Below are positions 1 through 64,000 of a DNA stretch of 64,000 bases, piece after piece; the stretch's first letter is position 1, and every line of letters starts with the position of its first letter. The notes beneath the pieces are model-generated. The model saw only the letters and a list, made by a program, of their open reading frames with translations, searched no databases and was not told the origin of the DNA. A program made the position numbers and the translations under genes. The stretch is from Microbacterium sp. SORGH_AS_0888 (GTDB lineage: Bacteria; Actinomycetota; Actinomycetes; Actinomycetales; Microbacteriaceae), in assembly GCF_030818905.1 (NCBI RefSeq), contig NZ_JAUTAZ010000001.1, forward strand, positions 3,410,001-3,474,000, given 5' to 3'.

Positions 1-1
1 C

Positions 2-85
2 ACCGGCTCGACGGCATCCGCTGCCCCGGGCTCGTCGGGCCCGAACGACGAGCGCATGCGCCGCGACGTCCCCCCGCACTACTGA
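2..85 (+). CDS. C-terminal end of an unidentified protein (partial)
   Basis: An open frame enters from the left edge and stops at TGA 83-85, giving a tail ending RMRRDVPPHY. It is rich in Ala, Ser, Gly and Pro, like a disordered C-terminal tail. The protein cannot be identified from 27 residues. It would converge on mscL, leaving about 80 nt between the two stops. Confidence 0.35.
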   Translation, partial: TGSTASAAPGSSGPNDERMRRDVPPHY

Positions 86-168
86 CCGCGTGACACCCCC
101 GGGGCCTGTGCTCGTCGGCGGGTCCTCGCCGCGGTGACGACACCGCGCGCTCCGGGGCCTGACGGGTC

Positions 169-591
169 TCAGGCGCGCGGCGGGGTCTGCTGCTTCTCGA
201 GGAGGTCGCGGATCTGGATGAGGAGCTCCTGCTCGGTGGGGAGCTTGGCGTCCTCAGGCTCCTTCACACCGGCGCGACGGGCCTGGCGCTCCTTCCAGGT
301 GTTCATCGGGTAGACGAACACGAAGTACACGACGGCGGCGACCGCGAGGAAGCTGATGATCGCGCTGATCAGCTCGCCGATCGGGAAGATCACGGTCCCG
401 CCGTACAGATCCGGCACCGGGATCCCCGGAACCCCTGCGGCGTCCGCCTTCCAGAAGACCGAGATGAGCGGCGTGATGATGCTCGAGACGGCAGCGTTCA
501 CGATCGCCGTGAACGCTGCGCCGATGACGACGGCGACGGCAAGGTCGATGACGTTGCCGCGCATGATGAATTCTTTGAAGCCCTTGATCAT
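169..591 (-). CDS. mscL: Large-conductance mechanosensitive channel MscL
   Basis: MscL is the membrane valve that opens under high tension to release solutes during hypo-osmotic shock. The 140-aa product begins MIKGFKEFIMRGNVIDLAVA, the amphipathic N-helix and pore-lining first membrane helix (about residues 15-45). It has a periplasmic loop, a second membrane helix (about 74-98) and the usual C-terminal helix (TEQELLIQIRDLLE). The open frame extends much further upstream, but Met at 591 is preceded by GAGGAG and matches the family start. It is the last gene of a minus-strand run with FmdB and the cyclo-ligase. Confidence 0.95.
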   Translation of the reverse strand: MIKGFKEFIMRGNVIDLAVAVVIGAAFTAIVNAAVSSIITPLISVFWKADAAGVPGIPVPDLYGGTVIFPIGELISAIISFLAVAAVVYFVFVYPMNTWKERQARRAGVKEPEDAKLPTEQELLIQIRDLLEKQQTPPRA

Positions 592-625
592 CTCGTACTC
601 CTCGTGCTTCTCGTATCGTCTGCTG

Positions 626-919
626 TCAGGATGCGGCGGGCGCGGACGTGCTCGTCGACTCAGACTTCGATGATGTCGAAGACGATGAGGAATCGCCACC
701 GCTTGACGCCGCGGCGCCGCCGGTCGAGCCGGTGGTCGACCCCGATCGCGAGTCGGTGCGATAGAAGCCGGAACCGTTGAAGGTGACACCGATCGAGCCG
801 TACTGCTTGCGCAACTCGCCGCCGCACTCCGGACACACGGTCAGGGCCGGGTCGGAGAAGGACTGCACGGCGTCGAAACGGTGCTGGCACTGCTTGCAGG
901 CATAGGCGTAGGTGGGCAT
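626..919 (-). CDS. FmdB-family zinc-ribbon protein
   Basis: This 97-aa protein starts MPTYAYACKQCQHRF and has the two Cys pairs of a zinc ribbon (CKQC at 8-11, CPEC near 29-32), as in the FmdB/CxxC_CXXC_SSSS family. The C-terminal third is a low-complexity Ser/Gly/Thr tail typical of this group in actinobacteria. FmdB was named as a putative regulator of formamidase, but no general function is established. It lies 15 nt after the cyclo-ligase stop and 34 nt before mscL, so cotranscription is likely. Confidence 0.88.
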   Translation of the reverse strand: MPTYAYACKQCQHRFDAVQSFSDPALTVCPECGGELRKQYGSIGVTFNGSGFYRTDSRSGSTTGSTGGAAASSGGDSSSSSTSSKSESTSTSAPAAS

Positions 920-934
920 GGGTCTCCGGATGGT

Positions 935-1531
935 TCAGCGCGTCGCGGGCGCGAGGCGCGTCGTATGGGTGGGGGTCACGACGCCGGTCACCGGCTGGTC
1001 GTGGGGTTCTGCGGGCACGTCGTCGAGGACCTCGGACTCGAACACGACGGCGTAGACCGGGGGGCAGCGCTCCATCGACCCGATCGTCTTGTCGAAGTAG
1101 CCGCGGCCCCAGCCGAGCCGCATGCCGGTGCGGTCGACGGCGGCGGCGGGGATGATCATGAGGTCGACGTCGTTCACGGCGATGGGTCCCAGCAGGTCGC
1201 CGGTCGGCTCGGGCAGGCCGAGCAGGCCCTCCGTGAGCTCGTCGTCGGCGGTCGCGACGGCCCAGTCGAGGAGCCCGTCCACGCGGGTCACGGGCAGCAG
1301 CACCCGGATGCCGCGGGCGACGGCGCCGCGGACGAACTCGCGGGTGTCCGGCTCGGCGCCGGTCGAGAGGTAGCACGACACGGATCGTGCCTCGAGGGAC
1401 TCGACGAGGGCGTTGAGCTGCTGCGTCACACCGGCTGCCGCGGCCTCCCGCGCTCGCTCCGACATCGCTCGGCGGCGCTCGCGCAGGTCGGCGCGCAGCG
1501 CGCGCTTGGCGTGATCGACGGGGTCGGACAT
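935..1531 (-). CDS. 5-formyltetrahydrofolate cyclo-ligase
   Basis: The enzyme uses ATP to convert 5-formyl-THF to 5,10-methenyl-THF, returning a stored folate to the one-carbon pool. Visible family marks are the basic N-terminus (KRALRADLRERRRAMS), LPVTRVDG, the nucleotide-site loop GMRLGWGRGYFDKT, and a C-terminal PVTGVVTPT. Two in-frame Met codons lie at 1537 and 1531. Met 1531 sits 7 nt behind TACAAT (1544-1539), the spacing of a leaderless mRNA, so the 198-aa start is preferred. It diverges from galU over about 40 nt and is followed by FmdB and mscL. Confidence 0.92.
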   Translation of the reverse strand: MSDPVDHAKRALRADLRERRRAMSERAREAAAAGVTQQLNALVESLEARSVSCYLSTGAEPDTREFVRGAVARGIRVLLPVTRVDGLLDWAVATADDELTEGLLGLPEPTGDLLGPIAVNDVDLMIIPAAAVDRTGMRLGWGRGYFDKTIGSMERCPPVYAVVFESEVLDDVPAEPHDQPVTGVVTPTHTTRLAPATR

Positions 1532-1538
1532 GTGCATG

Positions 1539-1564
1539 ATTGTAGTTTCCGTGGCCGATAGGAT
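1539..1564. promoter_or_regulatory. Back-to-back leaderless -10 boxes for cyclo-ligase and galU
   Basis: On the minus strand TACAAT (1544-1539) lies 7 nt before ATG 1531. On the plus strand TAGGAT (1559-1564) lies 6 nt before ATG 1571. Both spacings place the transcription start at the A of the ATG. There is no room for a Shine-Dalgarno leader on either side, and the two promoters overlap. No good -35 boxes are visible. Inferred from spacing only. Confidence 0.5.
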
Positions 1565-1570
1565 CGGCGC

Positions 1571-2455
1571 ATGTCGCACAAGCCCTTCAAAGCCGTCATC
1601 CCTGCCGCGGGCCTCGGGACCCGGTTCCTGCCGGCGACCAAGGCGATGCCGAAGGAGATGCTGCCCGTCGTCGACAAGCCCGCGATCCAGTACGTCGTCG
1701 AAGAGGCGGTGGGCGCTGGCATCGAGGACGTGCTCATCATCATCGGGCGCAACAAGAACAACATCGCGAACCACTTCGACTCCATGCCGGAGCTCGAGCA
1801 GAAGCTGCGCGAGAAAGGCGACTCCGACAAGCTCGCGAAGGTCGAGCACTCCTCCGATCTCGCCGACATCCACCTCGTCCGTCAGGGGGAGCCCAAAGGA
1901 CTGGGACACGCAGTGCTGCGCGCCCAGGCCCACGTGGGCGACCATCCCTTCGCGGTGCTCCTCGGGGACGACCTGATCGATGAGCGGGACCCGCTGCTGT
2001 CGCAGATGCTCGCCGAGTACGACAAGCGCGGCGCAGCCGTCATCGCCCTCATGGAGGTCGACCCCGACCACATCCACCTCTACGGCGTCGCTGCGGTCGA
2101 GGAGACCGGCACGGAGGGGGTCGTCAAGATCACCGGGATGGTCGAGAAGCCGAAGAAAGAGGACGCTCCCTCCAACCTGGCCGTGATCGGACGCTACGTG
2201 CTGGGAGCGGATGTCTTCGAGGTGCTCGAGCACACGGCCCCCGGCAAGGGCGGTGAGATCCAGCTGACGGATGCGCTGCAGGAGATGGCGGCCGACCCCG
2301 AGAAGGGGGTGTACGGCGTCGTGTTCCGCGGGCGTCGCTACGACACGGGCGACAAGCTCGACTACATCAAGGCGATCGTGCAGCTCGCCAGCGACCGCGA
2401 CGACCTCGGCCCCGACCTGCGGCCGTGGCTGAAGGACTTCGCCTCCGGGCTCTGA
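1571..2455 (+). CDS. galU: UTP--glucose-1-phosphate uridylyltransferase GalU
   Basis: GalU makes UDP-glucose from UTP and glucose-1-phosphate for envelope polysaccharides and glycolipids. The 294-aa protein shows the nucleotidyltransferase signature GLGTRFLPATKAMPKEMLPV at residues 15-34, then DKPAIQYVVEEA, the metal-site region VLLGDDLI, and GKGGEIQLTDAL with RRYDTGDKLDY near the C-terminus. Length and motifs are those of intact bacterial GalU. The start is the ATG 6 nt behind a TAGGAT -10 box. The next gene starts 3 nt after the stop. Confidence 0.96.
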   Translation: MSHKPFKAVIPAAGLGTRFLPATKAMPKEMLPVVDKPAIQYVVEEAVGAGIEDVLIIIGRNKNNIANHFDSMPELEQKLREKGDSDKLAKVEHSSDLADIHLVRQGEPKGLGHAVLRAQAHVGDHPFAVLLGDDLIDERDPLLSQMLAEYDKRGAAVIALMEVDPDHIHLYGVAAVEETGTEGVVKITGMVEKPKKEDAPSNLAVIGRYVLGADVFEVLEHTAPGKGGEIQLTDALQEMAADPEKGVYGVVFRGRRYDTGDKLDYIKAIVQLASDRDDLGPDLRPWLKDFASGL

Positions 2456-2458
2456 CCG

Positions 2459-3085
2459 GTGGATCTGAGCGTCCCTCGAGAGCACGGCCCGATCGGCATC
2501 CGGCTGATCAGGCAGCGCGACGCGCGCGTTCTCCAGGATCACCTGATGAGCAACCGTGCGTGGCTCGCGCCCTGGGAGGCGACGAGCCCCGACGGCCCGG
2601 TGTCGCTGGACATGCGGGTGGGCGTGCGCCGGCTCCTGCAGCAGTACCGCGACGGCGGCGGGGTGCCGTTCGTCATGGAGTACGAGGGGAACGTCGCCGG
2701 GCAGCTGAACGTGTGGGGGATCGCGCGCGGCTCGCTCGCCTCCGCGACGATCGGCTACTGGGTCGCGAAGGAGTTCGCCGGTCGGGACATCACGCCGACC
2801 TCCGTGGCGCTTGCCACCGACCTCTGTTTCACCGAGCTGCGGCTGCACCGCATGGAGATCTGCATCCGCCCCGAGAACGCGGCGAGCCTGCGCGTGGTGC
2901 AGAAGCTCGGCTTCCGTTATGAGGGTCTCCGGCGACGCTACATCCACATCGACGGCGACTGGCGCGACCACTACGCCTTCGCCCTCGTGCGCGAGGAGGT
3001 GCCTCACGGCGTGCTCGCGCGGTGGGTCAGCGGGCAGGCTCCGCGTCATGCCGCCGACGTCCCGGAGGCCGATCGCCGGGGCTGA
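2459..3085 (+). CDS. GNAT acetyltransferase (RimJ/RimL type)
   Basis: This 208-aa N-acetyltransferase begins at GTG, 3 nt after galU, and is likely translationally coupled to it. Features of the RimJ group are IRLIRQRDARVLQDHL at the N-terminus, a central IGYWVAKEFAGRDI (strand 4 and acetyl-CoA pyrophosphate-loop region) and LHRMEICIRPENAASLRVVQKLGFRYEG. RimJ/RimL acetylate ribosomal protein N-termini, but many relatives act on other substrates, so the target is unknown. Confidence 0.88.
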   Translation: MDLSVPREHGPIGIRLIRQRDARVLQDHLMSNRAWLAPWEATSPDGPVSLDMRVGVRRLLQQYRDGGGVPFVMEYEGNVAGQLNVWGIARGSLASATIGYWVAKEFAGRDITPTSVALATDLCFTELRLHRMEICIRPENAASLRVVQKLGFRYEGLRRRYIHIDGDWRDHYAFALVREEVPHGVLARWVSGQAPRHAADVPEADRRG

Positions 3086-3145
3086 ACCGCCGACACGCGC
3101 GGTCCTAGCGGGCCGCCGGGGCGCTCGTCGCATACCGTGAGGGGC

Positions 3146-4100
3146 ATGAACGGGCAGATGTGGGGCGGTGGCATCGTCGTGTTCGTCGCGGTCGCGCTGT
3201 GGCTGCTCTATCTGCTTCCCTCCTGGCAGAGCCGGCACCAGTACAACGCTGCCGAGCGCAACGCCGTGCGGCTGAACCAGGCGCTGCGCGTGCTGGCCGA
3301 GACCAGTGAGACGCCCGGAAGAGGTGCGACTCGAGTTGAACGCCCGCACCGCGTTGGCTCAGCAGCGCTTGGCGCGGAAGACGCTCGCGGAACGCGAGGA
3401 GGCCCAGCTCGCTCGGGCACGTGCCGAAGCCGAGGCCGAGCGGGCGAGCACACGTGCCGCGCTCGAGGCCGCGAAGGCTGAGGCCGCCGCGCAGCGCGAA
3501 GAGGCCGAGCGTCGCGCTGCACGCGCGCGAGCGCTGCCCGCCGCCCGCCGTGCCCGGGCACGACGGCGTCTGCGCCTTCTGGCGACCGTGCTGACGGTGC
3601 TCGGGCTTGCGGCATCCGGAACGGGCGTCTGGATGGTGATGACCGCCGGCGCGCAGACCCTGCTGTGGGCGGGTGGCGTTGCCACCGTCATCGGTTTCCT
3701 CCTGCTGCAGCGGATGGCGCGAGTGGCCGCCCGTGCGGCGACCCGGTCGGTTGCTGAGCCGGCGACCGTGCCCCAGACCGTGCAGGACGTCGAGCTGCCC
3801 GTCGCGGCGCCACGGGCCACATGGCATCCGCGGCAGCTGCCGAAACCGCTCGTCTCGTCCACGGGCTCGCGCGCGGCGGCCGTGCTCGACGGTGCGGCGG
3901 CGCGGGAGGCGCTGCGCGCCGCGGCGCTTGAGGAGGCCAAGCGCGAGAAGGCCGAGGAGGCGGCGCCGCCGTCGATCGCCGTCGCGCGTGAGGAGCGGGC
4001 GGCATCCGCGTCGCCGTTCGCCAGCATGGGCTACGTCGATGACGCAGAGATCGAGGATCACGTGCGGCGGCTGCTGGACCAGCGTCGCGCTGCGGGCTGA
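3146..4100 (+). pseudogene. Membrane-anchored coiled-coil protein, split by a +1 frameshift
   Basis: Two overlapping frames make one protein. The first (from ATG 3146) gives an N-terminal membrane helix (GGGIVVFVAVALWLLYLLPS) and NAVRLNQALRVLAETSETP. The second continues EEVRLELNARTALAQQ, a long Ala/Glu/Arg coiled coil, two membrane segments and a tail ending DHVRRLLDQRRAAG. Removing one C from CCC at 3314-3316 joins them as ...SETP-EEVR..., about 317 aa. I recall relatives in Microbacterium labelled 'large exoprotein'; the function is unknown. The start ATG lies 7 nt behind TACCGT. The frameshift may be real or a sequencing error. Confidence 0.75.
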
Positions 4101-4118
4101 TTCCCGGACCGGAAACGA

Positions 4119-4152
4119 CGAGGCCGCGAGGAGCATGCTCCCCGCGGCCTCG
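4119..4152. terminator. Bidirectional hairpin between convergent genes
   Basis: An arm CGAGGCCGCG at 4119-4128 pairs with its complement at 4143-4152. The loop itself holds the palindrome GGAGCATGCTCC. It lies between the stop of the coiled-coil protein (+) and CsbD (-), where a shared terminator is expected. Confidence 0.7.
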
Positions 4153-4162
4153 ATCGCTCGAG

Positions 4163-4342
4163 TCACTTGTCGCCGGTGACCGCATCCTTGATGTCGGTGC
4201 CCGTCTTCTTGACGTCGGACGTGACCTGCTCGGTCTTGCCCTCGGCCTCGAGCTTGTCGTTGCCGGTGAGCTTGCCGGTGGCCTCCTTCGCCTTGCCGGC
4301 GAGGTCCTCGGCAGCGTGCTTGATGTCGTCGGCGATTCCCAT
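4163..4342 (-). CDS. CsbD-family stress protein
   Basis: This 59-aa, charged, low-complexity protein (MGIADDIKHAAEDLAGKAKE ... DIKDAVTGDK) has the KxxEAxGKxTGxxxLxxEGK pattern of the CsbD family. These small proteins are induced by general stress (sigma-B in Bacillus) and have no defined biochemical role. The ATG at 4342 is preceded by GAGAAAGGAACCCCC on the coding strand. It is the last gene downstream of the Asp23 operon, which fits an envelope or alkaline stress context. Confidence 0.85.
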   Translation of the reverse strand: MGIADDIKHAAEDLAGKAKEATGKLTGNDKLEAEGKTEQVTSDVKKTGTDIKDAVTGDK

Positions 4343-4395
4343 GGGGGTTCCTTTCTCTCGGGGGGGTGCCTGGGGGGACCCAGGACGTGGTGTGG

Positions 4396-4944
4396 TCAGT
4401 GGATGGCGGTCGCGGAGCGGAACCGCGAACGCGTGCCGCCGCTCACGTGGATGACGAGCGGAAGCGGTGTGCCGAAGGTCGCGTCGAGCTCCGCGACGGC
4501 GCGGCGCAGGTCCTGCAGCAGGAGGGGCACGGCGGTCCGCCGACGGCAGATGACCCGTACGCCGAGGATGCGCGCGCCGCGCAGCCGGTAGGGGGTGGCT
4601 GACACGCCCAGCACGTCCGCGTTCGCCGCCAGCCCCGTCTGCAGCATGTCCTCGACGACGCGGCCGTCGATGCGCAGCGCGTCGTCCTCCCAGGCGGCGG
4701 TGGTGTGGCCGCGGCCGCGGGTCGCGATCCACGCGATCGACAGCGCGACGATGACGGCGGCGGCGCCCACGCCGATCCAGAGCACCGTCGGCTCGCCGAG
4801 GCCCTGCACGACGGCGTCGCCGGAGGCGAGGAACGGTGTCGGCACGTCGAGCCAGGGAAGGGCGAGGGCCGCGGCCCCGCTCAGGGCGATGAGGCCGAGC
4901 AGGGCCAGGATTACCCGGTTGAGAGTGCGGTTGCTACGGGTCAT
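4396..4944 (-). CDS. Asp23-operon membrane protein (AmaP/DUF6286-like)
   Basis: This 182-aa protein has two N-terminal membrane helices (about residues 11-30 and 53-73) and a cytoplasmic domain ending SGGTRSRFRSATAIH. The layout resembles AmaP-type proteins, which anchor Asp23 to the membrane in Firmicutes and recur in actinobacterial Asp23 operons. The start overlaps the stop of the preceding gene in an ATGA. The exact family name is uncertain. Confidence 0.7.
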   Translation of the reverse strand: MTRSNRTLNRVILALLGLIALSGAAALALPWLDVPTPFLASGDAVVQGLGEPTVLWIGVGAAAVIVALSIAWIATRGRGHTTAAWEDDALRIDGRVVEDMLQTGLAANADVLGVSATPYRLRGARILGVRVICRRRTAVPLLLQDLRRAVAELDATFGTPLPLVIHVSGGTRSRFRSATAIH

Positions 4945-5501
4945 GAGAGGGTTCCCTTCGTTGCGACGGCCACCCGTACGCGCGGTGCGGGCCGGAGGGA
5001 GAGCTCCGCGAGGTCGCGGGCGACGGCATCCGTGACGGTGCTCTGCTCGACCGGGAACCCCGTCGTCGGGCGGACCTCGACGAGCGCCTGACGCCGGCTC
5101 ATGCGGGTGAGGACGTGCGCGGACGGCACGGCGCCGACCGTGGCGGCGACCCGAGATGCGGAGCCGGCGATGACGTCGTCGTCGACGACGGCGCGGAAGC
5201 GCTCGTCGTGCACGCGGCGGCGGTGCCGCGACCCGGGTGTGAGGGCCGCGACGAGCGCCGCGATCCCCGCGACGCCGAGCGCGCCGATCGCGATCCATCG
5301 CGCCACGTCGTCCGTCGCCAGCAGGCGTACGGTGTCGGCGGGGGAGCGCAGCAGCGGCGGCTGCCCGAGGGCGGCGAGCACGGCCTCCGTGGCCCCGTAC
5401 GCAGCCGCGATCACGAGGATGACGAGCGCGACGGTGACGGCGGCGCTGCGCGAGCGATACAGCATCCGGCGTTCTGCGGCGCGCAGTGCGCGTTCGGTCA
5501 T
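4941..5501 (-). CDS. DUF6286-type membrane protein of the Asp23 operon
   Basis: The 186-aa product has a basic N-terminus, a first membrane helix (VTVALVILVIAAAYGATEAV), a second (WIAIGALGVAGIAALVAAL) and a soluble C-terminal part with repeated Val/Ala strands. Such proteins are found in actinobacterial Asp23 clusters. The ATGA overlaps on both sides show tight translational coupling. The function is unknown beyond the cluster. Confidence 0.7.
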   Translation of the reverse strand: MTERALRAAERRMLYRSRSAAVTVALVILVIAAAYGATEAVLAALGQPPLLRSPADTVRLLATDDVARWIAIGALGVAGIAALVAALTPGSRHRRRVHDERFRAVVDDDVIAGSASRVAATVGAVPSAHVLTRMSRRQALVEVRPTTGFPVEQSTVTDAVARDLAELSLRPAPRVRVAVATKGTLS

Positions 5502-5806
5502 CGGACTCTCTCCTTCCTGTTCTCGACGGCGGTGATGTGGATGTGCCCGGTCGCCACGGCGGCGCCGGTGAGACGCGAGCCCTCCTCCTGCACGCGTGCC
5601 GACGCGTCACGGGCGAGCGCGAGCACTGTCTCGCCCGCGCGGACGCGGACCGGTGAGCGCACCTCGGCGCGGAGGCTTCCCGCCTCGTCGCTCACGCGCA
5701 CCCGGGGGACTCTGCGGGGGACGCCGAGGGCGTCGGCCGCCACCGCGCCCAGCACGCGCTGGTACGCGGCGGCGGTCACGACCACGCGCCCCGGGACCGC
5801 GGCCAT
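5498..5806 (-). CDS. Small Asp23-operon protein (Asp23-fold like)
   Basis: This 102-aa soluble protein begins AAVPGRVVVTAAAYQRVLGA and ends GHIHITAVENRKERVR, with the alternating strand pattern of a short Asp23-like domain. No transmembrane segment is seen. Met at 5806 overlaps the stop of the DUF2273 gene, and its own stop overlaps the next start, so it is an internal cistron. Assignment to a named family is tentative. Confidence 0.65.
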   Translation of the reverse strand: MAAVPGRVVVTAAAYQRVLGAVAADALGVPRRVPRVRVSDEAGSLRAEVRSPVRVRAGETVLALARDASARVQEEGSRLTGAAVATGHIHITAVENRKERVR

Positions 5807-5994
5807 CAGCCGACCCGGCGCCCGCGTGCCGCGTCGAGGGCGGCGCGCAGGTCGATCCGGCCGGAGAGGCTTGCACCCACGAGGGCGCCGATGCCGCCGA
5901 GCACGACGACGAGGAGGAAGCCCCAGAACCCGAACAGCAGGGCGGCGAAGGCGAGCGCGATGCCGACGCCCGTCCCGTAGGCGATGGCGTTCAC
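5806..5994 (-). CDS. DUF2273-like small membrane protein
   Basis: This 62-aa protein is almost entirely two membrane helices (IAYGTGVGIALAFAALLFGF and WGFLLVVVLGGIGALVGASL) followed by a basic tail. DUF2273 proteins are the small membrane partners encoded next to Asp23. It overlaps the Asp23 stop and the following start. Confidence 0.78.
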   Translation of the reverse strand: MNAIAYGTGVGIALAFAALLFGFWGFLLVVVLGGIGALVGASLSGRIDLRAALDAARGRRVG

Positions 5995-6401
5995 TGGACG
6001 CGAGCCTCGGTCTCGGCGTCGTCGTCCTCACCGGGGATGTAGACGTCGACGATGGTGACGTTGATCTCGGCGACCTTCATGCCCACGAGATCCGTGATCG
6101 CCTCGGCGACCGCCGTGCGGACGCCGTTCGCAACCCGCTGCAGCTCCTCGGGGTAGTCGACGACGATCGAGATGTCGGCGGCGACCTCGGTCTCACCGAC
6201 CTCGACGCGCACGCCCTGGCCGTAGTCCTTCGCGCCGACCGCCTCGCGGATGTTCCCGATCACGCGGGCCGCTCCGCCGCCGAGGGCGTGGACGCCGGGA
6301 ACCTCGCGTGCCGCGATGCCGGCGATCTTCGCGACGACGGGGTCGACGATCGTGGTCTTGCCGTTCTGAGCGACGGCGGTCTCGGTGATGTTCTGAGCCA
6401 T
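5991..6401 (-). CDS. Asp23/Gls24-family envelope stress protein
   Basis: This 136-aa protein has the Asp23 core: a pro-segment, VVAKIAGIAAREVPGVHAL, a GQGVRVEVGETEVAADISIV strand pair, and a C-terminal VAEINVTIVDVYIP. Asp23 proteins are abundant, membrane-associated through small partners, and induced by alkaline or cell-wall stress. It is the first gene of a five-gene coupled operon (6401 to 4396). A divergent sigma-factor operon starts about 175 nt away and also encodes Asp23-type proteins. Confidence 0.9.
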   Translation of the reverse strand: MAQNITETAVAQNGKTTIVDPVVAKIAGIAAREVPGVHALGGGAARVIGNIREAVGAKDYGQGVRVEVGETEVAADISIVVDYPEELQRVANGVRTAVAEAITDLVGMKVAEINVTIVDVYIPGEDDDAETEARVQ

Positions 6402-6577
6402 GATGCTCCCTTCCTGCCCCGGATCTCGGGGCGATCAATGCGTCTACAGGTGAGACGGGGCGACCTCCCGTTTTGTCATGCGGCTTTCCCTGGGAGTTCT
6501 CTGAGCATGATCACGTGCCCTGCTTTCGCCCGGTGAGGGGGTTGTCGCGGTCTCTCGCCGCGTGGTACCGAAGAGGG

Positions 6578-7123
6578 GTGATCTCGATCGAGTCGGCGTC
6601 GGACGCGGTTCTCGCGGGCCGTGCGGCCGATGGCGACACCGACGCGTTCGCCGTCCTCATGCGTCGGCACGCGCCCTACCTGATCGCATTCGCGACGCGG
6701 ATGATGTCCTCGCGGGCGGATGCGGAGGACTGCGTGCAGGAGGCGTTCATCACCGCCTGGCAGAAGCTGCCGAGCCTCGATGCCCCCGAGCGTGTGCGAT
6801 CGTGGCTGTCCACGATCGTCGTGCGGAAGGTGAACGACCGGTTCCGGCAGCGGCATCCGGTCGACTCGCTCGAGGGTGTCGATGTCGCCGACGCGGCGGT
6901 CGGACCCGAGGAGCGTGCGGAGCTCGGCTCTCAGGTGGAACAGCTGCGGCGGGCGCTGGCAGGGCTTCCCGATGATGTGAGGGTGGCATGGGTCATGCGG
7001 GAGATCGGCGGGCACTCCTATCAGGAGATCGCCGCGCAGACCGGTGCGACCGAGTCGACCGTGCGCGGCAGGATCGCTCGTGCGCGGCGCGCGGTGATGC
7101 AGAACATGGAGGACTGGCGATGA
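6578..7123 (+). CDS. ECF-type RNA polymerase sigma factor
   Basis: The 181-aa product has sigma region 2 (FAVLMRRHAPYLIAFATRMM with DAEDCVQEAFITAWQKL) and region 4 (HSYQEIAAQTGATESTVRGR followed by IARARRAV), and no region 1 or 3, so it is an ECF sigma. The frame is open further upstream to 6473, but GTG 6578, just behind AAGAGGG, matches where homology begins. It is coupled to a downstream gene by an ATGA overlap. Its position between two Asp23 operons suggests it controls envelope stress genes, possibly both clusters. Confidence 0.9.
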   Translation: MISIESASDAVLAGRAADGDTDAFAVLMRRHAPYLIAFATRMMSSRADAEDCVQEAFITAWQKLPSLDAPERVRSWLSTIVVRKVNDRFRQRHPVDSLEGVDVADAAVGPEERAELGSQVEQLRRALAGLPDDVRVAWVMREIGGHSYQEIAAQTGATESTVRGRIARARRAVMQNMEDWR

Positions 7124-7677
7124 CCGAACAGGAGCGCGACATCGGCGGGTCCGGGTACACGCTCGAGGACCTCTCGGCCTACCTCGACCGCGGCCGGACG
7201 CCGGCGATCGCCGCGATCGAGCGCAACCCCGAGTGCCAGGCGGTGCTCGCATCGATGGAACGGCTGAGTGCGCTCTCGCGCGAGATGATCGCCCAGGACA
7301 CACAGGAGGCGCCCGCACGGTCGTGGTTCGACGGCATCCTGCAGGAGGTCACGAGAGAGGTGCGTGCCGGGCGCGATCTGCCGATCGGTGGCGACGAGAC
7401 GACATCCCTGCTCGTGACCGAAGGGGCGTTGCGCGAGGTGGCGCGGCGGGCGGGCGATGCGGTGCCCGGAGTGCTGGTCGGACGCGTCCGGGTGACGGAC
7501 GAACCGGAGGGGGCGGTGGCGCTGTCCGTCGCGGTCAGCGTGGCGTACGGATTCGTGATCCCGGACGCTGCCCAACGCGTACGCGAGGCGGTCGCGACGG
7601 CGGTCGAGGACCTCACGACCCTGCGCGTGCTGAAGGTCGACGTCACCGTTGTCGATGTGGAGGAGGAGGGGCGATGA
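7120..7677 (+). CDS. Asp23-domain protein with anti-sigma-like N-terminus
   Basis: The 185-aa product overlaps the sigma stop (ATGA). Residues about 12-65 (YTLEDLSAYLDRGRTPAIAA and following) resemble the N-terminal helices of anti-sigma factors but lack an HxxxCxxC zinc motif. Residues about 100-180 are an Asp23-like domain ending LRVLKVDVTVVDVEEE. Genes placed directly after an ECF sigma usually encode its regulator. The inference is that an Asp23 domain is the sensory part; this is not shown directly. Confidence 0.65.
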   Translation: MTEQERDIGGSGYTLEDLSAYLDRGRTPAIAAIERNPECQAVLASMERLSALSREMIAQDTQEAPARSWFDGILQEVTREVRAGRDLPIGGDETTSLLVTEGALREVARRAGDAVPGVLVGRVRVTDEPEGAVALSVAVSVAYGFVIPDAAQRVREAVATAVEDLTTLRVLKVDVTVVDVEEEGR

Positions 7678-8009
7678 GCGGGATCGAAGAAGAGGAGCTG
7701 GCGCACCGTGTCGATGCGGTCCTCGCGGCCGAGCCCGGTGTGGTGCACGTGTATCCGGCGCGCCCCGTGGTGCGCCACGCGCTGCACGCGGCGACAGCGG
7801 AGACGACGTGCAGCTGGGTGCAGCGGGGGAGCGAGCTTCGCGTCACGGCCAGCGTCGGGGTGGGCTCGAGCGAGGGCGGCGCTGCGGTCGCCGGCCGGCT
7901 CGCGGCGGCGGTCCGCGGCATCCCCGGCCTGGAGGAAGCAGTGGTGCGCATCCGGGTGAGCCGGATCGTGCCCGCGGACGAAGGACCGTCTGGGGTCGTG
8001 ATAATGTAG
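7674..8009 (+). CDS. Small Asp23-like protein
   Basis: This 111-aa protein overlaps the preceding stop (GATGAG). It carries an ELAHRVDAVLAAEPGVVHVY start and a strand-rich middle (SELRVTASVGV), ending VVRIRVSRIVPADEG, consistent with a short Asp23 fold. It is the third gene of the sigma operon and the last before tRNA-Ala. Its role is unknown. Confidence 0.6.
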   Translation: MSGIEEEELAHRVDAVLAAEPGVVHVYPARPVVRHALHAATAETTCSWVQRGSELRVTASVGVGSSEGGAAVAGRLAAAVRGIPGLEEAVVRIRVSRIVPADEGPSGVVIM

Positions 8010-9915
8010 CTGAGGTTAACGGGCCTGTGGCGCAGTTGGTAGCGCGCTTCGTTCGCAATGAAGAGGTCAGGGGTTCGAATCCCCTCAGGTCCACCAAAGA
8101 ACGCTTACTCCAAACATTGCCATCGTCGATGTGGAGAGTTGAGCTGAGAGATACCGACGGAAAGTCCCCGTCCGCTGTTGGCGGTCGGGGACTTTGCATT
8201 GGTTGCTGAGAACAGCGCTGAGCTTGCCACGCCCTCTGTGCCTCGACGAGAAGCTGGGCTGGTTCTGACAGCTCGGAGTGCACTCGTTCGAGGTCGACGA
8301 CCCAGAGCCTCTTGAAGATGGCCTGGTTGAGTCGTCGGCGCATCTCGTCGCTCGCGTCGCGGTAGAGGGCGTACGGATCGTGAAGCAGTTTCAGCCAGCC
8401 GCGGATGTAGTCCACGCCTCGTGAGAGGTCGTCTTGGATGCTACCGAGTTGGGTTTCGACGGAGCGCTTCTCTTCGTCAATCGCGCGGATGCGGTCGGCG
8501 GCTGTGGCTGCTACGAGTCCGCCTTCAGCCACGAGTTCGACGAGGTTCGCAGCTTTTATCGCGAGCTGAGCGAGTCGGGTCTTGAGCTGATTGCGGAGCT
8601 GGTTCTGAACGCTCCTTTGATCGGCAAGGACGTCGTCAATGGCCTTCTCGACCCATGCGATGAACTCGGGATTGAGCTGAACAGTTCGGTAGTGGCGGAT
8701 AACCGCGTCCTCCACGTCGTGCATGGGCAGGTGGCGGGAGTCGCACTGCCCGTGCTGTCGAGCGGAGCAGAAGAAGTAGAAGTACTCGGCTTTGTTCGAG
8801 CCAACCGCGCGTTGGATCACCAGGCGGTTGTCGCCGCGACCGCGCTCGAGTTGGCACTCACCGCAGAACACGCTGCCCTTCAGATAGCTCTGGTGGACGC
8901 GCTTCCGTTCGCCGGCCTTGCTGGTGTCCTCCAGCATGCGCTGGACACATTCGAAGAGCTCGCGGTCAACGAGCGCGGGGTGGCGGCCGTCGTAGGACTC
9001 GTCTTTGTACGTGACCTCGCCGACGTAGTACCGGTCGCGGAGCAAGCGAGACATCTTTGACACCGAGATCGGCCCCGCGGCCCGAGAGATCGTCGGGCGG
9101 GTGGTGAGGCCGCGGGCTGTGAGAATCTCGACGATGTCGTCCATGGTGTGCTCGCCCGTGGCGTAGAGCTGGAACGCGAGGCTGATGAAGGGTGCCCGCT
9201 CGGGATCGATGACGACGGTATTGACCTTGCGACCTTCGAAGATCTCCGTCGCGTTGAGGTACCCCAGCGGCGCCTTCCCGAGGGTGCCTCCGCTCTTCGC
9301 CTTCTGGCCCATCTTGTAGGCGATATCTGCGCCGTCCTCGCGTGAGCGGTACTCATTGAAAGCGGCGAGGATGCCATGCATCAGTTGCCCGACGGGCGAG
9401 TCGTCGATCTGCTCGGTCGCGGAGATGAGCGCCACGCCGCGTTTCTGAAGCTCGGCCATAACGATGGCGTCGTCAATGCGGTTGCGGGCGAAGCGATTGA
9501 GCTTGTGGACGATGACGTAGTCGACGTCCTTCTCGCTGCGGATGCGTTGCAGCATCTGCTGGAACGCCACGCGCTTCTCCATCTCTGTGCCGCTTCGCCC
9601 GGGTTCGATGTACTCCTCGATGATCGAGAGGCCGAGTTGGTCAGCCTTGCGGCGACATGCAATCCGCTGGGCCGGTAGAGAAATGCCCTCGGGGTCGTAA
9701 TCGGTGTTCACCTGGTCGCGAGACGAGACGCGGAGGTAGATCACGGCTCGAGTGCCGGGAGCTGCGACGGAGGGGAGCATGCCGGAACCGCTGAACAGAT
9801 CGGTGGGTTCGTCGTCAACTTCGACTTCCATGAGCATCGGCGTGGCCGAGGGGGCACGGGTTGCGAACGCGGGTGGGGTTGCTGCCCCGTTGCCGACTGA
9901 TCGTTGTGAGGTCAT
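7843..9915 (-). CDS. Large serine recombinase (integrase) reading through tRNA-Ala
   Basis: The resolvase-type catalytic domain starts near residue 57 (VIYLRVSSRDQ, nucleophile Ser64), with KLNRFARNRIDD and the usual Arg residues. A recombinase domain, a four-Cys zinc ribbon (VFCGEC ... YFFCSARQHGQC) and a coiled coil follow, as in large serine integrases. A 50-residue N-terminal extension precedes it; later Mets exist. No stop occurs before the tRNA. From about codon 607 the frame is antisense tRNA-Ala (DLRGFEPLTSSLRTKRATNC) and then antisense of the upstream Asp23-like gene to 7843. The last ~84 residues are thus host-derived, as happens when integration into a tRNA 3' end removes the native stop. 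Confidence 0.85.
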   Translation of the reverse strand: MTSQRSVGNGAATPPAFATRAPSATPMLMEVEVDDEPTDLFSGSGMLPSVAAPGTRAVIYLRVSSRDQVNTDYDPEGISLPAQRIACRRKADQLGLSIIEEYIEPGRSGTEMEKRVAFQQMLQRIRSEKDVDYVIVHKLNRFARNRIDDAIVMAELQKRGVALISATEQIDDSPVGQLMHGILAAFNEYRSREDGADIAYKMGQKAKSGGTLGKAPLGYLNATEIFEGRKVNTVVIDPERAPFISLAFQLYATGEHTMDDIVEILTARGLTTRPTISRAAGPISVSKMSRLLRDRYYVGEVTYKDESYDGRHPALVDRELFECVQRMLEDTSKAGERKRVHQSYLKGSVFCGECQLERGRGDNRLVIQRAVGSNKAEYFYFFCSARQHGQCDSRHLPMHDVEDAVIRHYRTVQLNPEFIAWVEKAIDDVLADQRSVQNQLRNQLKTRLAQLAIKAANLVELVAEGGLVAATAADRIRAIDEEKRSVETQLGSIQDDLSRGVDYIRGWLKLLHDPYALYRDASDEMRRRLNQAIFKRLWVVDLERVHSELSEPAQLLVEAQRAWQAQRCSQQPMQSPRPPTADGDFPSVSLSSTLHIDDGNVWSKRSLVDLRGFEPLTSSLRTKRATNCATGPLTSATLSRPQTVLRPRARSGSPGCAPLLPPGRGCRGPPPRAGRRPQRRPRSSPPRRWP
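8021..8096 (+). tRNA. tRNA-Ala, anticodon CGC
   Basis: The 76 nt fold as a standard cloverleaf: acceptor GGGCCTG pairs with CAGGTCC, the anticodon loop is TTCGCAA (CGC, reads GCG), and the T arm is AGGGG TTCGAAT CCCCT. CCA is encoded at 8094-8096. The 3' end directly borders the integrase gene on the opposite strand, which marks it as an integration site. Confidence 0.95.
8161..8195. terminator. Strong hairpin between tRNA-Ala and integrase
   Basis: AAAGTCCCCG (8161-8170) pairs with CGGGGACTTT (8186-8195), with an inner CCGC/GCGG stem. The plus strand ends the stem with TTT. It is placed as a terminator for the Asp23/tRNA transcript, but it also lies inside the integrase open frame. Confidence 0.5.
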
Positions 9916-10081
9916 GAGCGCTCCTTCGTGATCGCGTGTGTCGATGGGATGAGGCAGAGAGGGAAGGATCGACGTCGCAGACGTTCGATGGCGACGCCTC
10001 CAAGCGCATCGCGCATGCTGCGAAGTGCGTTCACGCGGTCGCCGAACCACGCCATCTGCGCGCCGGTCAACGCTGAGTTTT

Positions 10082-10123
10082 GACGGCAACTTTTGACGGC
10101 TTGAGCACCCCAAAGTTGCCGTC
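10082..10123. repeat. Inverted repeat upstream of the integrase
   Basis: GACGGCAACTTT (10082-10093) is repeated inverted at 10112-10123 around an 18-nt spacer. It lies about 170 nt upstream of the integrase start and next to the tRNA-like remnant. It could be a regulator or recombinase site, or a terminator stem; no T-run follows. Confidence 0.4.
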
Positions 10124-10158
10124 GTGCGTGCGTGTGATGGTGGTGAATAACAGAGTTA

Positions 10159-10233
10159 GGGATCGTCTCCGAAAGGGCAAAAGTCAAACTTTTAAGCAGG
10201 GTGTCGTGGGTTCGAGCCCCACTGGTCCCTCCA
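10159..10233 (+). tRNA. tRNA-Lys(TTT)-like remnant, defective 5' half
   Basis: The 3' half is a good tRNA: a CTTTTAA loop-like sequence, T arm GTGGG TTCGAGC CCCAC (10206-10222), acceptor TGGTCCC, then T and CCA. The total length of 75 nt and a 5' GGGATCG that can pair with the acceptor (two wobbles) fit a tRNA. However, the D arm and anticodon stem do not form. A terminator follows at once. It is best read as the 3' part of a tRNA left at an old attachment site, not a working tRNA. Confidence 0.5.
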
Positions 10234-10241
10234 TCGAAAGC

Positions 10242-10273
10242 CGCCATCTCCACCTCTGTGAGATGGCGTTTTT
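10242..10273 (+). terminator. Rho-independent terminator after the tRNA remnant
   Basis: CGCCATCTC (10242-10250) pairs with GAGATGGCG (10260-10268), followed by TTTTT. This is a classic intrinsic terminator only 9 nt beyond the tRNA-like 3' end, so a complete tRNA transcription unit end has been preserved here. Confidence 0.8.
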
Positions 10274-10323
10274 CGTTGGCCTCAGCCGCTTGACGCCTTA
10301 CCGGTTCGATGGCATCGCTCTCT

Positions 10324-10352
10324 GAGATAAGCCGTCGCTGACGGCTTCTCTC
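10324..10352. terminator. Palindromic hairpin, possible terminator
   Basis: AAGCCGTC-GCT-GACGGCTT (10329-10347) with outer GAGA/TCTC pairs forms a stable stem. No clear T-run follows on either strand. It stands in the 10274-10440 gap, which holds no gene I can recognise. Confidence 0.4.
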
Positions 10353-10474
10353 ACCCGCGGGCATCCCCTCGGACACTCTCGCACCGGTGTCTGAGTCGTG
10401 GGCAGTGAGGGCAGCGGCGACGCGTTGAAGGGCTTGGAGCTGAACCCGGTTCGGTGGACACGGTTGTTGGTTGA

Positions 10475-11335
10475 TTATGCCGCGATGGCGGCGTGATGGG
10501 TGTTCTCGAACTCGAGCGGTGAGACGTCGCCGATGCCGGAGTGGCGGCGTTTCGGGTTGTACCAGGCCTCGATCCATTCGAAGATCGCTTGCCCGAGCTC
10601 GTCTCGGCTCTGCCAGACGTGCTGGTCGAGGAGTTCGCGTTGCATCGTGGACCAGAACGACTCCATGAGTCCGTTGTCGACGCTGGACGCGACCCTGCCC
10701 ATCGATCCGAGCAGTCCAGCTTGGCGGAGCCGATGCCCGAACACCCAGGACGTGTATTGGGATCCGCGGTCCGAATGCACCACGGTTCCCGGCTCCGGGT
10801 TCCGCCGCCACCGAGCCATGTCGAGGGCGTCGACAACGAGCTCCGCGCGGATGTGATCGGCGATCGCCCACCCAACAACGCGACGGGAGAAGACGTCTAC
10901 GACGGCCGCGCAGTAGACCTTCCCGGTCCGCGTCGGATGTTCCGTGATATCGGTGACCCAGAGTTTGTCCGGGCCGTCCGCGACAAACTGACGTTTCACG
11001 AGATCCTCATGCGGCGCCGGCAGCGGGCGGACCTTGCCACGTTTGCGACGGTGACTGATCCCCGCGATCCCGGCCAGGCGCATCAGCCGAGCCACCCGCT
11101 TCTTCCCGCATCGGATCTGCAACCCGAGCCGCAACTCCGCATGCACCCGCCTCGCACCGTAGCTGGTTCGGGAGTCGCGGTGAATGCGGACGATCGTGAC
11201 CGTCAGGTCCGCATCCGTTCGAGAACGATGCGAGGGCGGTCGCTTCTTCCACGCGTAATACCCGGAACGAGAGACCCGCAGTACCCGACAGGCCAGGGAC
11301 GCATCGATCCCGGTGGTGACGAGGCGGTCGATCAC
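10475..11335 (-). CDS. IS3-family transposase OrfB (DDE)
   Basis: This 286-aa rve-type integrase has the catalytic triad in VTDITEHP, HSDRGSQY and ESFWSTMQRE (35-residue D-E spacing group), preceded by an HTH_21-like region (YGARRVHAEL). GTG 11335 overlaps the orfA stop in -1 phase. Production as an OrfAB fusion by frameshifting is expected, so independent initiation at this GTG is uncertain. Confidence 0.92.
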   Translation of the reverse strand: MIDRLVTTGIDASLACRVLRVSRSGYYAWKKRPPSHRSRTDADLTVTIVRIHRDSRTSYGARRVHAELRLGLQIRCGKKRVARLMRLAGIAGISHRRKRGKVRPLPAPHEDLVKRQFVADGPDKLWVTDITEHPTRTGKVYCAAVVDVFSRRVVGWAIADHIRAELVVDALDMARWRRNPEPGTVVHSDRGSQYTSWVFGHRLRQAGLLGSMGRVASSVDNGLMESFWSTMQRELLDQHVWQSRDELGQAIFEWIEAWYNPKRRHSGIGDVSPLEFENTHHAAIAA

Positions 11336-11631
11336 CGGGAAGACCCTTTTGGGCCGACCACCTCCCGAGCGAAATACGCTGACGCCTGCCGAAGGATCTC
11401 GATCTCCGCAGCTTGAACCCGGTTCTCGCGACGCAAGCGAACCAGCTCGGCGCGCTCGTCCGAGGTCACGCCTTCCTGGACGCCCTCGTCGACATCAGCG
11501 ATCTTCATCCACCGGCGCAGACAGGACTCGCTGATCCCGAGATCAGTCGCGAGCTGCGCGATCGGCTTCTCCTTCGACCGCGCGAGCGCGACCGCCCTCC
11601 GACGAAACTCCACCGGGTGAGCTGCAGGCAT
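11332..11631 (-). CDS. IS3-family transposase OrfA
   Basis: The 99-aa product has an N-terminal HTH (FRRRAVALARSKEKPIAQLA then TDLGISESCLRRW) and a leucine-zipper helix (ELVRLRRENRVQAAEIEILR). Just before its stop the mRNA contains C_CCA_AAA (11353-11347), a textbook X_XXY_YYZ slippery heptamer in the right phase for -1 frameshifting into orfB. Confidence 0.92.
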   Translation of the reverse strand: MPAAHPVEFRRRAVALARSKEKPIAQLATDLGISESCLRRWMKIADVDEGVQEGVTSDERAELVRLRRENRVQAAEIEILRQASAYFAREVVGPKGSSR

Positions 11632-11691
11632 GTTGACTCCTTCACGAACGACTCTCGCCGCTCAGATCAGGTGTCCACAAGACCGGGTTCA

Positions 11692-11762
11692 GCTCCGGCA
11701 GCCTTCTCCTCGGGCGAGTAGCGACGCGTCGTCGGCTTCCCGATCGCCTGTTCCTTCGGCAT
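11692..11762 (-). pseudogene. 5' fragment of a second IS3 orfA, cut by the IS3 element
   Basis: ATG at 11762 begins MPKEQAIGKPTTRRYSPEEK, typical of the N-terminus of another IS3 orfA lineage. The frame is broken exactly where the IS3 inverted repeat starts. The remainder of this second element is not found on the left side of the IS, so one end was lost. Confidence 0.7.
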
Positions 11763-11845
11763 AACTCCATCCTCGTTTCCAAGGTCAGGAGCCTCCAACA
11801 AACCCAGGGCGCTTCAGTGCCCGCAACGCGAGGGCATGCGAACTG

Positions 11846-12286
11846 CTATGAAGGGTGGCTTGTAGGCCGGCTGTATCCCGGACGCTCACGGATGGGGACG
11901 TCAACGCTGCGTAGCCCGTTGAGCACGGTCTGCGGATCAAATCCCAACCTGCGCCCGATTGCGGCGGCGGACTTCCCCTCGACGTACAGTGCCACAGCGA
12001 CCGTGATGTTTCCCTCGCTCATGCGGCGAACCGTCTCAATCCCACGGGAGGCGAGGTGGGTACACACTGTCTGCCGCGTGACGCCGAATTGACGGCCCAC
12101 ATCAGCGACGTTGCCGACTTCGAGGTAACGCGCGACCAGCTCATCTATCTCGGAAGGGCGGAGCTGTCGGGCAGATCGGGCTCGCGGTGCTGCTTGCTTC
12201 GGTCTCCGGGACTGCGCCGCTTTCAGTGCGAGCTCGACAGGAGGGTGACCGTCGCAATGTTTGGAGTAAGCGTGCAGTAGGTCCAT
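11846..12286 (-). CDS. Double helix-turn-helix protein, copy 1
   Basis: The 146-aa product starts MDLLHAYSKHCDG and has two predicted HTH units: NVADVGRQFGVTRQTVCTHL (about residues 57-76) and GKSAAAIGRRLGFDPQTVLN (about 100-119), of the resolvase C-terminal (HTH_7) kind. No catalytic recombinase domain is attached. ATG 12286 is chosen because it aligns with copies 2 and 3. An out-of-frame ATG 10 nt upstream lies closer to the GGA-containing hairpin, so the true N-terminus is unsure. Two further copies lie at 16621 and 21043 in the same orientation. The function is unknown. Confidence 0.7.
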   Translation of the reverse strand: MDLLHAYSKHCDGHPPVELALKAAQSRRPKQAAPRARSARQLRPSEIDELVARYLEVGNVADVGRQFGVTRQTVCTHLASRGIETVRRMSEGNITVAVALYVEGKSAAAIGRRLGFDPQTVLNGLRSVDVPIRERPGYSRPTSHPS

Positions 12287-12296
12287 CGAATAACAT

Positions 12297-12326
12297 GCGG
12301 CGCCTTTCCTTCGGGAGCGGCGCCGC
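12297..12326 (-). promoter_or_regulatory. Hairpin enclosing the ribosome-binding site of HTH copy 1
   Basis: GCGGCGCC and GGCGCCGC flank a loop that contains GAAGGAAA, so the presumed Shine-Dalgarno lies inside an 8-bp GC stem with an inner TCC-CGAA-GGA stem. It could restrain translation. Copy 3 has the same design at 21527-21554. Confidence 0.5.
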
Positions 12327-12596
12327 ATGCCTTTTCGTGCTCGGTGACGATGCTGGCGAACGGTTCGGCCAGCACGCCCTCGACGGCCCACGGGCTTCGC
12401 AAAGGAGTTCCAGCGGATCGATGTCGATATTGCCGCGAAACTTCCACGAAGCGCAGGCGGAGGTTGCGGAGGCCTTGCTCGATGCCGACGATATGGGCAG
12501 GTCCACAACCTCACAACGGCGCCTCTGTCCGGAGAGGCGTTGTTCTCATTTCGGTTACGGTCACGATGTCGGCGAATGGTACGGATGCCATCCGCT
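12327..12596. other. Gap with no recognisable gene
   Basis: I find no convincing coding region between HTH copy 1 and the IS3 scrap. Short frames have no recognisable motif. A hairpin with arms around GCCTCT/AGAGGC lies near 12508-12537. The stretch is probably eroded mobile-element DNA. Confidence 0.4.
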
Positions 12597-12686
12597 GATC
12601 GCCCTCCCGACCACGTGGCGGGAGACGGCGTCAGCGACGGCCGCGCAGGGGATCTTCCCGGTTCTCGGCGGATGTTCCGCGGTGAC
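12597..12686 (-). pseudogene. Degenerate IS3 orfB fragment
   Basis: The translated piece VTAEHPPRTGKIPCAAVADA continuing to VVGRAI matches the first catalytic region of the intact OrfB nearby (VTDITEHPTRTGKVYCAAVV ... VVGWAI). The key Asp of VTD is replaced. No other part of the gene remains. Confidence 0.6.
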
Positions 12687-12870
12687 GGAGGAAAACATCA
12701 GCGCGCTTGGAGAGGAGGCGCTGTACGGAGACGTCGCGTTTGTTCGATGGCGACTCGGTGACACAGGACGTGACTGGCTAACATGCGGCGGCGGTCGCAG
12801 TTGCCAATGTCGCCGTATACCCCCGGTTTGAGGCGCTTACTGTGGGCTTGAACTCACCGTGGGGTGGCGG

Positions 12871-13362
12871 TCAGGGTTCGACCGCTTCGTCTGAGGTGAT
12901 GTAGTCCAGCATTTCGAGGCGGAGTTCCGTCAGGAGTTGGGCGAACTCCAGAAGGAACTCGGGGCTGCGTTCGGACATTTTCCGCGCGAGACGCTCTCCG
13001 AGTGGATCGAAGAAGGCGTCGGCCAGTTCTTGAACTCCCGGGGTGGAGTGCAGCGTCACTATGCGGCGATCCGAGTGCGTGCGAGATCGTGTGATGTGCC
13101 CAACGGCCTCGAGGCGGTTGAGGAGGGTGGAGGTTGCACCGAAACTCAAACCAATTCGCTCGCTGAGCTTCGCGGGCGAGAGGGGTTCACCCGCATCTTC
13201 GGCGGCGAGGATCTCGATCATTGCCGCCGCGTCGGTGGAGTGCAGATCCTCACGCGCGGCGAACGCTCGGCCGACCTGAGCGTACGCGGCTCCATATGTA
13301 CGCAACGCCTCGTTCACGGTCTCCGCTTCAGCGCGCGGCTCGTCGTGTGGTTGCGCGCTCAC
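12871..13362 (-). CDS. MarR-family transcriptional regulator
   Basis: The 163-aa protein has the winged-helix core LSERIGLSFGATSTLLNRLE (recognition helix) and RSRTHSDRRIVTLH (wing with the conserved D-R-R), flanked by dimerisation helices. It is divergent from an efflux pump-monooxygenase operon with 109 nt between starts, the usual set-up for a repressor of that operon relieved by a small aromatic or drug ligand. The ligand is unknown. Confidence 0.9.
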   Translation of the reverse strand: MSAQPHDEPRAEAETVNEALRTYGAAYAQVGRAFAAREDLHSTDAAAMIEILAAEDAGEPLSPAKLSERIGLSFGATSTLLNRLEAVGHITRSRTHSDRRIVTLHSTPGVQELADAFFDPLGERLARKMSERSPEFLLEFAQLLTELRLEMLDYITSDEAVEP

Positions 13363-13397
13363 CGGCGGCCTCCCTCCAGCGTGTCCGTGTAGGCCAC

Positions 13398-13459
13398 GAT
13401 TTGGATTTTATCAGAGCATGAAGTTATTCTATCGCCAAATCATTTGACAGTGAAATAAC
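13398..13459. promoter_or_regulatory. AT-rich divergent promoter/operator with inverted repeats
   Basis: The intergenic DNA is far more AT-rich than its surroundings. GATTTGG (13398-13404) pairs with CCAAATC (13435-13441), and GTTATT (13423-13428) with AATAAC (13454-13459). They are candidate MarR operator half-sites between the repressor and pump genes. Promoter boxes cannot be fixed with confidence. Confidence 0.4.
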
Positions 13460-13471
13460 ACGGAGGCATTC

Positions 13472-15106
13472 ATGGCGTTCTCAGACAACGCGCGCCGGTG
13501 GATCGGACTGGTCGCCGTGGCCCTCGGGGTCGCGCTCATCGTCGTCGACACGACGATCGTGAACGTGATCACACCATCCGTGATCGACGAGTTGGGCATC
13601 GACTCCAGTCAGGCGCAGTGGATCCAAGAGTCTTACGCGATCGTCTTCGCCGCCCTGTTGCTCGTCGTCGGCCGCATCTCAGACCTGCGCGGAGCGAAGA
13701 GCGTGTTCCTTCTCGGGGTCGTCATCTTCGGGGTGACGAGCCTTCTGGCCGGCCTCGCCCCCACGGGAGAGGTCCTCATCTCTGCCCGGTTCCTGCAGGG
13801 AATCGGCGCCGCGGCCATCCTGCCGACATCACTAGCCCTCCTCAATGCCGCGTTCACCGGACCCGCGCGCGGCAAGGCGTTCGCGGTGTGGGGCTCGACG
13901 ATCGGCGCGGCGACCGCGCTCGGCCCGGTGCTGGGCGGGTGGCTCTCCGAACACGCTTCGTGGCGGTGGGCATTCGGGATCAACATCCCTCTGACGTTGC
14001 TGATCCTCGTCATCGGTGCGGTGTTCCTGGTACAGCCGACACGTTCTCGCGGAACCGTCGACGGGGTGAGCGCAGCCCTGTCGATCGTCGGGCTCGGACT
14101 GCTCGCCTTCGGGCTGGTCGAAGGACGCATCTACGGCTGGCTGTTCAGCGAAGAGCCGCTCACGGTTGTGGGGTGGACGTGGGACTCTGGTCTGTCGCCC
14201 GCGTTTGTCGCCATCGTGACCGCTGTCGTGGTGATGGGCCTTTTCGTGCGGCGCCAGGTCGTGGTGAGCCGTGGTTCCACCCGGCACCAGCCACTCATGG
14301 ATACTCGGCTCTTCTCGATCGCGTCGTTCCGCAACGGCAACGTCGCCACCCTCATCATCGGCCTGGGCGAGTTCGGCATCATCGCGGTGCTTCCGCTTTG
14401 GCTGCAGTTCACGCTCGGATACACGCCACTACAGGCGGGTCTGGCGCTTGTTCCCATCGCGGTGGGTAGCTTCGTCGCTAGTGGCATGAGCTTCCCGCTG
14501 TCCGGTCGGGTCAGCGCGCTCACCTTCGTGCGCATCGGCCTGATCCTCGAGGTCATCGGCCTGATCGGGCTCGGAGCCGTCGCGGCATTCACAAATGCCT
14601 CATGGTGGACCATCGCTCTCGTACTGTTCTTCTACGGAGTAGGAGTCGGCTTCGCGACCGCCCAGGTGACGAACGTCGTGCTCGCCGATGTTCCGACTGA
14701 CGAAGGTGGTCAGAGCTCAGGCATCCAGAGCACCTTCCGTCAGCTCGGATCGGCCCTCGGTATCGCGGCGTTGACGACCGTGTTCTTCTCCACGCTCGGC
14801 ACCACCCTGCAGGAGAAGCTGGAAGACACCGGTCTTGCTGCGAAAGACGCCAAGGACTTCGCGGATGCCGTGACCGACAGCGCCGGCGCGTCGATCGATC
14901 CGATCGGTCAGGTACCCGGGCTCGAGTACGTGGCAGACCTCGCGCGGGAGTCGATGACCCATGCTGTGGCATTCGGATCCGCACTCGCTGCCGGCTTCCT
15001 CGTCATCGGAGTCATCGCCACCCTCCTCATTCCACAGCGGCGTGCTGTGTCAGGATCGCCGGCGCACAACGTGGCGGGACACGAAGCTGTCGAGGGCGCG
15101 AAGTGA
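13472..15106 (+). CDS. DHA2-family MFS drug efflux transporter (14 TM)
   Basis: This 544-aa proton-driven exporter begins with helix 1 containing VDTTIVNVITPSVIDELGI (the DHA2 motif D1, LDxTIVNVALP-like). QWIQESYAIVFAALLLVVGR and the loop 2-3 motif GRISDLRGAKSVF follow. Motif C is altered to GPVLGGWLSEHASWRWAF. The length and about 14 hydrophobic segments fit the EmrB/QacA group. AACACGGAGG lies 7 nt before the ATG. The downstream monooxygenase overlaps its stop, so a drug may be both exported and modified. Confidence 0.92.
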   Translation: MAFSDNARRWIGLVAVALGVALIVVDTTIVNVITPSVIDELGIDSSQAQWIQESYAIVFAALLLVVGRISDLRGAKSVFLLGVVIFGVTSLLAGLAPTGEVLISARFLQGIGAAAILPTSLALLNAAFTGPARGKAFAVWGSTIGAATALGPVLGGWLSEHASWRWAFGINIPLTLLILVIGAVFLVQPTRSRGTVDGVSAALSIVGLGLLAFGLVEGRIYGWLFSEEPLTVVGWTWDSGLSPAFVAIVTAVVVMGLFVRRQVVVSRGSTRHQPLMDTRLFSIASFRNGNVATLIIGLGEFGIIAVLPLWLQFTLGYTPLQAGLALVPIAVGSFVASGMSFPLSGRVSALTFVRIGLILEVIGLIGLGAVAAFTNASWWTIALVLFFYGVGVGFATAQVTNVVLADVPTDEGGQSSGIQSTFRQLGSALGIAALTTVFFSTLGTTLQEKLEDTGLAAKDAKDFADAVTDSAGASIDPIGQVPGLEYVADLARESMTHAVAFGSALAAGFLVIGVIATLLIPQRRAVSGSPAHNVAGHEAVEGAK

Positions 15107-16287
15107 CAAGCGGACGCGTGCTCATCAGCGGTGCCAGCATCGCTGGCCCGACCCTCGCCTACTGGCTGGCCCGCGGCGGATGGGACGTGACAATTCTCGA
15201 ACGTGCTGAGACGTTGCGGACAGGTGGACAGAACATCGACGTGCGCGGTGCGGGCCGGGAAGTGGCGCGGCGAATGGGTCTCGAACCCGCGATCCGCGCG
15301 TGCACCACAGGCGAAGTCGGCACGCAGTTCCTCGACCGCGCGGGGCGAGCTGTCGCGAGTTTTCCTGCCGGAACGGATGACTCGGGTGGGGCCACAGCTG
15401 AGCTCGAGATCCTGCGGGGTGAGTTGTCGAGGCTCCTCTTCGAGGCCACCCGCGATGACGTCAGGTATCGATTCGGCACGTCGGTGACGAGCATTGACGA
15501 CCGTGATCGCGCCGCCCTCGTCGCCACCGACGATGGCACCGAGGCGGAGTACGACGTGGTCGTCATTGCCGAGGGAATGCGGTCGCGTACAAGGCGGCTC
15601 GCTTTCCCCGGCGTTTCGCCCGTCGTCTACAAGGGCATGTATACCGCCTACGCGACGATCCCCAGAATCGACTCCGACATCGATTGGTGGAGGTGGTACT
15701 CGGCGACCGGTGGCCGCAGCATCACCCTCCGTCCGGACAATCTGGGAACCACGCGGGCCACGCTGTCCTTTCCCGATCGCGAGCCGGAACTCGACCGTCA
15801 GAACGACGGCGCTGTGCGTGCGCTCCTGCATCGCGTGTTCAATGATGCGGGCTGGCAGGCGCGGCGCGTCCTCGACGAGATCGATCGGGATGCTGACTTG
15901 TACTTCGACCATGTCGGGCAGGTCAAGCTGGATGCCTGGCATCGCGGTCGCACGGTGCTCGTCGGAGACGCCGCCTATTGTGCGTCGCCCCTCAGTGGAA
16001 TGGGCACGAGCCTCGCCCTGACGGGAGCATACGTGCTTGCAGGCGAGCTGAACACGGGTTCCGGTGTGGAGGGCGCGTTCGCCGCCTATGAGGCGCTCAT
16101 GCGACCCTACGTCGACAAGGCTCAGGATCTTCCGCCGGGCACTCCTCGGTTGGCCAACCCCCGGACGCGACTCGGCATCGCAGCGTTTCACACCGTTCTC
16201 CGTGCCGCGGGGACGGCCGCGGGCCGCCGGATCACCTCGGGTCTCTTCCGGCCGCCGGCGGATCAGATGGAGCTTCCGATGTACTGA
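15103..16287 (+). CDS. FAD-dependent monooxygenase (TetX/aromatic hydroxylase type)
   Basis: The 394-aa protein carries the group A flavin monooxygenase motifs: GxGxxG-type dinucleotide fold VLISGASIAGPTLAYWLARG, RTGGQNIDVRGAG, the DG region EYDVVVIAEGMRSRTR, and the FAD-binding GDAAYCASPLSGMGTSLALT. Enzymes of this kind hydroxylate tetracyclines, rifamycins or other aromatics using NADPH and O2. GTG start overlaps the pump stop (GTGA). With the MarR repressor and pump it forms an apparent detoxification operon. The substrate cannot be read from sequence. Confidence 0.9.
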   Translation: MTSGRVLISGASIAGPTLAYWLARGGWDVTILERAETLRTGGQNIDVRGAGREVARRMGLEPAIRACTTGEVGTQFLDRAGRAVASFPAGTDDSGGATAELEILRGELSRLLFEATRDDVRYRFGTSVTSIDDRDRAALVATDDGTEAEYDVVVIAEGMRSRTRRLAFPGVSPVVYKGMYTAYATIPRIDSDIDWWRWYSATGGRSITLRPDNLGTTRATLSFPDREPELDRQNDGAVRALLHRVFNDAGWQARRVLDEIDRDADLYFDHVGQVKLDAWHRGRTVLVGDAAYCASPLSGMGTSLALTGAYVLAGELNTGSGVEGAFAAYEALMRPYVDKAQDLPPGTPRLANPRTRLGIAAFHTVLRAAGTAAGRRITSGLFRPPADQMELPMY

Positions 16288-16414
16288 TGCGCCGTGGCAA
16301 TGAGGGAGTGCGGGACTTGAGGTGCTTCTCACTGCGCTGGCGCCCATCGTCTACCGCTCAGCCGCTGCCTTCAACGCCATAATCGCCTGGACACGACATG
16401 TAGGAGACACGCCC

Positions 16415-16534
16415 CCGGCGCATGGGCCGTTCGGTTCGGTCGCCGCTCACCTGCCAGCCCGGGCTGCGCATCAGCGCACGCATCTTCCGACGCCCGCAGA
16501 CGCCGTAGTCCTCCACATGCAGCCTGGCGATCTG
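16415..16534 (-). pseudogene. IS3 orfB fragment
   Basis: The translation QIARLHVEDYGVCGRRKMRA continuing to WQVSGDRTERPMRR resembles the HTH_21 region of IS3 OrfB (YGxxGRRKMxALMRRxGW). No catalytic region follows. It is the only recognisable content of the 16288-16620 gap and marks a past IS insertion at the edge of the monooxygenase cassette. Confidence 0.6.
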
Positions 16535-16620
16535 GGACGGGGAGCGAGTCGCGCAGCTGCCGTGCCGACGGCTCGCGACCCACGGTGGTGCGCGACGCGT
16601 AGTGGGCGCATCCTCGGTAG

Positions 16621-17059
16621 TCAACCGCGCCTGCTGTTTCGGTTTCGTCCTGGGCGCGGGCGTATGGGAACGCCAGCGCTTCGCAGTCCGTTCAGCACGG
16701 TCTGCGGGTCGAACCCGAGCTTGCGTCCTATGGCCGCGGCAGAACGCCCTTCGCGATACAGGGCAGCGGCAGTCGAGATATCCGCCTCGCTCATCCGACG
16801 GACGGTTTCAATTGCCGCGAGAAGCGAGATGTGAGCCGACTGTCTGCCGCGTGACGCCGAATTGACGGCCCACATCAGCGACGTTGCCCACTTCGAGGTA
16901 ACGCGCGACCAGCTCATCTATCTCAGACGGGCGGAGCTGTCGGGCAGATCGGGCTCGCGGCGCTGCTTGCCTCGGTCTCCGGGACTGCGCAGCTTTCAGT
17001 ACGAGCTCGGCAGCAGTGTGACCGTCGCAATGTTTGGAGTAAGCGTGCAGCAGGTCCAC
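16621..17059 (-). pseudogene. Double helix-turn-helix protein, copy 2 (frameshifted, mosaic)
   Basis: The 5' half (SVDLLHAYSKHCDGHTAAEL ... TRQTVGSHLASRG) is nearly identical to copy 1. The 3' half (TVRRMSEADISTAAALYREG and following) matches copy 3. They are in different frames: GGC AAT TGA has one extra A relative to GGC ATT GAA near 16810-16813, ending the first half early. The shift falls where the two similarity patterns meet. GTG 17059 is the aligned start. Confidence 0.75.
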
Positions 17060-17069
17060 CGACCGGACG

Positions 17070-17107
17070 CCCGATCGGACACACGAAAGTGTGTCTGATC
17101 GGGTTTT
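17070..17107 (+). terminator. Intrinsic terminator with GAAA tetraloop
   Basis: CCCGATCGGACACAC (17070-17084), loop GAAA, and GTGTGTCTGATCGGG (17089-17103) form a 15-bp stem followed by TTTT. It reads as a plus-strand terminator, though the nearest plus-strand gene ends 800 nt upstream. It may have come with mobile DNA. The remaining gap to 17250 has nothing recognisable. Confidence 0.65.
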
Positions 17108-17250
17108 CGACATTCGTTATCGGGACATGCTTAGGCCTGCTCCAGCCCTCTCGGGTCCCGCTATCTCCGCCGAACGGGGAGTCGCTTGCAGATCGGGCTT
17201 TCGCCGATACCCCCGTCTTATACCACCCCCTTTCCGGCTCTTTGCAGTCA

Positions 17251-18705
17251 TCAGTGTGCTGCCTCGGCGCGGCTACGACGCGCTCTGACGAGAGCAACGG
17301 CGAGAAGCGTGAACGCGGTCGTCGTCAATGTCAGGACGCCAAGGGTGATCGCGTTCTCAAGAGTGATCGATTGCGTCGATGTCCATCCCTCTGCGATGAG
17401 GGGGCCGCTGGTTGATGCTGCGACGACCAAGCCGACGATGGCGATGCCGATTCCGGCGGCGAGTTCTTGTGCGGTGTCGTTGAATGCGGCGCCGATTGAT
17501 GTGCGGTCGGAGGGGAGGCCGCGCATGACGTTGATTGTCGTAGTGATCATGGTCACGCGCATGCCTGCGGCGACGAGCATCATCGCGATGGCAATGAGGA
17601 CATAGCTCAAGCGCGCGAAGAGGGCGTAGAGCAGGAGCCCGGTGATGACCGCGCAGGAGCCGAAGAGCGCGGATTTGTCGATGCCGAATGTCTTGACGAT
17701 TCGTTCGACGAAGGGTCCGATCGCGATCATGGTGATAACTTGCGGAAGCACACCGAGTGCGGCGAGTGCAGGTGGCCATCCCCACACGAGCTGCAGTTGC
17801 AGGGTGACGGTGTAGCCGAGGCCGGCGGTCGCGAGTCCGAGCGCCGCTTGATAAATCAATCCCGTCGAGACGGGGCGGCGTCGGAGTAGCGCCATGTCGA
17901 TGAGCGGGTGCGACGCTCGGCGCTGACGGACGACGAAGGCAGCGAGGGCGACCACGGCTGCCACGCCGACCGCCCATGCACCTGGAATCGCGTCGAGGAG
18001 CATCGTGGGGGTGAGTAGCGCGAGGACAATCGCGGCAGTGCCCAAGATAGCCCCGAGCACATCGATGGGAACAAGGCGCAGCTCATCCGGACGGTCGGCG
18101 CGGATCCCGAGACGAATCCCGAGAAAAGCCAGTACAGCGATGGGGACGTTCATCAACAAGAGCGTCTGCCAAGGAGCGACCTCGAGAACCAGCCCGCCGA
18201 TTGTCGGTCCGACTGCGAGGCCGACGAGTCCGACCGTGGAGATCAGGGCGGTCGCCCGCACGCGGAGTGCATCGTCATCGAAGAGTCGAAACGACAACGC
18301 CATCGAACCGGGGGCGGTCATGGCCGCGGCGACACCGGTCAGCGCCCTAAGAAGGACCAGTTCCTCGGGAGTCGACACGAACAAGACTGCCGCGCTTGAC
18401 ACGCCGAACAGCGCGAGGCCGATGAGCATCATGCGGCGGCGACCGAATCGATCAGCGATGGATCCGAAGACGAGCATCAGTGCGCCGAACATCAACGCAT
18501 AGGCGCCGCTCACCCACTGCAATTCTGATGCGGAGGCTGCCAGATCCTTCGCGATCGTCGGCAGTGCGACGTTCAGCACCGAGGTGTCGAGCATTTCGAT
18601 GAGGAACACTGCCGCAAGACCCGTGAGGGCAAGCCCCGCAGCGCGAAGCGACTGCGGGCGGGTGCCCGCGTTCGGGTGCTGCTGTGAATTGGATCGCTGT
18701 TCCAT
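17251..18705 (-). CDS. DHA2-family MFS efflux transporter
   Basis: The 484-aa protein has LIEMLDTSVLNVALPTIAKD in helix 1 (DHA2 signature), ELQWVSGAYALMFGALMLVF, and the A-motif SIADRFGRRRMMLIG. About 14 hydrophobic segments follow and the tail is basic. The open frame extends to 19191, but ATG 18705 is chosen because the membrane domain starts just after it and an operator overlaps it. The divergent TetR gene starts 44 nt away, so this is likely a ligand-induced pump. The substrate is unknown. Confidence 0.9.
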   Translation of the reverse strand: MEQRSNSQQHPNAGTRPQSLRAAGLALTGLAAVFLIEMLDTSVLNVALPTIAKDLAASASELQWVSGAYALMFGALMLVFGSIADRFGRRRMMLIGLALFGVSSAAVLFVSTPEELVLLRALTGVAAAMTAPGSMALSFRLFDDDALRVRATALISTVGLVGLAVGPTIGGLVLEVAPWQTLLLMNVPIAVLAFLGIRLGIRADRPDELRLVPIDVLGAILGTAAIVLALLTPTMLLDAIPGAWAVGVAAVVALAAFVVRQRRASHPLIDMALLRRRPVSTGLIYQAALGLATAGLGYTVTLQLQLVWGWPPALAALGVLPQVITMIAIGPFVERIVKTFGIDKSALFGSCAVITGLLLYALFARLSYVLIAIAMMLVAAGMRVTMITTTINVMRGLPSDRTSIGAAFNDTAQELAAGIGIAIVGLVVAASTSGPLIAEGWTSTQSITLENAITLGVLTLTTTAFTLLAVALVRARRSRAEAAH

Positions 18706-18731
18706 AATCTCATATTGGATTGCCGTTCCAT
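18689..18731. promoter_or_regulatory. Tandem TetR operators
   Basis: TTGGATCGCTGTTCCAT (18689-18705) and TTGGATTGCCGTTCCAT (18715-18731) are 17-bp direct repeats differing at two bases, 26 bp apart. Each has TGGA/TCCA arms. The first covers the pump start codon. They lie in the short gap between the pump and the divergent TetR gene, where the regulator should bind. Confidence 0.7.
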
Positions 18732-18749
18732 TTGTGTCAAGATGGAAGC

Positions 18750-19442
18750 ATGCCCGCTTCACACACCTCGGGTCGGCGACGCAAGGACGCTTCCTTGTCG
18801 AGGGAGGAGATCGTGCGTGCGGCAATCGAGATCCTCGAAGAGTCCGGCGAAACGGGGCTAACCTTTCGAATGCTCTCAGAACGGTTGCGTAGCGGGTCGG
18901 GCGCGATCTACTGGCATGTCTCGAATCGGAACGAACTTCTCGACCTCGCCTGCGAGCAGGTGCTCGCGAACGTCGCCACGGCAAACGACCAGAAGCCCAT
19001 ACGGGAGCTTGAGGCCATCCGCAGCATCGCGCTGTCGCTCTTCGATAACCTTGACCGCCACCCCTGGGTGGGTGCACGACTCCCCAAGAGTCCCGGGCTC
19101 CACGGAACACTGAGAGTGCTGGACCGGATTGGCGGACTCCTCGACTCCTACGGCGTCCCGGCCAAACGCCAGTTTTACGTTGCAACGGCAATCGTCACCT
19201 ACGTGATGGGAGTGGCCGCACAAATGGCCGACAACGCCCAGTCGGTGACTCCCGGGCAGACGCAGGACGAGTGGCTCATGGAACAGTCCAAACGATGGGA
19301 AGAGCTTGACGCCGAGCGGTACCCGTTCCTTCACGCCACCGCGTCGGACTTCCGTCACCATGACGACCGAAGCCAGTTCACCGTCGGATTGGACTTGATC
19401 CTGCTGGGAATCCAGAGAGACGTCGATTCCCCCGGGCGGTGA
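18750..19442 (+). CDS. TetR-family transcriptional regulator
   Basis: The 230-aa protein starts with the TetR DNA-binding domain (LSREEIVRAAIEILEESGET, then LTFRMLSERLRSGSGAIYWH as the HTH). A C-terminal ligand domain of the TetR_C type follows (DRHPWVGARLPKSPGLHGTL). ATG 18750 follows GATGGAAGC; the frame extends upstream into the operator and is not used. It is divergent from the MFS pump and very likely represses it. Confidence 0.9.
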   Translation: MPASHTSGRRRKDASLSREEIVRAAIEILEESGETGLTFRMLSERLRSGSGAIYWHVSNRNELLDLACEQVLANVATANDQKPIRELEAIRSIALSLFDNLDRHPWVGARLPKSPGLHGTLRVLDRIGGLLDSYGVPAKRQFYVATAIVTYVMGVAAQMADNAQSVTPGQTQDEWLMEQSKRWEELDAERYPFLHATASDFRHHDDRSQFTVGLDLILLGIQRDVDSPGR

Positions 19443-19448
19443 ATGATC

Positions 19449-20216
19449 CTAGGCGCTGAGTCGGGTCCTCTTCGGCGCCGGTGGTTTCACTGCACTCAGT
19501 GAGGTTGTCGCCATCCAGGGGCCGCTCCACCAGCCGCGCCAGCCGAGCGGTTGGGTTGTGACGTGTAGGCCCGCTGCGCGGAGGTCTTGGGCGTACTGCT
19601 TCGTGCGTCGGATGTCCGCGATGAGGATCGTCCCTCCGTCCGAAAGCACTCGCACGGCCTCGTTGATTGCGTCGCGGCGTCCTTCTCGGGAAGGGATGTT
19701 GTGAATGGCGAGGCTGGCAGTGATGAGGTCGAACGAGTTCGACTCGTATGGCAGCGCGGTCATGTCTCCGGTGTCGAATCGGACTCGATCATCGACGCCG
19801 TTCATCCTTGCGTTCGCCTGTGCGGCCTCCGGGGTGTTCCCGGATTGGTCGACGCTACGCCAGAGATCGATACCGACGACGGTCATCGCTGGGGCTCGTC
19901 GTGCCGTCATGATTGCGACCATGCCGTGCCCGCACCCGAGATCGAGTGCGTTCCGGCGATCGCATACGTTCGCGGACCGCAGAATCTGCTCCCAGAGGAT
20001 GAATTTGCCGCGCAGTGAGGCATACCAGAACAGCGCTGCCCCGAGTGCCGAGGCTAAGGCGACGACGCAGAGGAGGACTGTGATGGGCCGCCACGCAGAC
20101 CATAAGACCACCGATGCGATGGCAAGGCAGGTGTAGAGGATGGCGTAGCCGATCCACATCCACGGAACCCAGGGGGCGTCCACCCCGTAGCTGCCTAGCG
20201 GTCTTTCGCTTCTCAT
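19449..20216 (-). CDS. Membrane-anchored SAM-dependent methyltransferase
   Basis: This 255-aa protein has two N-terminal membrane helices (about residues 19-40 and 44-65). A class I methyltransferase fold follows: motif I LDLGCGHGMVAIM near residue 90, VGIDLW, GDMTALPYESNSFDLI, and LSDGGTILIADI. The substrate is not evident; a membrane lipid or hydrophobic compound would fit the anchor. It is divergent from a PadR regulator. Base composition is less GC-rich than the flanking core genes. Confidence 0.85.
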   Translation of the reverse strand: MRSERPLGSYGVDAPWVPWMWIGYAILYTCLAIASVVLWSAWRPITVLLCVVALASALGAALFWYASLRGKFILWEQILRSANVCDRRNALDLGCGHGMVAIMTARRAPAMTVVGIDLWRSVDQSGNTPEAAQANARMNGVDDRVRFDTGDMTALPYESNSFDLITASLAIHNIPSREGRRDAINEAVRVLSDGGTILIADIRRTKQYAQDLRAAGLHVTTQPLGWRGWWSGPWMATTSLSAVKPPAPKRTRLSA

Positions 20217-20226
20217 GTCATCATGG

Positions 20227-20242
20227 TACTATAGTTTTAGTA
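20227..20242. promoter_or_regulatory. Palindrome in the methyltransferase/PadR promoter
   Basis: TACTA (20227-20231) and TAGTA (20238-20242) flank six bases and overlap a TATAGT -10-like sequence. The position between divergent genes suggests a PadR operator. Confidence 0.45.
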
Positions 20243-20262
20243 ACGAGTATAGGACGTGGTTG

Positions 20263-20820
20263 ATGTCACGGCAGACGACAAAGATCATGGTGTTGGGAAT
20301 CGTTGCGTATCGCGGTCCCATCGGTGCGTACGGCATCGAGAAGGTGCTGAAGGAGTGGGCGGTCTCTCGCTGGACGACCATCGCCGCACCGTCGATCTAT
20401 CAGCAGCTCCGCACCCTGAGCTCGCGCGGTTTCATCGACGTGACGAGCGGCGAGAGCGAACGGGCAACGCAATACGTCTGCACTACAAAGGGTCGTGAGC
20501 AGTTGCTCTCCTTGCTGCGGTCACTGCTGGAAGAGCGAGACTTTCAACCGCTGAGCCTGATTCCGCTGCTCTACTTCACGCCCACACTGACGATTGATGA
20601 ACTTCGTCGCGGACTCTCTGCACGAGTGGCCGCTATCGAGACGGTGCTCGCCCATGAGCAGGAGTTTCTTGATCAGTCGCGAGATCTCGGACCCGCGCAT
20701 GCCATGGAGATCCTCCGCCTCACGTGGCATGGCTTTCGGGCCGATCGAGACTGGTGTCTCGATTACCTGGCACGTCTTCCGGAATCATGGCAGGTCGGTG
20801 GCTGGATTGATTGCGACTGA
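20263..20820 (+). CDS. PadR-family transcriptional regulator
   Basis: The 185-aa protein has the PadR winged helix (IMVLGIVAYRGPIGAYGIEK, APSIYQQLRTLSSRGFIDVT, CTTKGREQLLSLL). A C-terminal helical Vir-like dimerisation domain follows. ATG 20263 is the family start; the frame extends to 20215 but would overlap the divergent gene. It probably controls the neighbouring methyltransferase and itself. Confidence 0.85.
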   Translation: MSRQTTKIMVLGIVAYRGPIGAYGIEKVLKEWAVSRWTTIAAPSIYQQLRTLSSRGFIDVTSGESERATQYVCTTKGREQLLSLLRSLLEERDFQPLSLIPLLYFTPTLTIDELRRGLSARVAAIETVLAHEQEFLDQSRDLGPAHAMEILRLTWHGFRADRDWCLDYLARLPESWQVGGWIDCD

Positions 20821-21042
20821 TCTCAGGCGGCCTTACCTTCGCCCACTCGAACACACGCCGCTGACTTCCCTCAGTTGACTGCCACGCCAATCGGCGACCG
20901 TTGGCGTACGAGTGACCGCTCTCGTCATGAGGCTCAGTCGAAGTCCGGGTTCGAGCAGATTCCCAAGCACCGGTGCGGCTCGCGAGAGAACGTCGCGCGG
21001 AGTGGCATCCCCCTTCGTTTTCCGAGGGCATATGAACTGCCG

Positions 21043-21525
21043 TCAGCGTGGTCCTTGGCGGTCGCGCCCGGGACGCGCGCGGATCGGAACCTCAACGCTT
21101 CGCAGTCCGTTGAGCACGGTCTGCGGGTCGAACCCGAGTCTGCGTCCGATGATCGCGGCCGAACGTCCTTCGCGATACAGCGCCGCCGCGGTCGAGATAT
21201 CCGCCTCGCTCATCCGGCGAACGGTCTGGATTCCGCGCGAGGCGAGATGCGCACCGACGGTCTGCCGTGTGACACCGAAGTGTCGTGCTACCTCGGCCAC
21301 GTTGCGCACTTCCTGGTAGTGAGCGACCAGGTCATCTACCTGCGCAGCGCGTAGCTGGCGAGCAGTACCACTCCGCTGCGTAACGGATCGTACTCTGCGG
21401 GACTGCGCTGCTTGCACCGCCAGCTCTGCCGGACCGCGGCCGTCGCAATGTTTGGAGTAGGCGTGCAGTAGGTCCACCACATCGGTCTCTTGAGCACAGA
21501 TCGCACTTGTAAGTGCCAACCTCAC
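21043..21525 (-). CDS. Double helix-turn-helix protein, copy 3
   Basis: The 160-aa product has the same layout as copy 1: VDLLHAYSKHCDG near residue 21, then HTH NVAEVARHFGVTRQTVGAHL, then HTH GRSAAIIGRRLGFDPQTVLN. It is intact. GTG 21525 lies 7 nt behind GGAGAA, inside a hairpin. The 3' half is very close to copy 2 and the 5' half is more diverged. No partner recombinase is adjacent. Its role is unknown; DNA binding is the only supported activity. Confidence 0.72.
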   Translation of the reverse strand: MRLALTSAICAQETDVVDLLHAYSKHCDGRGPAELAVQAAQSRRVRSVTQRSGTARQLRAAQVDDLVAHYQEVRNVAEVARHFGVTRQTVGAHLASRGIQTVRRMSEADISTAAALYREGRSAAIIGRRLGFDPQTVLNGLRSVEVPIRARPGRDRQGPR

Positions 21526-21526
21526 G

Positions 21527-21554
21527 CGGCGCTTCTCCTTCGGGAGGGGCGCCG
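21527..21554 (-). promoter_or_regulatory. Hairpin enclosing the ribosome-binding site of HTH copy 3
   Basis: CGGCGC/GCGCCG outer arms and an inner CTCC-CGAA-GGAG stem hold the Shine-Dalgarno GGAG in base pairs one nucleotide before the GTG start. The design is shared with copy 1, suggesting translational control. Confidence 0.5.
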
Positions 21555-21628
21555 TTCGTGGTTCCGGCCGGGAGCTTGACCTTATCCCGCGGGGCAAGGT
21601 TTAGCGTCGTAGCGGAGGGTGATGAGGG

Positions 21629-22570
21629 ATGCGGATCGGTGAGCTGGCGGAGCGCTCGGGCGTGACGACGAAGGCCGTGCGTTACTACGAGAGGCTGGGG
21701 CTGATCGGGCCGAACCGGCTCCCGAACGGCTACCGCGACTACGACGAGAGCCACGTGCGCGTAGTGATCGAGATCCGCGAGCTCGCGGCAACCGGGATCA
21801 CTGCCCGACAGGCGGCGCCGTTCGTGGAGTGCCTGAGGCTCGGTCACGATCATGGCGACGACTGCGTGTCGTCGCTGGCTGCCTACCGCGACGGCATCGC
21901 CGAGATCGACCGGATCATCGCCACCCTCCGTGCCAGGCGAGCGCAACTCGCCGAGCGCCTCCACGAGAGCGCATCTCGCACATTCACGAAGGAGCAGCCG
22001 ATGAGCGACGACGGCACCTTGCCCAAAGACCTCCCCATCCCCGCCGACGACGGAGCCGCGGCCCACCTGCCCGGACTCGCTCTGCCCGCTCTGACCCTGC
22101 CGACCGCCGACGGCGACCAGGTGGATCTGGGCGAGCTCACACCGGGGCGGACGGTGATCTATCTCTACCCGCTCACGGGGCGACCGGATGCGGACCTGCC
22201 CGACGGCTGGGACTCGATCCCGGGCGCACGTGGCTGCACCACCGAGGCCTGCGACTTTCGCGACCACCACGACGACCTCCGCAACGCGGGCGTGAACGCC
22301 GTCTACGGACTCTCCAGCCAGGACGTCGACTACCAGGCAGAGGTCGTCGGTCGGCTCCGGCTGCCGTTCACGATGCTCTCCGACGAGCGCTTCCGCCTCG
22401 CCGACGCCTTGGATCTGCCCACCTTCCGGGCTCCAGGGCGGGACCGGCTCTACTCCCGGCTGACTCTGATCGTCCGAGACGGACGCATCGAGCACGTCTT
22501 CTACCCGATCTTCCCGCCCAACACCCACGCACAGCAGGTCCTGACCTGGCTCATCCAGAACCCGGCGTGA
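21629..22570 (+). CDS. MerR regulator fused to a peroxiredoxin
   Basis: This 313-aa single frame starts with a MerR HTH (MRIGELAERSGVTTKAVRYY, residues 1-70). A Cys/His segment (Cys69, His73, His75, Cys79) and dimerisation helix (to about 115) follow. From about 145 it is a Bcp/PrxQ-like thioredoxin fold with GCTTEACDF (Cys203 and Cys208, C-x4-C as peroxidatic and resolving Cys). Bcp reduces peroxides. The fusion suggests a redox-responsive regulator. An internal ATG at 22001 (Met125) has AAGGAG at 21989-21994, so a free peroxiredoxin may also be made. GAGGG precedes the main ATG. Confidence 0.88.
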   Translation: MRIGELAERSGVTTKAVRYYERLGLIGPNRLPNGYRDYDESHVRVVIEIRELAATGITARQAAPFVECLRLGHDHGDDCVSSLAAYRDGIAEIDRIIATLRARRAQLAERLHESASRTFTKEQPMSDDGTLPKDLPIPADDGAAAHLPGLALPALTLPTADGDQVDLGELTPGRTVIYLYPLTGRPDADLPDGWDSIPGARGCTTEACDFRDHHDDLRNAGVNAVYGLSSQDVDYQAEVVGRLRLPFTMLSDERFRLADALDLPTFRAPGRDRLYSRLTLIVRDGRIEHVFYPIFPPNTHAQQVLTWLIQNPA

Positions 22571-22705
22571 GTCGGCACCTCACGCGGCGTCCCGCTCCCC
22601 ACTCCGAGCGAGCCATCCGGCTCCATCACGAGGCGGGATTATCCGTCGTGCGGCGGAGGACGAGCGGAGCATGTCGGCGTATGTTCAGCAGCGGAGGTGC
22701 GAGGG

Positions 22706-22966
22706 ATGCAGAGCGAGTGGGCCGCGAAGATCTTCGGCGACAAGGAAGACCCGCGTGTGCGGTTGCAGTCCGTGTTCGGCGGTGAGGTGCCGGAGAGCGG
22801 TCAGCCACCCAGGGCTGCGCTCGAGTGGGCGAGTGTCGTTCTCGAGGGAGTTCCCGTGGAGCGTCGCGACACAGTGAACGTCACGCGTGCTTTTCGGCGA
22901 GAGGCTCCACGCCTGACCTTGAGGAGCGCGATCTTCCTCGCGGATCACGTGCTCAGCCGTTCGTAG
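22706..22966 (+). CDS. Small hypothetical protein
   Basis: This 86-aa frame starts MQSEWAAKIFGDKEDPRVRL, has GAGGG just before the ATG, and ends LRSAIFLADHVLSRS. The composition looks protein-like but I do not recognise a family. It stands alone between the MerR fusion and the surface-protein gene. Confidence 0.45.
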   Translation: MQSEWAAKIFGDKEDPRVRLQSVFGGEVPESGQPPRAALEWASVVLEGVPVERRDTVNVTRAFRREAPRLTLRSAIFLADHVLSRS

Positions 22967-23151
22967 CTCCGCCAGCCGTTCTTCGGCGCGACCGCACGAC
23001 GCTAGGACGCATCGGTCGAGTCCGTCGCGATCGAGATCAGAGTGGCGGCGAGGGGTATCGCGGCACGGTGGACGCGGTTCTTCTTCGACGAGTACCCCTT
23101 GTCCGAGCTCGGGAACCGGCCGCCGATCGATCACCTCGTCGGAACGGACAA

Positions 23152-23204
23152 CTGGGAGAGTCATATTGCTGCGGCAAGGTGCTGTGGCAACACGACTCTC
23201 CCAG
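23152..23204. repeat. Inverted repeat beyond the surface-protein stop
   Basis: CTGGGAGAGTC (23152-23162) and its complement (23194-23204) are separated by 31 nt. It may be a terminator stem for the minus-strand surface protein or an old element end. The region 22967-23235 otherwise holds nothing I can assign. Confidence 0.45.
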
Positions 23205-23235
23205 CGCGCCGGGTGAGCGCGACGCTAGCGGCGGG

Positions 23236-25323
23236 TCATGATCGCCGGAACCGTCGATACGAGGCCAGAAGCAGGACGCCGATCAGCATCGCAGCCGATC
23301 CGCCCAGTACCAGTGGCCTCCAACTGTCGTCGAGACCGGTGATCGCGAGCTTTTGTGCGGTTTGGACGACGGGAGTGTGCGTTGTCGTGCAGTCAGGATC
23401 GGTGGTGCCCGGGACGCAGTTGGACGTCGGCGGGGTCACGCCGGGGGGCACGTCCGCGGAGCCCACGACAACGTTGACGAGTTTGTCGTCGGCGGTCACG
23501 TGGGGGCTGACCGTCACCACGTAGGTGAGGGTGGCCGTCTGTCCGACCTTCAGTGCGTCGCTCCAGGTCAACGTGGTTCCGTTGACGACCGGGCTTGCCG
23601 CTGAGGCTCCGTTGATCGTCGCGGTCGCGGACCCTTCCACATACGATGCGTTGTCGAGGACGTCTGACAAGTCATCGGTCAGCTTCGCGGGGGTGAGGTC
23701 CACGTTGCCGGTGTTCTGCACCACGACCTGGTAGGTGATCTGCTCGCCGGGGCGCACCGTCTGACCGGAAGCCGGGTCGGAGGTCTTCTTCACGTGCATT
23801 CCCGGAACGGCGGCCCGGTTGACGATTCCGCCGAGATCAACTGTCGTCGCGTTTCCGCTGATGCTGAAGGTTCTCGTGGAAGCCGTTCCGATGAGGTATC
23901 CGGACGGGGCCTGGGTCTCCGTCAGCGTGTAGTCGCCCCAGGGCAGGCTTCCGACGCGCAGAACGCCCCCGGCGGGGTCTTCGTCCGGTGCGCTGTCGTC
24001 GGTGATGTTCGCGGAGTAGCCGTCAGGTCCCGTCAGCGTCCACTGTGAGCCGGAGAGCAGCGAAGAGCCGTCGGTCTTGGACCACTGAACGGATCCGAGG
24101 AGGGCAGTGTTGCTGACGTTGCAGTCGACGTAGTGCCCCGCGGCGACGTTGGCCGTGACGGTCGCGCCCCCGTCGCTCACGACGAGGTCGCTGCTGGGGA
24201 TCTGAGCGCCATCGTCGGTGCAGGCCCAGGAGATCGAGTAGTGCGATAGGGCCGTGGACCCGATGCCCTGCTCGGTGAAGCTCACCTGTGATCCGCTGGT
24301 CGACGTGATCAGGGGATGCTTCCCGGTCCCGGTCGAGGTGTCTGCTCCCGAGGTCGATGCGCTCGCGATGCTGCGTCCGGAAGTGCTCATCGACACGGTG
24401 AACTGGTCGGCCGCGGAGTAGCGGGAGACGACGGTCTTCTCCACGGAGACCTCCGAGAAGACGACGCCGAAAGCCACACCTTGCCTGCTCGTGCCGTAGT
24501 CGTCGATAAACGTCGAAGAGATCTGCTGCGGGGCCTCCGACTGCACCGCAAGAATGCCGCGGTTCGGGTTGTACCCCGCTCCGGTGGAGTCACCGAAGTT
24601 TCCACCACGGCAGGTCACGGTGTTCGTCCCAAGACCAGAGAGCTCACCCGCGAGGATAGCGGGATCGCCCGTGCACACATCCTTGTAGCCGGACGGGACG
24701 AGAGAGAAGAACTGTTGCAGCGGCTTGTCCGACTTCCAGACGAAGCCCTCGTAGTTCGACGTCGTCTCGGCGTCCGCGATCACCATCGACCAGCCAGCGT
24801 CGAGTACCACGCCGCCCGGCCCGGTCATGGTGATGTTGCTGAGGGTGATGGTGTCGCGTTCGTTGTACTGGCCCCCGGTGAGGTCCGCGGATTGGTCCTG
24901 GTAGAAGGCATAGTCGTCTGCCTGAAGCCCGGAGTAATACGGGACCCCGTCGATCGTGTTGCCCAGCACGCCGCCATCCCACGTCGGAAGACCCGAAGTC
25001 CGCACACCGCTCGCGCCCTGCGCTCCCGGAGAAGCCGTCAACGTGAACGTCAGGGTGTAGTCACCCAGCCGAACTGTCTGGTTCTCCGAAGAACCGGCCG
25101 TCACCTGCGCGGCGGACAAAGGCTGGAAGTCGGGAAAGCGCAGCCAACACACGGTATCGGCCGACGGGCCGCCCGTGCCGAAGTCGCAATCTTCGACGCC
25201 TGCCGGGCCCGCCGCAGAGGCAACGGAGGGGAGCGCCACGAGACCGATGCCGGACAGCACGGCCACAGCGACCAGAGAACCAACGCGTCTCGCGCTCGTC
25301 CGAGCCAATTTTTTACGTTTCAC
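23236..25323 (-). CDS. Sortase-anchored SpaA-type surface protein (LAITG)
   Basis: The 695-aa protein has a Sec signal (basic KRKK start, hydrophobic stretch, SVASAA cleavage region near residue 37). A large unique domain, a SpaA prealbumin-like domain (QWSKTDGSSLLSGSQWTLTG ... LTETQAPSGY), and a DUF11/isopeptide-type domain (MHVKKTSDPASGQTVRPGEQ) follow. The C-terminal sorting signal LAITG plus hydrophobic helix and RRFRRS ends it. LAxTG is the motif reported for class E sortases of high-GC Gram-positives. GTG start follows AAAGGTGCGAT. It is likely a cell-wall-linked adhesin or pilus-like subunit. Confidence 0.88.
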   Translation of the reverse strand: MKRKKLARTSARRVGSLVAVAVLSGIGLVALPSVASAAGPAGVEDCDFGTGGPSADTVCWLRFPDFQPLSAAQVTAGSSENQTVRLGDYTLTFTLTASPGAQGASGVRTSGLPTWDGGVLGNTIDGVPYYSGLQADDYAFYQDQSADLTGGQYNERDTITLSNITMTGPGGVVLDAGWSMVIADAETTSNYEGFVWKSDKPLQQFFSLVPSGYKDVCTGDPAILAGELSGLGTNTVTCRGGNFGDSTGAGYNPNRGILAVQSEAPQQISSTFIDDYGTSRQGVAFGVVFSEVSVEKTVVSRYSAADQFTVSMSTSGRSIASASTSGADTSTGTGKHPLITSTSGSQVSFTEQGIGSTALSHYSISWACTDDGAQIPSSDLVVSDGGATVTANVAAGHYVDCNVSNTALLGSVQWSKTDGSSLLSGSQWTLTGPDGYSANITDDSAPDEDPAGGVLRVGSLPWGDYTLTETQAPSGYLIGTASTRTFSISGNATTVDLGGIVNRAAVPGMHVKKTSDPASGQTVRPGEQITYQVVVQNTGNVDLTPAKLTDDLSDVLDNASYVEGSATATINGASAASPVVNGTTLTWSDALKVGQTATLTYVVTVSPHVTADDKLVNVVVGSADVPPGVTPPTSNCVPGTTDPDCTTTHTPVVQTAQKLAITGLDDSWRPLVLGGSAAMLIGVLLLASYRRFRRS

Positions 25324-25620
25324 ATCGCACCTTTCGAGAGTGATTCAGCCAACGGGGAGAGCGCCCGGAGCCAACCGGGTGCCCGCGGCTCTCGTTCCGG
25401 CACCGAGGTTCGGCTCGAACGATCACCTGATCCATCACTCTGTGAGATGAGATCCGCAGCGAATCGTGACGCTGCAGTCCTCCGTCACTCCGCTCCGCCC
25501 GTGCGACGCATCCGAGTACCCTCGGAACCGGGCGAAAACAGCTGGCTTTTGATCCCACGGGGTCCGTATCGATGGTGAGTGGGCTCAGGTCGTGCGCGTT
25601 GGCGTGAAGGTGGTGCCGGG

Positions 25621-26094
25621 ATGAGCGAGTTCTTCTTCTCGATGGACGGTCGGGGCGGGATGGAGTTCCCGGAAGAGCTTCGCCCACCGAGGGAGCAGTT
25701 TGCGATCATGTTGGGTCTGCTGCGTGAGGGCAAGCGATCGACGTTCGGGCTCACGCCCGTGCCCGACGGGGTTCACGTCTTGCGTCACATGACGCAGAAA
25801 GGGCCTGCCGCGTTCTTGCAGTGTGCGGGCACCGGAGACGAGCTCACGATCGAGTGGCGGCGCCGTGACGATGACGGGCAGTCCCGGCTCTACACGCTGG
25901 GGCACACGCAGGATCATGACCCGGAGTTCGTGACGATCGAGTTCTTCGACGGTACGCGCAGCACGCAGGTCCATCCGGACGAGGTGTTCACCGTCGATGA
26001 AGCGGTCGACATCTTCACGACCTACTACGAGACCCAGGCCGTTCCCGACCGCTACTCACTCCGCGAGTTCGACCTCACCTGGCCGAAGCCCTGA
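25621..26094 (+). CDS. Hypothetical protein, paralogue 1
   Basis: The 157-aa soluble protein is unrecognised. It shares with the next gene STFxLxxxPDG, LTIEWRRxDxDG, RLYTxGH, and a C-terminal PDEVFTVDEAVDIFTTYYET then VPDRYSLREFDLTW. No signal peptide or membrane helix is seen. ATG 25621 is chosen where similarity to paralogue 2 begins. Small duplicated acidic proteins of this kind beside surface genes are sometimes immunity proteins, but nothing here proves it. Confidence 0.65.
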   Translation: MSEFFFSMDGRGGMEFPEELRPPREQFAIMLGLLREGKRSTFGLTPVPDGVHVLRHMTQKGPAAFLQCAGTGDELTIEWRRRDDDGQSRLYTLGHTQDHDPEFVTIEFFDGTRSTQVHPDEVFTVDEAVDIFTTYYETQAVPDRYSLREFDLTWPKP

Positions 26095-26244
26095 CGATCT
26101 CGTCTCCCGGCGGGGGAACACCATCGCATCACCGGTGTCGAGGGCGCGAACTGTCGCAGATGCTTCGACGGAGTCGAACCCCGCGGTCGTGAAGATCGAT
26201 GGTGAGATCATGAGAGTCGCCGGCGTTCATCTGAAGCGAGTGCC

Positions 26245-26733
26245 ATGAGTAGTGGGAAGCCCACGTTTGTCTACGAGGTCAACAGAGCCTCGTTCGCGAA
26301 CCTTGTCAACGGTCCGCGGTCGTACGAGGACAACCTGCGCCGGATGGTATCCCTCCTCGGGGAACCGGATCGTTCGACGTTCTCTCTGTCAAAGCTGCCC
26401 GACGGTCAGAGCATCTGGGACGTGACGCGGGAAACGCCGCCGAGCGTGTTCGTGCAGGCGGGCGGGACCGCCGATGCCATGACGATCGAGTGGCGACGCG
26501 TGGACGAGGATGGTGTCGAGCGGCTCTACACCGTCGGGCACGGCGGGCAGCGCGAGGGCGAGCCCACGGTGGCGATCGAGCTCCTCGGGGGAACAGCCCG
26601 CGCTCTCGTCTACCCGGATGAGGTGTTCACCGCGGATGAAGCCGGCGACATCTTCGTGCACTACTTCCACGCGCTCGCAGTTCCCGATCACTACGCTCTC
26701 CGCGAGTCGGACCTGACGCCGCTGACGCCCTGA
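26245..26733 (+). CDS. Hypothetical protein, paralogue 2
   Basis: The 162-aa protein is clearly homologous to the gene at 25621 (MTIEWRRVDEDGVERLYTVG; YPDEVFTADEAGDIFVHYFH; VPDHYALRESDLT). Its ATG overlaps the TGA of a short upstream frame whose tail reads VVKIDGEIMRVAGVHLKRVP, hinting at a lost coupled partner. No recognised domain. Confidence 0.62.
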   Translation: MSSGKPTFVYEVNRASFANLVNGPRSYEDNLRRMVSLLGEPDRSTFSLSKLPDGQSIWDVTRETPPSVFVQAGGTADAMTIEWRRVDEDGVERLYTVGHGGQREGEPTVAIELLGGTARALVYPDEVFTADEAGDIFVHYFHALAVPDHYALRESDLTPLTP

Positions 26734-27231
26734 CCATCTCGTTCGACGGCGACCGCCACGAAGCGCTCCTCGACTCAGCGGCCCCCAGCGGAACACGCAG
26801 TTCGGCCGCTCTGGCCGTCGACGGCGCCATCGCTGCCGACATCGATCTCGACACCGATGCTCACGCGGAGGTGTGCCAGATCGGCCATGACAGCTGGGGA
26901 GGGAGCCGGGCACGCTCAACCCGACCAACGGCAGCACGACCATCGCGTCCGGTCCCAGCGTTCCCGCTCGAGCCGTGGTCGAACTCAGCCTCACCGTCCC
27001 GGAATCCGACGGTGAGACGCTGCCTATTCCTCTGCCGCGTCGTCCGCGTCGACCATGTCCCATCCCATCCCCTGTGCGTCGGCTCTTCCGGCTTCGACCG
27101 TCTCGGTCGATTCCGACACGCGACCCGCCCGCCCCGTGGTCCATTCTTCCGTTACGGGGTCGGTGCGCGCGACGCGCTGCGAAGCGGCAGTCCTCGTGCG
27201 CCGTCGGTGTCTACGCGAGGGAGAGGCAGTA
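26734..27231. other. Gap with frame-broken coding remnants
   Basis: No intact gene is supported. Just after paralogue 2 a plus frame reads SFDGDRHEALLDSAAPSGTR and DGAIAADIDLDTDAHAEVCQ. Another plus frame later reads LNPTNGSTTIASGPSVPARA then VVELSLTVPESDGETLPI. These look like pieces of a decayed protein of unknown type. The minus-strand frame here appears to be a shadow. Confidence 0.4.
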
Positions 27232-27555
27232 ATGGATGACGGGTCTACGACCGGATGCGGCTGCCCACCCTGGTGCGCCGGACACGACGACAGTCAGGAG
27301 CCCCGCCCGCCTCTCGGACACCGCGGCGAACCGATCATGCTGACCGTCGTGGAGCGTCGCTACGCGTTCTTCTCGTCCGGCCGGACCGACGCTCTCGCGA
27401 CCACGGAGTTCGTCGTCGCAGCGGAGCAGGATCGCCGGGGGAGTTATGTGTACCTCGGCGCGCTCGAGGATGTCGGCCGCTTCTTCGCACTGACTCGTGA
27501 CAGCGCCAGGCTGCTGCACTCGGCGCTCGGCGCCGCGCTCACTTCGATGGAGTAG
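27232..27555 (+). CDS. DUF6907-like small Cys/His protein
   Basis: This 107-aa protein begins with a CGCPPWCAGHDD motif (Cys and His suited to metal binding) and HRGEPIMLTVVERRY. A C-terminal GSYVYLGALEDVGRFFALTR follows, the layout I associate with DUF6907 proteins of actinobacteria. GGGAGAGG precedes the ATG by 6 nt. The function is unknown. Confidence 0.65.
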   Translation: MDDGSTTGCGCPPWCAGHDDSQEPRPPLGHRGEPIMLTVVERRYAFFSSGRTDALATTEFVVAAEQDRRGSYVYLGALEDVGRFFALTRDSARLLHSALGAALTSME

Positions 27556-27782
27556 GCCGAATCCGAGCCATCGGGTGATCTTTCGGGTGAATTGTCCGAC
27601 GTTCGTCTCATGCGGGGAGGCCGATCTTGCTCTAATGATGGCGCCACGCGAACACCTCGTGGCCGCCCCTGACCTGCGGGGGCGTCTGACGTGACCCGAC
27701 GTTCTCATCCTCCTGCCCCCGTCGTGCTCTCTCGACGGACGGCGCGGCAGTCGGGCGCCCGACCCGGAAAGCGGTTGTCCCC

Positions 27783-29966
27783 GTGGTTGACACATCTGTG
27801 TGGGAAGGGCGCCGTCTGAGGCGCCGCATCCTCGGCTTGGCGGTGGTCGCCGGCCTTGCGGCGGCGGCTGCGCTCGCCGGCCCGATCGCGGCGTCGGCGG
27901 CGCCCGTCTCGGGCGGTTCGCTCCTGTCCGATGAGACCTTCTCCGGCGCCACCGTCCCGGACGCGCGGTGGATCGGCCTCGGGGACTCCTGCCTGACCGC
28001 CGCGACGCCGGGCTCCGCCCCGCCCGCCGGGGTGTCGAACCTCTCCGGGTGCAGCAAGGTGCAGGACTCCGTGACCAACATGGGCTCCGGATCAGACGGG
28101 TATCTCCAGCTCACGGACAACTCCGGTAGCGCCTCCGCGGCGACGGTCCTCGACCGCGCGTTCCCCTCGTCTGCGGGACTGGAGATGACCTTCGACCAGT
28201 ATCAGTACGCCTCCTCCGGCACAGGGTTCGGGCCGGCGGACGGGATCGGCTTCTTCCTCACCGATGGCGCCTACACACTCACCCAGGCGGGCCCCTCGGG
28301 CGGCTCCCTCGGCTACGCATCGATCAATAGCGACGCGGGCATCCCGCACGGGTATCTCGGTCTGGGCTTCGATGTCTTCGGCAACTACGAGAACCAGCCG
28401 TACGTCGGCACGTCCTGCCCTGCGCAGAACTCCAGTTCCCCCAGCTCGCCGTCGACGGCCAACAGCGTCGGCCTCCGCGGTCCGGGTGATGGGACCGACG
28501 GTTACTGTCTCATCGCGAGCGCCCCCTACGCGAGCTTGCAGAACGCGCCCGCTTCCGCGCCCGGGGGCGCGCGGGGAACGCCGCAGCGGGTCACCGTCAC
28601 CGTGTCGCCCACGACCCCCAGCGACCCGTACCCCACGGTCACCGCGTCGATCAACGGCGTGCAGGTGCTGCAGGCGACGATGACCACGCCGGTTCCGGCG
28701 ACGCTGAAGCTCGGCTTCGCCGCATCCACCGGTTCCGGCCACGAGGTCCACATGATCCGCAACGTCGCCGTCTCGTCGATCGACCCGCTGGGGAGCATCG
28801 ACCTCACCAAGACCGTGGATCACAGCGACGCGACGGGCACGTCTCAGACCGTCTTCACCGAGGGCGACGAGGTCCCCTACAGCTTCCTCGTGACCAACAC
28901 CGGAGCGGAGGCGCTCTCAAACGTCACCGTGACGGACCCGAAGATCAGCAGCATCAGCTGCCCGGCGACGACTCTGCAGCCGGCGAACTCGTTCACCTGC
29001 ACGGGAACATACGGGCCGTTGACAGCGTCGGATGTCGCGTCCGGCACCTTCACGAACACCGCGACCGCGACCGGAGTCGACACCGACAACACGACGCACA
29101 CCAGCACGTCGACCGCCGATGTCGCGACCTACCGGTCCGCGCCGCTCGAGATCGACAAGCGGCTCACCGGCACGGCCGCCTCGGCGGTGGACCCGTCGAC
29201 GTCGTTCACGGTGGACTATTCCTATCCGGCCGGTGCCTACGTGCCCGCGCCGTCCGCGGCCAGCGGCGCTCCGAGCACGTATCCCGCAGGCTCGGGAACG
29301 CTGAGCGTGCATCCGGGCGGCTCTGCGATCTCCTCCTCCCGGATCCCCGAAGGCGCTGTCGTCACGCTGAGCGAGGCGACTCCGGCCACGGTCACCGGCG
29401 CGACGTGGGACGCTCCGTCGTTCAGCCAGAATCCCGTCACCATCGGCTCCGACGCCCCGACCACCGTCACTCTGACCAATCAGATCACCGGTGACCCCGG
29501 CTCGGTGACCTGGTCCAAGACCGACAGCGACACCGGCGCCCTGCTCTCCGGTTCGGTGTGGTCGCTGACCGGGCCGGACGGGTTCTCCGCAACCATCGCA
29601 GACAACGGCAGCCACGATGCGAACCCCACCGCCGGGGACCTCGAGGTCGACGGCTTGCCGTGGGGCCAGTACACGCTCCTCGAGACGACCCCGCCGTCCG
29701 GGTACGCCGTCTCCGCGACCACGCACACCTTCACGATCGGCAGCGCGGCGTTGACGGTGAGCCTCGGTGCGATCACGAACAGCCTCGCACCCGTGCCCGC
29801 ACCCAGCCCGACCGCGGTCGGGCCCGGTGCCGCCGTCAACACCGGTGGCGCCGCTGCCGGCAGCACGGCACCGTGGCTCTGGGGCGGCCTGCTCGCGGCG
29901 GGTGCGGTGGGAATCGCTGCCGCGACGATCGTCGTCGTCCGCGCCACGCGACGCCACGACAGCTAG
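27783..29966 (+). CDS. Exported surface protein with lectin-like and SpaA domains
   Basis: The 727-aa product begins at GTG with a basic stretch and signal helix (ILGLAVVAGLAAAAALAGPI, cleavage near ASAAPV). A lectin-like jelly-roll region follows (about 50-330, with GPADGIGFFLTDG and LGLGFDVFGNYEN). DUF11-type repeats (DLTKTVDHSDATGTSQTVFT), a DUF5979-like domain and a SpaA domain (TWSKTDSDTGALLSGSVWSL) come next. It ends in a membrane helix and ATRRHDS. There is no LPxTG or LAxTG; AVNTGG precedes the helix. The gene after it encodes a sortase, so anchoring is plausible. Confidence 0.85.
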   Translation: MVDTSVWEGRRLRRRILGLAVVAGLAAAAALAGPIAASAAPVSGGSLLSDETFSGATVPDARWIGLGDSCLTAATPGSAPPAGVSNLSGCSKVQDSVTNMGSGSDGYLQLTDNSGSASAATVLDRAFPSSAGLEMTFDQYQYASSGTGFGPADGIGFFLTDGAYTLTQAGPSGGSLGYASINSDAGIPHGYLGLGFDVFGNYENQPYVGTSCPAQNSSSPSSPSTANSVGLRGPGDGTDGYCLIASAPYASLQNAPASAPGGARGTPQRVTVTVSPTTPSDPYPTVTASINGVQVLQATMTTPVPATLKLGFAASTGSGHEVHMIRNVAVSSIDPLGSIDLTKTVDHSDATGTSQTVFTEGDEVPYSFLVTNTGAEALSNVTVTDPKISSISCPATTLQPANSFTCTGTYGPLTASDVASGTFTNTATATGVDTDNTTHTSTSTADVATYRSAPLEIDKRLTGTAASAVDPSTSFTVDYSYPAGAYVPAPSAASGAPSTYPAGSGTLSVHPGGSAISSSRIPEGAVVTLSEATPATVTGATWDAPSFSQNPVTIGSDAPTTVTLTNQITGDPGSVTWSKTDSDTGALLSGSVWSLTGPDGFSATIADNGSHDANPTAGDLEVDGLPWGQYTLLETTPPSGYAVSATTHTFTIGSAALTVSLGAITNSLAPVPAPSPTAVGPGAAVNTGGAAAGSTAPWLWGGLLAAGAVGIAAATIVVVRATRRHDS

Positions 29967-29983
29967 TCGGGTGACAGCCCGGT

Positions 29984-30023
29984 GGCCCGCCGGCGGTTCG
30001 TTCGTCGAACCCGCCGGCGGGCC
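29984..30023 (+). terminator. Hairpin between surface protein and sortase
   Basis: GGCCCGCCGGCGGTTCG (29984-30000) pairs with the inverted copy at 30006-30023 with one bulged base. It sits 17 nt past the surface-protein stop. It has no T-run, but the very stable stem could terminate or attenuate, lowering sortase expression. Confidence 0.6.
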
Positions 30024-30074
30024 GCTCGCTCCTCCTTCCGACCCCGCCCATCCGTTCACGCGCAGGGAGCCTCG

Positions 30075-30714
30075 ATGACCCGCACACGGCGCACTCCGCC
30101 TGTCGTGCTCCTCGTCGTTCTCGCCGTCTGCATCGCGATGTGCGCCGTCGGCGCCGTCGGGCTGTGGCACTCGCTCCCTCCCGCCCCGACGACGGCCACG
30201 GACATGCGAGGTCAGCCGGTGTCGCTCGACCCCGGCGAGGTGCCCGTGCCGGCCGCGTCGTCCGACGCCGTCGCCGACACCGGAGCCCGGTTGGTGGTGC
30301 CCTCCGTTCAGCTGGGACGTGCCGCTCGGGCAGCTGAACGAGGTGGACGGGCAGATCACGCCGCCCGGATTCACCTCCGCCTATCAGGTCCGCAACAGGG
30401 GCGTCAGCCCCGAGGACAGCGCGCAGGGGACGGTGGTCGTGGTGATGCACTCCCTACGCAACGGTGCCATCGGGCCGGGGAACTATCTGATCGATGTGGA
30501 CCAGCAACGCTCGAAGCTCGCGCCGGGCGCAGTCGTCGTCGTCGCCGGTGTGGCGTACGCCGTCACCGGATCGGAGCTCATCTCCAAGGACAGCATCGCG
30601 GGCCAGTCCTCCGTCTGGTCGAACACACCGAACCGTCTCGTGCTGATCACCTGTCTCCAGCGGCCCGACGGCTCGCCGTCCACGGAGAACCTCGTCATCA
30701 CCGCGACCCGTTGA
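30075..30714 (+). pseudogene. Sortase, split by a +1 frameshift
   Basis: The N-terminal frame (from ATG 30075) gives an anchor helix (VVLLVVLAVCIAMCAVGAVG) and ARLVVPSVQL. The C-terminal frame continues VPLGQLNEVDGQITPPGFTS, the His motif VVVVMHSLRNG, and the Cys motif LVLITCLQRPDG with a later Arg. Deleting one G from GGG at 30314-30316 gives ...PSVQLDVPLGQL..., about 212 aa, a complete sortase. Sortases join surface proteins to the wall by transpeptidation. Two candidate substrates flank it. The indel may be a sequencing error. Confidence 0.75.
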
Positions 30715-30805
30715 GCGGTCGCGCCGCGTTCTCCGGAGGCCTGGGGCTCCTCCGTCGCAAGGGGACCGCCAGCCCGCCCGGCGACCCCCTCCCATGTCGG
30801 CGGGA

Positions 30806-31189
30806 TCAGCGCCAGCCGGCGCTCGTGCCGCTCGTGCTCAACACATCCTCGGCCTGGAAAGCGCCGCGGTACCGAGCGGCAGGATGACGGTCGGAGAGCC
30901 GACCGCCGCTCTCGGGGAAGAGGCGCTCGCGCAGCGTGCCCGGCGCGTACTCGCGTTGGGCGAGGCCGCGTTCCTGGAGGACCGGGATGACGTGGTCGAC
31001 GAAGTCGCGGGAGGAGCCGGGGAAGTGCTGCGCGATGATGTTGAGCCCGTCGATGCCGGCATCCTGCCATTCCTCGAGGCGGTCGGCGATCGTCTCGGGC
31101 GTGCCCACCATCCGCGGCTCCCGCACGAGGAGGTCGTCGCGGCCGACGGGAACGCCGGGAGAGGCGTCGGCGCCCCGGGTCGGCACGCG
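30806..31189 (-). pseudogene. 3' remnant of an LLM-class flavin monooxygenase
   Basis: The frame holds only the C-terminal part of a NtaA/SnaA-type luciferase-like monooxygenase: MVGTPETIADRLEEWQDAGI, DGLNIIAQHFPGSSRDFVDH and VIPVLQERGLAQREY. The catalytic barrel is missing. The remnant begins exactly at the MarR stop, so a deletion probably removed the rest. Confidence 0.65.
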
Positions 31190-31191
31190 GA

Positions 31192-31647
31192 TCAGCCGCC
31201 GACGGGGTCCGCCGGGTCCGAGAGGCGCCGAACGCCCGACCAGAAGTCGGTCGCGACCGAGGAGGGTCGCAGCAGTGCGGTGCGAACCGCCTCGGCATGC
31301 GCAGGCCGAGCCAGGCTGACCTTGGCCCGGCCCTCTTCCGTGGCGACGATCTGCCGGCGGGCGGCGCCGCCCGATGCGGCCGTGCTGACGAGGAGACCGC
31401 GTGCGGCCATGCGCGCCAGCTGACGTGACAGTCGGCTTCGGTCCCAGCCCAGCGACGAGGCGAGCTGGTTCTGGCCGAGTGCTCCGTCGCCGAGCTCGAC
31501 GAGTCGGGTGAGGACGGAGAAGTCCGGTCCCGACAAGCCGGACGCCGTCTCGATCGCCCGCTCGACCGCGCCCATCACACTCGCCTGTGCGCGTTTCCAG
31601 GCCTCCCACTGCTCGGTCTCACTCCGGCTCAGAACTTTTGTTGACAT
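31192..31647 (-). CDS. MarR-family transcriptional regulator
   Basis: The 151-aa protein has a MarR winged helix: ALGQNQLASSLGWDRSRLSR (recognition region) and a short wing RQIVATEEGRAKVSL. ATG 31647 overlaps the -35 box of the divergent SDR gene, so binding near its own start could shut off the SDR promoter. The C-terminus abuts an LLM monooxygenase remnant and may have been altered by that deletion. Confidence 0.85.
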   Translation of the reverse strand: MSTKVLSRSETEQWEAWKRAQASVMGAVERAIETASGLSGPDFSVLTRLVELGDGALGQNQLASSLGWDRSRLSRQLARMAARGLLVSTAASGGAARRQIVATEEGRAKVSLARPAHAEAVRTALLRPSSVATDFWSGVRRLSDPADPVGG

Positions 31648-31668
31648 GGAAACATACCGTTCTATGAT
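31641..31668 (+). promoter_or_regulatory. Near-consensus promoter of the SDR gene
   Basis: TTGACA (31641-31646) and TATGAT (31663-31668) are 16 nt apart. ATG 31675 follows 6 nt later, giving a leaderless mRNA. ACATGG(A/C)AACAT occurs at 31644-31655 and again at 31674-31685, a candidate MarR site pair. Confidence 0.65.
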
Positions 31669-31674
31669 GTGTAC

Positions 31675-32496
31675 ATGGCAACATCAGACTACGCGACTCG
31701 CCGGCACGCCGTGCTGATCACCGGCGGCAGCGACGGCATCGGCCTGGGTCTCGCTCGCCGCTACCTCGACGGGGGTCACCGGGTGATCGTGACGGGCCGA
31801 CGGGACGGGCGCCTTCGTGCGGCGGCCGCGGCTCATCCCGGACTCGAGACCTTCGCGAGCGACATCGGCTCGCCCGAGGCGCGAGAGACGCTCGCGGCGC
31901 ACATCGCTGACGTGATGCCCGAGCTGGACACGATCGTCAACAACGCCGGAGTCCAGCGTCGTGTCCCGCTCGCGGACGACGACGAGCCGTGGGCTGAGGT
32001 GCGTGCGGAGATCGAGATCCTCTTCGAGGGGCCGATGCACCTCAACCGGCTGCTTCTCCCGCTGCTCCTTCGCGCCGATCGTGACGTACTCATCATCGAC
32101 GTCACCTCCGGGGGTGCGTACATGCCGCAGACCTTCGCACCCGTGTACAGCGCGTCGAAGGCTGCGCTGCACAGCTACAGCGTCAACCTCAGATGGGCGC
32201 TCGCGGAGACGCGGATCGGGGTCACGGAGCTCATCCCTCCGGCGGTCGCGACGTCCCTCGCGGGGGACAGTGACCGGCACGGAGCCGATCTCGGCGAGTT
32301 CTGCGACGCGGTCTTCCCGCTGCTGGATGGCTCTCGAGACGAGGTGGGGTTCGGCGCCACGGCGTCCGACCTCTTCCGTGACCTGCTCGAACGCCAGAAC
32401 GAGCTCTTCCTGATGTCCGCGGGCCGTTCGCCGACCCGGCGATACCGACCCGGGCGACCGCGCGACCGCGATGAGGCCCAGGACGCGAGCGCCTAG
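31675..32496 (+). CDS. Short-chain dehydrogenase/reductase
   Basis: The 273-aa oxidoreductase has the cofactor motif TGGSDGIGLGLARRY, NNAGVQ, and the catalytic YSASKAALHSY (Tyr-x3-Lys) preceded by DVTSGGAY. ATG 31675 is chosen as it lies 6 nt after the -10 box; GTG 31669 is an alternative. The layout resembles DltE/YciK-like SDRs. The substrate is unknown. It converges on the XRE gene with the stop codons overlapping. Confidence 0.88.
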   Translation: MATSDYATRRHAVLITGGSDGIGLGLARRYLDGGHRVIVTGRRDGRLRAAAAAHPGLETFASDIGSPEARETLAAHIADVMPELDTIVNNAGVQRRVPLADDDEPWAEVRAEIEILFEGPMHLNRLLLPLLLRADRDVLIIDVTSGGAYMPQTFAPVYSASKAALHSYSVNLRWALAETRIGVTELIPPAVATSLAGDSDRHGADLGEFCDAVFPLLDGSRDEVGFGATASDLFRDLLERQNELFLMSAGRSPTRRYRPGRPRDRDEAQDASA

Positions 32497-32774
32497 CGTG
32501 CGGTCAGCGGCGGCACGGGCGGGAGCAGCTGCGCGATGCTGACCTCGAGCGCCTGACAGATCGCCAGGACGGTGGCGAGGCGGGGGTTGGTCGCCGCCCC
32601 GTTCTTCGTCACCGCACCGCGCTCGTACTGCTGGTAGGCGTACAGCGAGATTCCCGCCCGTTCCGCCATGGTCTCCTGCGTGAGGCCTCGAGCGTCGCGG
32701 GCGCGTCGAAGCTCGATCCCGAGCGCTCGCGTGAACTCCGCCCACTCCGGTGTCGCGGCGGGGCTGGAGGTCAT
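32493..32774 (-). CDS. XRE-family regulator
   Basis: This 93-aa protein is a single HTH domain: LGIELRRARDARGLTQETMA, ERAGISLYAYQQYERGAVTK, then NPRLATVLAICQALEVSIAQ. The start Met follows GGAGGG. It is close in layout to the XRE protein at 46277. A striking operator lies just upstream, so it is probably autoregulated. Other targets are unknown. Confidence 0.85.
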   Translation of the reverse strand: MTSSPAATPEWAEFTRALGIELRRARDARGLTQETMAERAGISLYAYQQYERGAVTKNGAATNPRLATVLAICQALEVSIAQLLPPVPPLTAR

Positions 32775-32799
32775 CCCTCCACCCTGAGACAAACAAGAG

Positions 32800-32823
32800 T
32801 TGGTGAGAACCAATAGAAATTGG
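32800..32823. promoter_or_regulatory. Overlapping palindromes upstream of the XRE gene
   Basis: TTGGT-GAGA-ACCAA (32800-32813) and CCAAT-AGAA-ATTGG (32810-32823) share a central half-site, giving three alternating half-sites. This is a typical arrangement for cooperative binding of HTH dimers at an autoregulated promoter. Confidence 0.6.
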
Positions 32824-32897
32824 TATTGTCTGCGCGTACTCTGTGCGGCTTCGGCGCAGCCTCCGCGATTCACGCAGCCTCCGCCCGATCGCGGGCG

Positions 32898-33839
32898 TCA
32901 GTCGAGCAGCGGCACGCCGAATCCGGCGACGACGGCCCGCACCTCCTCGAGGTAGCGGTTCGCCTGGTCCGTGAGCGGGATCGCGGAGTGGCCGATCCAG
33001 CCGATCTCGATGCGCTCGTCGACATCCAGGGGCACCGCGACGATCTCCGGGTCGAGGTCGTCGCTGATGATGCCGGTCGAGATCGTGTAGCCGTCGAGCC
33101 CGATCATGAGGTTGAAGATCGTCGCCCGATCGGAGACCCGGATCTCCTGTGCGCTCGAGAGCGTGGAGAGGATCTCCTCGGCGAAGTAGAACGAGTTGTT
33201 CGCTCCCTGGTCGAACGTGAGCCGCGGCAGACCGGCCAGATCCTCGAGACCCACGCGATCGCGGGAGGCGAGCGGGTTCTTCCGGGAGACGAAGATGTGC
33301 GGCTCGGCGAAGAAGAGCGCGTGGAACGAGAGCCCGGAGTCTCGGAGTAGCTTGTCGATGACGTTCCGGTTGAAGTCGTTCCGGTAGAGGATGCCGACCT
33401 CGCTGCGGAGCGTGCGGACGTCCTCGATGATGTCCCAGGTCCGGGTCTCGCGGAGCGAGAACTCGTACTCGGCCGCCCCGCTGGCCCTGACCATGCGGAC
33501 GAACGCGTCGACCGCGAAGGAGTAGTGCTGCGTCGACACCCCCAGCAGGCGGCGCGATGGCGGTCGACCCAGGTAGCGCTGTTCGAGGAGTGCGACCTGC
33601 TCGACGACCTGGCGCGCGTACCCGAGGAACTCCACTCCCTCGGTCGTGAGAGTGACCCCGCGGGCCGAGCGGACGAGAAGAGCGCGGCCGACGCGGGCCT
33701 CGAGGTCCTTCATCGCCGCGGACATCGTCGGCTGGGAGATGTAGAGGAGGTCGGCGGCCGCGCTGATCGAGCCCTCCGCCGCGACCTCGATGAAGGACTG
33801 GAGCTGCTGCAGCGAGATGCCGCTGGACCGCCTGGGCAT
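32898..33839 (-). CDS. LysR-family regulator of the mesX-mesD locus
   Basis: The 313-aa protein has an N-terminal LysR HTH (LQQLQSFIEVAAEGSISAAA, DLLYISQPTMSAAMKDLEAR) and a periplasmic-binding-like effector domain. It is divergent from mesX with a 123-nt gap containing a LysR-like palindrome, so it most likely regulates mesX-mesD, perhaps in response to methionine or a precursor. Confidence 0.9.
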   Translation of the reverse strand: MPRRSSGISLQQLQSFIEVAAEGSISAAADLLYISQPTMSAAMKDLEARVGRALLVRSARGVTLTTEGVEFLGYARQVVEQVALLEQRYLGRPPSRRLLGVSTQHYSFAVDAFVRMVRASGAAEYEFSLRETRTWDIIEDVRTLRSEVGILYRNDFNRNVIDKLLRDSGLSFHALFFAEPHIFVSRKNPLASRDRVGLEDLAGLPRLTFDQGANNSFYFAEEILSTLSSAQEIRVSDRATIFNLMIGLDGYTISTGIISDDLDPEIVAVPLDVDERIEIGWIGHSAIPLTDQANRYLEEVRAVVAGFGVPLLD

Positions 33840-33848
33840 AGGTGAAGG

Positions 33849-33864
33849 CTATATGAATCGATAG
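33849..33864. promoter_or_regulatory. LysR-type binding site
   Basis: CTAT-N8-ATAG (33849-33864), an interrupted AT-rich dyad close to the T-N11-A pattern, lies 10 nt upstream of the LysR start in the divergent intergenic region. Confidence 0.45.
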
Positions 33865-33962
33865 TGCGTCCGAGTTACCCGATGTCATAGCGGTGCCGCG
33901 AACATGGAGCCATCCATGTCCGCACGGCCCGCTCGGCCCACGAACCACCGGAGTTGCCGCCC

Positions 33963-34955
33963 ATGGCGAGCGAGTTCACGTTCCGCATCACGACGACCCG
34001 CTTCGACGAGGACTATTCGCCGTCACGCAGCTCCCGCTCCACCACCAACTTCGCCAACCTCGCGCGGGGCGAGGACCGGCAGCAGAACCTCCGCAACGCC
34101 CTGACGATGATCGACCGGCGGTTCAACGACCTCGCGCGCTGGGACAACCCGGACGGGAAGCGCTACACCCTGGAGATCGACATCGTGTCGGTCGACCTGC
34201 AGTTCGCAGCAGGAGGGGAGGACCGCGAGTTCCCGCTGCTCGAGGTGCTCGACATCCAGATCCTCGATCGGCAGACCGGCGCACGCCGGCACGGCATCGT
34301 GGGGAACAACTTCTCGTCCTATCTCCGCGACTTCGACTTCAGCGTGCTGCTGCCGGCCGTCAACGAGGCCGCATCCGGGTTCACCGTTCCGGATGACTTC
34401 GGCGACCTCCACGGGAAGCTCTTCCAGCACTTCCTGGACTCCGACGCGTATCGGGAGCGCTTCTCGATGCCGCCCGTGATCTGCATCAGCGTCTCGACGA
34501 GCAAGACCTACCGTCGCACCGAGAACACCCACCCGGTGCTGGGCGTCGAGTACCGGCAGGACGAGCACTCCCTGACCGACGAGTACTTCGGGAAGATGGG
34601 GCTGCGGGTCCGCTACTTCATGCCGCCGGGAGGCGTCGCCCCGCTCGCGTTCTACTTCCGCGGCGACCTGCTGAACGACTACTCGTCCCTCCAGCTGATC
34701 GGCACGATCAGCACCATGGAGACGTTCCAGAAGATCTATCGCCCCGAGATCTACAACGCGAACTCCGCCGCGGCGAGCATCTACCGGCCGAGTCTGGAGC
34801 AGGGCGACTTCTCGCGCACGCAGATCGACTACGACCGTGTGGAGCGAGCTCAGCTCGCCGTGACGCAGGGGGCCTACGCGCAGGAGCACTTCGTGAAGCC
34901 GCACGCGGACGTCCTGGCGCAGTGGGCGGCCGGCTACCCGGCGCTCGTCGGTTGA
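33963..34955 (+). CDS. mesX: MesX (DUF1852), partner of the methionine synthase MesD
   Basis: The 330-aa protein matches the DUF1852 pattern as I recall it: EFTFRITTTRFDEDYSPSRS, TTNFANLARGEDRQQNLRNA and LTMIDRRFNDLARWDNP. DUF1852 was named MesX when shown to be needed together with the core methionine synthase MesD in Acinetobacter, in a folate-independent, oxygen-requiring route. No membrane segment is seen. It is followed by mesD after 19 nt with a GGAGGAG site, so they form an operon. Confidence 0.85.
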   Translation: MASEFTFRITTTRFDEDYSPSRSSRSTTNFANLARGEDRQQNLRNALTMIDRRFNDLARWDNPDGKRYTLEIDIVSVDLQFAAGGEDREFPLLEVLDIQILDRQTGARRHGIVGNNFSSYLRDFDFSVLLPAVNEAASGFTVPDDFGDLHGKLFQHFLDSDAYRERFSMPPVICISVSTSKTYRRTENTHPVLGVEYRQDEHSLTDEYFGKMGLRVRYFMPPGGVAPLAFYFRGDLLNDYSSLQLIGTISTMETFQKIYRPEIYNANSAAASIYRPSLEQGDFSRTQIDYDRVERAQLAVTQGAYAQEHFVKPHADVLAQWAAGYPALVG

Positions 34956-34974
34956 AACGGAGGAGCGATCGCTC

Positions 34975-36000
34975 ATGAACGTCCTGTTGCCCACATCCAT
35001 CGTCGGCAGCCTGCCCAAGCCGTCCTGGCTTGCGCAGCCCGAGACCCTGTGGTCGCCGTGGAAGCTCTCGGATGACGCCCTGGCCGAGGGCAAACGCGAT
35101 GCGCTGCGCGCAGCGGTGCACGAACAGCGACGCCGCGGCATCGACATCGTCAGCGACGGAGAGCAGACCCGCCAGCACTTCGTGACGACGTTCATCGAAC
35201 ACCTCGACGGCGTCGACTTCGCGCAGCGCGAGACCGTCCGCATCCGGAACCGCTACGACGCGAGCGTGCCGACCGTCGTCGGCGCCGTCAGCCGCGAGCG
35301 ATCCGTCTTCGTCGACGACGCCGCGTTCCTGCGACAGCAGACCGACGCACCGATCAAGTGGGCCCTCCCCGGACCGATGACGATGATCGACACGCTCTAC
35401 GACCGTCACTACAGAAGCCGCGAGAAGCTCGCGTGGGAGTTCGCGAAGATCCTCAACCAGGAGGCGCGGGAGCTCGAGGCGGCCGGCGTCGACATCATCC
35501 AGTTCGACGAGCCCGCGTTCGCCGTGTTCTTCGACGAGGTGCGCGACTGGGGGGTCGCCGCGCTCGAGCGCGCGGCTGAAGGGCTCCGTGCGGAGACCGT
35601 CGTGCACATCTGCTACGGCTACGGGATCAAGGCGAACACGGAATGGAAGGCCACCCTCGGCGCGGAGTGGCGGCAGTACGAGGAGTCGTTCCCGCTGCTG
35701 CAGCGGTCCTCGATCGACATCGTGTCGCTGGAGTCGCACCACTCACGGGTCCCCATGGAGCTGGTCGAGCTCGTCCGCGGCAAGAAGGTCATGCTCGGAG
35801 CCCTGGATGTCGCGAACGAGGCGATCGAGACGCCCGAGGAGGTAGCCGACACCCTCCGGCGGGCGCTGCGGTTCGTCGATCCCGACAAGCTCATGCCGAG
35901 CTCGAACTGCGGCATGGCGCCCCTGCCCCGAGAGGTCGCGCTGGAGAAGCTCACCGCCCTGAGCGCGGGCGCCGCCATCGTTCGCGAGGAGCTGTCGTGA
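34975..36000 (+). CDS. mesD: MesD, core-type cobalamin-independent methionine synthase
   Basis: The 341-aa protein corresponds to the C-terminal catalytic half of MetE alone: LPTSIVGSLPKPSWLA, IVSDGEQTRQHF, ALPGPMTM and VDIIQFDEPAF. The zinc ligands are in VVHICYGYG and MPSSNCGMAPLPRE. The N-terminal folate-binding half of MetE is absent, as in MesA-D families. It should transfer a methyl group to homocysteine from a donor other than methyl-THF. A strong site (GGAGGAG) precedes the ATG. Confidence 0.86.
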   Translation: MNVLLPTSIVGSLPKPSWLAQPETLWSPWKLSDDALAEGKRDALRAAVHEQRRRGIDIVSDGEQTRQHFVTTFIEHLDGVDFAQRETVRIRNRYDASVPTVVGAVSRERSVFVDDAAFLRQQTDAPIKWALPGPMTMIDTLYDRHYRSREKLAWEFAKILNQEARELEAAGVDIIQFDEPAFAVFFDEVRDWGVAALERAAEGLRAETVVHICYGYGIKANTEWKATLGAEWRQYEESFPLLQRSSIDIVSLESHHSRVPMELVELVRGKKVMLGALDVANEAIETPEEVADTLRRALRFVDPDKLMPSSNCGMAPLPREVALEKLTALSAGAAIVREELS

Positions 36001-36076
36001 CCGGGCCGTGCACGGTCGCCGCGATCCGCACGACCTCTGCCGGATCCGCTCCGGGTCGCTGCGGCTGCGTCCGGTC

Positions 36077-36643
36077 CTAACGTCGGCGGAACAGACCGCG
36101 GCGCGGGCGAGGCTCCTCGATCGGGTCGTCACGGGCCGCCGCCGCGCGAGCGGTGCGCCGCTCGCGCCAGGCGGCGACCTCGGCTCCCACGTCGTGCGTC
36201 GGGGTCACGACCGGCGGGCCGCCGAGCAGCTGTCGACGCGCCTCGACGACACGTCGGTTGAAGTCCTCGACGTACTCGCGCACGTCCGCCTCGCGGGAGA
36301 ACGCATCCGTCCGCTCCGCGAACTCGGCGTGCTCGACGCGCAGCATGAGGGCGGGAGGGCCGAGTCCCGTCAGCTGCTCGTTGCGGATCTTGCGTCGGAT
36401 CCACCAGTCCGGGTCGTGGTGATCGCCGAGCCCCTCGATCGGTTTGCCCGAGCCCGGCAGATCGTCGAAGTCGCCGCGCCGGATCGCCTGCTGGATGACC
36501 GTCTCGACATACATCGCGCGGTCGCGCGCGGTGGGACGCCGGGATGCGGCCGGCTCGGAAGGCGCCTCGGCCTCGCCACCGTCCGCGCGCGCCTCCTGCG
36601 CGGCCCGATACCGCGCCGACTCGATCCGCGGGTCCTCACCCAT
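36077..36643 (-). CDS. DUF1992 (DnaJ-C28-like) protein
   Basis: The 188-aa protein contains the DUF1992 signature VIQQAIRRGDFDDLPGSGKP followed by IEGLG and DPDWWIRRKIRNEQL. The function is unknown; the same domain occurs in DNAJC28. The C-terminal tail is basic (RPRRGLFRRR). It is convergent with mesD. Confidence 0.88.
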   Translation of the reverse strand: MGEDPRIESARYRAAQEARADGGEAEAPSEPAASRRPTARDRAMYVETVIQQAIRRGDFDDLPGSGKPIEGLGDHHDPDWWIRRKIRNEQLTGLGPPALMLRVEHAEFAERTDAFSREADVREYVEDFNRRVVEARRQLLGGPPVVTPTHDVGAEVAAWRERRTARAAAARDDPIEEPRPRRGLFRRR

Positions 36644-36708
36644 GCGGTCCAGGGTACGTCCGTCACCGAGGCCGGGCGCCGAGGATGCGTCGCCTCAGCG
36701 GCGTACCG

Positions 36709-37644
36709 TCATTGCGCCGCGGCCGAGCGCAGACGCCGCAGCATCCGGGCGTCGTCGAACCCGACCGCGCGCGCTGCCGCCTCGACGCTCTCGCCCGCGG
36801 CGATGAGGCGCTCCGCGTGCTCCCGCCGCAGCAGCTGCTGGTAACGCAGCGGCGTCATGCCCAGCGCGCGCACGAACGCGCGCGTCACGGTCCGCTCGCT
36901 CGCGCGCACCTCCCGCGCGAGCAGCTCGAGCGGCACGCGCTCGGCGAAGCGGTCGTCGAGGACGTCCTGCGCGCGGTGGACGAGGTCGTCGAGATGGTCG
37001 CGATGCCGCAGCATCACGCTCTCCTGCGGCTCGTGGCCGTTGCGCCGCGCGAACACGACCATCGCGCGAGCGATCCGTGACGCCGCGCGGGCGCCGTACT
37101 GCTGCGCGACCAGGTGCAGCGCGAGGTCGATTCCGCTCGCGATCCCCGCCGAGGTGTGCACGCTGCCGTCGCTCGCGTAGAGGACGTCGCGGCTCACACG
37201 GACCGCCGGGAACCGGCGGGCCAGCTCGTCCTGCAGGTCGTGGTGGGTCGTGGCGCGCCTGCCGTCGAGGAGTCCCGCCTCGGCCAGGGCGAACGCGCCC
37301 GCGCAGACGCTCATGACGGCCCCGCCCCGGTCGTGGTGCGCCCGGACCCAGGCCAGGGTGGACGAGGCGAACGGTGCGCGTGCGTCGTCGTCGATGTGCC
37401 AGCCCGGCACCACGACGAGGTCACGTGCGGTGAGCGCGGGAAGCAGCGTGTCCGCATGCAGGGGCACGCCCTGGTGCGAGTCGACGAGAGGCCTGTCGGC
37501 GACGTAGGAGAGCTCCCAGCGGCGGCCCGTCGCCTCCGCCACGCCGCCGAAGACGTGCGCGGGCCCGGCCACGTCGAGCAGCTGCACGCCCGGCGCCAGC
37601 AGGAACACGGCACGGACCGCGTCGTCGGCGACGGGCGGTGTCAT
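36709..37644 (-). CDS. GlxA-type AraC regulator (DJ-1/PfpI-like N-domain)
   Basis: The 311-aa protein has an N-terminal class I glutamine amidotransferase-like domain (AVFLLAPGVQLLDVAGPAHV and the nucleophile-elbow VMSVCAGAFALAEAGLLDGR). A C-terminal AraC HTH (VRASERTVTRAFVRALGMTP, LRYQQLLRREHAERLI) follows. Such proteins sense metabolites. The ATG overlaps the stop of the upstream hydrolase, so the two are cotranscribed. Confidence 0.9.
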   Translation of the reverse strand: MTPPVADDAVRAVFLLAPGVQLLDVAGPAHVFGGVAEATGRRWELSYVADRPLVDSHQGVPLHADTLLPALTARDLVVVPGWHIDDDARAPFASSTLAWVRAHHDRGGAVMSVCAGAFALAEAGLLDGRRATTHHDLQDELARRFPAVRVSRDVLYASDGSVHTSAGIASGIDLALHLVAQQYGARAASRIARAMVVFARRNGHEPQESVMLRHRDHLDDLVHRAQDVLDDRFAERVPLELLAREVRASERTVTRAFVRALGMTPLRYQQLLRREHAERLIAAGESVEAAARAVGFDDARMLRRLRSAAAQ

Positions 37645-38201
37645 GCCGCTCGCAGCAGCTGGACGGCCGTGTCGACGCCGACCACTCGGGCGAAGCGCCC
37701 CGCGAGGGCGTACTCCGTGCGTTCGACGACCGCCGCCGCATCCAGCGTCTCGCCGGTGTCGGGGCGCTGGATCGGGAACGTCGCCGTCGCCGCGGTCACG
37801 AAGTCCGCGGCGTACCCGAGGTCGGCGGCGACCCGCGTCGTCGTCTCGCAGCACCGCTCGGTCTGGATGCCGCAGACCATGATCTCGTCAACACCGGCTC
37901 CCGTGAGCTGCTGCGCCAGGTTCGTCGTCGTGAAGGCGTTGGCCGAGGTCTTGGTGACCTGCGGCTCGTCGTCACGGACGTCGAGGCCCGCGATCGGGCG
38001 CACCCAGCCCGCCACGGGGTCGAAGACCGAGCCGCTGCCCGGTTCGGCGTGCCAGATCCAGAAGACGGGGCGCCCGCCCGCCCGTGCCGCGTGGACGAGC
38101 GTGTTCACCCGCTCCACGATCAGCGGGTTCGACACCTGCTCCCAGGAGGGACGCTGGCGGAAGGACTCTTGGACGTCGATCACGATCAGGGCGATGGTCA
38201 T
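37641..38201 (-). CDS. Isochorismatase-like cysteine hydrolase
   Basis: The 186-aa enzyme has the family triad: Asp in LIVIDVQESF, Lys in VTKTSANAF, and Cys in VCGIQTERCCETTTR. These hydrolases act on isochorismate, nicotinamide or carbamoyl compounds. The substrate is not clear here. It shares an operon with the GlxA regulator. Confidence 0.88.
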   Translation of the reverse strand: MTIALIVIDVQESFRQRPSWEQVSNPLIVERVNTLVHAARAGGRPVFWIWHAEPGSGSVFDPVAGWVRPIAGLDVRDDEPQVTKTSANAFTTTNLAQQLTGAGVDEIMVCGIQTERCCETTTRVAADLGYAADFVTAATATFPIQRPDTGETLDAAAVVERTEYALAGRFARVVGVDTAVQLLRAA

Positions 38202-38254
38202 GTGTCGATCCTTTCCGGTCGCGGAGCCCGCGACCAGGGCCGACCCGGGCTCAT

Positions 38255-38270
38255 ACCGGAACGATCCGGT
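38255..38270. promoter_or_regulatory. Palindrome upstream of the hydrolase-GlxA operon
   Basis: ACCGGA-ACGA-TCCGGT is a perfect dyad 54 nt before the hydrolase start, a candidate operator for GlxA autoregulation. Confidence 0.4.
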
Positions 38271-38340
38271 CAGCGTAGCGCGCCGCGCCGCCGGGTGCGT
38301 TCCTCGGGAACTCATAAGAAGCCGACGCCATAATTCGGGG

Positions 38341-39048
38341 ATGTCGACACCCTCGCGCGCGGACGTGCGCCGTGCCCATTCCCGTGCCCGGGCGACCGGC
38401 ATCCTCCGCCCGTCGCGGCATCCGGCGGCGGTGCTCGTCACGGCGGTCGTCGCCGTCGCGCTGCTGACCGCGCTGGGCTTCGTGCTGCGCTCGCACCCGA
38501 TCGACCTGGCGTTGTCGCAACGGCTCAACACGCTGCACACCGGCGCGATCGGCGCGATCTCGAACGCGGCGTACGCCGTCATCAGCCCGGTGCCGGCGAT
38601 CGCGATCACGGTCGTGCTGACGGGCGTGGTGTGGGCGGCGAGCAGACAGCTGCGTGTCGCCGTGGCGTTCGCGGTCGTCGTCGCCGCAACCTGGATCCCG
38701 TCCGATCTCGTCAAGCTCCTCGTGCATCGGCCGCGTCCCGACGTCGCGCTCATGACGTATCCGTTCTCGCCGGTTCAGCCCGATCCGTCCTACCCGAGCG
38801 GGCACACCGTCTTCATCGTCACGCTCGTGATCGCCGTGATCCTCCTGCTCCGGGGCACGCGCTGGCTGCCGGTCGGCGTCGCGGTGGGGGCCGTGCTCAT
38901 CGCGCTCGTCGGGGCGGCGCTGTCGATCGACGCCGTGCACTATCCGACCGACGTGGCCGCCTCGATCGTGTGGGCGCTCGCGGTCGCGCCCGCGGCGCGG
39001 CTGATCTGGGTCGACTGGCTGACGCCCCGCATCCCGTTCCTGCGCTGA
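38341..39048 (+). CDS. PAP2-family phosphatase, membrane
   Basis: The 235-aa protein has six hydrophobic segments and the three PAP2 motifs: KLLVHRPRP, YPSGH, and a third motif ending DAVHYPTD with His and Asp. The usual SRxxxxxH Arg is replaced, the local sequence being LSIDAVH. It probably dephosphorylates a lipid such as undecaprenyl or phosphatidyl diphosphate. The ATG lies 6 nt after CATAAT. Confidence 0.88.
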   Translation: MSTPSRADVRRAHSRARATGILRPSRHPAAVLVTAVVAVALLTALGFVLRSHPIDLALSQRLNTLHTGAIGAISNAAYAVISPVPAIAITVVLTGVVWAASRQLRVAVAFAVVVAATWIPSDLVKLLVHRPRPDVALMTYPFSPVQPDPSYPSGHTVFIVTLVIAVILLLRGTRWLPVGVAVGAVLIALVGAALSIDAVHYPTDVAASIVWALAVAPAARLIWVDWLTPRIPFLR

Positions 39049-39141
39049 GACGGGACGTCGCAGACCCGGCTCCCCGGCAGGGCGGCGGCTGAGCCCGCGC
39101 CGACCGCAGAGGATGAGCCGGCTCCCACGAGCCGGCGATAG

Positions 39142-39214
39142 ACGCGACGGCGGGAGTCGAACCCGCAACGCAGCCGGGTATGAGCCGGTGCCCGGGACCA
39201 CCCGGATCGCCGCG
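39142..39214 (-). tRNA. Atypical tRNA with CAT anticodon
   Basis: On the minus strand CGCGGCG pairs with CGTCGCG as acceptor, the D arm is CCGG GTGGTC CCGG, the anticodon loop is CTCATAC (CAT), and the T arm is GCGGG TTCGACT CCCGC. The total is 73 nt. The anticodon stem has an A-C mismatch and the D arm is short. CCA is not encoded. It could be a Met or Ile2 tRNA or a decayed copy. Confidence 0.5.
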
Positions 39215-39329
39215 ATGCCGCAACGCTACGCCAGATGCGCGAGGCTTTCCGGTGTATGTCGGGGTGAGTCCGCCGATTGCCTTCTGTGACGCGGCGGGGA
39301 CGAGCCCGCGGGCGGATTAGGCTAATCGG

Positions 39330-40260
39330 ATGACGATGGCGGAACGAAGAGGTGCGCTCGCCATCGCTCTCCTCGCCCTTCTGCTCGTGATCGGCGCCCT
39401 CCTGGGGAACGTCCTGCAGCCGCCCGCGGACCGCGTGGTCGTCGAAGACGCGGCCCCGCTGGGGTGGGCGGCGCCCGTGCTCCTCGTCCTCGCGGCCGCA
39501 TGGGTCGTGATCGGGGTGCTCGCCGCACGCACGCGCCTGGTGGGCCGGCCGGGCGCCGCGGCGGCCCGGGCGACCTGGCTCGCGTCGAGCCGACCGTGGC
39601 GTGCCCGCGAGTCGACTCTCGGTCTCCTGCCGTTGGACCGTTGGCTCATCTTCCTCGTGCCGGTCGCGCTGCTGGTGGCGACCCGGATGGTGCAGACCGG
39701 GCTGCGCGGGTGGGTGCACCTGGTGGTGACCGTCGGGGCCTGGGCCGCGTTCGCGCTCGTGCTCCGCGCCGCGGTCGGGCGCCGCTCGCCGTGGCCGGTC
39801 ATCGCCGCGGTCGGGGGGAGTCGTCGTGCTCCGCTGCATCGTGACGCTCGCGGCGATCTCGATCACCGGGCGGGCGGGCTTCTCCGACGAGTTCTGGACG
39901 CAGCCGGTGCTGCGCGGCGCTTTCGTCGCCGTCGCGTTCACGCTGTTCGTCTGGACCTTCGTCGCAGCCGTGTGGGCCCTGAAGCTGCAGGGCGGCGCGC
40001 GCTACGCGGGCGGCGGGATCCTCGCGGCCCTCGGTGCCGGTCTCGCCCTTCCCGCGCTCGGGATCGCCCTCGTCGGCGCGGTGGACGTCGTGGCGAACTG
40101 GGACGACGGGCTCGGCCTGATCCCGCACTCGATCATCGCGACGCTCCACCCGGGTGCGGTCGAGCCGCTCGCCTGGGCGGCCGTGGCGATCGGCGCAGTG
40201 CTCGCGGCCGCGGGGTCGCTCGTGATCAGGGTGAAGCGCTCAGACCCCTCGGGCCGATAG
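39330..40260 (+). pseudogene. Polytopic membrane protein, split by a +1 shift in a G6 run
   Basis: The frame from ATG 39330 encodes several membrane helices (AIALLALLLVIGALLGNVLQ onward) to VIAAVGG. The next frame continues LRCIVTLAAISITGRAGF ... GSLVIRVKRSDPSGR to TAG 40260. Removing one G from the G6 at 39813-39818 joins them into about 309 aa with 7-8 helices. ATG lies 6 nt after TAGGCT. The stop is 26 nt before the cyclase start, so it is probably the first gene of that operon. No family is recognised. Confidence 0.7.
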
Positions 40261-40286
40261 AGTGGCGCCCTCGGAGGGGGCGTTGC

Positions 40287-42413
40287 ATGACGGAGGACCG
40301 CACACCGGCCAACGGGCGGATACGCAGGAGGCTCGGCATCCAGTCGCGCCTGTTGATCATGTTGATGGCGGTGAGCCTCGTCAGCGCCGGCGTGGTGGGC
40401 GTCATCGGCTACGTCAACGGCCGCGACTCGCTCCGAGATGCCGTCGTCGACCAGCTCACCGCGGTGCGCGAGCTGCGCACGGGCGAGATCAGCGCGCTCA
40501 TCGGGGAGATCCAGCGGGAGGCGTCGCTCGCGACCGACAACTCGAGCGCCCTCGACGCCTCGGCGGCGCTCAACCGCGGCTGGGACGCACTCGCCGGCGC
40601 GCAGCTGAGCGCCGAGCAGCGTGACGCGCTCACCGGCTACTACCGCGACACGTTCCTGCCGAAGGTCCAGTCCGCGACCGGTGAGACCTATGCCGACTCC
40701 GCTTTCGTCCCCGACTCCGCCGCGGGCGCCTATCTTCAGTACTGGTACACGCGCCAGGGCGGCGGGACGGATGCCGCGCTCTCGCTCCTGGACCCCGGCG
40801 ACGGCAGCGCCTACTCCGCGGCGCACGCCCGGGCACAGGGCTATTTCACGGACCTCGTCGACACGGTCGGCTACGAGGACGTGCTGGTCATGAACCTCGA
40901 CGGGAACGTGGTGTTCAGCGCCTACAACGGCGTCGAGCTCGGCACGGACCTCGACAAGGGGCCGTATCGCGGGAGTCTTCTCGCGAAGGCCTACCACGAC
41001 GCGATCGCGACCAACTCGGTCGACACCGTCATCACGACGGACATGGAGAGCTGGCTGCCCTCGTTCGGCGCGGCGACCATGTGGGTCGTCTCGCCGATCG
41101 GCAACGCGAACGGCATCACCGGCGCCATGGCGCTCCAGATCCCCGTGTCCTGGATCAACGACGTCATGACCGGGTACGACCGGTGGGACTCCCAGGGGCT
41201 CGGTCGAACGGGCGAGGTGTACCTCGCCGGCACCGACGGACTCATGCGCTCCAACTCCCGGTCGCTGATCCAGGACCCGAGCACGTATGCCCAGGCCGTG
41301 ATCGACAACGGCACGCCCCCGGATGTCGCGAACCGCATCGTCGCGGTCGGCGACACGGTCATCCGCCAGCCGGTCGATCAGGCGGCCGTACAGGAGGCGA
41401 TCGCGGGCAAGACCGGGACGATGACGTCGGCCCAGTACATTGGCTCGGAGAGCATCACCGCCTACGGTCCGGCGAACATCGAAGGACTCGACTGGGTCGT
41501 CGTCGCCCGCATGGAGACCTCCGAGGCCTTCGCGCCGGTGGCGGAGTTCACCCGCAATCTCGTGCTCTCGACCCTCGGACTGCTGCTGTTGGTCAGCGTC
41601 CTCGCGCTCGTGCTCGCGCAGGCCTTCACCCGGCCGGTCCGCCGACTCGCGGATGCCGTGCACCGGGTGTCCGACGGCGACTACGACGTGCGCGTCCCCG
41701 TCGGCGGAACGGACGAGATGGGCGAGCTGTCGCGAGCGTTCAACGAGATGGCCGGAACCCTCCGCGTCAAGGAGGACCTCATCCGCCATCAACGTGCGGA
41801 GAACGACCGGTTGCTGCACACCCTCATGCCGGACAGCCTGGCCGAGCGCTATCGCGAGGGGGAGGAGACCATCGCCGAGCAGCACGACGACGTGACGGTC
41901 GTCTTCGCCGAGCTCCTCGGCTTCGACGACTTCTCGCGGTCGCTGGACGGACACGAGGAGACCCTCGCCCTCAACGAGCTCATGCGCGGCTTCGATGAGG
42001 TCGCGGCCCGCACGGGCGTCGAGTCCGTCCGCACGCTGCGCGGCGGGTACCTCGCGACCTGCGGCCTCACGGTGCCGCGCGTGGACAACGCGCGTCGTGC
42101 CGTCGAGTTCGCGCTGGGGATGCGAGAGACCGTGCGGCAGTTCAACGACCGCACGGGCGCATCGCTCGACCTGCGCGCGGGTGTGCACAGCGGGTCGGTC
42201 ACGAGCGGCCTCGTCGCGCGCACCACGCTCGCGTACGACCTGTGGGGCGACGCGGTGAGCCTCGCCGGACGTGTGCGCCGCGCGGTCGACGAGCCCGGCG
42301 TCTACGTCAGCGACGCCGTGCACGATCGGCTCCACGGGCTGTGGGAGTTCGTGCAGGCGGGGACGGTGGACACCGCAGGCACGGCCGGGACGGTCTGGCG
42401 GGTCGAGGCGTGA
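40287..42413 (+). CDS. Receptor-type class III nucleotide cyclase, degenerate active site
   Basis: The 708-aa protein has helix 1 (about 23-43), a large extracytoplasmic sensor (45-425, Cache-like with VTVVF-independent strands and WVVSPIGNANGITGAMALQI), helix 2 (425-446), and HAMP (447-500, ending SRAFNEMAGTLRVKEDLI). The cyclase domain spans 530-708. Canonical residues are changed: the metal Asp of FADI is Glu542 (VVFAELLGF), the second metal Asp is Gly586 (TLRGGYLATCGL), substrate Lys is Arg582, and the catalytic Asn is Ser658 (WGDAVSLAGR). Asp651 and Arg662 remain. Catalysis is doubtful. Its stop overlaps the channel gene. Confidence 0.88.
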   Translation: MTEDRTPANGRIRRRLGIQSRLLIMLMAVSLVSAGVVGVIGYVNGRDSLRDAVVDQLTAVRELRTGEISALIGEIQREASLATDNSSALDASAALNRGWDALAGAQLSAEQRDALTGYYRDTFLPKVQSATGETYADSAFVPDSAAGAYLQYWYTRQGGGTDAALSLLDPGDGSAYSAAHARAQGYFTDLVDTVGYEDVLVMNLDGNVVFSAYNGVELGTDLDKGPYRGSLLAKAYHDAIATNSVDTVITTDMESWLPSFGAATMWVVSPIGNANGITGAMALQIPVSWINDVMTGYDRWDSQGLGRTGEVYLAGTDGLMRSNSRSLIQDPSTYAQAVIDNGTPPDVANRIVAVGDTVIRQPVDQAAVQEAIAGKTGTMTSAQYIGSESITAYGPANIEGLDWVVVARMETSEAFAPVAEFTRNLVLSTLGLLLLVSVLALVLAQAFTRPVRRLADAVHRVSDGDYDVRVPVGGTDEMGELSRAFNEMAGTLRVKEDLIRHQRAENDRLLHTLMPDSLAERYREGEETIAEQHDDVTVVFAELLGFDDFSRSLDGHEETLALNELMRGFDEVAARTGVESVRTLRGGYLATCGLTVPRVDNARRAVEFALGMRETVRQFNDRTGASLDLRAGVHSGSVTSGLVARTTLAYDLWGDAVSLAGRVRRAVDEPGVYVSDAVHDRLHGLWEFVQAGTVDTAGTAGTVWRVEA

Positions 42414-43807
42414 ACGCACTGCTCGGCGAGGGGTGGGTCTGGTGGGCGTTCGCGCTCGCGGTCGGGCTCCCGCTCGTGCTGGTCGTGCTCACCGAGGTCA
42501 TCAGCATCCTTCGCCGGCGTCGGAGCCCCGTCGTCAAGCCGCTCCTGCTGCTGCGCAACTGGGTCGTCCCGGTGGCGGCGCTCGTCGCGCTGCTGGCGTT
42601 CGCGACCCGCTCCGACCAGGACCTGATCTGGGTACGCATCGTCGGCACGGTGTTCGGCTTCCTGCTCATCCTGCTCGTGCTGTCGGCGCTCAACGTCGCG
42701 CTCTTCTCGACCGCGCGGGCGGGAACCTGGCGCGAGCGCGTGCCGACGATCTTCATCGAGATCGCACGACTCCTGCTGGTCGTCGTCGGCCTCGCGCTCC
42801 TGTTCCAGGTGGTCTGGCAGGCGGATGTCGGCGGTCTCATCGCCGCGCTCGGGGTCACATCGATCGTCATCGGCCTCGCGCTGCAGAACGCCGTCGGCGG
42901 CATCGTCTCCGGGCTGCTCGTCCTCTTCGAGCAGCCTTTCAAGATCGGCGACTGGATCGACACGGGCGATGCGAACGGACGCGTCGTCGAGGTCAACTGG
43001 CGCGCGCTGCACATCGAGACCGGATCGGGCGTCCAGGTGATCCCGAACGCCAAGCTCGCAGCGGCCTCGTTCCGCAATCTCAGCCGTCCTGCCGGGCCCT
43101 TCGCGGTGACGATCCCGGTCGTCTTCGCGCCCTCCGATCCGCCCGAGCGCGTCCGGGCGCTGCTGCGGGATGTCGGTGAGCGGCTGCCCCAGCGCCTGGT
43201 CGGCCGCCCCGTCGAGGTCGACTATCTCGGCGCCGGGTCCTTCTCCGCTGCCATCCCCGTGCTCTCGCCCGCGTTGCAGGGCGAGACGACCGGTGTCTTC
43301 CTCGGACGCCTGTGGTACGCGGCGCGCCGTGCGGGCCTGGCGCTCGACAAGATCGCCTCCGATCCCGAGCAGCACCGGACGGCCCTCGCCGTCGCGCTCG
43401 AGGGCGCGGCGCGGGCACTCCACCTCGACGGGCCGCTCCGTGAGGATGCCGAGAAGATGTGCCGCATCGAGACCTACGCCGCGGGCGAGCTCCTCGGCCG
43501 TGCCGGCGAGGTGCCGGACGCGGTGCGCTACGTCGTCGCCGGGTCCGCCCGCGTGACGGCGCCGACCCCGCGCGGCGACGTCGAGTGCGGCACGATCGAC
43601 GCGGGCGAGCTGATCGGCAGCGCCGCGCTCACCCGGGAACGTTCCCGGGTCTCCGTCGTGACCCGCGAGACCTCCTCGGTGCTCGTGCTGCCGGTGGAGT
43701 TCGCGAACCGGGTGATCCGCGCGCACCCGATCTTCGCGTCCGAGCTCGGCGCGGACCTGGAGCTGCGCCGGGAGCAGGCCGCGCACGCCGTCGACGCGAG
43801 CCGCTGA
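42410..43807 (+). CDS. MscS-like channel with C-terminal cyclic-nucleotide-binding domain
   Basis: The 465-aa product starts at GTG inside the cyclase stop (GTGA). It has four membrane segments and the MscS pore and beta domain (SIVIGLALQNAVGGIVSGLL, then EQPFKIGDWI, residues 151-183; VQVIPNAKLA). A Crp-like domain covers 344-440 (GELLGRAGEVPDAVRYVVAG; GELIGSAALTRERSRVSVV). This is the architecture of bacterial CNG (bCNG) channels. In the phosphate-binding cassette the ribose-binding Glu (IGEL in Crp) is Ser404, while an Arg (413) is kept. Ligand identity is therefore open. Confidence 0.88.
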   Translation: MNALLGEGWVWWAFALAVGLPLVLVVLTEVISILRRRRSPVVKPLLLLRNWVVPVAALVALLAFATRSDQDLIWVRIVGTVFGFLLILLVLSALNVALFSTARAGTWRERVPTIFIEIARLLLVVVGLALLFQVVWQADVGGLIAALGVTSIVIGLALQNAVGGIVSGLLVLFEQPFKIGDWIDTGDANGRVVEVNWRALHIETGSGVQVIPNAKLAAASFRNLSRPAGPFAVTIPVVFAPSDPPERVRALLRDVGERLPQRLVGRPVEVDYLGAGSFSAAIPVLSPALQGETTGVFLGRLWYAARRAGLALDKIASDPEQHRTALAVALEGAARALHLDGPLREDAEKMCRIETYAAGELLGRAGEVPDAVRYVVAGSARVTAPTPRGDVECGTIDAGELIGSAALTRERSRVSVVTRETSSVLVLPVEFANRVIRAHPIFASELGADLELRREQAAHAVDASR

Positions 43808-43849
43808 GCCGGGCCGGTGTCGGCGGTCCGACCTACACTTGATCTCGAT

Positions 43850-46273
43850 ATGACCGAGGCCCACGCGGCCGCGCGCGGCGCGGCATCCGTTCCCGTCGTC
43901 GTCCCCTCCGCCGCGCGGCCCGACGACGACCTGCTCGTCGGGCTCAACGAGCCGCAGCGCGCCGCCGTCACGTACCGCGGTCCTGCGCTCCTGATCGTCG
44001 CGGGCGCGGGGTCGGGCAAGACCCGCGTGCTCACGCACCGCATCGCGTCGTTGCTGCGGCATCGCGAGGCATGGCCCAGCCAGATCCTCGCGATCACGTT
44101 CACGAACAAGGCCGCGGGAGAGATGCGTGAGCGCGTCGAGCAGCTCGTGGGCGAGAGTGCCCGCGGCATGTGGATCTCGACGTTCCACTCCGCGTGCGTG
44201 CGGATCCTGCGGCGCGAGGCCCAGCAGTTCGGCTTCACCTCGGCGTTCACGATCTACGACTCCGGCGACTCGCGGGCTCTCATCAAGCGTCTCGTCAAGG
44301 AGCACGAGGGCGACGCGTACGGGCTCACCCCGGCGGCGGTCCAGAGCCGTATCTCGCGGCTGAAGAACGAGCTGACGGATGCCGAGGCCTACGCCCGCCA
44401 GGCGAACCTCAGCGACCCGGCCGAGCGCATCTTCGTCGAGATCTTCGGCGACTACCAGCGGGCGCTGCAGCGCGCCAATGCCTTCGACTTCGACGACCTC
44501 ATCGCGCAGACGGTGTACCTGTTCCGCGCCTTCCCGCACGTGGCCGACACGTATCGGCGCCGGTTCCGCCACATCCTCGTCGACGAGTACCAGGACACGA
44601 ATCATGCGCAGTACGCGCTCATCCGCGAGCTGACGCGGCCGGTCACCGGCGGGGGCGAGGCCTTCTCCTCCGGCGGCATGATGATCTTCGAGGCGGAGTC
44701 CGCGCCCGAGGTCGAGGCGGCGTCGCTGACGGTCGTGGGCGACTCCGACCAGTCGATCTACGCCTTCCGCGGAGCCGACATCCGCAACATCAGCGAGTTC
44801 GAGCGCGACTTCCCAGGCGCGACGGTCGTGCTGCTCGAGCAGAACTACCGCTCGACGCAGAACATCCTGTCGGCCGCCAACGCCGTCATCAGCAACAACT
44901 TCGACCGCAAGGACAAGAAGCTGTGGACGGATGTCGGAGCGGGGGAGCCCATCGTCGGGTTCACCGGCTACTCGCAGCACGACGAGGCGCAGTTCGTCGC
45001 CGACGAGATCGAAGCCCTCCACCGCCGGGGCGTCGCGTACGGCGACGTCGCGGTGTTCTACCGCACGAACTCGCAGTCGCGCGCGCTGGAGGAGATCTTC
45101 ATCCGTGCGGCACTGCCGTACAAGATCATGGGCGGAACGAAGTTCTACGAGCGCGCCGAGATCAAGGACGCGCTCGCCTACCTCGTGGCGGTCGCGAACC
45201 CCTCGGACGAGATGGCGCTGCGCCGGATCCTCAACAAGCCGCGCCGGGGGATCGGCGAGGTCACCGAGACGGCGATCGCCCGCTATGCGCAGGAGCACGA
45301 GATATCGTTCCGCGATGCCCTGGCGGACGCGCCGTCGCTCGGCTTCGGGCCGAAGATCCAAGCCGCGATCGTGCAGCTCGACGCCGTGCTCGCCGAGGCG
45401 AGCGCGCTCATGCTCCCGGCCACGGGCGAGCTCGCGCCCCCCACCGTCGTCGCCGAGGGGCTCAGCCTGCTGCTGCAGAAGACCGGCTACTCGGACGCGC
45501 TCCGCGCGAGCCGCGACCCGCAGGACGAAGCGCGGCTCGAGAACCTCGACGAGCTCGTCGCCGTCGCGCGCGAGTTCGCTCGCAACAACCCCGAGGGCAC
45601 GCTCGTCGACTTCCTCACCGAGGTCGCGCTGGTCGCCGACGCCGACGACCTCGACGACGCGTCGGGCTCGGTGTCGCTCATGACGCTCCACACCGCGAAG
45701 GGGCTCGAGTACGACGCCGTGTTCATCACAGGCGTCGAGGAAGACCTCATCCCGCACCGGATCTCGGCGGGGGAGCCCGGCGGCCCCGCCGAGGAGCGCC
45801 GCCTGTTCTACGTGGGCGTCACGCGCGCCCGCAAGCGTCTGTACCTGTCGCTCGCGATGACACGCGCCCAGTTCGGCGAGGTGACGGTCGCGATGCCGAG
45901 CCGGTTCCTGCAGGAGATCCCCGCCGAGCTCATCGACTGGCGCCAGTCTCCGGGTGATGTCAACTCGCGCGGCGGCATGCAGTCCCGCGCGCTCAACGCT
46001 CGTCGGCCCGGCGGTCCCCGCCGCGACGACATCCCCGCGCTCAAGCCGAAGTCGACCTCGCTGGATCGCTTCCCGAACCGGGTTCCCGCGAAGGTGCGCG
46101 ACAACAGCGACATGGAGCTCGCGCCCGGGGACCGCATCCGCCACGACGATTTCGGCGAGGGGCGCGTGGACGCCGTCACCGGCGAGGGGGCCAAGCGCGT
46201 CGCGCACGTGCGGTTCGACAGCGCCGGGGCCAAGAAGCTGCTGGTGAAGATCGCGCCGATCGAGAAGCTGTAG
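43850..46273 (+). CDS. pcrA: UvrD/PcrA-type superfamily 1 DNA helicase
   Basis: The 807-aa 3'-5' helicase acts in nucleotide excision repair and replication-fork upkeep. Motifs in order: Q-motif LNEPQRAAV, Walker A AGAGSGKTRVL, Ia TFTNKAAGEM, II VDEYQDTN, III VVGDSDQSIYAFRGA, IV QNYRSTQNI, V TLHTAKGLEYDAVF, VI YVGVTRARKRL. The C-terminal Tudor-like RNAP-binding tail is present (RIRHDDFGEGRVDAV). ATG 43850 begins a short Ala-rich leader. GTG 43817 is a less likely start. Confidence 0.94.
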   Translation: MTEAHAAARGAASVPVVVPSAARPDDDLLVGLNEPQRAAVTYRGPALLIVAGAGSGKTRVLTHRIASLLRHREAWPSQILAITFTNKAAGEMRERVEQLVGESARGMWISTFHSACVRILRREAQQFGFTSAFTIYDSGDSRALIKRLVKEHEGDAYGLTPAAVQSRISRLKNELTDAEAYARQANLSDPAERIFVEIFGDYQRALQRANAFDFDDLIAQTVYLFRAFPHVADTYRRRFRHILVDEYQDTNHAQYALIRELTRPVTGGGEAFSSGGMMIFEAESAPEVEAASLTVVGDSDQSIYAFRGADIRNISEFERDFPGATVVLLEQNYRSTQNILSAANAVISNNFDRKDKKLWTDVGAGEPIVGFTGYSQHDEAQFVADEIEALHRRGVAYGDVAVFYRTNSQSRALEEIFIRAALPYKIMGGTKFYERAEIKDALAYLVAVANPSDEMALRRILNKPRRGIGEVTETAIARYAQEHEISFRDALADAPSLGFGPKIQAAIVQLDAVLAEASALMLPATGELAPPTVVAEGLSLLLQKTGYSDALRASRDPQDEARLENLDELVAVAREFARNNPEGTLVDFLTEVALVADADDLDDASGSVSLMTLHTAKGLEYDAVFITGVEEDLIPHRISAGEPGGPAEERRLFYVGVTRARKRLYLSLAMTRAQFGEVTVAMPSRFLQEIPAELIDWRQSPGDVNSRGGMQSRALNARRPGGPRRDDIPALKPKSTSLDRFPNRVPAKVRDNSDMELAPGDRIRHDDFGEGRVDAVTGEGAKRVAHVRFDSAGAKKLLVKIAPIEKL

Positions 46274-46276
46274 CGC

Positions 46277-46540
46277 TCAGTCGCTCGCGGGGTCCGGCGG
46301 CAGCAGCGTCGACAAGGGGATCTCGAGCACGGCGGCCAGCGCCGAGAGCGTGCGCAGTCGCGGGTTCGCGGGCGTCCCCGGATTCGACTCGCCCTTCTCG
46401 AGCTTGCGGTAGGTGAACGCGGAGAGGCCTGCCGCGTGAGCGAGGTACTCCTGCGAGATGCCCTTGCCGGCGCGTGCGCGGGCCAGTGTCAGCCCGAGCT
46501 CTTTCGCGTACCTCGTCCACGCGTCGTCGGGAATCGGCAT
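46277..46540 (-). CDS. XRE-family regulator
   Basis: This 87-aa HTH protein reads LGLTLARARAGKGISQEYLA, HAAGLSAFTYRKLEKGESNP, then NPRLRTLSALAAVLEIPLST, closely parallel to the XRE protein at 32493. GGGGAG lies directly before the ATG. It converges on pcrA with 3 nt between the stops. Palindromes upstream suggest autoregulation. Confidence 0.82.
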   Translation of the reverse strand: MPIPDDAWTRYAKELGLTLARARAGKGISQEYLAHAAGLSAFTYRKLEKGESNPGTPANPRLRTLSALAAVLEIPLSTLLPPDPASD

Positions 46541-46569
46541 CTCCCCAGGCTCGCGTGAGGGGCGGCAAC

Positions 46570-46621
46570 ACATGCACATGTAAACATGCTCAACTATGGC
46601 GGAGGGCGCATGTATACGTGC
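46570..46621. promoter_or_regulatory. CATG-type dyads upstream of the XRE gene
   Basis: ACATG-CA-CATGT (46570-46581) and GCATGTATACGTGC (46608-46621), plus an ACATG between, form an AT-rich cluster about 30-80 nt upstream of the start. They are likely operator half-sites. The remaining stretch to 46893 has no gene I can support. Confidence 0.5.
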
Positions 46622-46905
46622 TATCATGTGGCTACATCGGCGACCGTTCGGGGTCACGTCGCGTCACATCACCCGTTTGCGGACTGCGTGCCCCTCGTGG
46701 CCGGCAAACGGAATGCGGCGTCCGTGATGTCCTCGTATGGTCGGCTCGTCCGTCGACGTCGTCGTCATCGGAACGGCGGGTGAGCGAGCGGGCGTCGGTG
46801 TCCCCCCGGTGAGTCGCCGGGTGGGGAGTGCTCCCTGGCACGCCCCACCCGGCGGCGCCCTCGCACCCGCTGTCGTGCGGGAGGCCCCGGGGTTAGGGTC
46901 GGACG

Positions 46906-47907
46906 ATGGGCATCTTCTCGCGGTCCTCACGCACCCCCTCGTCCAGCGACTCGTCCGCGTCCGTCGACGCGGCGGCGACGCCGGCGGAACAGGCGGACCC
47001 CGCCGCCGACGCCGCTCCCGCCGTCGGCATCTCCGTCTCCTCGTTCCGAGGTGTGGGGGAGGCCGCCGGTCCGGCGCCGGTCGAGGACGCCGAGGCGCCG
47101 GCTCCCGCACCGTCGGCGCGCACGCCGCGCACGCGGACGACGGTTCCCGGAGTCACCGACAACGCGCTGCTGACGGCGGCGCTGCTCGCTCTTCCTCCGC
47201 AGGCGAGCCCGCAGGAGCGCCTGAACGTCGTGCGCCAGATGCTCCAGGGGCACCTCTACCTCCGCGTTCGCGGAGACGCGCGGTCGCTGCTCGCCGCGGG
47301 CGAGAACCTTCCGATGACGGTCGCCACCTCCGGCGATGAGCAGTACCTCCTGGCCTACAGCGGCGGGGAGCCGTTGCAGGAGGCCGTCCGCTCCGACGGC
47401 GACACCGAGACCTCGGCCGTCGCGGTGCCGGTCGCGCAGGTGCTGCAGCAGGCGCTCGCGGGCCCGTTCACGGGGCTGGTGATCGATCACGCCTCGGGGG
47501 ACGCATCCGTGATCCTGCCGCGCACGCTGCTCGAGCGCGCGCTCGACGACCTCGACGAGACGACGGCCGTCAAGTCGGCGTTGATCGGCGAGCGCACGCC
47601 CGAGGCGATCGCGGCGCTCGTGGAGGCGATGCGCGGTGCACCGCTGTGGATCGCCGCGCGGCAGGGCGAGGACGGGCAGATCGGCGTCGCCGAGGCGCGT
47701 ATGAGCGACGGCCGTCGCATGCTCGAGGTCTACTCGCACCCGCTGGAGCTGCACGTCCTCGGCCGCGGCGACGCGGCTGCCAAGGTCACGGCGGAGCAGC
47801 TCGGTCTCGCGCTGGCGAGCGACCCGGAGCTGGCCGGGGTCGTGGTGAACCCGCAGGGGCCGTGGATGCAGCTCTCGCGCGCGGACCTCGCGCCGCTGCT
47901 GCCCTGA
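46906..47907 (+). CDS. SseB-family N-terminal domain protein
   Basis: The 333-aa protein has a disordered Ala/Pro/Ser leader (1-80). Two SseB-like regions follow, around PVAQVLQQALAGPFTGLVID and PLELHVLGRGDAAAKVTAEQ, each ending in a buried helix. SseB enhances serine sensitivity in E. coli; the molecular role is unknown. The ATG is 6 nt behind TAGGGT (46894-46899). Confidence 0.75.
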   Translation: MGIFSRSSRTPSSSDSSASVDAAATPAEQADPAADAAPAVGISVSSFRGVGEAAGPAPVEDAEAPAPAPSARTPRTRTTVPGVTDNALLTAALLALPPQASPQERLNVVRQMLQGHLYLRVRGDARSLLAAGENLPMTVATSGDEQYLLAYSGGEPLQEAVRSDGDTETSAVAVPVAQVLQQALAGPFTGLVIDHASGDASVILPRTLLERALDDLDETTAVKSALIGERTPEAIAALVEAMRGAPLWIAARQGEDGQIGVAEARMSDGRRMLEVYSHPLELHVLGRGDAAAKVTAEQLGLALASDPELAGVVVNPQGPWMQLSRADLAPLLP

Positions 47908-47959
47908 GCCGGAAGGCAAGGGGGATGTGGGATGCGCCACCGCTGCCTAGGGTGAGGGA

Positions 47960-48979
47960 ATGGCGTCCGAGCGCATCACCCTGACCGTCCCCGGCCCCGC
48001 CGGCGAGCGCGAGATCGGGCTCTCGAGCCCGAACCGCGTCCTGTGGCCGGAGCTCGGGATCACGAAACGGGAGCTCGCCGAGTACGTGATCGCCGTGGGC
48101 ACGCCGTTCCTCGCCGCCAACGGTCGCCGTCCGGTGTCGCTGGAACGGTTCCCGGACGGTGTCGGCGGTGAGAGCTTCTTCTCCAAGAACCCGCCCAAGG
48201 GGGCGCCGGCGTTCGTCGAGGCGGTGACCGTCACCTACAACAGCGGGCGGCGACATCCGCAGCTCGTCCTCACCGAGGTGGCGACCGCCGTCTGGGCCGT
48301 GCAGATGAACACCATGGTGTTCCACCCCTGGGCCTCGCGGACCGATGACACCGACAGGCCGGTCGAGCTGCGCATCGACCTCGACCCGCAGCCGGGGACC
48401 GGGTTCGCCGAGGCATCGGCGGTCGCCCCCGCGATGCGCGACGTCCTCGCGGAGGCGGGGCTGGCGTCGTGGATCAAGACGAGCGGAAACCGCAGCCTCC
48501 ACCTGTTCTGCCCGATAGAGCCGACGCACGAGTTCCTCGACGTGCGGCATGCGGTCATCGCCGCGGCACGCGAGCTCGAGCGCCGGATGCCCGACCGCGT
48601 CACGACCGCGTGGTGGAAGGAGGAGCGCGGCACCCGCATCTTCATCGACTTCAACCAGGCCAATCGCGACCGGACGATGGCCGGCGCCTACAGCCCGCGC
48701 GCGCTGGCGGGAGCCACCGTGTCCACCCCGATCACGTGGGAGGAGCTGCCCGAGGTGGACCCTGCGGCCTTCACCGTGCGCACCATCCCGGCCCGGCTGG
48801 ATGCCGTCGGCGACCCCTGGGCTGACTTCGACGCCGCGCCGGGTCGCATCGACACGCTGCTCGACTGGTGGGAGCGGGATCTCGCCGCCGGGCTCGGTGA
48901 GCTGCCCTTCCCGCCGGAGTTCCCGAAGATGCCCGGCGAGCCCTCGCGCGTGCAGCCCTCGCGAGCCCGCCGCGACTGA
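47960..48979 (+). CDS. LigD-type primase-polymerase domain protein
   Basis: The 339-aa protein is the stand-alone polymerase of the LigD family: RVLWPELGITKRELAEYVIA, RRPVSLERFPDG, FFSKNPPKGAP, a catalytic LRIDLDPQPG (Asp pair), KTSGNRSLHLFCPI, and IFIDFNQANRDRTMAGAYSP. These archaeo-eukaryotic primase-like enzymes add nucleotides at DNA breaks in NHEJ or related repair. It is convergent with a separate ligase gene. ATG lies 6 nt after TAGGGT. Confidence 0.9.
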   Translation: MASERITLTVPGPAGEREIGLSSPNRVLWPELGITKRELAEYVIAVGTPFLAANGRRPVSLERFPDGVGGESFFSKNPPKGAPAFVEAVTVTYNSGRRHPQLVLTEVATAVWAVQMNTMVFHPWASRTDDTDRPVELRIDLDPQPGTGFAEASAVAPAMRDVLAEAGLASWIKTSGNRSLHLFCPIEPTHEFLDVRHAVIAAARELERRMPDRVTTAWWKEERGTRIFIDFNQANRDRTMAGAYSPRALAGATVSTPITWEELPEVDPAAFTVRTIPARLDAVGDPWADFDAAPGRIDTLLDWWERDLAAGLGELPFPPEFPKMPGEPSRVQPSRARRD

Positions 48980-48989
48980 GCGCGGGCAG

Positions 48990-50021
48990 TCAGCTCAGCA
49001 CGTCGCCGAGGTCGTAGGCCGTGACGGCGTCGAGCTGCGAGAAGGTGCAGGACCGCGCCTCGCGATCGGGTCGCCAGCGCGCGAACTGCACCGTGTGGCG
49101 GAAGCGCGCGCCCTCGAGCTGGTCGTAGCGCACCTCGAGCACGCGCTCCGGGCGCAGCCGCACGAACGACACGTCCTTCGCCCCGGTGAACCGCGACCGC
49201 TCGCCCTCGCCCGAGACGGCGTTCCCCTCCGCATCCCGTTCCACGAGCGACGCGAGCTCGTCGACGAGCGACAGCCGGCGGGCGTCCGTGAAGGCCGAGA
49301 CCCCGCCCACGCCGTGCAGCTCGCCGGCGTCGTCGTACAGCCCCACGAGCAAGGACCCCACGCCCTGACCGCTCTTGTGCACGCGGTAGCCGATCGTGAC
49401 GACGTCTGCCGTGCGCGCGTGCTTCACCTTCAGCATCGTGCGCTTGCCGGGCGTGTACGGGCTGCCGAGCGCCTTCGCGACCACGCCGTCGAGTCCCGCG
49501 CCCTCGAACTCGGCGAGCCAGCGGCGGGCGAGCGCGGGGTCACGGGTCGTGCGAGTGAGGTGCACGGGATGCGGCACATCGGCCAGCAGGCGTTCCAGCC
49601 TCTCCCGCCGCACGGCGAACGGCTCCTGCGTCAGCTGCTCGTCGCCGACCGCGAGCAGATCGAACGCGACGAGCATCGCCGGCGTGTGCTCGGCCAGCAT
49701 CCGCACGCGTGACTCGGCAGGGTGGATCCGCGCGCTCAGCGCTTCCCAGTCGAGCCGCTGGGCGCCGGGCTCGCCACGTGCCACGACGAGCTCGCCGTCG
49801 ATCAGGCACGGCCCCGGCAGCACCTCCGGCAGTGCGGCCACGAGCTCCGGGAAGTACCTCGTGAGCGGCTTCGCCCCGCGGGAGCCGAGCTCCACGGTCT
49901 CCCCGTCCCACGCAGCCAGCACCCGGAAGCCGTCCCACTTCGGCTCGAACGACCAGCCCTCGCCGCCCGGCACGTCGGCAACGGCCTTGGCGAGCATGGG
50001 AGCGGGGATGTCGTAGCGCAC
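48990..50021 (-). CDS. ATP-dependent DNA ligase (LigC/LigD ligase type)
   Basis: The 343-aa protein has the adenylation motif EPKWDGFR (nucleophile Lys in KWDG), then DGELVV, DLLA, GLDGVVAK, and KVKHARTADVV with an OB-fold tail. It seals nicks using ATP. Start is GTG. It lies tail to tail with the primase-polymerase gene, so the two LigD activities are encoded separately. No Ku gene is in the window. Confidence 0.92.
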   Translation of the reverse strand: MRYDIPAPMLAKAVADVPGGEGWSFEPKWDGFRVLAAWDGETVELGSRGAKPLTRYFPELVAALPEVLPGPCLIDGELVVARGEPGAQRLDWEALSARIHPAESRVRMLAEHTPAMLVAFDLLAVGDEQLTQEPFAVRRERLERLLADVPHPVHLTRTTRDPALARRWLAEFEGAGLDGVVAKALGSPYTPGKRTMLKVKHARTADVVTIGYRVHKSGQGVGSLLVGLYDDAGELHGVGGVSAFTDARRLSLVDELASLVERDAEGNAVSGEGERSRFTGAKDVSFVRLRPERVLEVRYDQLEGARFRHTVQFARWRPDREARSCTFSQLDAVTAYDLGDVLS

Positions 50022-50036
50022 GGCGCCGGACCCCCG

Positions 50037-51191
50037 TCAGGCTTCGAGCTCCGTCCGTTTGGGCCTGGCCCAGCGCGCCGGCTTGTCCGGACCGTCCCAC
50101 ACCTGCACGATGCCCCACGCCGTCGCGGTGATCGGGACGGCCAACACGGCGCCGACGATGCCGCCGAGCACCGTGCCGACGGTCAGGGCGACCAGGATGA
50201 CGAAGGCGTGCAGCTTCATCGACCGGCCCATGAGGAACGGCTGGAGGAAGTTGCCCTCCAGCTGGTTGACGAGCACCACGACGCCGACGACGAACAGCGC
50301 GTTGACCCAGCCGTTGGCGACCAGCGCGACGAGGGCCGCGAGGATCCCGGCGAGGGTGGCGCCGACGATCGGGATGAACGCGAGGAGGAACACGAGCACG
50401 GCGAGCGGGATCGCGAGCGGCACCTGCAGGATCAGCAGACCGATGAGGATGCCGACCGCGTCCACGAACGCGACCGTCGCCGTCCCCCGCACGTAGGAGC
50501 CGAGCACCGACACGGTCTTGTCGCCGATGCGGCGCCCGCGCTCGTAGTGGCTGCCCTGGAAGGGGCGCAGCAGGAACTCCCACATGCGCGGGCCGTCCTT
50601 GAGGAAGAAGAAGAGGATCGTGACCATCAGCACGAATCCGGTCACGAAGTTCGCCACGGCGCTCACCCCGGCGATCGCGCCGGAGCCGAACTGCGAGCTC
50701 GTGAGGAACTTCTGGGCCTGACCGAGCCACTCGTTCCACTGATCCTGACTCGGCTGGAAGCCCAGCGACTGCGCCCAGGAGATGAGCTGGTTCACGCCGT
50801 CCTGCGCCTGCTGATACAGATCGTCCCACTGGTTCTCGACGGCCCAGACGATCAACCAGGTGACCGCGCCCAGCAGGACCACGACCGTCAGCAGGGTGAT
50901 GAGCGTCGCCAGCACGGACGGGACGCCGTGCTGGCGCATCCACCGCATCGCCGGAGAGAACGCGGCCGCGAAGATGAGCGCGAGCACGAGCGGGATCGTG
51001 ACGAGCGTGAGCGACTGGATCGCGAAGATGATCGCCGCGGCGACCGCCACCACGACGATGATCTGCACGCCGCGGATCGCGAGCTGCCCGAAGGTGTCGG
51101 ACCAGAGACTCCACGGCGGGCGCTTCGCGGAGATCTCGATGTCGCGCGTGGTCGGCTGAACCTCGGTGGGGGTACGACGGAAGAGTCCCAT
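50037..51191 (-). CDS. AI-2E family transporter (PerM/UPF0118)
   Basis: The 384-aa membrane protein has about eight helices and family motifs TIPLVLALIFAAAFSPAMRW, FFFLKDGPRMWEFL, LAFIPIVGATLAGILAALVA, and LEGNFLQPFLMGRSMKLHAF. Relatives export AI-2 or ions, and the cargo here is unknown. The start ATG leads to a basic cytoplasmic N-terminus. Confidence 0.9.
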   Translation of the reverse strand: MGLFRRTPTEVQPTTRDIEISAKRPPWSLWSDTFGQLAIRGVQIIVVVAVAAAIIFAIQSLTLVTIPLVLALIFAAAFSPAMRWMRQHGVPSVLATLITLLTVVVLLGAVTWLIVWAVENQWDDLYQQAQDGVNQLISWAQSLGFQPSQDQWNEWLGQAQKFLTSSQFGSGAIAGVSAVANFVTGFVLMVTILFFFLKDGPRMWEFLLRPFQGSHYERGRRIGDKTVSVLGSYVRGTATVAFVDAVGILIGLLILQVPLAIPLAVLVFLLAFIPIVGATLAGILAALVALVANGWVNALFVVGVVVLVNQLEGNFLQPFLMGRSMKLHAFVILVALTVGTVLGGIVGAVLAVPITATAWGIVQVWDGPDKPARWARPKRTELEA

Positions 51192-51284
51192 GATCAGAAC
51201 GTAGTACGCGCCGGCGCGAGCGGCGGGAGGGTTGCGCCGCCCGGCGGAGGTCGGTAGTCGGGAGGGCTGCGGGCGCGCCGTGGG

Positions 51285-52517
51285 TCAGGCGAAGGCGCTG
51301 CGGCCCGTGATGTCGCGGCCCAGCAGCAGCGCCTGCACGCTCTCGGTTCCCTCGTAGGTGTGGATCGCCTCGATGTCGGCGAGGTGCATCATGACGCGGT
51401 TCTCCAGCAGGATGCCGTTGCCGCCGAGCAGGTCGCGGGCCGTCGCGGCGATACGGCGTGCGGTGCGCGTGTTGTGGAACTTGGCGAGCGACGCCTGGGT
51501 GGGGCGTAACGCGCCGGCGCTCTCCAGGTCGGCGAGGCGCCGGCAGTAGAGCTGCATGCTCGTCAGATCGTCCAGCATCCGGGTCAGACGTTCCTGCACC
51601 ATCTGGAACGCTGCGAGCGGTTTGCCGAACTGTATGCGCTGCTGGGAATACGACAGCGCGGCCTCGTAGCAGGCGGTCGCGTGGCCGAGCGCCGACCACG
51701 CGACGCCGGAGCGGGTCGAGTAGAGCACGGTCGACGCATCCTTGAAGGTCCGCGCGCCCGGCAGCACGGCATCCGCCGGAAGCAGCACGTCGTCGAGCAC
51801 GATGTGGGCCTGGTGGATGCCGCGGAGCGAGACCTTCCCGGTGATGACCGTGCCGGTGTAGCCGGGGGCGTCCTGCGGGACGAGGAAGCAGCGCACCCCG
51901 CCGTGGTCGTCTGCGCCGGGGGAGTCGACGCGGGCCCAGACGAACGCGATGCCGCCGGAGGCGCCGTTGCCGATCCACTTCTTCGCGCCGCGCAGCACCC
52001 AGGAGTCGCCCTCGCGGCGTGCCGTGGTCTCCAGCGAGACGGAGTCGGAGCCGTGGTCGGGCTCAGTGAGGGCGAAGGAGCCCAGCACCTCGGCCCGGGC
52101 GAGCGGCACGAGCCACTGCTCCTGCTGCGCCGGGCTTCCGAAGAGGGCGAGCGTGCGCAGCGCGAGACCCCCCTGCACGGCGATGACGGTGCCGAGCGAC
52201 CCGTCGCCGCGCGAGACCTCCATGTTCACCAGCCCTGCCGCCAGCGGGGAGAAACGGGTGAGCGCAGGGTGCTCCACCCCGTCGTTGAACAGGTCGAGCT
52301 CGCCGAGCCGCGTCGCGATCTCGAGCGGGTAGTCGGCCGTATCCCAGGCGGCGACCATCCGATCGCCGACCTCGTCGACGTAGGCCTTCGCCCGGTCCCA
52401 GACCTCGCGGTCGGCATCGGGGATGTCGGCGAAGACCGCGTAGTAGTCGGTGTCGAGCCGGTCGGTGACGTCGTATCCGGTCACGCGTTCGCCGGGAAAG
52501 ACGGCTTCCTCGCCCAT
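51285..52517 (-). CDS. Acyl-CoA dehydrogenase (glutaryl-CoA dehydrogenase-like)
   Basis: The 410-aa flavoenzyme shows LGSFALTEPDHGSDSVSLET, GAKKWIGNGASGGIAFVWAR, RIQFGKPLAAFQMVQERLTR and the C-terminal catalytic glutamate in IHTYEGTESVQALLLGRDIT. These traits match the glutaryl-CoA/short-chain branch. It oxidises an acyl-CoA with FAD. The divergent TetR gene is close, but no operon partner lies next to it. Confidence 0.9.
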   Translation of the reverse strand: MGEEAVFPGERVTGYDVTDRLDTDYYAVFADIPDADREVWDRAKAYVDEVGDRMVAAWDTADYPLEIATRLGELDLFNDGVEHPALTRFSPLAAGLVNMEVSRGDGSLGTVIAVQGGLALRTLALFGSPAQQEQWLVPLARAEVLGSFALTEPDHGSDSVSLETTARREGDSWVLRGAKKWIGNGASGGIAFVWARVDSPGADDHGGVRCFLVPQDAPGYTGTVITGKVSLRGIHQAHIVLDDVLLPADAVLPGARTFKDASTVLYSTRSGVAWSALGHATACYEAALSYSQQRIQFGKPLAAFQMVQERLTRMLDDLTSMQLYCRRLADLESAGALRPTQASLAKFHNTRTARRIAATARDLLGGNGILLENRVMMHLADIEAIHTYEGTESVQALLLGRDITGRSAFA

Positions 52518-52621
52518 GTCGCTCCTGTCCGGGGCGCGTCCGTGCCGCCCTGGATCAGGGTAGCGGGATGCGACGAGGTCCCGCCAGTTTCGAGACGCAG
52601 TGTCGCGAGGTCGAGGCGGGC

Positions 52622-53290
52622 TCAGGTGAGCTCGTCGCGCAGGCGGCGCGCGATCTCGGCCGGCGGCATCCGGCGGGGGAAGACCGCGACGACGAGCTCC
52701 TCAGACGCCGGGACCGCCGCGTCGCCCACCCCGAACCGGGCGAGCGCCTTGTCGAGCGCGCGCCGCAGCACCGAGACCGGCACGCGCTTCGTGCCGCGCA
52801 GCAGCTGGCGCAGCACGTGGTTGTGCACCGCCGTGACGAGCGCCGCGAAGCTGACCGCGTCGAGCGGGTCGATCCCGGGGAGCGCCCGCCGCAGGTACTC
52901 GTCGAAGAGGCGCTCGTACTGGAACACCATGACGATCTCGCGCTCGCGCAGCGCCGGCACTCCGCGCACCACGGCGTAACGACGGCGAGCCAGCTCCGGA
53001 TCCGCGGCGAAGTGGCGGTAGGCGATCAACGAGGCCTCGCAGACCGCCTCCCAGGGATCGGCATGGTGCGTGTCGAGGTAGTCGCGAAGGGTCTGCAGCA
53101 CCGCGTCGTGATCGGCGAAGACGACGTCGTCCTTGCCGCCGAACTGCCGGAAGAACGTGGAGCGGGAGATCCCGGATGCCCGCGCGATCTGATCGACCGT
53201 GGTCGACTCGAACCCCTGCTGGGCGAACAGGTCCAGCGCAGCGGCGACGACGGCGGTGCGCGCGGCGGACGGGGGGGATGTCACGCTCAT
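52622..53290 (-). CDS. TetR-family transcriptional regulator
   Basis: The 222-aa protein has the TetR HTH (VVAAALDLFAQQGFESTTVD, QIARASGISRSTFFRQFGGK) and an all-helical ligand domain (YRHFAADPELARRRYAVVRG). It lies 104 nt upstream of the acyl-CoA dehydrogenase on the same strand, so it could regulate or be cotranscribed with it. Confidence 0.88.
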   Translation of the reverse strand: MSVTSPPSAARTAVVAAALDLFAQQGFESTTVDQIARASGISRSTFFRQFGGKDDVVFADHDAVLQTLRDYLDTHHADPWEAVCEASLIAYRHFAADPELARRRYAVVRGVPALREREIVMVFQYERLFDEYLRRALPGIDPLDAVSFAALVTAVHNHVLRQLLRGTKRVPVSVLRRALDKALARFGVGDAAVPASEELVVAVFPRRMPPAEIARRLRDELT

Positions 53291-53385
53291 GTGATCGAAG
53301 CCTAGACCCGCGGGGCCGGGAGCGTGCGACGGGCGGGCCCACGTCCCGTCCTGCCGCGGGCGTTCGGGCGCTGTTTGTCGTTCTT

Positions 53386-53417
53386 CGATAAGCTTGCGTT
53401 TATTGTTTCACGATAAA
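53386..53417 (+). promoter_or_regulatory. AT-rich promoter region of the DUF2975-XRE operon
   Basis: CGATAA occurs at 53386-53391 and 53411-53416, and TTTAT/ATAAA arms flank 53404-53412. The AT-rich patch lies just upstream of AGGTGGAGG and the ATG. It is probably the promoter and operator of the downstream XRE regulator. Confidence 0.4.
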
Positions 53418-53429
53418 TGGAGGTGGAGG

Positions 53430-54059
53430 ATGACGCAGCTCGGACAACGTGCCGTGCGCTGGCGCCGCGGCGGGATGATCGGCGCGCTCGTGCTGATCAT
53501 GATCCTGACGGGCGCGGCGTTGGCGATCACCGGCGCACAGCTCGCCGAGGCGGTTCACGGACGCGCCCGTGTCGTGATGCCCGCGCTCACGACCATCGAG
53601 CCGGGCGGTCTGGGCCCGCGGGTCGAATGGGCGCGGTACACCGGCGTCGAGATGTTCGTGACGGACACCGCCGAGGCCGGCACGGTCTTCGTCCTCGCCG
53701 CTGCCCTCGACCTCGCCGCCGTCGCGATCACCGGGGCGGCACTCATCCTCCTGTGCGTCAGCCTCATGCGTGACCGACCCTTCGGCGTCCCGGTCGTCGC
53801 CATCTGGTTCATGGCGGGGGCGTCGGTGCTGTCGGTCGGCGTCTTCGGGCCGATGCTGCGAGGCCGCGGCACCGAGCTCGTGGCTCAGTCGCTGCCCGTC
53901 GATCACCCGGGAAGCCTCGTCGGGCGGGGCGATGTCGTGCTGTACGCGGCTCAGGAGCTCGCCGTCGTCCCCCTTCTCGTCGGCGGCGGACTGCTGCTCG
54001 TCGCTGTCGCGCTCGCCGTCGCCCTGAAGCTCCGGCGCGACGCCGACGGGATCGTCTGA
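53430..54059 (+). CDS. DUF2975-like membrane protein
   Basis: The 209-aa protein has four membrane helices (about 23-45, 90-115, 130-150, 180-205) in the layout of DUF2975 proteins, which are almost always followed by a small YozG-type XRE regulator, as here. ATG 53430 follows AGGTGGAGG. The function is unknown. Confidence 0.75.
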   Translation: MTQLGQRAVRWRRGGMIGALVLIMILTGAALAITGAQLAEAVHGRARVVMPALTTIEPGGLGPRVEWARYTGVEMFVTDTAEAGTVFVLAAALDLAAVAITGAALILLCVSLMRDRPFGVPVVAIWFMAGASVLSVGVFGPMLRGRGTELVAQSLPVDHPGSLVGRGDVVLYAAQELAVVPLLVGGGLLLVAVALAVALKLRRDADGIV

Positions 54060-54331
54060 TGCCGTCGGTCGGCGTCTCCGACCGGTACGTGCACTGTCGG
54101 CTGACCGAGCTGCTCGATCAGCGCGGGATGAGTCTGACCGAGCTGAGCGACCGCGTCGGCGTGACGATCGCCAACCTCTCGATCCTGAAGAACGACCGCG
54201 CCAAGGCGATCCGGTTCACGACCCTCGCAGCGATCTGCGACGTGCTCGACTGCGAGGTCGGGGAGCTCTTCGTCATCCTGCCCGGCTCGCCCCCGGCCCC
54301 GCGAGCGCGACGAGGCCGGAGGTCTCCGTGA
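54059..54331 (+). CDS. YozG-type XRE regulator
   Basis: The 90-aa HTH_26 protein reads VHCRLTELLDQRGMSLTELS, DRVGVTIANLSILKNDRAKA, then IRFTTLAAICDVLDCEVGEL. Its ATG shares one base with the stop of the DUF2975 gene (TGATG). It is expected to control this operon. The next gene begins with a related HTH domain and overlaps it by 4 nt. Confidence 0.88.
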   Translation: MPSVGVSDRYVHCRLTELLDQRGMSLTELSDRVGVTIANLSILKNDRAKAIRFTTLAAICDVLDCEVGELFVILPGSPPAPRARRGRRSP

Positions 54332-55773
54332 CGACGATCGGCTCCGGCGAGCACGGCGCGGGCGCGCGGACGAGGCTCGCGGCGGTGCTCGACCGCCGCG
54401 GTGTGTCGGTCGAGCAGTTGAGCAAGCGGTGCGACGTCGCCGCCGCGCCCCTGGAGCGGCTCCGACTCGGAACGGCGGAGGGCATCCGGTTCGACACCGT
54501 TGTCGCGCTCACACGGGAGCTCGACTGCGCTGTCGACGACCTGTTCGACCGCTCCGGCGGGGTACCGGTGACGGGTGTTCGCGATCGCCCGCGGACGACG
54601 TGCCGCGTGCCCCAGCGGTGGCTGCTGGTTCTCGGCGCGAGCGTCGTGTCGCTCGTCGTCGTCTGGGTGCTGACCGCCGTCGTCAGCAGCGTCAACCCGG
54701 TCGACTTCCTCGTCTACCGTTACGGCGCCGCAGCTGCGTCGGCCGGTGAGGACATCTATCGACAGAACCTCGGCGGTCCCATGATGCCGCCCGGCGGATT
54801 GCCGTTCACCTATACACCGTTCGCCGCGCTGGTGCTCCTGCCGACCACGCTCCTCGAGCCGACCGTGGCCTATCTGCTGTGGTCATGGATGACGATGGCC
54901 GTCCTCACGGGCGTCATCTGGAGCTGCACGCCGGCAGGACCCGCACGAGTCCGCCGTGTCGTCGTCTCTCTCGCGGTGAGCGGAGCGTCGATCGTGGTGG
55001 CCAGCCACATCATCTTCGGCCAGATCAACGTCCCCCTCATGGCCCTCTGCCTCGTCGACGTCCTGCGCCGAGAAGGCGGCGGCCGTGCACGGTGGCTGCC
55101 CTCCGGTGCGCTCGTGGGCGTGGCGGCGGCGATCAAGCTCACCCCCGCGCTGTTCCTCCTGTACTTCGCGGTGACCCGTCAATGGAGCCGCCTCGCCTGG
55201 GGTGCGGGCATCGCCGCGGCATGCACGGCGATCGGCGCCGTCGTGTTCCCCGAGGCGAGCGGGACGTTCTTCCGGGACACGGTCTGGCATCTCAGCGACA
55301 GGGTGGACCTCGGCGGCCTGTTCGCGACGTCGGGGAACAACTCGATCCAGGGCGCCTTGGCCTTCGCCGGAGCGCCCTCGGTGCTCGCCGTCCTCGCCGC
55401 CGCCGGCGCCGGCGCCGCGGGGCTTGCCGCCGCGGTCGTGGCACATCGACGCGCGGACGAGCTCTCGGCGACGGTCATCGTCGGTCTCACGGCCTGCCTC
55501 GTCTCGCCCGTGAGCTGGCTGCACCACTGGGTCTACCTCGTGCCCGCGCTCGTCCTTCTCTCCACCCGGCCCTCGCGGTCCGCGCGTCGGTTCGTCGCGG
55601 TGGCCGCCGTCGTCCTGCTGTGCACCGGGCCGAACCTCGGCGACGTCGTGCTCGGCATGCAGCTCGCGCCCCTGCAGCCGATCGGGCTGCTCCTTCGGGA
55701 GTCGCTCGTTATCCTCGGCGCGGTGGCCGTCTGCATGCTCGCTCGTCGACCGGCACCGGCCGCGGGAGCGTGA
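54328..55773 (+). CDS. XRE domain fused to a GT87 (GT-C) mannosyltransferase
   Basis: The 481-aa protein begins with a YozG-like HTH (residues 13-77: [20 protein letters not shown] ... [19 protein letters not shown]). About ten membrane helices of the GT87/DUF2029 family follow ([20 protein letters not shown] with the catalytic-site Asp near residue 128, [50 protein letters not shown]). GT87 enzymes use polyprenyl-phosphate mannose for lipoarabinomannan-type glycans. GTG start overlaps the XRE stop. A GT start after the HTH lacks an obvious ribosome site, so the fusion looks real. Confidence 0.82.
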
Positions 55774-55927
55774 GGGGCATGAGCGCGCAGGACCGTCCTT
55801 CTCGCGGCGGAGCGGGGCAGGCGTCCGGCGTGTTTCCCTTGCGGTAGTAGGGTGGGGGATTGGTCGATATCTCGACATCAAGATTTCTCGGCCGTACCCC
55901 ACCCCACCGTCCACCGAAGGATTGCCC

Positions 55928-57094
55928 GTGGATCTGTACGAGTACCAGGCACGTGATCTGTTCGAGAAGTACGAGGTGCCGGTGCTCGCCGGCATCGTCG
56001 CCGACACCCCCGAGGAGGTGAAGGCAGCGGCCGAGAAGCTCGGCGGCGTCGTGGTCGTGAAGGCTCAGGTCAAGACCGGCGGACGCGGCAAGGCCGGCGG
56101 CGTGAAGGTCGCCAAGACTCCCGACGAGGCGTACGAGGCGGCCAAGGCCATCCTCGGCCTCGACATCAAGGGCCACATCGTCAAGCGCGTGATGGTCGCC
56201 GCCGGTGCCCAGATCGAGCGCGAGTTCTACTTCTCGGTCCTGCTCGACCGCGCCAACCGCTCCTACCTGTCGCTGTGCTCGGTCGAGGGCGGCATGGAGA
56301 TCGAGCAGCTCGCGGTGGAGAAGCCCGAGGCGCTCGCGAAGGTCGAGGTCGACCCGCTGACGGGCATCGACGCGGCCAAGGCCCTCGAGATCGCCCGGGC
56401 CGGCGGCTTCGACGAGGAGCTCGCCCCGAAGGTCGCCGACGTCTTCGTCAAGCTCTACGACGTCTACAAGGGCGAGGGCGCGACCCTCGTCGAGGTGAAC
56501 CCGCTCGTGCAGACCGCCTCGGGCGACATCGTCGCGCTCGACGGCAAGGTCAGCCTCGACGACAACGCCACCGAGGTGCGCCACCCCGAGCACGAGGAGC
56601 TCGAGGACAAGGACGCGGCCGACCCGCTCGAGGCCAAGGCGAAGGCGAACGGCCTCAACTACGTCAAGCTCGACGGCCAGGTGGGCATCATCGGAAACGG
56701 TGCGGGGCTGGTCATGTCGACCCTGGATGTCGTCGCCTACGCGGGCGAGGACCACGGCGGCGTGAAGCCCGCCAACTTCCTCGACATCGGCGGCGGCGCC
56801 TCGGCGACGGTCATGGCCGCGGGCCTGGACGTCATCCTCGGCGACCCGCAGGTCAAGAGCGTGTTCGTGAACGTCTTCGGCGGCATCACGAGCTGCGTGG
56901 CCGTGGCCGACGGCATCGTGAAGGCGCTCGAGATCCTCGGCGACACCGCGACCAAGCCCCTCGTCGTCCGCCTGGACGGCAACCAGGTCGAAGAGGGTCG
57001 CGCGATCCTCGCCGCGGCCAACCACCCGCTCGTGACCCTCGCCGCCGGCATGGACGAGGGCGCCGACAAGGCCGCCGAGCTGGCGAACGCCTGA
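55928..57094 (+). CDS. sucC: Succinyl-CoA ligase, beta subunit
   Basis: The 388-aa subunit with SucD interconverts succinyl-CoA and succinate with ATP/GTP formation in the TCA cycle. It has the ATP-grasp start [37 protein letters not shown], and the C-terminal [18 protein letters not shown]. Start GTG is preceded by GAAGGAT. sucD follows after 33 nt. Confidence 0.97.
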
Positions 57095-58030
<936 letters not shown>

Positions 58031-58035
58031 CGCAG

Positions 58036-58082
58036 GCAGCGAGGAGGGGTGGGCGCCGACGGCGCCCACCCCTCCTCGCTGC
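58036..58082 (+). terminator. Very strong terminator after sucCD
   Basis: A perfect 22-bp stem (58036-58057 with 58061-58082) and GAC loop follows the sucD stop by 6 nt. No T-run, as is common in actinobacteria. Confidence 0.85.
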
Positions 58083-58087
58083 GCGCT

Positions 58088-58166
58088 GTGCGCACAACTC
58101 AGGCAGATCCGGGCTTCCGGAGCCGCGCGCGTCGCCGAGACGCGATTCTGCCTGAGTTATGCGCAC
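58088..58166. repeat. Long inverted-repeat intergenic element
   Basis: GTGCGCACAACTCAGGCAGA (58088-58107) recurs inverted at 58147-58166 with one mismatch, leaving a 39-nt GC-rich centre. The paired ends resemble a small palindromic intergenic repeat or a terminal-repeat element. I see no other copy in this window. Confidence 0.6.
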
Positions 58167-58192
58167 GAAGCGCGGGGAGTACCGTAGATGCC

Positions 58193-58636
58193 ATGCCATT
58201 GACCGGGGAGTACAAGCCGTCCACCGCCGAGTGGGCCCGCACCCAGGCCGAGACCTACGAGGCCACGAACGGCGCAGAGGGCGGCGAGCTGCGCGGCGTG
58301 CCGATCATCGTGCTCACGACCGTCGGTGCCAAGACCGGAGCCCTGCGCAAGACGGCGCTGATGCGGGTCGAGCACGATGGCCGGTACGCGGTCATCGCAT
58401 CCAAGGGCGGATTGCCGGAGGAGCCGGTCTGGGCCGGGAACATGCGCCGCCACCCGCACGTCGAGCTGCAGGACAAGGCCGTCAAACGCGACTACCTCGC
58501 CCGTGAGGTCTCGGGCGAGGAGCGCGAGCTGTGGTGGGAGCGCGCCGTTGCGGTGTGGCCCGACTACGCCGACTACCAGACCAAGACGGATCGGGTCATC
58601 GCGGTGTTCGTGCTGGAGCCCTTCGCCGACCGATGA
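58193..58636 (+). CDS. DDN-family F420-dependent nitroreductase/quinone reductase
   Basis: The 147-aa single-domain split-barrel protein has the DDN pattern: [38 protein letters not shown], and [20 protein letters not shown]. Such enzymes use coenzyme F420H2 to reduce quinones or nitro compounds. ATG lies 7 nt after TACCGT (58180-58185). Confidence 0.9.
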
Positions 58637-58738
58637 CGGCCTCGCGCGGCCTCCGGTCGCCGGCCGTTCCGTGGTGCCGCGCAGTTCCCTTGTAGACTCG
58701 CAACGGGGTCGGGAGGTCCGGCCGCTCGAGGCGGGGAT

Positions 58739-59296
58739 GTGTCACAGGTGGTGTCGGGGCGGGGCGGTGTGCTGCGCTCACGCCGGGGTCGGCTCGCGAT
58801 CCTGATCGTCCTCGTCGTCGTCTTCGCCCTCGCGTGCGCGGTGCTGGCCAGGCTGGTGCTCCCGCCGCTGCTGGCGAACCTCAGTGCGCGCGTCGAGACC
58901 ACCGATACGACGGTCGAGATCGGCGGAGCGAGCCTGACCGTGCCGGCGGAATGGTCCGTGCGTCGCTCGTTCGTCGATCCCGACTCGCTCCTGGTCACGA
59001 GCCCCGACGGAAACCTCGACGTGACGTTCTCGCCGAGCCCGCGATCGCCCCGCGCCGCCTTCTCCGACGCCGCGCCCTCGGTGGGCGATCCCATCGAGGA
59101 GCCGCTCGGCTCGGGACTCACCTCGGTGCACGCCCAGACCGCCCCGGAGACGGTCACGGCCGCGGTCGGTGAGCCCGACGGCGCCGTGATCGTCGTCGCG
59201 ACGGCGGAGGGCGATCTCCCGCGCTACACGTGCGTGCTCGCGCACCTGATCGAGAGCGTCCGCGTCCGCACCGATTCGACGGCGGTCGCACGATGA
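58739..59296 (+). CDS. Membrane-anchored hypothetical protein
   Basis: The 185-aa product starts at GTG, has one N-terminal helix (LAILIVLVVVFALACAVLAR), and a soluble external domain with strand-rich sequence (VEIGGASLTVPAEWSVRRSF). No family recognised. Its stop overlaps the NodB lipoprotein start (ATGA), so both probably act at the envelope. Confidence 0.75.
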   Translation: MSQVVSGRGGVLRSRRGRLAILIVLVVVFALACAVLARLVLPPLLANLSARVETTDTTVEIGGASLTVPAEWSVRRSFVDPDSLLVTSPDGNLDVTFSPSPRSPRAAFSDAAPSVGDPIEEPLGSGLTSVHAQTAPETVTAAVGEPDGAVIVVATAEGDLPRYTCVLAHLIESVRVRTDSTAVAR

Positions 59297-60843
59297 GGCG
59301 GCGGCTGACCGCGGCGGCCGTCGTCGCCGTCGTCGCGCTGCTGGCCGGCTGCGCCCCCGCCGTCGACCGTTCGTGGACGCCGTCGACGTGGCCCGAGGCA
59401 TCCGTCAGCATCGTGGAGACACCCGGAACGCTCGATCCGGCCGATGTCGGCGGACTGTCGGGACAGCGCATCCGCAACGACGCGGTCGGCGTCCAGGCCC
59501 GCTGGACGCGGCTGCCCGGCGACGCGCCGATCAACGCCCGTCTCTCGCAGCTCGTGCGTGACGCGATCACCGCCCGCTCCGCGGCGGCGCGGGTTGCGTA
59601 CGGTCCCGCCGTGTTCCCGCAGGGAACGGGGATGGGCGACCGTTCGTGCCAGCGGGGGAGCACGCTGCGGCCCGCCACCCAGGTGCTCGCCGATCCCGCC
59701 TTCGGTCCCGCCGGCGGCGTGGGGACGGCCGTCGTCTGCGACGTGGTCGTGGCCGCGGGCACCTTCTTCGGCGAGCGCATCCGCGTCGTCACCGGGTCGT
59801 CGCGGGCGGTGACGTCCGACGTCGCGACGACGCTGTTCACGAACACCGCCACGGGAGAGGTCGTCACCGGTGATGCGCTGTGGACGGACGCCGCACCGCT
59901 CGTCCTGTGGGACGACCTCGTAGAGGCGATCCGTCGGGATCACGGCTCGCTGAGCCTGGCGACGGTGCAGCCTCCCGGCGACGCGACGATCTCCGCGGTC
60001 CGCGCCGCGCTCGCGCAGGCCGAGGTGATCCCCGGGAGATCGCTCGCGGTCACCCTTCCGCCCGGTTTCACCGCTCCCGAGCTCACCGCGCTCGGCGTGC
60101 CGCCGACGGCGGAGCCGACCACGATGGCGGTGCCCGCCGACACGGCTGCCGCGATCACGACGCCGTTCGGCGCCGCGTTGGCGGCCGCCGCAGCCGTGCC
60201 CTTCAAGCCGCCCGCTCCGGCGTTCGCGGGGTTCACGAGCGTGGACTGCACGCTCGTGCCGTGCGTCGCCATGACCTACGACGACGGACCGAGCGAGTAC
60301 ACGGCCGGCATCCTGGACACGGTCGCCGCGCACCACGCCTCGGTCACGTTCTTCTCGATGGGGCAGAAGGCGGCCCCCTACGCGGCGGTCGCGAAACGGG
60401 CGCTCGCCGAGGGCAACCTCGTCGAGAACCACACCTGGGACCATCCGCACCTCACCACGCTCTCGGCTGCGCAGGTCGCCCGGCAGATCCGCGACACGAC
60501 GGCCGCCTACCTGTCCGCCACCGGGCAGGCGCCGACCGTGTTCCGCCCGCCCTATGGGCAGTACAACGCTGCCGTGCTCGCCGCCGCCGGGATGCCCGCG
60601 ATCCTGTGGGACGTCGACGGCTTCGACTGGCAGGGCCCGGCGGACGACGTCCTCGTGAGCCGGGTCGTCGATCAGCCGCAGCCGGGATCGATCGTCCTGC
60701 AGCACGACATCCAGCCGGTCACCGCCCGCACGGTCGACCGGGTCTACACCGCGCTCGCGGACCGCGGCTTCACGCTCGTGAACATCAGGCAGCTCTTCGG
60801 CGGCAGGCTTCCGAGCTCGGGCGTGTGGAAGTCGGGCCGCTGA
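59293..60843 (+). CDS. Lipoprotein polysaccharide deacetylase (NodB domain)
   Basis: The 516-aa protein has a lipobox (VVALLAGC), an N-terminal domain of the RsiV/DUF3298-like kind, and a C-terminal NodB deacetylase domain. The latter has MTYDDGPS (metal Asp pair), the HxxxH region NHTWDHPHL, RPPYGQYN, DVDGFDW and VLQHDIQP. It would remove acetyl groups from peptidoglycan or another cell-wall glycan outside the membrane. Confidence 0.92.
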   Translation: MRRRLTAAAVVAVVALLAGCAPAVDRSWTPSTWPEASVSIVETPGTLDPADVGGLSGQRIRNDAVGVQARWTRLPGDAPINARLSQLVRDAITARSAAARVAYGPAVFPQGTGMGDRSCQRGSTLRPATQVLADPAFGPAGGVGTAVVCDVVVAAGTFFGERIRVVTGSSRAVTSDVATTLFTNTATGEVVTGDALWTDAAPLVLWDDLVEAIRRDHGSLSLATVQPPGDATISAVRAALAQAEVIPGRSLAVTLPPGFTAPELTALGVPPTAEPTTMAVPADTAAAITTPFGAALAAAAAVPFKPPAPAFAGFTSVDCTLVPCVAMTYDDGPSEYTAGILDTVAAHHASVTFFSMGQKAAPYAAVAKRALAEGNLVENHTWDHPHLTTLSAAQVARQIRDTTAAYLSATGQAPTVFRPPYGQYNAAVLAAAGMPAILWDVDGFDWQGPADDVLVSRVVDQPQPGSIVLQHDIQPVTARTVDRVYTALADRGFTLVNIRQLFGGRLPSSGVWKSGR

Positions 60844-60918
60844 GCGAGCCTGTGCAGAGGACGGGTCCGCCGCGCGGCGCCTGGACACGGCGCGGTGCCT
60901 GACTAAGGTCGAGGAGGC

Positions 60919-62118
60919 ATGCAACGCGTCCTCGTCCTCCTCCTCTCCGCGCTCGACGCGTTCGTCGCGGTGCTCGTCGGCATCGCCGCCGCCTTCGCGC
61001 CGCTGATGGTGCTGTGGTTCGTCGTCTTCGGCGCGGGCGACGCATCGGCGCTCTGGCAGACCACGGTCGCCGTGTGGCAGCTGGGTCACGGGGTGCCGTT
61101 GCACATCACGCTCCCGGACGCCTACCTCGCCGCGAATGCCATCGACCCCTCGCTCGCGCGGTTCGTGCTCTCGCTCGCCCCGCTCGGCTTCGCCGCGGCA
61201 TCCCTGCTCTTCGGGGCCCGTTCGGGTGCGCGTGCGGCCCGTGCCGGCGCGTGGATCACGGGCGTGCTCTCCGGTGCCGTCGTGTTCGCGGCGTTCGCCG
61301 CCGTGGCGGCGGTCACCGCGCGCAGCGGGCTCGCCGCGGTCTACCTGTGGCAGGCCGTCGCGTTCCCGGCCGCGTTCTACGCCGCCGGGCTCGTGCTGGG
61401 AGCCGTGCCGACCGCGTGGCGCGAGGGCGACGACGGAGTGCTGGATGCGTTCCGCCGCCGGCTCGGCAGGGTCTCCGACGCGTGGCTCTCGGTTCCCGGT
61501 CTCGCCGTGCGCGGCGCCGCCATCGCTGTCACGGGCGTCGTGGGCGCGGGCGCGCTGGTCACGGCGGTCGCGCTGATCCTGCGCGGCGGCACCATCGTGG
61601 CGCTCTCGCAGTCGGCCAACCTGGACCTGTGGGGCGTCATCGCGATGGGACTCGCGCAGGTGCTCTACCTGCCGACGCTGATCGTCTGGGCCGTGTCCTT
61701 CCTCTCCGGCCCCGGTTTCGCCGTCGGCGTCGGCACCTCGGTCACGCCCGCGGGCACACAGCTCGGCGTCGTGCCGGGCGTGCCGCTGCTCGGCGTGCTC
61801 CCCGACTCCACCTCGCCGTGGCTGCTGGTCCTCGCGCTGCTCCCGATCGCGGCGGGCGCCCTCGCGGGCTGGGCGGTGCGCTCGCGCCTGCAGCGCGACG
61901 CCGAGCCCGCCGGGCCCCGCGCCGTCATCGCCGTGGCGATCGCGGCGCTGTCCGCCGCGGTCGCCGCGCTCCTGTGCCTCGTCGCCTCGGGCTCGCTCGG
62001 ACCCGACCGGCTCTCCCAGGTCGGGCCGGAGCCGGGACCCGTCGCCCTCGCGATCGGGCTCGAGGTGCTCGTCGGGGCCGGCATCCTGCTGCTCTCGCCG
62101 CGGGCGCGTCACGACTAG
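60919..62118 (+). CDS. DUF6350 membrane protein
   Basis: The 399-aa protein has about ten membrane helices and includes SALDAFVAVLVGIAAAFAPL, LPLAP-like SLAPLGFAAASLLFGAR, and GPGFAVGVGTSVTPAGTQLG. It sits directly before purN, the conserved actinobacterial place of DUF6350. The function is unknown. GGAGGC precedes the ATG. Confidence 0.85.
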   Translation: MQRVLVLLLSALDAFVAVLVGIAAAFAPLMVLWFVVFGAGDASALWQTTVAVWQLGHGVPLHITLPDAYLAANAIDPSLARFVLSLAPLGFAAASLLFGARSGARAARAGAWITGVLSGAVVFAAFAAVAAVTARSGLAAVYLWQAVAFPAAFYAAGLVLGAVPTAWREGDDGVLDAFRRRLGRVSDAWLSVPGLAVRGAAIAVTGVVGAGALVTAVALILRGGTIVALSQSANLDLWGVIAMGLAQVLYLPTLIVWAVSFLSGPGFAVGVGTSVTPAGTQLGVVPGVPLLGVLPDSTSPWLLVLALLPIAAGALAGWAVRSRLQRDAEPAGPRAVIAVAIAALSAAVAALLCLVASGSLGPDRLSQVGPEPGPVALAIGLEVLVGAGILLLSPRARHD

Positions 62119-62127
62119 ACTGACCGG

Positions 62128-62721
62128 GTGTTCACGGTGGCCGTCCTCATCTCCGGCGCCGGCTCCAACCTTCGTGCCCTTCTCGAGGCGGCACGGCACC
62201 CCGACTTTCCCGCACGCGTGATCGTCGTGGGCGCGGATCGCGAAGCGGCAGGCCTCGCGCACGCGGAGGAGTTCGGCATGCCGAGCTTCGTCGTCCCGTG
62301 GCGCGGCGCCGCCGAGCGGGAGGCCTGGGGCGACGAGCTCAACGAGCAGCTCGCCGCCTGGTCGCCGGACCTCGTCGTGCTGAGCGGCCTCATGCGGCTC
62401 GTGCCGCCCGCCGTCGTCTCCGCCTGGGCGCCGCGGCTCATCAACACGCATCCGGCCCACCTGCCCGAGTTCCCCGGCGCCCACGCCGTGCGCGACGCGC
62501 TCGCCGCGGGTGCCACGACCACCGGCGCGAGCGTCATCGTCGTCGACGACGGCGTCGACTCGGGGCCGATCCTCGCCCAGGAGCGCGTGGCGGTGCTGCC
62601 GGGCGACGACGAGACCACGCTCCATGAGCGCATCAAGCCGGTCGAGCGGCGGCTGCTGATCGACGTCGTTCGGCGGTTCGCGACCGGGGAGCTCGACCCG
62701 GCGGCGATCGCCGCATCCTGA
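62128..62721 (+). CDS. purN: Phosphoribosylglycinamide formyltransferase
   Basis: The 197-aa enzyme formylates GAR with 10-formyl-THF in purine synthesis. Motifs: [29 protein letters not shown], and [20 protein letters not shown] with the catalytic His and HxD-type [20 protein letters not shown]. Start GTG lies 6 nt after TAGACT. It is followed by purH. Confidence 0.95.
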
Positions 62722-62747
62722 CCCACCCACCACCCGAGGAGGTCCCC

Positions 62748-64000
62748 ATGGCCGGGCCCAGCCACGATCCGTCCCTCTACCGCCCGCGCGACGTCGTTCC
62801 GATCCGGCGCGCCCTCGTCTCGGTCAGCGACAAGACCGACCTGCTGCGTCTCGCGGAAGCGCTCGCCGGCGCCGGCGTCGAGATCGTCTCGACCGGGTCG
62901 ACCGCGCAGACCATCCGCGACGCCGGGCACCCGGTGACGGATGTCGCCTCCGTCACCGGCTTCCCGGAGTCGCTCGACGGTCGCGTCAAGACCCTGCACC
63001 CCGGCGTCCACGCCGGTCTCCTCGCGGACCTGCGCCTCGAGGACCACGAGCGTCAGCTGAGCGAGCTCGAGATCGCGCCGTTCGAGCTCGTCGTCGTGAA
63101 CCTCTACCCCTTCGTCGAGACCGTCGCCTCCGGGGCCGAAGGCGACGTCGTCGTCGAGCAGATCGACATCGGCGGTCCCGCGATGGTGCGCGCCTCCGCC
63201 AAGAACTACGCCAACGTCGCGATCGTCGTCTCACCGGAGAGCTACCCCGCGATCATCGAGGCTCTCGGGGCGGGCGGCACCTCGCTCACGCAGCGCAAGG
63301 AGCTCGCGGCGCGCGCCTTCGCGCACACGGCCTCGTACGACCGCGCGGTCGCGACCTGGTTCGCCGAGGGGACCCTCGTCGAGGAGGACCTCCCGGGGCA
63401 CCTCACGATCAACGCCGAGCGCCTGGCGACCCTGCGGTACGGCGAGAACGCCCACCAGCGCGCCGCGATCTACACCCGCGCCGGCGGCCACGGCATCGCG
63501 CAGGCGACGCAGCTGCAGGGCAAGGAGATGTCGTACAACAACTACGTCGACGCGGATGCGGCGCTGCGCGCGGCGTTCGATCTCGTCAAGCCGGCCGTGG
63601 CGATCATCAAGCACGCCAACCCCTGCGGCATCGCGATCGGCGCGCCGAACGCGCTCGACCCGATCGCCAGCGCCCACCTGCGCGCGCACGAGTGCGACCC
63701 GGTCTCGGCGTTCGGCGGCGTCATCGCGGCCAACCGCACCGTCACGATGAAGATGGCCGAGAACATGCGCGACATCTTCACCGAGGTCATCGTCGCCCCC
63801 GACTTCGAGCCCGCCGCGCTCGAGGTCTTCCGGGAGAAGAAGAACCTGCGCGTGCTGCAGCTGCCGGTCGACTGGACGCAGGAGCCGATGGACGTGCGCC
63901 TGGTCTCGGGCGGTCTGCTGCTGCAGGACGCCGACCGGTTCCCGGCCGAGATCGAGTCGCTCGTCGACTCGTGGGAGCTCATGTCGGGCGAACGCCCGGA
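62748..64000 (+). CDS. purH: PurH bifunctional AICAR formyltransferase/IMP cyclohydrolase (partial)
   Basis: The 5' 417 codons of purH are present and the frame runs off the right edge. The N-terminal MGS-like cyclohydrolase reads [40 protein letters not shown], and VDIGGP-like [20 protein letters not shown]. The formyltransferase part includes [23 protein letters not shown] and [21 protein letters not shown] precedes the ATG. It performs the last two steps of IMP synthesis and forms an operon with purN. Confidence 0.97.

What the first reader, a model, noticed from the sequence alone, without database searches (positions are those of the whole stretch)
40287..43807. Cyclase-channel pair in which both nucleotide sites have drifted
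A receptor-type class III cyclase overlaps by 4 nt with an MscS-like channel carrying a Crp-like domain, which suggests a direct signal-to-channel module. Seen in the sequence: cyclase metal Asp to Glu542, second metal Asp to Gly586, Lys to Arg582, Asn to Ser658; in the channel cassette the ribose-binding Glu is Ser404. Known: those residues are needed for canonical class III catalysis and cNMP binding, and bCNG channels have this architecture. Inference: the pair may use a different nucleotide, or the pseudo-cyclase may gate the channel as a ligand sensor by contact. An extracytoplasmic sensor then controls ion flux.
Basis: partly seen in the sequence, partly recalled or inferred. Interest (0 to 1): 0.75.

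Follow-up and report, generated by a model that had tools for sequence, protein, structure and literature searches.

The report
Receptor pseudo-cyclase paired with MscS-like channel
This bacterium has a two-gene unit, a cell-surface sensor ending in a nucleotide-cyclase domain that looks inactive and a pressure-type ion channel whose cyclic-nucleotide pocket has also lost a key binding residue; because relatives across many actinobacteria share both losses, the pair probably controls the channel without the usual messenger cAMP.

Summary
In detail: the cyclase residues and Ser404 are as read and the genes overlap by 4 nt. But this is not drift in one genome. Of 201 relatives of the cyclase, none keeps the base-contact Lys (197 Arg, 4 His), 3 keep the second metal Asp, and none of 197 readable channels keeps the pocket Glu. 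Sixteen ordinary actinobacterial class III loci aligned alike keep all six residues. The unit is nearly always cyclase, then channel. The window's genome has one class III and one cNMP-binding match, these two. Family-wide, the cyclase domain is as constrained as the pore. The lost sites vary, whereas Arg582, Asp651, an acid at 542 and a new channel motif with Arg409 are conserved. Best explanation: a non-catalytic receptor controlling its channel without cAMP/cGMP, probably by contact. A base switch is less likely, since pyrimidine cyclases keep both Asp. Contact is not shown; fusion and covariation tests gave no support. Mycobacterial pairs belong to the clade, so the architecture is known; I found no description of the family-wide loss.

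The parts
40287..42413 (+). Receptor pseudo-cyclase gene (708 aa): TM, dCache sensor, TM, HAMP, class III cyclase homology domain
   Evidence: AlphaFold2 model mean pLDDT 85.9
40869..41504 (+). dCache_1 match, extracytoplasmic sensor (residues 195-406)
   Evidence: 7.6e-8, below the Pfam cut-off
41610..41765 (+). HAMP domain (442-493)
   Evidence: median dN/dS 0.056 over 228 close pairs of relatives
41874..42380 (+). [not shown]
   Evidence: median dN/dS 0.097
41910..41912 (+). Glu542 at first metal position; acidic in all 201 relatives (D 132, E 69)
42030..42032 (+). Arg582 in place of base-contact Lys; R 197, H 4 of 201
42042..42044 (+). Gly586 in place of second metal Asp; eleven residue types in the family, Asp in 3 of 201
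42237..42239 (+). Asp651, base-contact Asp, kept in 201 of 201
42258..42260 (+). Ser658 in place of Asn (Asn in 106 of 201)
42270..42272 (+). Arg662, transition-state Arg, kept here (145 of 201; Gln in 47)
42410..42413 (+). 4-nt overlap GTGA (channel start / cyclase stop)
42410..43807 (+). MscS-like channel with C-terminal CNBD-like domain (465 aa)
   Evidence: AlphaFold2 model mean pLDDT 88.8
42890..43087 (+). MscS beta domain (161-226)
43469..43723 (+). [not shown]
43619..43621 (+). Ser404 in place of ribose-binding Glu; 0 Glu in 197 readable relatives
43634..43636 (+). Arg409 of the replacement motif G[QLH][TS][AT]L[TS]R; Arg in 145 of 151 non-redundant channels
43646..43648 (+). Arg413 at the canonical phosphate-Arg position; one of the most variable columns of the domain in the family (98th percentile), Arg in 4 of 197 relatives

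Best explanation
It is a two-protein ligand-controlled channel. The dCache receptor senses something outside the cell, and HAMP passes the signal to a class III cyclase domain that no longer makes cNMP. This pseudo-cyclase dimer, perhaps still holding a nucleotide through Arg582, Asp651 and the single acidic metal residue, acts on the neighbouring MscS-like channel through its repurposed CNBD, which carries a conserved G-Q/L-T-A-L-T-R motif (GSAALTR here) instead of a cNMP pocket. Ion flux thus follows the external signal without a diffusible messenger. Shown: pairing, loss of both sites across the family, purifying selection, intact folds (predicted), and no other PF00211 or PF00027 match in this genome. 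Inferred: no catalysis, no cNMP binding, contact between the two proteins, and the direction of gating.
For: Linkage: 57 channel and 57 cyclase matches (three of the copies on broken contigs) in the same 53 of 198 genus genomes; all 53 intact pairs fetched lie cyclase-first, same strand, -8 to +39 nt; 59 of 59 further pairs from the family scan likewise, -8 to +20 nt; a channel found in 78 of 80 named loci. Neighbouring genes are not shared: of nine valid window neighbours searched (a tenth query was cut out of frame), each occurs in at most 8 of 53 genus loci. Sites: no Lys582 in 201, Asp586 in 3 of 201, no Glu404 in 197, against 16 of 16 control loci with D-K-D-D-N-R. No partner: the window's genome has one PF00211 and one PF00027 match at E <= 0.001, both in this pair; in 44 of 52 pair-bearing genus genomes with a PF00211 match the pair's own cyclase(s) are the only ones. 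Selection: median dN/dS 0.097 for the cyclase domain, 0.094 pore, 0.056 HAMP, 0.233 sensor (228 close pairs), 0.212 CNBD (215 of these). Pattern: Arg582 152/154, Asp651 154/154, acid at 542 154/154 and Arg409 145/151 conserved, while 586 and 413 are among the more variable columns. The pair family is one clade (SH-aLRT 99) apart from ordinary cyclases (97).
Against: No direct evidence of contact: none of the best 120 hits of a search with a read-through ORF was a clean fusion, and mutual information between the two proteins showed no cyclase-CNBD enrichment (17 of the top 200 column pairs, 13.6 expected); the excess lay between cyclase or HAMP and the channel's TM region (38 against 15.6 and 24 against 8.0), which shared ancestry may explain. 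A cyclase dimer and, by analogy with E. coli MscS, a channel heptamer do not match in symmetry (recalled). Arg662 is kept here and L319 reads D-R-D-D-N-R, so weak activity is not excluded for all members; two other genus cyclases (L227, L228) also read Arg in the Lys column. Loss of the pocket Arg alone lowered cAMP activation only 5-fold in mammalian RI-alpha (PMC6440977 passage), and 3 of 12 ordinary genus CNBDs also lack Glu. The window's own small clade is less constrained than the family: against L033 and L034 dN/dS is about 0.42 for the CNBD, 0.17-0.22 for the cyclase domain and 0.36-0.51 for HAMP.
Confidence: 0.5

Rival explanations
1. The CNBD-like pocket binds another small molecule (nucleoside, 2-oxoglutarate-like acid or a metabolite), and the pseudo-cyclase changes its local supply or helps to load it; the channel is still ligand-gated, not contact-gated.
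For: The new motif around Arg409 is strongly conserved. Precedent: kinetoplastid PKA regulatory subunits lost the phosphate Arg and bind nucleosides (PMC6440977 passages; PDB 6hyq listed). NtcA chains are among the profile matches; its 2-oxoglutarate ligand is recalled.
Against: The ribose Glu is lost too, unlike a simple nucleoside switch. A small-molecule ligand does not by itself explain why the channel is so rarely found without the pseudo-cyclase.
Confidence: 0.2
2. The cyclase makes a non-canonical cyclic nucleotide that the altered channel pocket recognises.
For: Lys to Arg at the base-contact position is nearly fixed (197 of 201), which could change base choice; weak PycC match (2.4e-6, 24.9 bits).
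Against: Second metal Asp absent in 198 of 201 and the column very variable. Pyrimidine cyclases keep both Asp, and the PycTIR CNBD keeps Gly, Glu, Arg (PMC11224242 passages).
Confidence: 0.1
3. Residual adenylate or guanylate cyclase activity: Glu542, Arg582 and Asp651 suffice for slow, Mn-dependent synthesis, and the channel binds cAMP weakly.
For: An acid is kept at 542 and Asp at 651 in all 201; Arg662 kept here; L319 keeps five of six residues.
Against: 586 carries eleven residue types, Asn658 and Arg662 vary, and Glu404 is gone in all 197 readable channels.
Confidence: 0.12
4. The pseudo-cyclase is half of a heterodimer with an ordinary cyclase elsewhere in the genome and modulates cAMP synthesis; the channel responds to that cAMP.
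For: Several mycobacterial-type carriers (family f6, genus g9) hold a further class III cyclase (second matches), and 8 of 52 genus carriers hold another PF00211 match.
Against: No second class III match in the window's genome nor in 44 of 52 genus carriers. The distant loci with two cyclases (L126-L128) lack the first metal Asp in both partners.
Confidence: 0.03
5. The locus is decaying and has no function.
For: One decayed copy seen (L157), a lone CNBD fragment in G166, and weaker constraint in the window's clade.
Against: Family medians of dN/dS 0.06-0.23 by domain, open frames, and near-strict co-retention.
Confidence: 0.03

Closest known systems
Mycobacterial Rv2435c / Rv2434c type pair
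   Same: dCache-HAMP-class III cyclase next to MscS-CNBD gene. Mycobacterium and Mycolicibacterium loci of the same family were fetched (e.g. L155, L164, L189). The dCache of Rv2435c is in print (PMC4822843 passage); both genes are named in the 2004 survey (PMC2447327: search counts 10 and 3; only abstract and section list seen).
   Different: The M. tuberculosis sequences were not fetched; identity with this family is by architecture and recalled gene order. Mycobacterial members mostly have Asp at the first metal site (L181 has Glu) and often Gln at 662.
bCNG channels (MscS superfamily with C-terminal CNBD; Caldwell 2010, Malcolm 2012, seen only in the reference list of PMC4560390)
   Same: MscS pore plus C-terminal CNBD fold
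   Different: Pocket Glu lost in all 197 readable members; a conserved replacement motif instead
Receptor-type class III adenylyl cyclases (Rv1625c, AC9)
   Different: Lacks the second metal Asp and the Lys; Glu for the first metal Asp
Pycsar (PycC with CNBD effector)
   Same: Cyclase gene beside a CNBD effector; weak PADLOC match
   Different: Pycsar keeps both Asp and the pocket Glu/Arg; here an external sensor is attached
KCNH channel CNBHD and kinetoplastid PKA-R
   Same: CNBD folds that lost cNMP binding; weak sequence matches to 2mhf and 3ukn (E 0.013 and 0.031; 2mhf as a KCNH-type domain is recalled). KCNH is regulated by protein contact (recalled), PKA-R by nucleosides.
   Different: Tetrameric K channels and a kinase subunit; no KCNH-like strand after the last helix in the model. 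CRP and other cNMP-binding domains match better with the family profile.

Membership tests
Catalytically competent class III nucleotide cyclase | Cyclase homology domain fold | tested here: met
   [not shown]
Catalytically competent class III nucleotide cyclase | Two metal-binding Asp | tested here: not met
   Glu542 and Gly586; second Asp in 3 of 201 relatives
Catalytically competent class III nucleotide cyclase | Base-contact Lys/Asp pair | tested here: not met
   Arg582 with Asp651; Lys in 0 of 201
Catalytically competent class III nucleotide cyclase | Asn and Arg of the transition state | tested here: not met
   Ser658, though Arg662 is kept
Catalytically competent class III nucleotide cyclase | cNMP synthesis | not testable with these tools
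   needs an assay
bCNG channel | MscS pore domain and C-terminal CNBD fold | tested here: met
bCNG channel | cNMP pocket Glu | tested here: not met
   Ser404; 0 Glu in 197; CRP Glu aligned there
bCNG channel | cNMP pocket Arg | tested here: inconclusive
   Arg413 here, but Arg in only 4 of 197 relatives at this very variable column
bCNG channel | Gating by cNMP | not testable with these tools
   needs electrophysiology
Pycsar | Class III cyclase with both metal Asp plus CNBD effector with Glu/Arg pocket | tested here: not met
   feature list from PMC11224242 passages; PADLOC PycC only 24.9 bits
KCNH-type CNBHD | Intrinsic-ligand strand after the C helix (recalled) | tested here: not met
   Model ends in helix 441-464, no following strand
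Rv2435c/Rv2434c-type actinobacterial pair | dCache-HAMP-CHD gene directly followed by MscS-CNBD gene, one clade | tested here: met
   Mycobacteriaceae loci fall inside the same clade with adjacent channels; the M. tuberculosis genes themselves were not fetched

The most novel reading that the evidence does not exclude
A new mode of bacterial channel control: a receptor pseudoenzyme, which has lost cyclase catalysis but kept a base-contact pair and one acidic metal residue, senses an outside ligand (and perhaps inside ATP or GTP) and opens or shuts a dedicated MscS-type channel by docking on a CNBD turned into a protein-binding module. It would be spread over many Microbacteriaceae and Mycobacterium species and filed today as cAMP signalling.
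Probability: 0.35. Interest if true: 0.85.

Novelty: new variant of a known kind. Interest (0 to 1): 0.6.

Why it matters
Databases name these receptors adenylate/guanylate cyclases (source names) and papers on mycobacterial cAMP count Rv2435c among the adenylate cyclases (PMC3938503, PMC3961136 passages). If the pair signals without cNMP, those labels mislead, and an MscS-type channel under direct control of an extracellular receptor would be a new kind of bacterial ligand-gated channel. The genus genomes where the pair holds the only class III domain make the question cleanly testable outside pathogens.

Tried and rejected
Natural fusion as proof of contact. L153 reads as one ORF, but only through a 1-nt deletion relative to L152. 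Used as a query (1341 hits, best 120 seen) it gave P0130, P0132 and P0137 as longer mixed proteins: P0130 and P0137 are incomplete and look out of frame near their ends, and P0132 jumps from mid-HAMP into the channel, losing the cyclase domain and the first channel helix. None is a clean fusion. Long open frames in the family scan (up to 1382 aa) were not fusions: 0 of 59.

Covariation between the two proteins (149 rows, effective 111): the top scores lay slightly above 8 of 8 near-relative re-pairings, with an excess between cyclase or HAMP and the channel's TM region and none for cyclase-CNBD; too few sequences, inconclusive.

Complementary heterodimer in the two-cyclase loci (L126-L128): neither partner has the first metal Asp; rejected.

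Class IV cyclase as a cAMP source: one CYTH match, a family with several functions; not followed. Other cyclase classes were not searched for.

Conserved gene neighbourhood beyond the pair: not found with about 5 kb of flank; one of ten queries was cut out of frame and is worthless. Structure comparison of the sensor and the pore: the lists were filled by the cyclase and CNBD domains, so these parts are untested by fold.

Literature searches (held open-licence library only) found no description of the family-wide loss; subscription papers are not covered, and the body of the 2004 survey could not be read.

Rows dropped: L126-L128, L153 and L157 from the final motif counts; L153, L157, L187, L193, L202 and L126-L128 from the gap tally. 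The sets overlap: 202 rows hold 186 distinct cyclases. The controls are 16 loci picked from the non-pair cyclase matches (plus L227 and L228); the 12 control CNBDs are high-scoring matches picked.
Full report
What is there. The cyclase gene runs from 40287 to 42413 (+) and the channel gene from 42410 to 43807 (+), sharing GTGA. The first encodes a 708-aa receptor with dCache, HAMP and a class III cyclase domain, the second a 465-aa MscS-like channel with a C-terminal CNBD. Asp651, Arg662 and an Arg at 413 are kept. The roles of these positions are established knowledge of class III cyclases and CNBDs (recalled), checked against mammalian AC9, control cyclases, E. coli CRP and the Pycsar study.

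Is it an alignment error or chance? Unlikely. Sixteen loci of ordinary class III cyclases from other actinobacterial genomes, picked from the non-pair matches, were aligned together with 144 pair cyclases (window included). All 16 (17 ORF rows) read D-K-D-D-N-R at the six positions; the window reads E-R-G-D-S-R. Two more distant genus cyclases (L227, L228) read D-R-D-A-N-R, so an Arg in the Lys column is not by itself proof of loss. For the pocket, 9 of 12 ordinary genus CNBDs have Glu at column 404 and none of 140 pair channels (window included) does.

Is it confined to this genome? No. In the genus, 53 of 198 genomes hold the pair (57 copies, three of them on broken contigs; four genomes have two types), and each of these genomes has both genes; in G163 the two pieces lie on different contigs, so adjacency could not be seen. 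One further genome, G166, has only a 72-residue CNBD-like fragment. The 53 intact copies fetched lie cyclase first, same strand, -8 to +39 nt apart. A family scan found the channel in 64 of 398 genomes; all 59 newly fetched loci have the cyclase in front of it, -8 to +20 nt. They come from Microbacterium, Agromyces, Leucobacter, Curtobacterium, Agreia, Herbiconiux, Frigoribacterium, Leifsonia and other Microbacteriaceae, from Arthrobacter, Occultella, a Propionibacteriaceae MAG, and Mycobacterium/Mycolicibacterium, with a few unplaced MAGs. A channel was found in 78 of 80 (three of them cut by a contig end); L157 is a truncated cyclase without channel and L193 an intact cyclase without channel. 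In a phylum scan of 396 genomes there were 14 full-length channel matches in 13 genomes, the window's included, and three more distant ones (L126-L128) have a second pseudo-cyclase on the other side of the channel.

What is lost and what is kept. Over 201 relatives (186 distinct cyclases with the window, 154 after 90% reduction): base Lys 0 (Arg 197, His 4); second metal Asp 3 (L296, L319, L323); first metal position always acidic (Asp 132, Glu 69); Asp651 201; Asn658 106; Arg662 145. One member, L319, reads D-R-D-D-N-R, one residue from canonical. In the channel, Glu404 is absent from all 197 readable rows. Conservation tells which sites still matter: Arg582 (152/154), Asp651 (154/154), the acid at 542, and Arg409 of the channel (145/151) are constrained, whereas column 586 is in the 88th percentile of variability although it stands inside the strongly conserved stretch V-R-T-L-x-x-G-Y-L-A-S-C-G-L, and column 413 is in the 98th percentile. 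So sites specific to catalysis have been released, while the base-contact pair, one acidic residue and a new channel motif are held. This is inference from conservation, not a binding test.

History. On a tree of 75 cyclase domains built without the six columns, the 53 pair cyclases used form one clade (SH-aLRT 99), apart from 16 ordinary cyclases (97). Asp-to-Glu at 542 needs three changes. The loss of Lys and of the second Asp therefore most likely predates the spread of the pair; the window inherited it. Branches to L126-L128 are long and their place is unsure; it was a quick search without bootstrap.

Selection. Among 228 close pairs of loci (not independent of each other), median dN/dS is 0.097 for the cyclase domain, 0.094 for the pore, 0.056 for HAMP and 0.233 for the sensor; it is 0.212 for the CNBD (215 pairs). 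The dead enzyme domain is thus as constrained as the pore across the family. Against that, the window's own three-member clade is less constrained: with L033 and L034 the values are about 0.42 for the CNBD, 0.17-0.22 for the cyclase domain and 0.36-0.51 for HAMP, and its channel motif departs a little from the consensus (GSAALTRE).

Isolation. The genome of the window (one contig, 99.98% complete) has exactly one PF00211 and one PF00027 match at E <= 0.001, the two genes of this pair. In the genus, 64 of 198 genomes have a PF00211 match; of the 52 pair carriers among them, 44 have none other than the pair's and 8 have more. A catalytic partner is therefore lacking in most genus carriers. For CNBD proteins the genus picture differs: 105 of 198 genomes have a PF00027 match, often in other proteins. 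One CYTH protein (class IV cyclase or triphosphatase family) is present in the window's genome; other cyclase classes were not searched for.

How it most likely works. A sensor without catalysis and a pocket without its ribose Glu, retained together, suggest that the message does not travel as cAMP or cGMP. Contact between the pseudo-cyclase and the CNBD-like domain is the simplest route and I put it at about one half. The main rival is a different small-molecule ligand in the CNBD; kinetoplastid PKA, where the phosphate Arg is gone and nucleosides bind, is the precedent, and the same paper notes that loss of this Arg in a mammalian subunit cost only 5-fold in cAMP activation and that sequence alone did not predict the ligand (PMC6440977, passages). 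A non-canonical product is less likely, because cyclases that switched to UTP or CTP keep both metal Asp and their receptor keeps Gly, Glu and Arg (PMC11224242, passages). My two attempts at direct evidence for contact, fusions and covariation, did not support it.

Known or new. The pair is known in outline from mycobacteria: the 2004 survey names Rv2435c (10 times) and Rv2434c (3 times) (PMC2447327; full-text counts, abstract and section list seen, no passage readable). Rv2435c is called a mammalian-type cyclase in PMC3961136 (passages) and a dCache protein in PMC4822843 (passage), and its expression was followed as one of the adenylate cyclases in PMC3938503 (passage). Rv2434c is linked to cAMP signalling in PMC11205783 (passages). 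I found no text that treats both sites as lost across the family (searches listed under Tried and rejected). I file it as a new variant of a known kind.

Noticed in passing
window 39330-40260 (+): The membrane-protein gene just upstream of the cyclase lies in two overlapping pieces in different frames (39330 to about 39830, and 39826-40260), while the matching pieces in L035, L038 and L040 are spaced in one frame (coordinates): an apparent frameshift or sequencing error.
   Followed up: partly
L126, L127, L128: Distant actinobacterial loci with two different pseudo-cyclases flanking one MscS-CNBD channel; neither has the first metal Asp. A further genome, G353, has two similar cyclases on separate contigs.
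   Followed up: partly
L153 near 8000: Leifsonia aquatica: a 1-nt deletion relative to L152 makes cyclase and channel one open frame.
   Followed up: yes
L157 and L193: L157 (Microbacterium sp. 8M): truncated cyclase and no channel, a decayed locus. L193 (Mycobacterium MAG): intact cyclase without a channel downstream, the only intact orphan seen.
   Followed up: partly
G166:C1:673594-673809: A lone 72-residue fragment 44% identical to the channel's CNBD in a genus genome without the pair; perhaps a remnant.
   Followed up: no
L187 and L202: Two cyclase-channel pairs in tandem in Mycobacterium simulans and Mycolicibacterium palauense.
   Followed up: no
L319 (G882:C49): The only member found with D-R-D-D-N-R, that is, all canonical cyclase residues except the Lys; it could be a natural test of residual activity.
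   Followed up: no
P0132 (924 aa, metagenome): Sensor with half a HAMP joined in frame to the channel without a cyclase domain or first channel helix: assembly deletion or a natural sensor-channel joint.
   Followed up: partly
L186: A pair in a MAG labelled Acidobacteria groups with a Mycobacterium copy (L155) in the tree; mis-binning or transfer.
   Followed up: no
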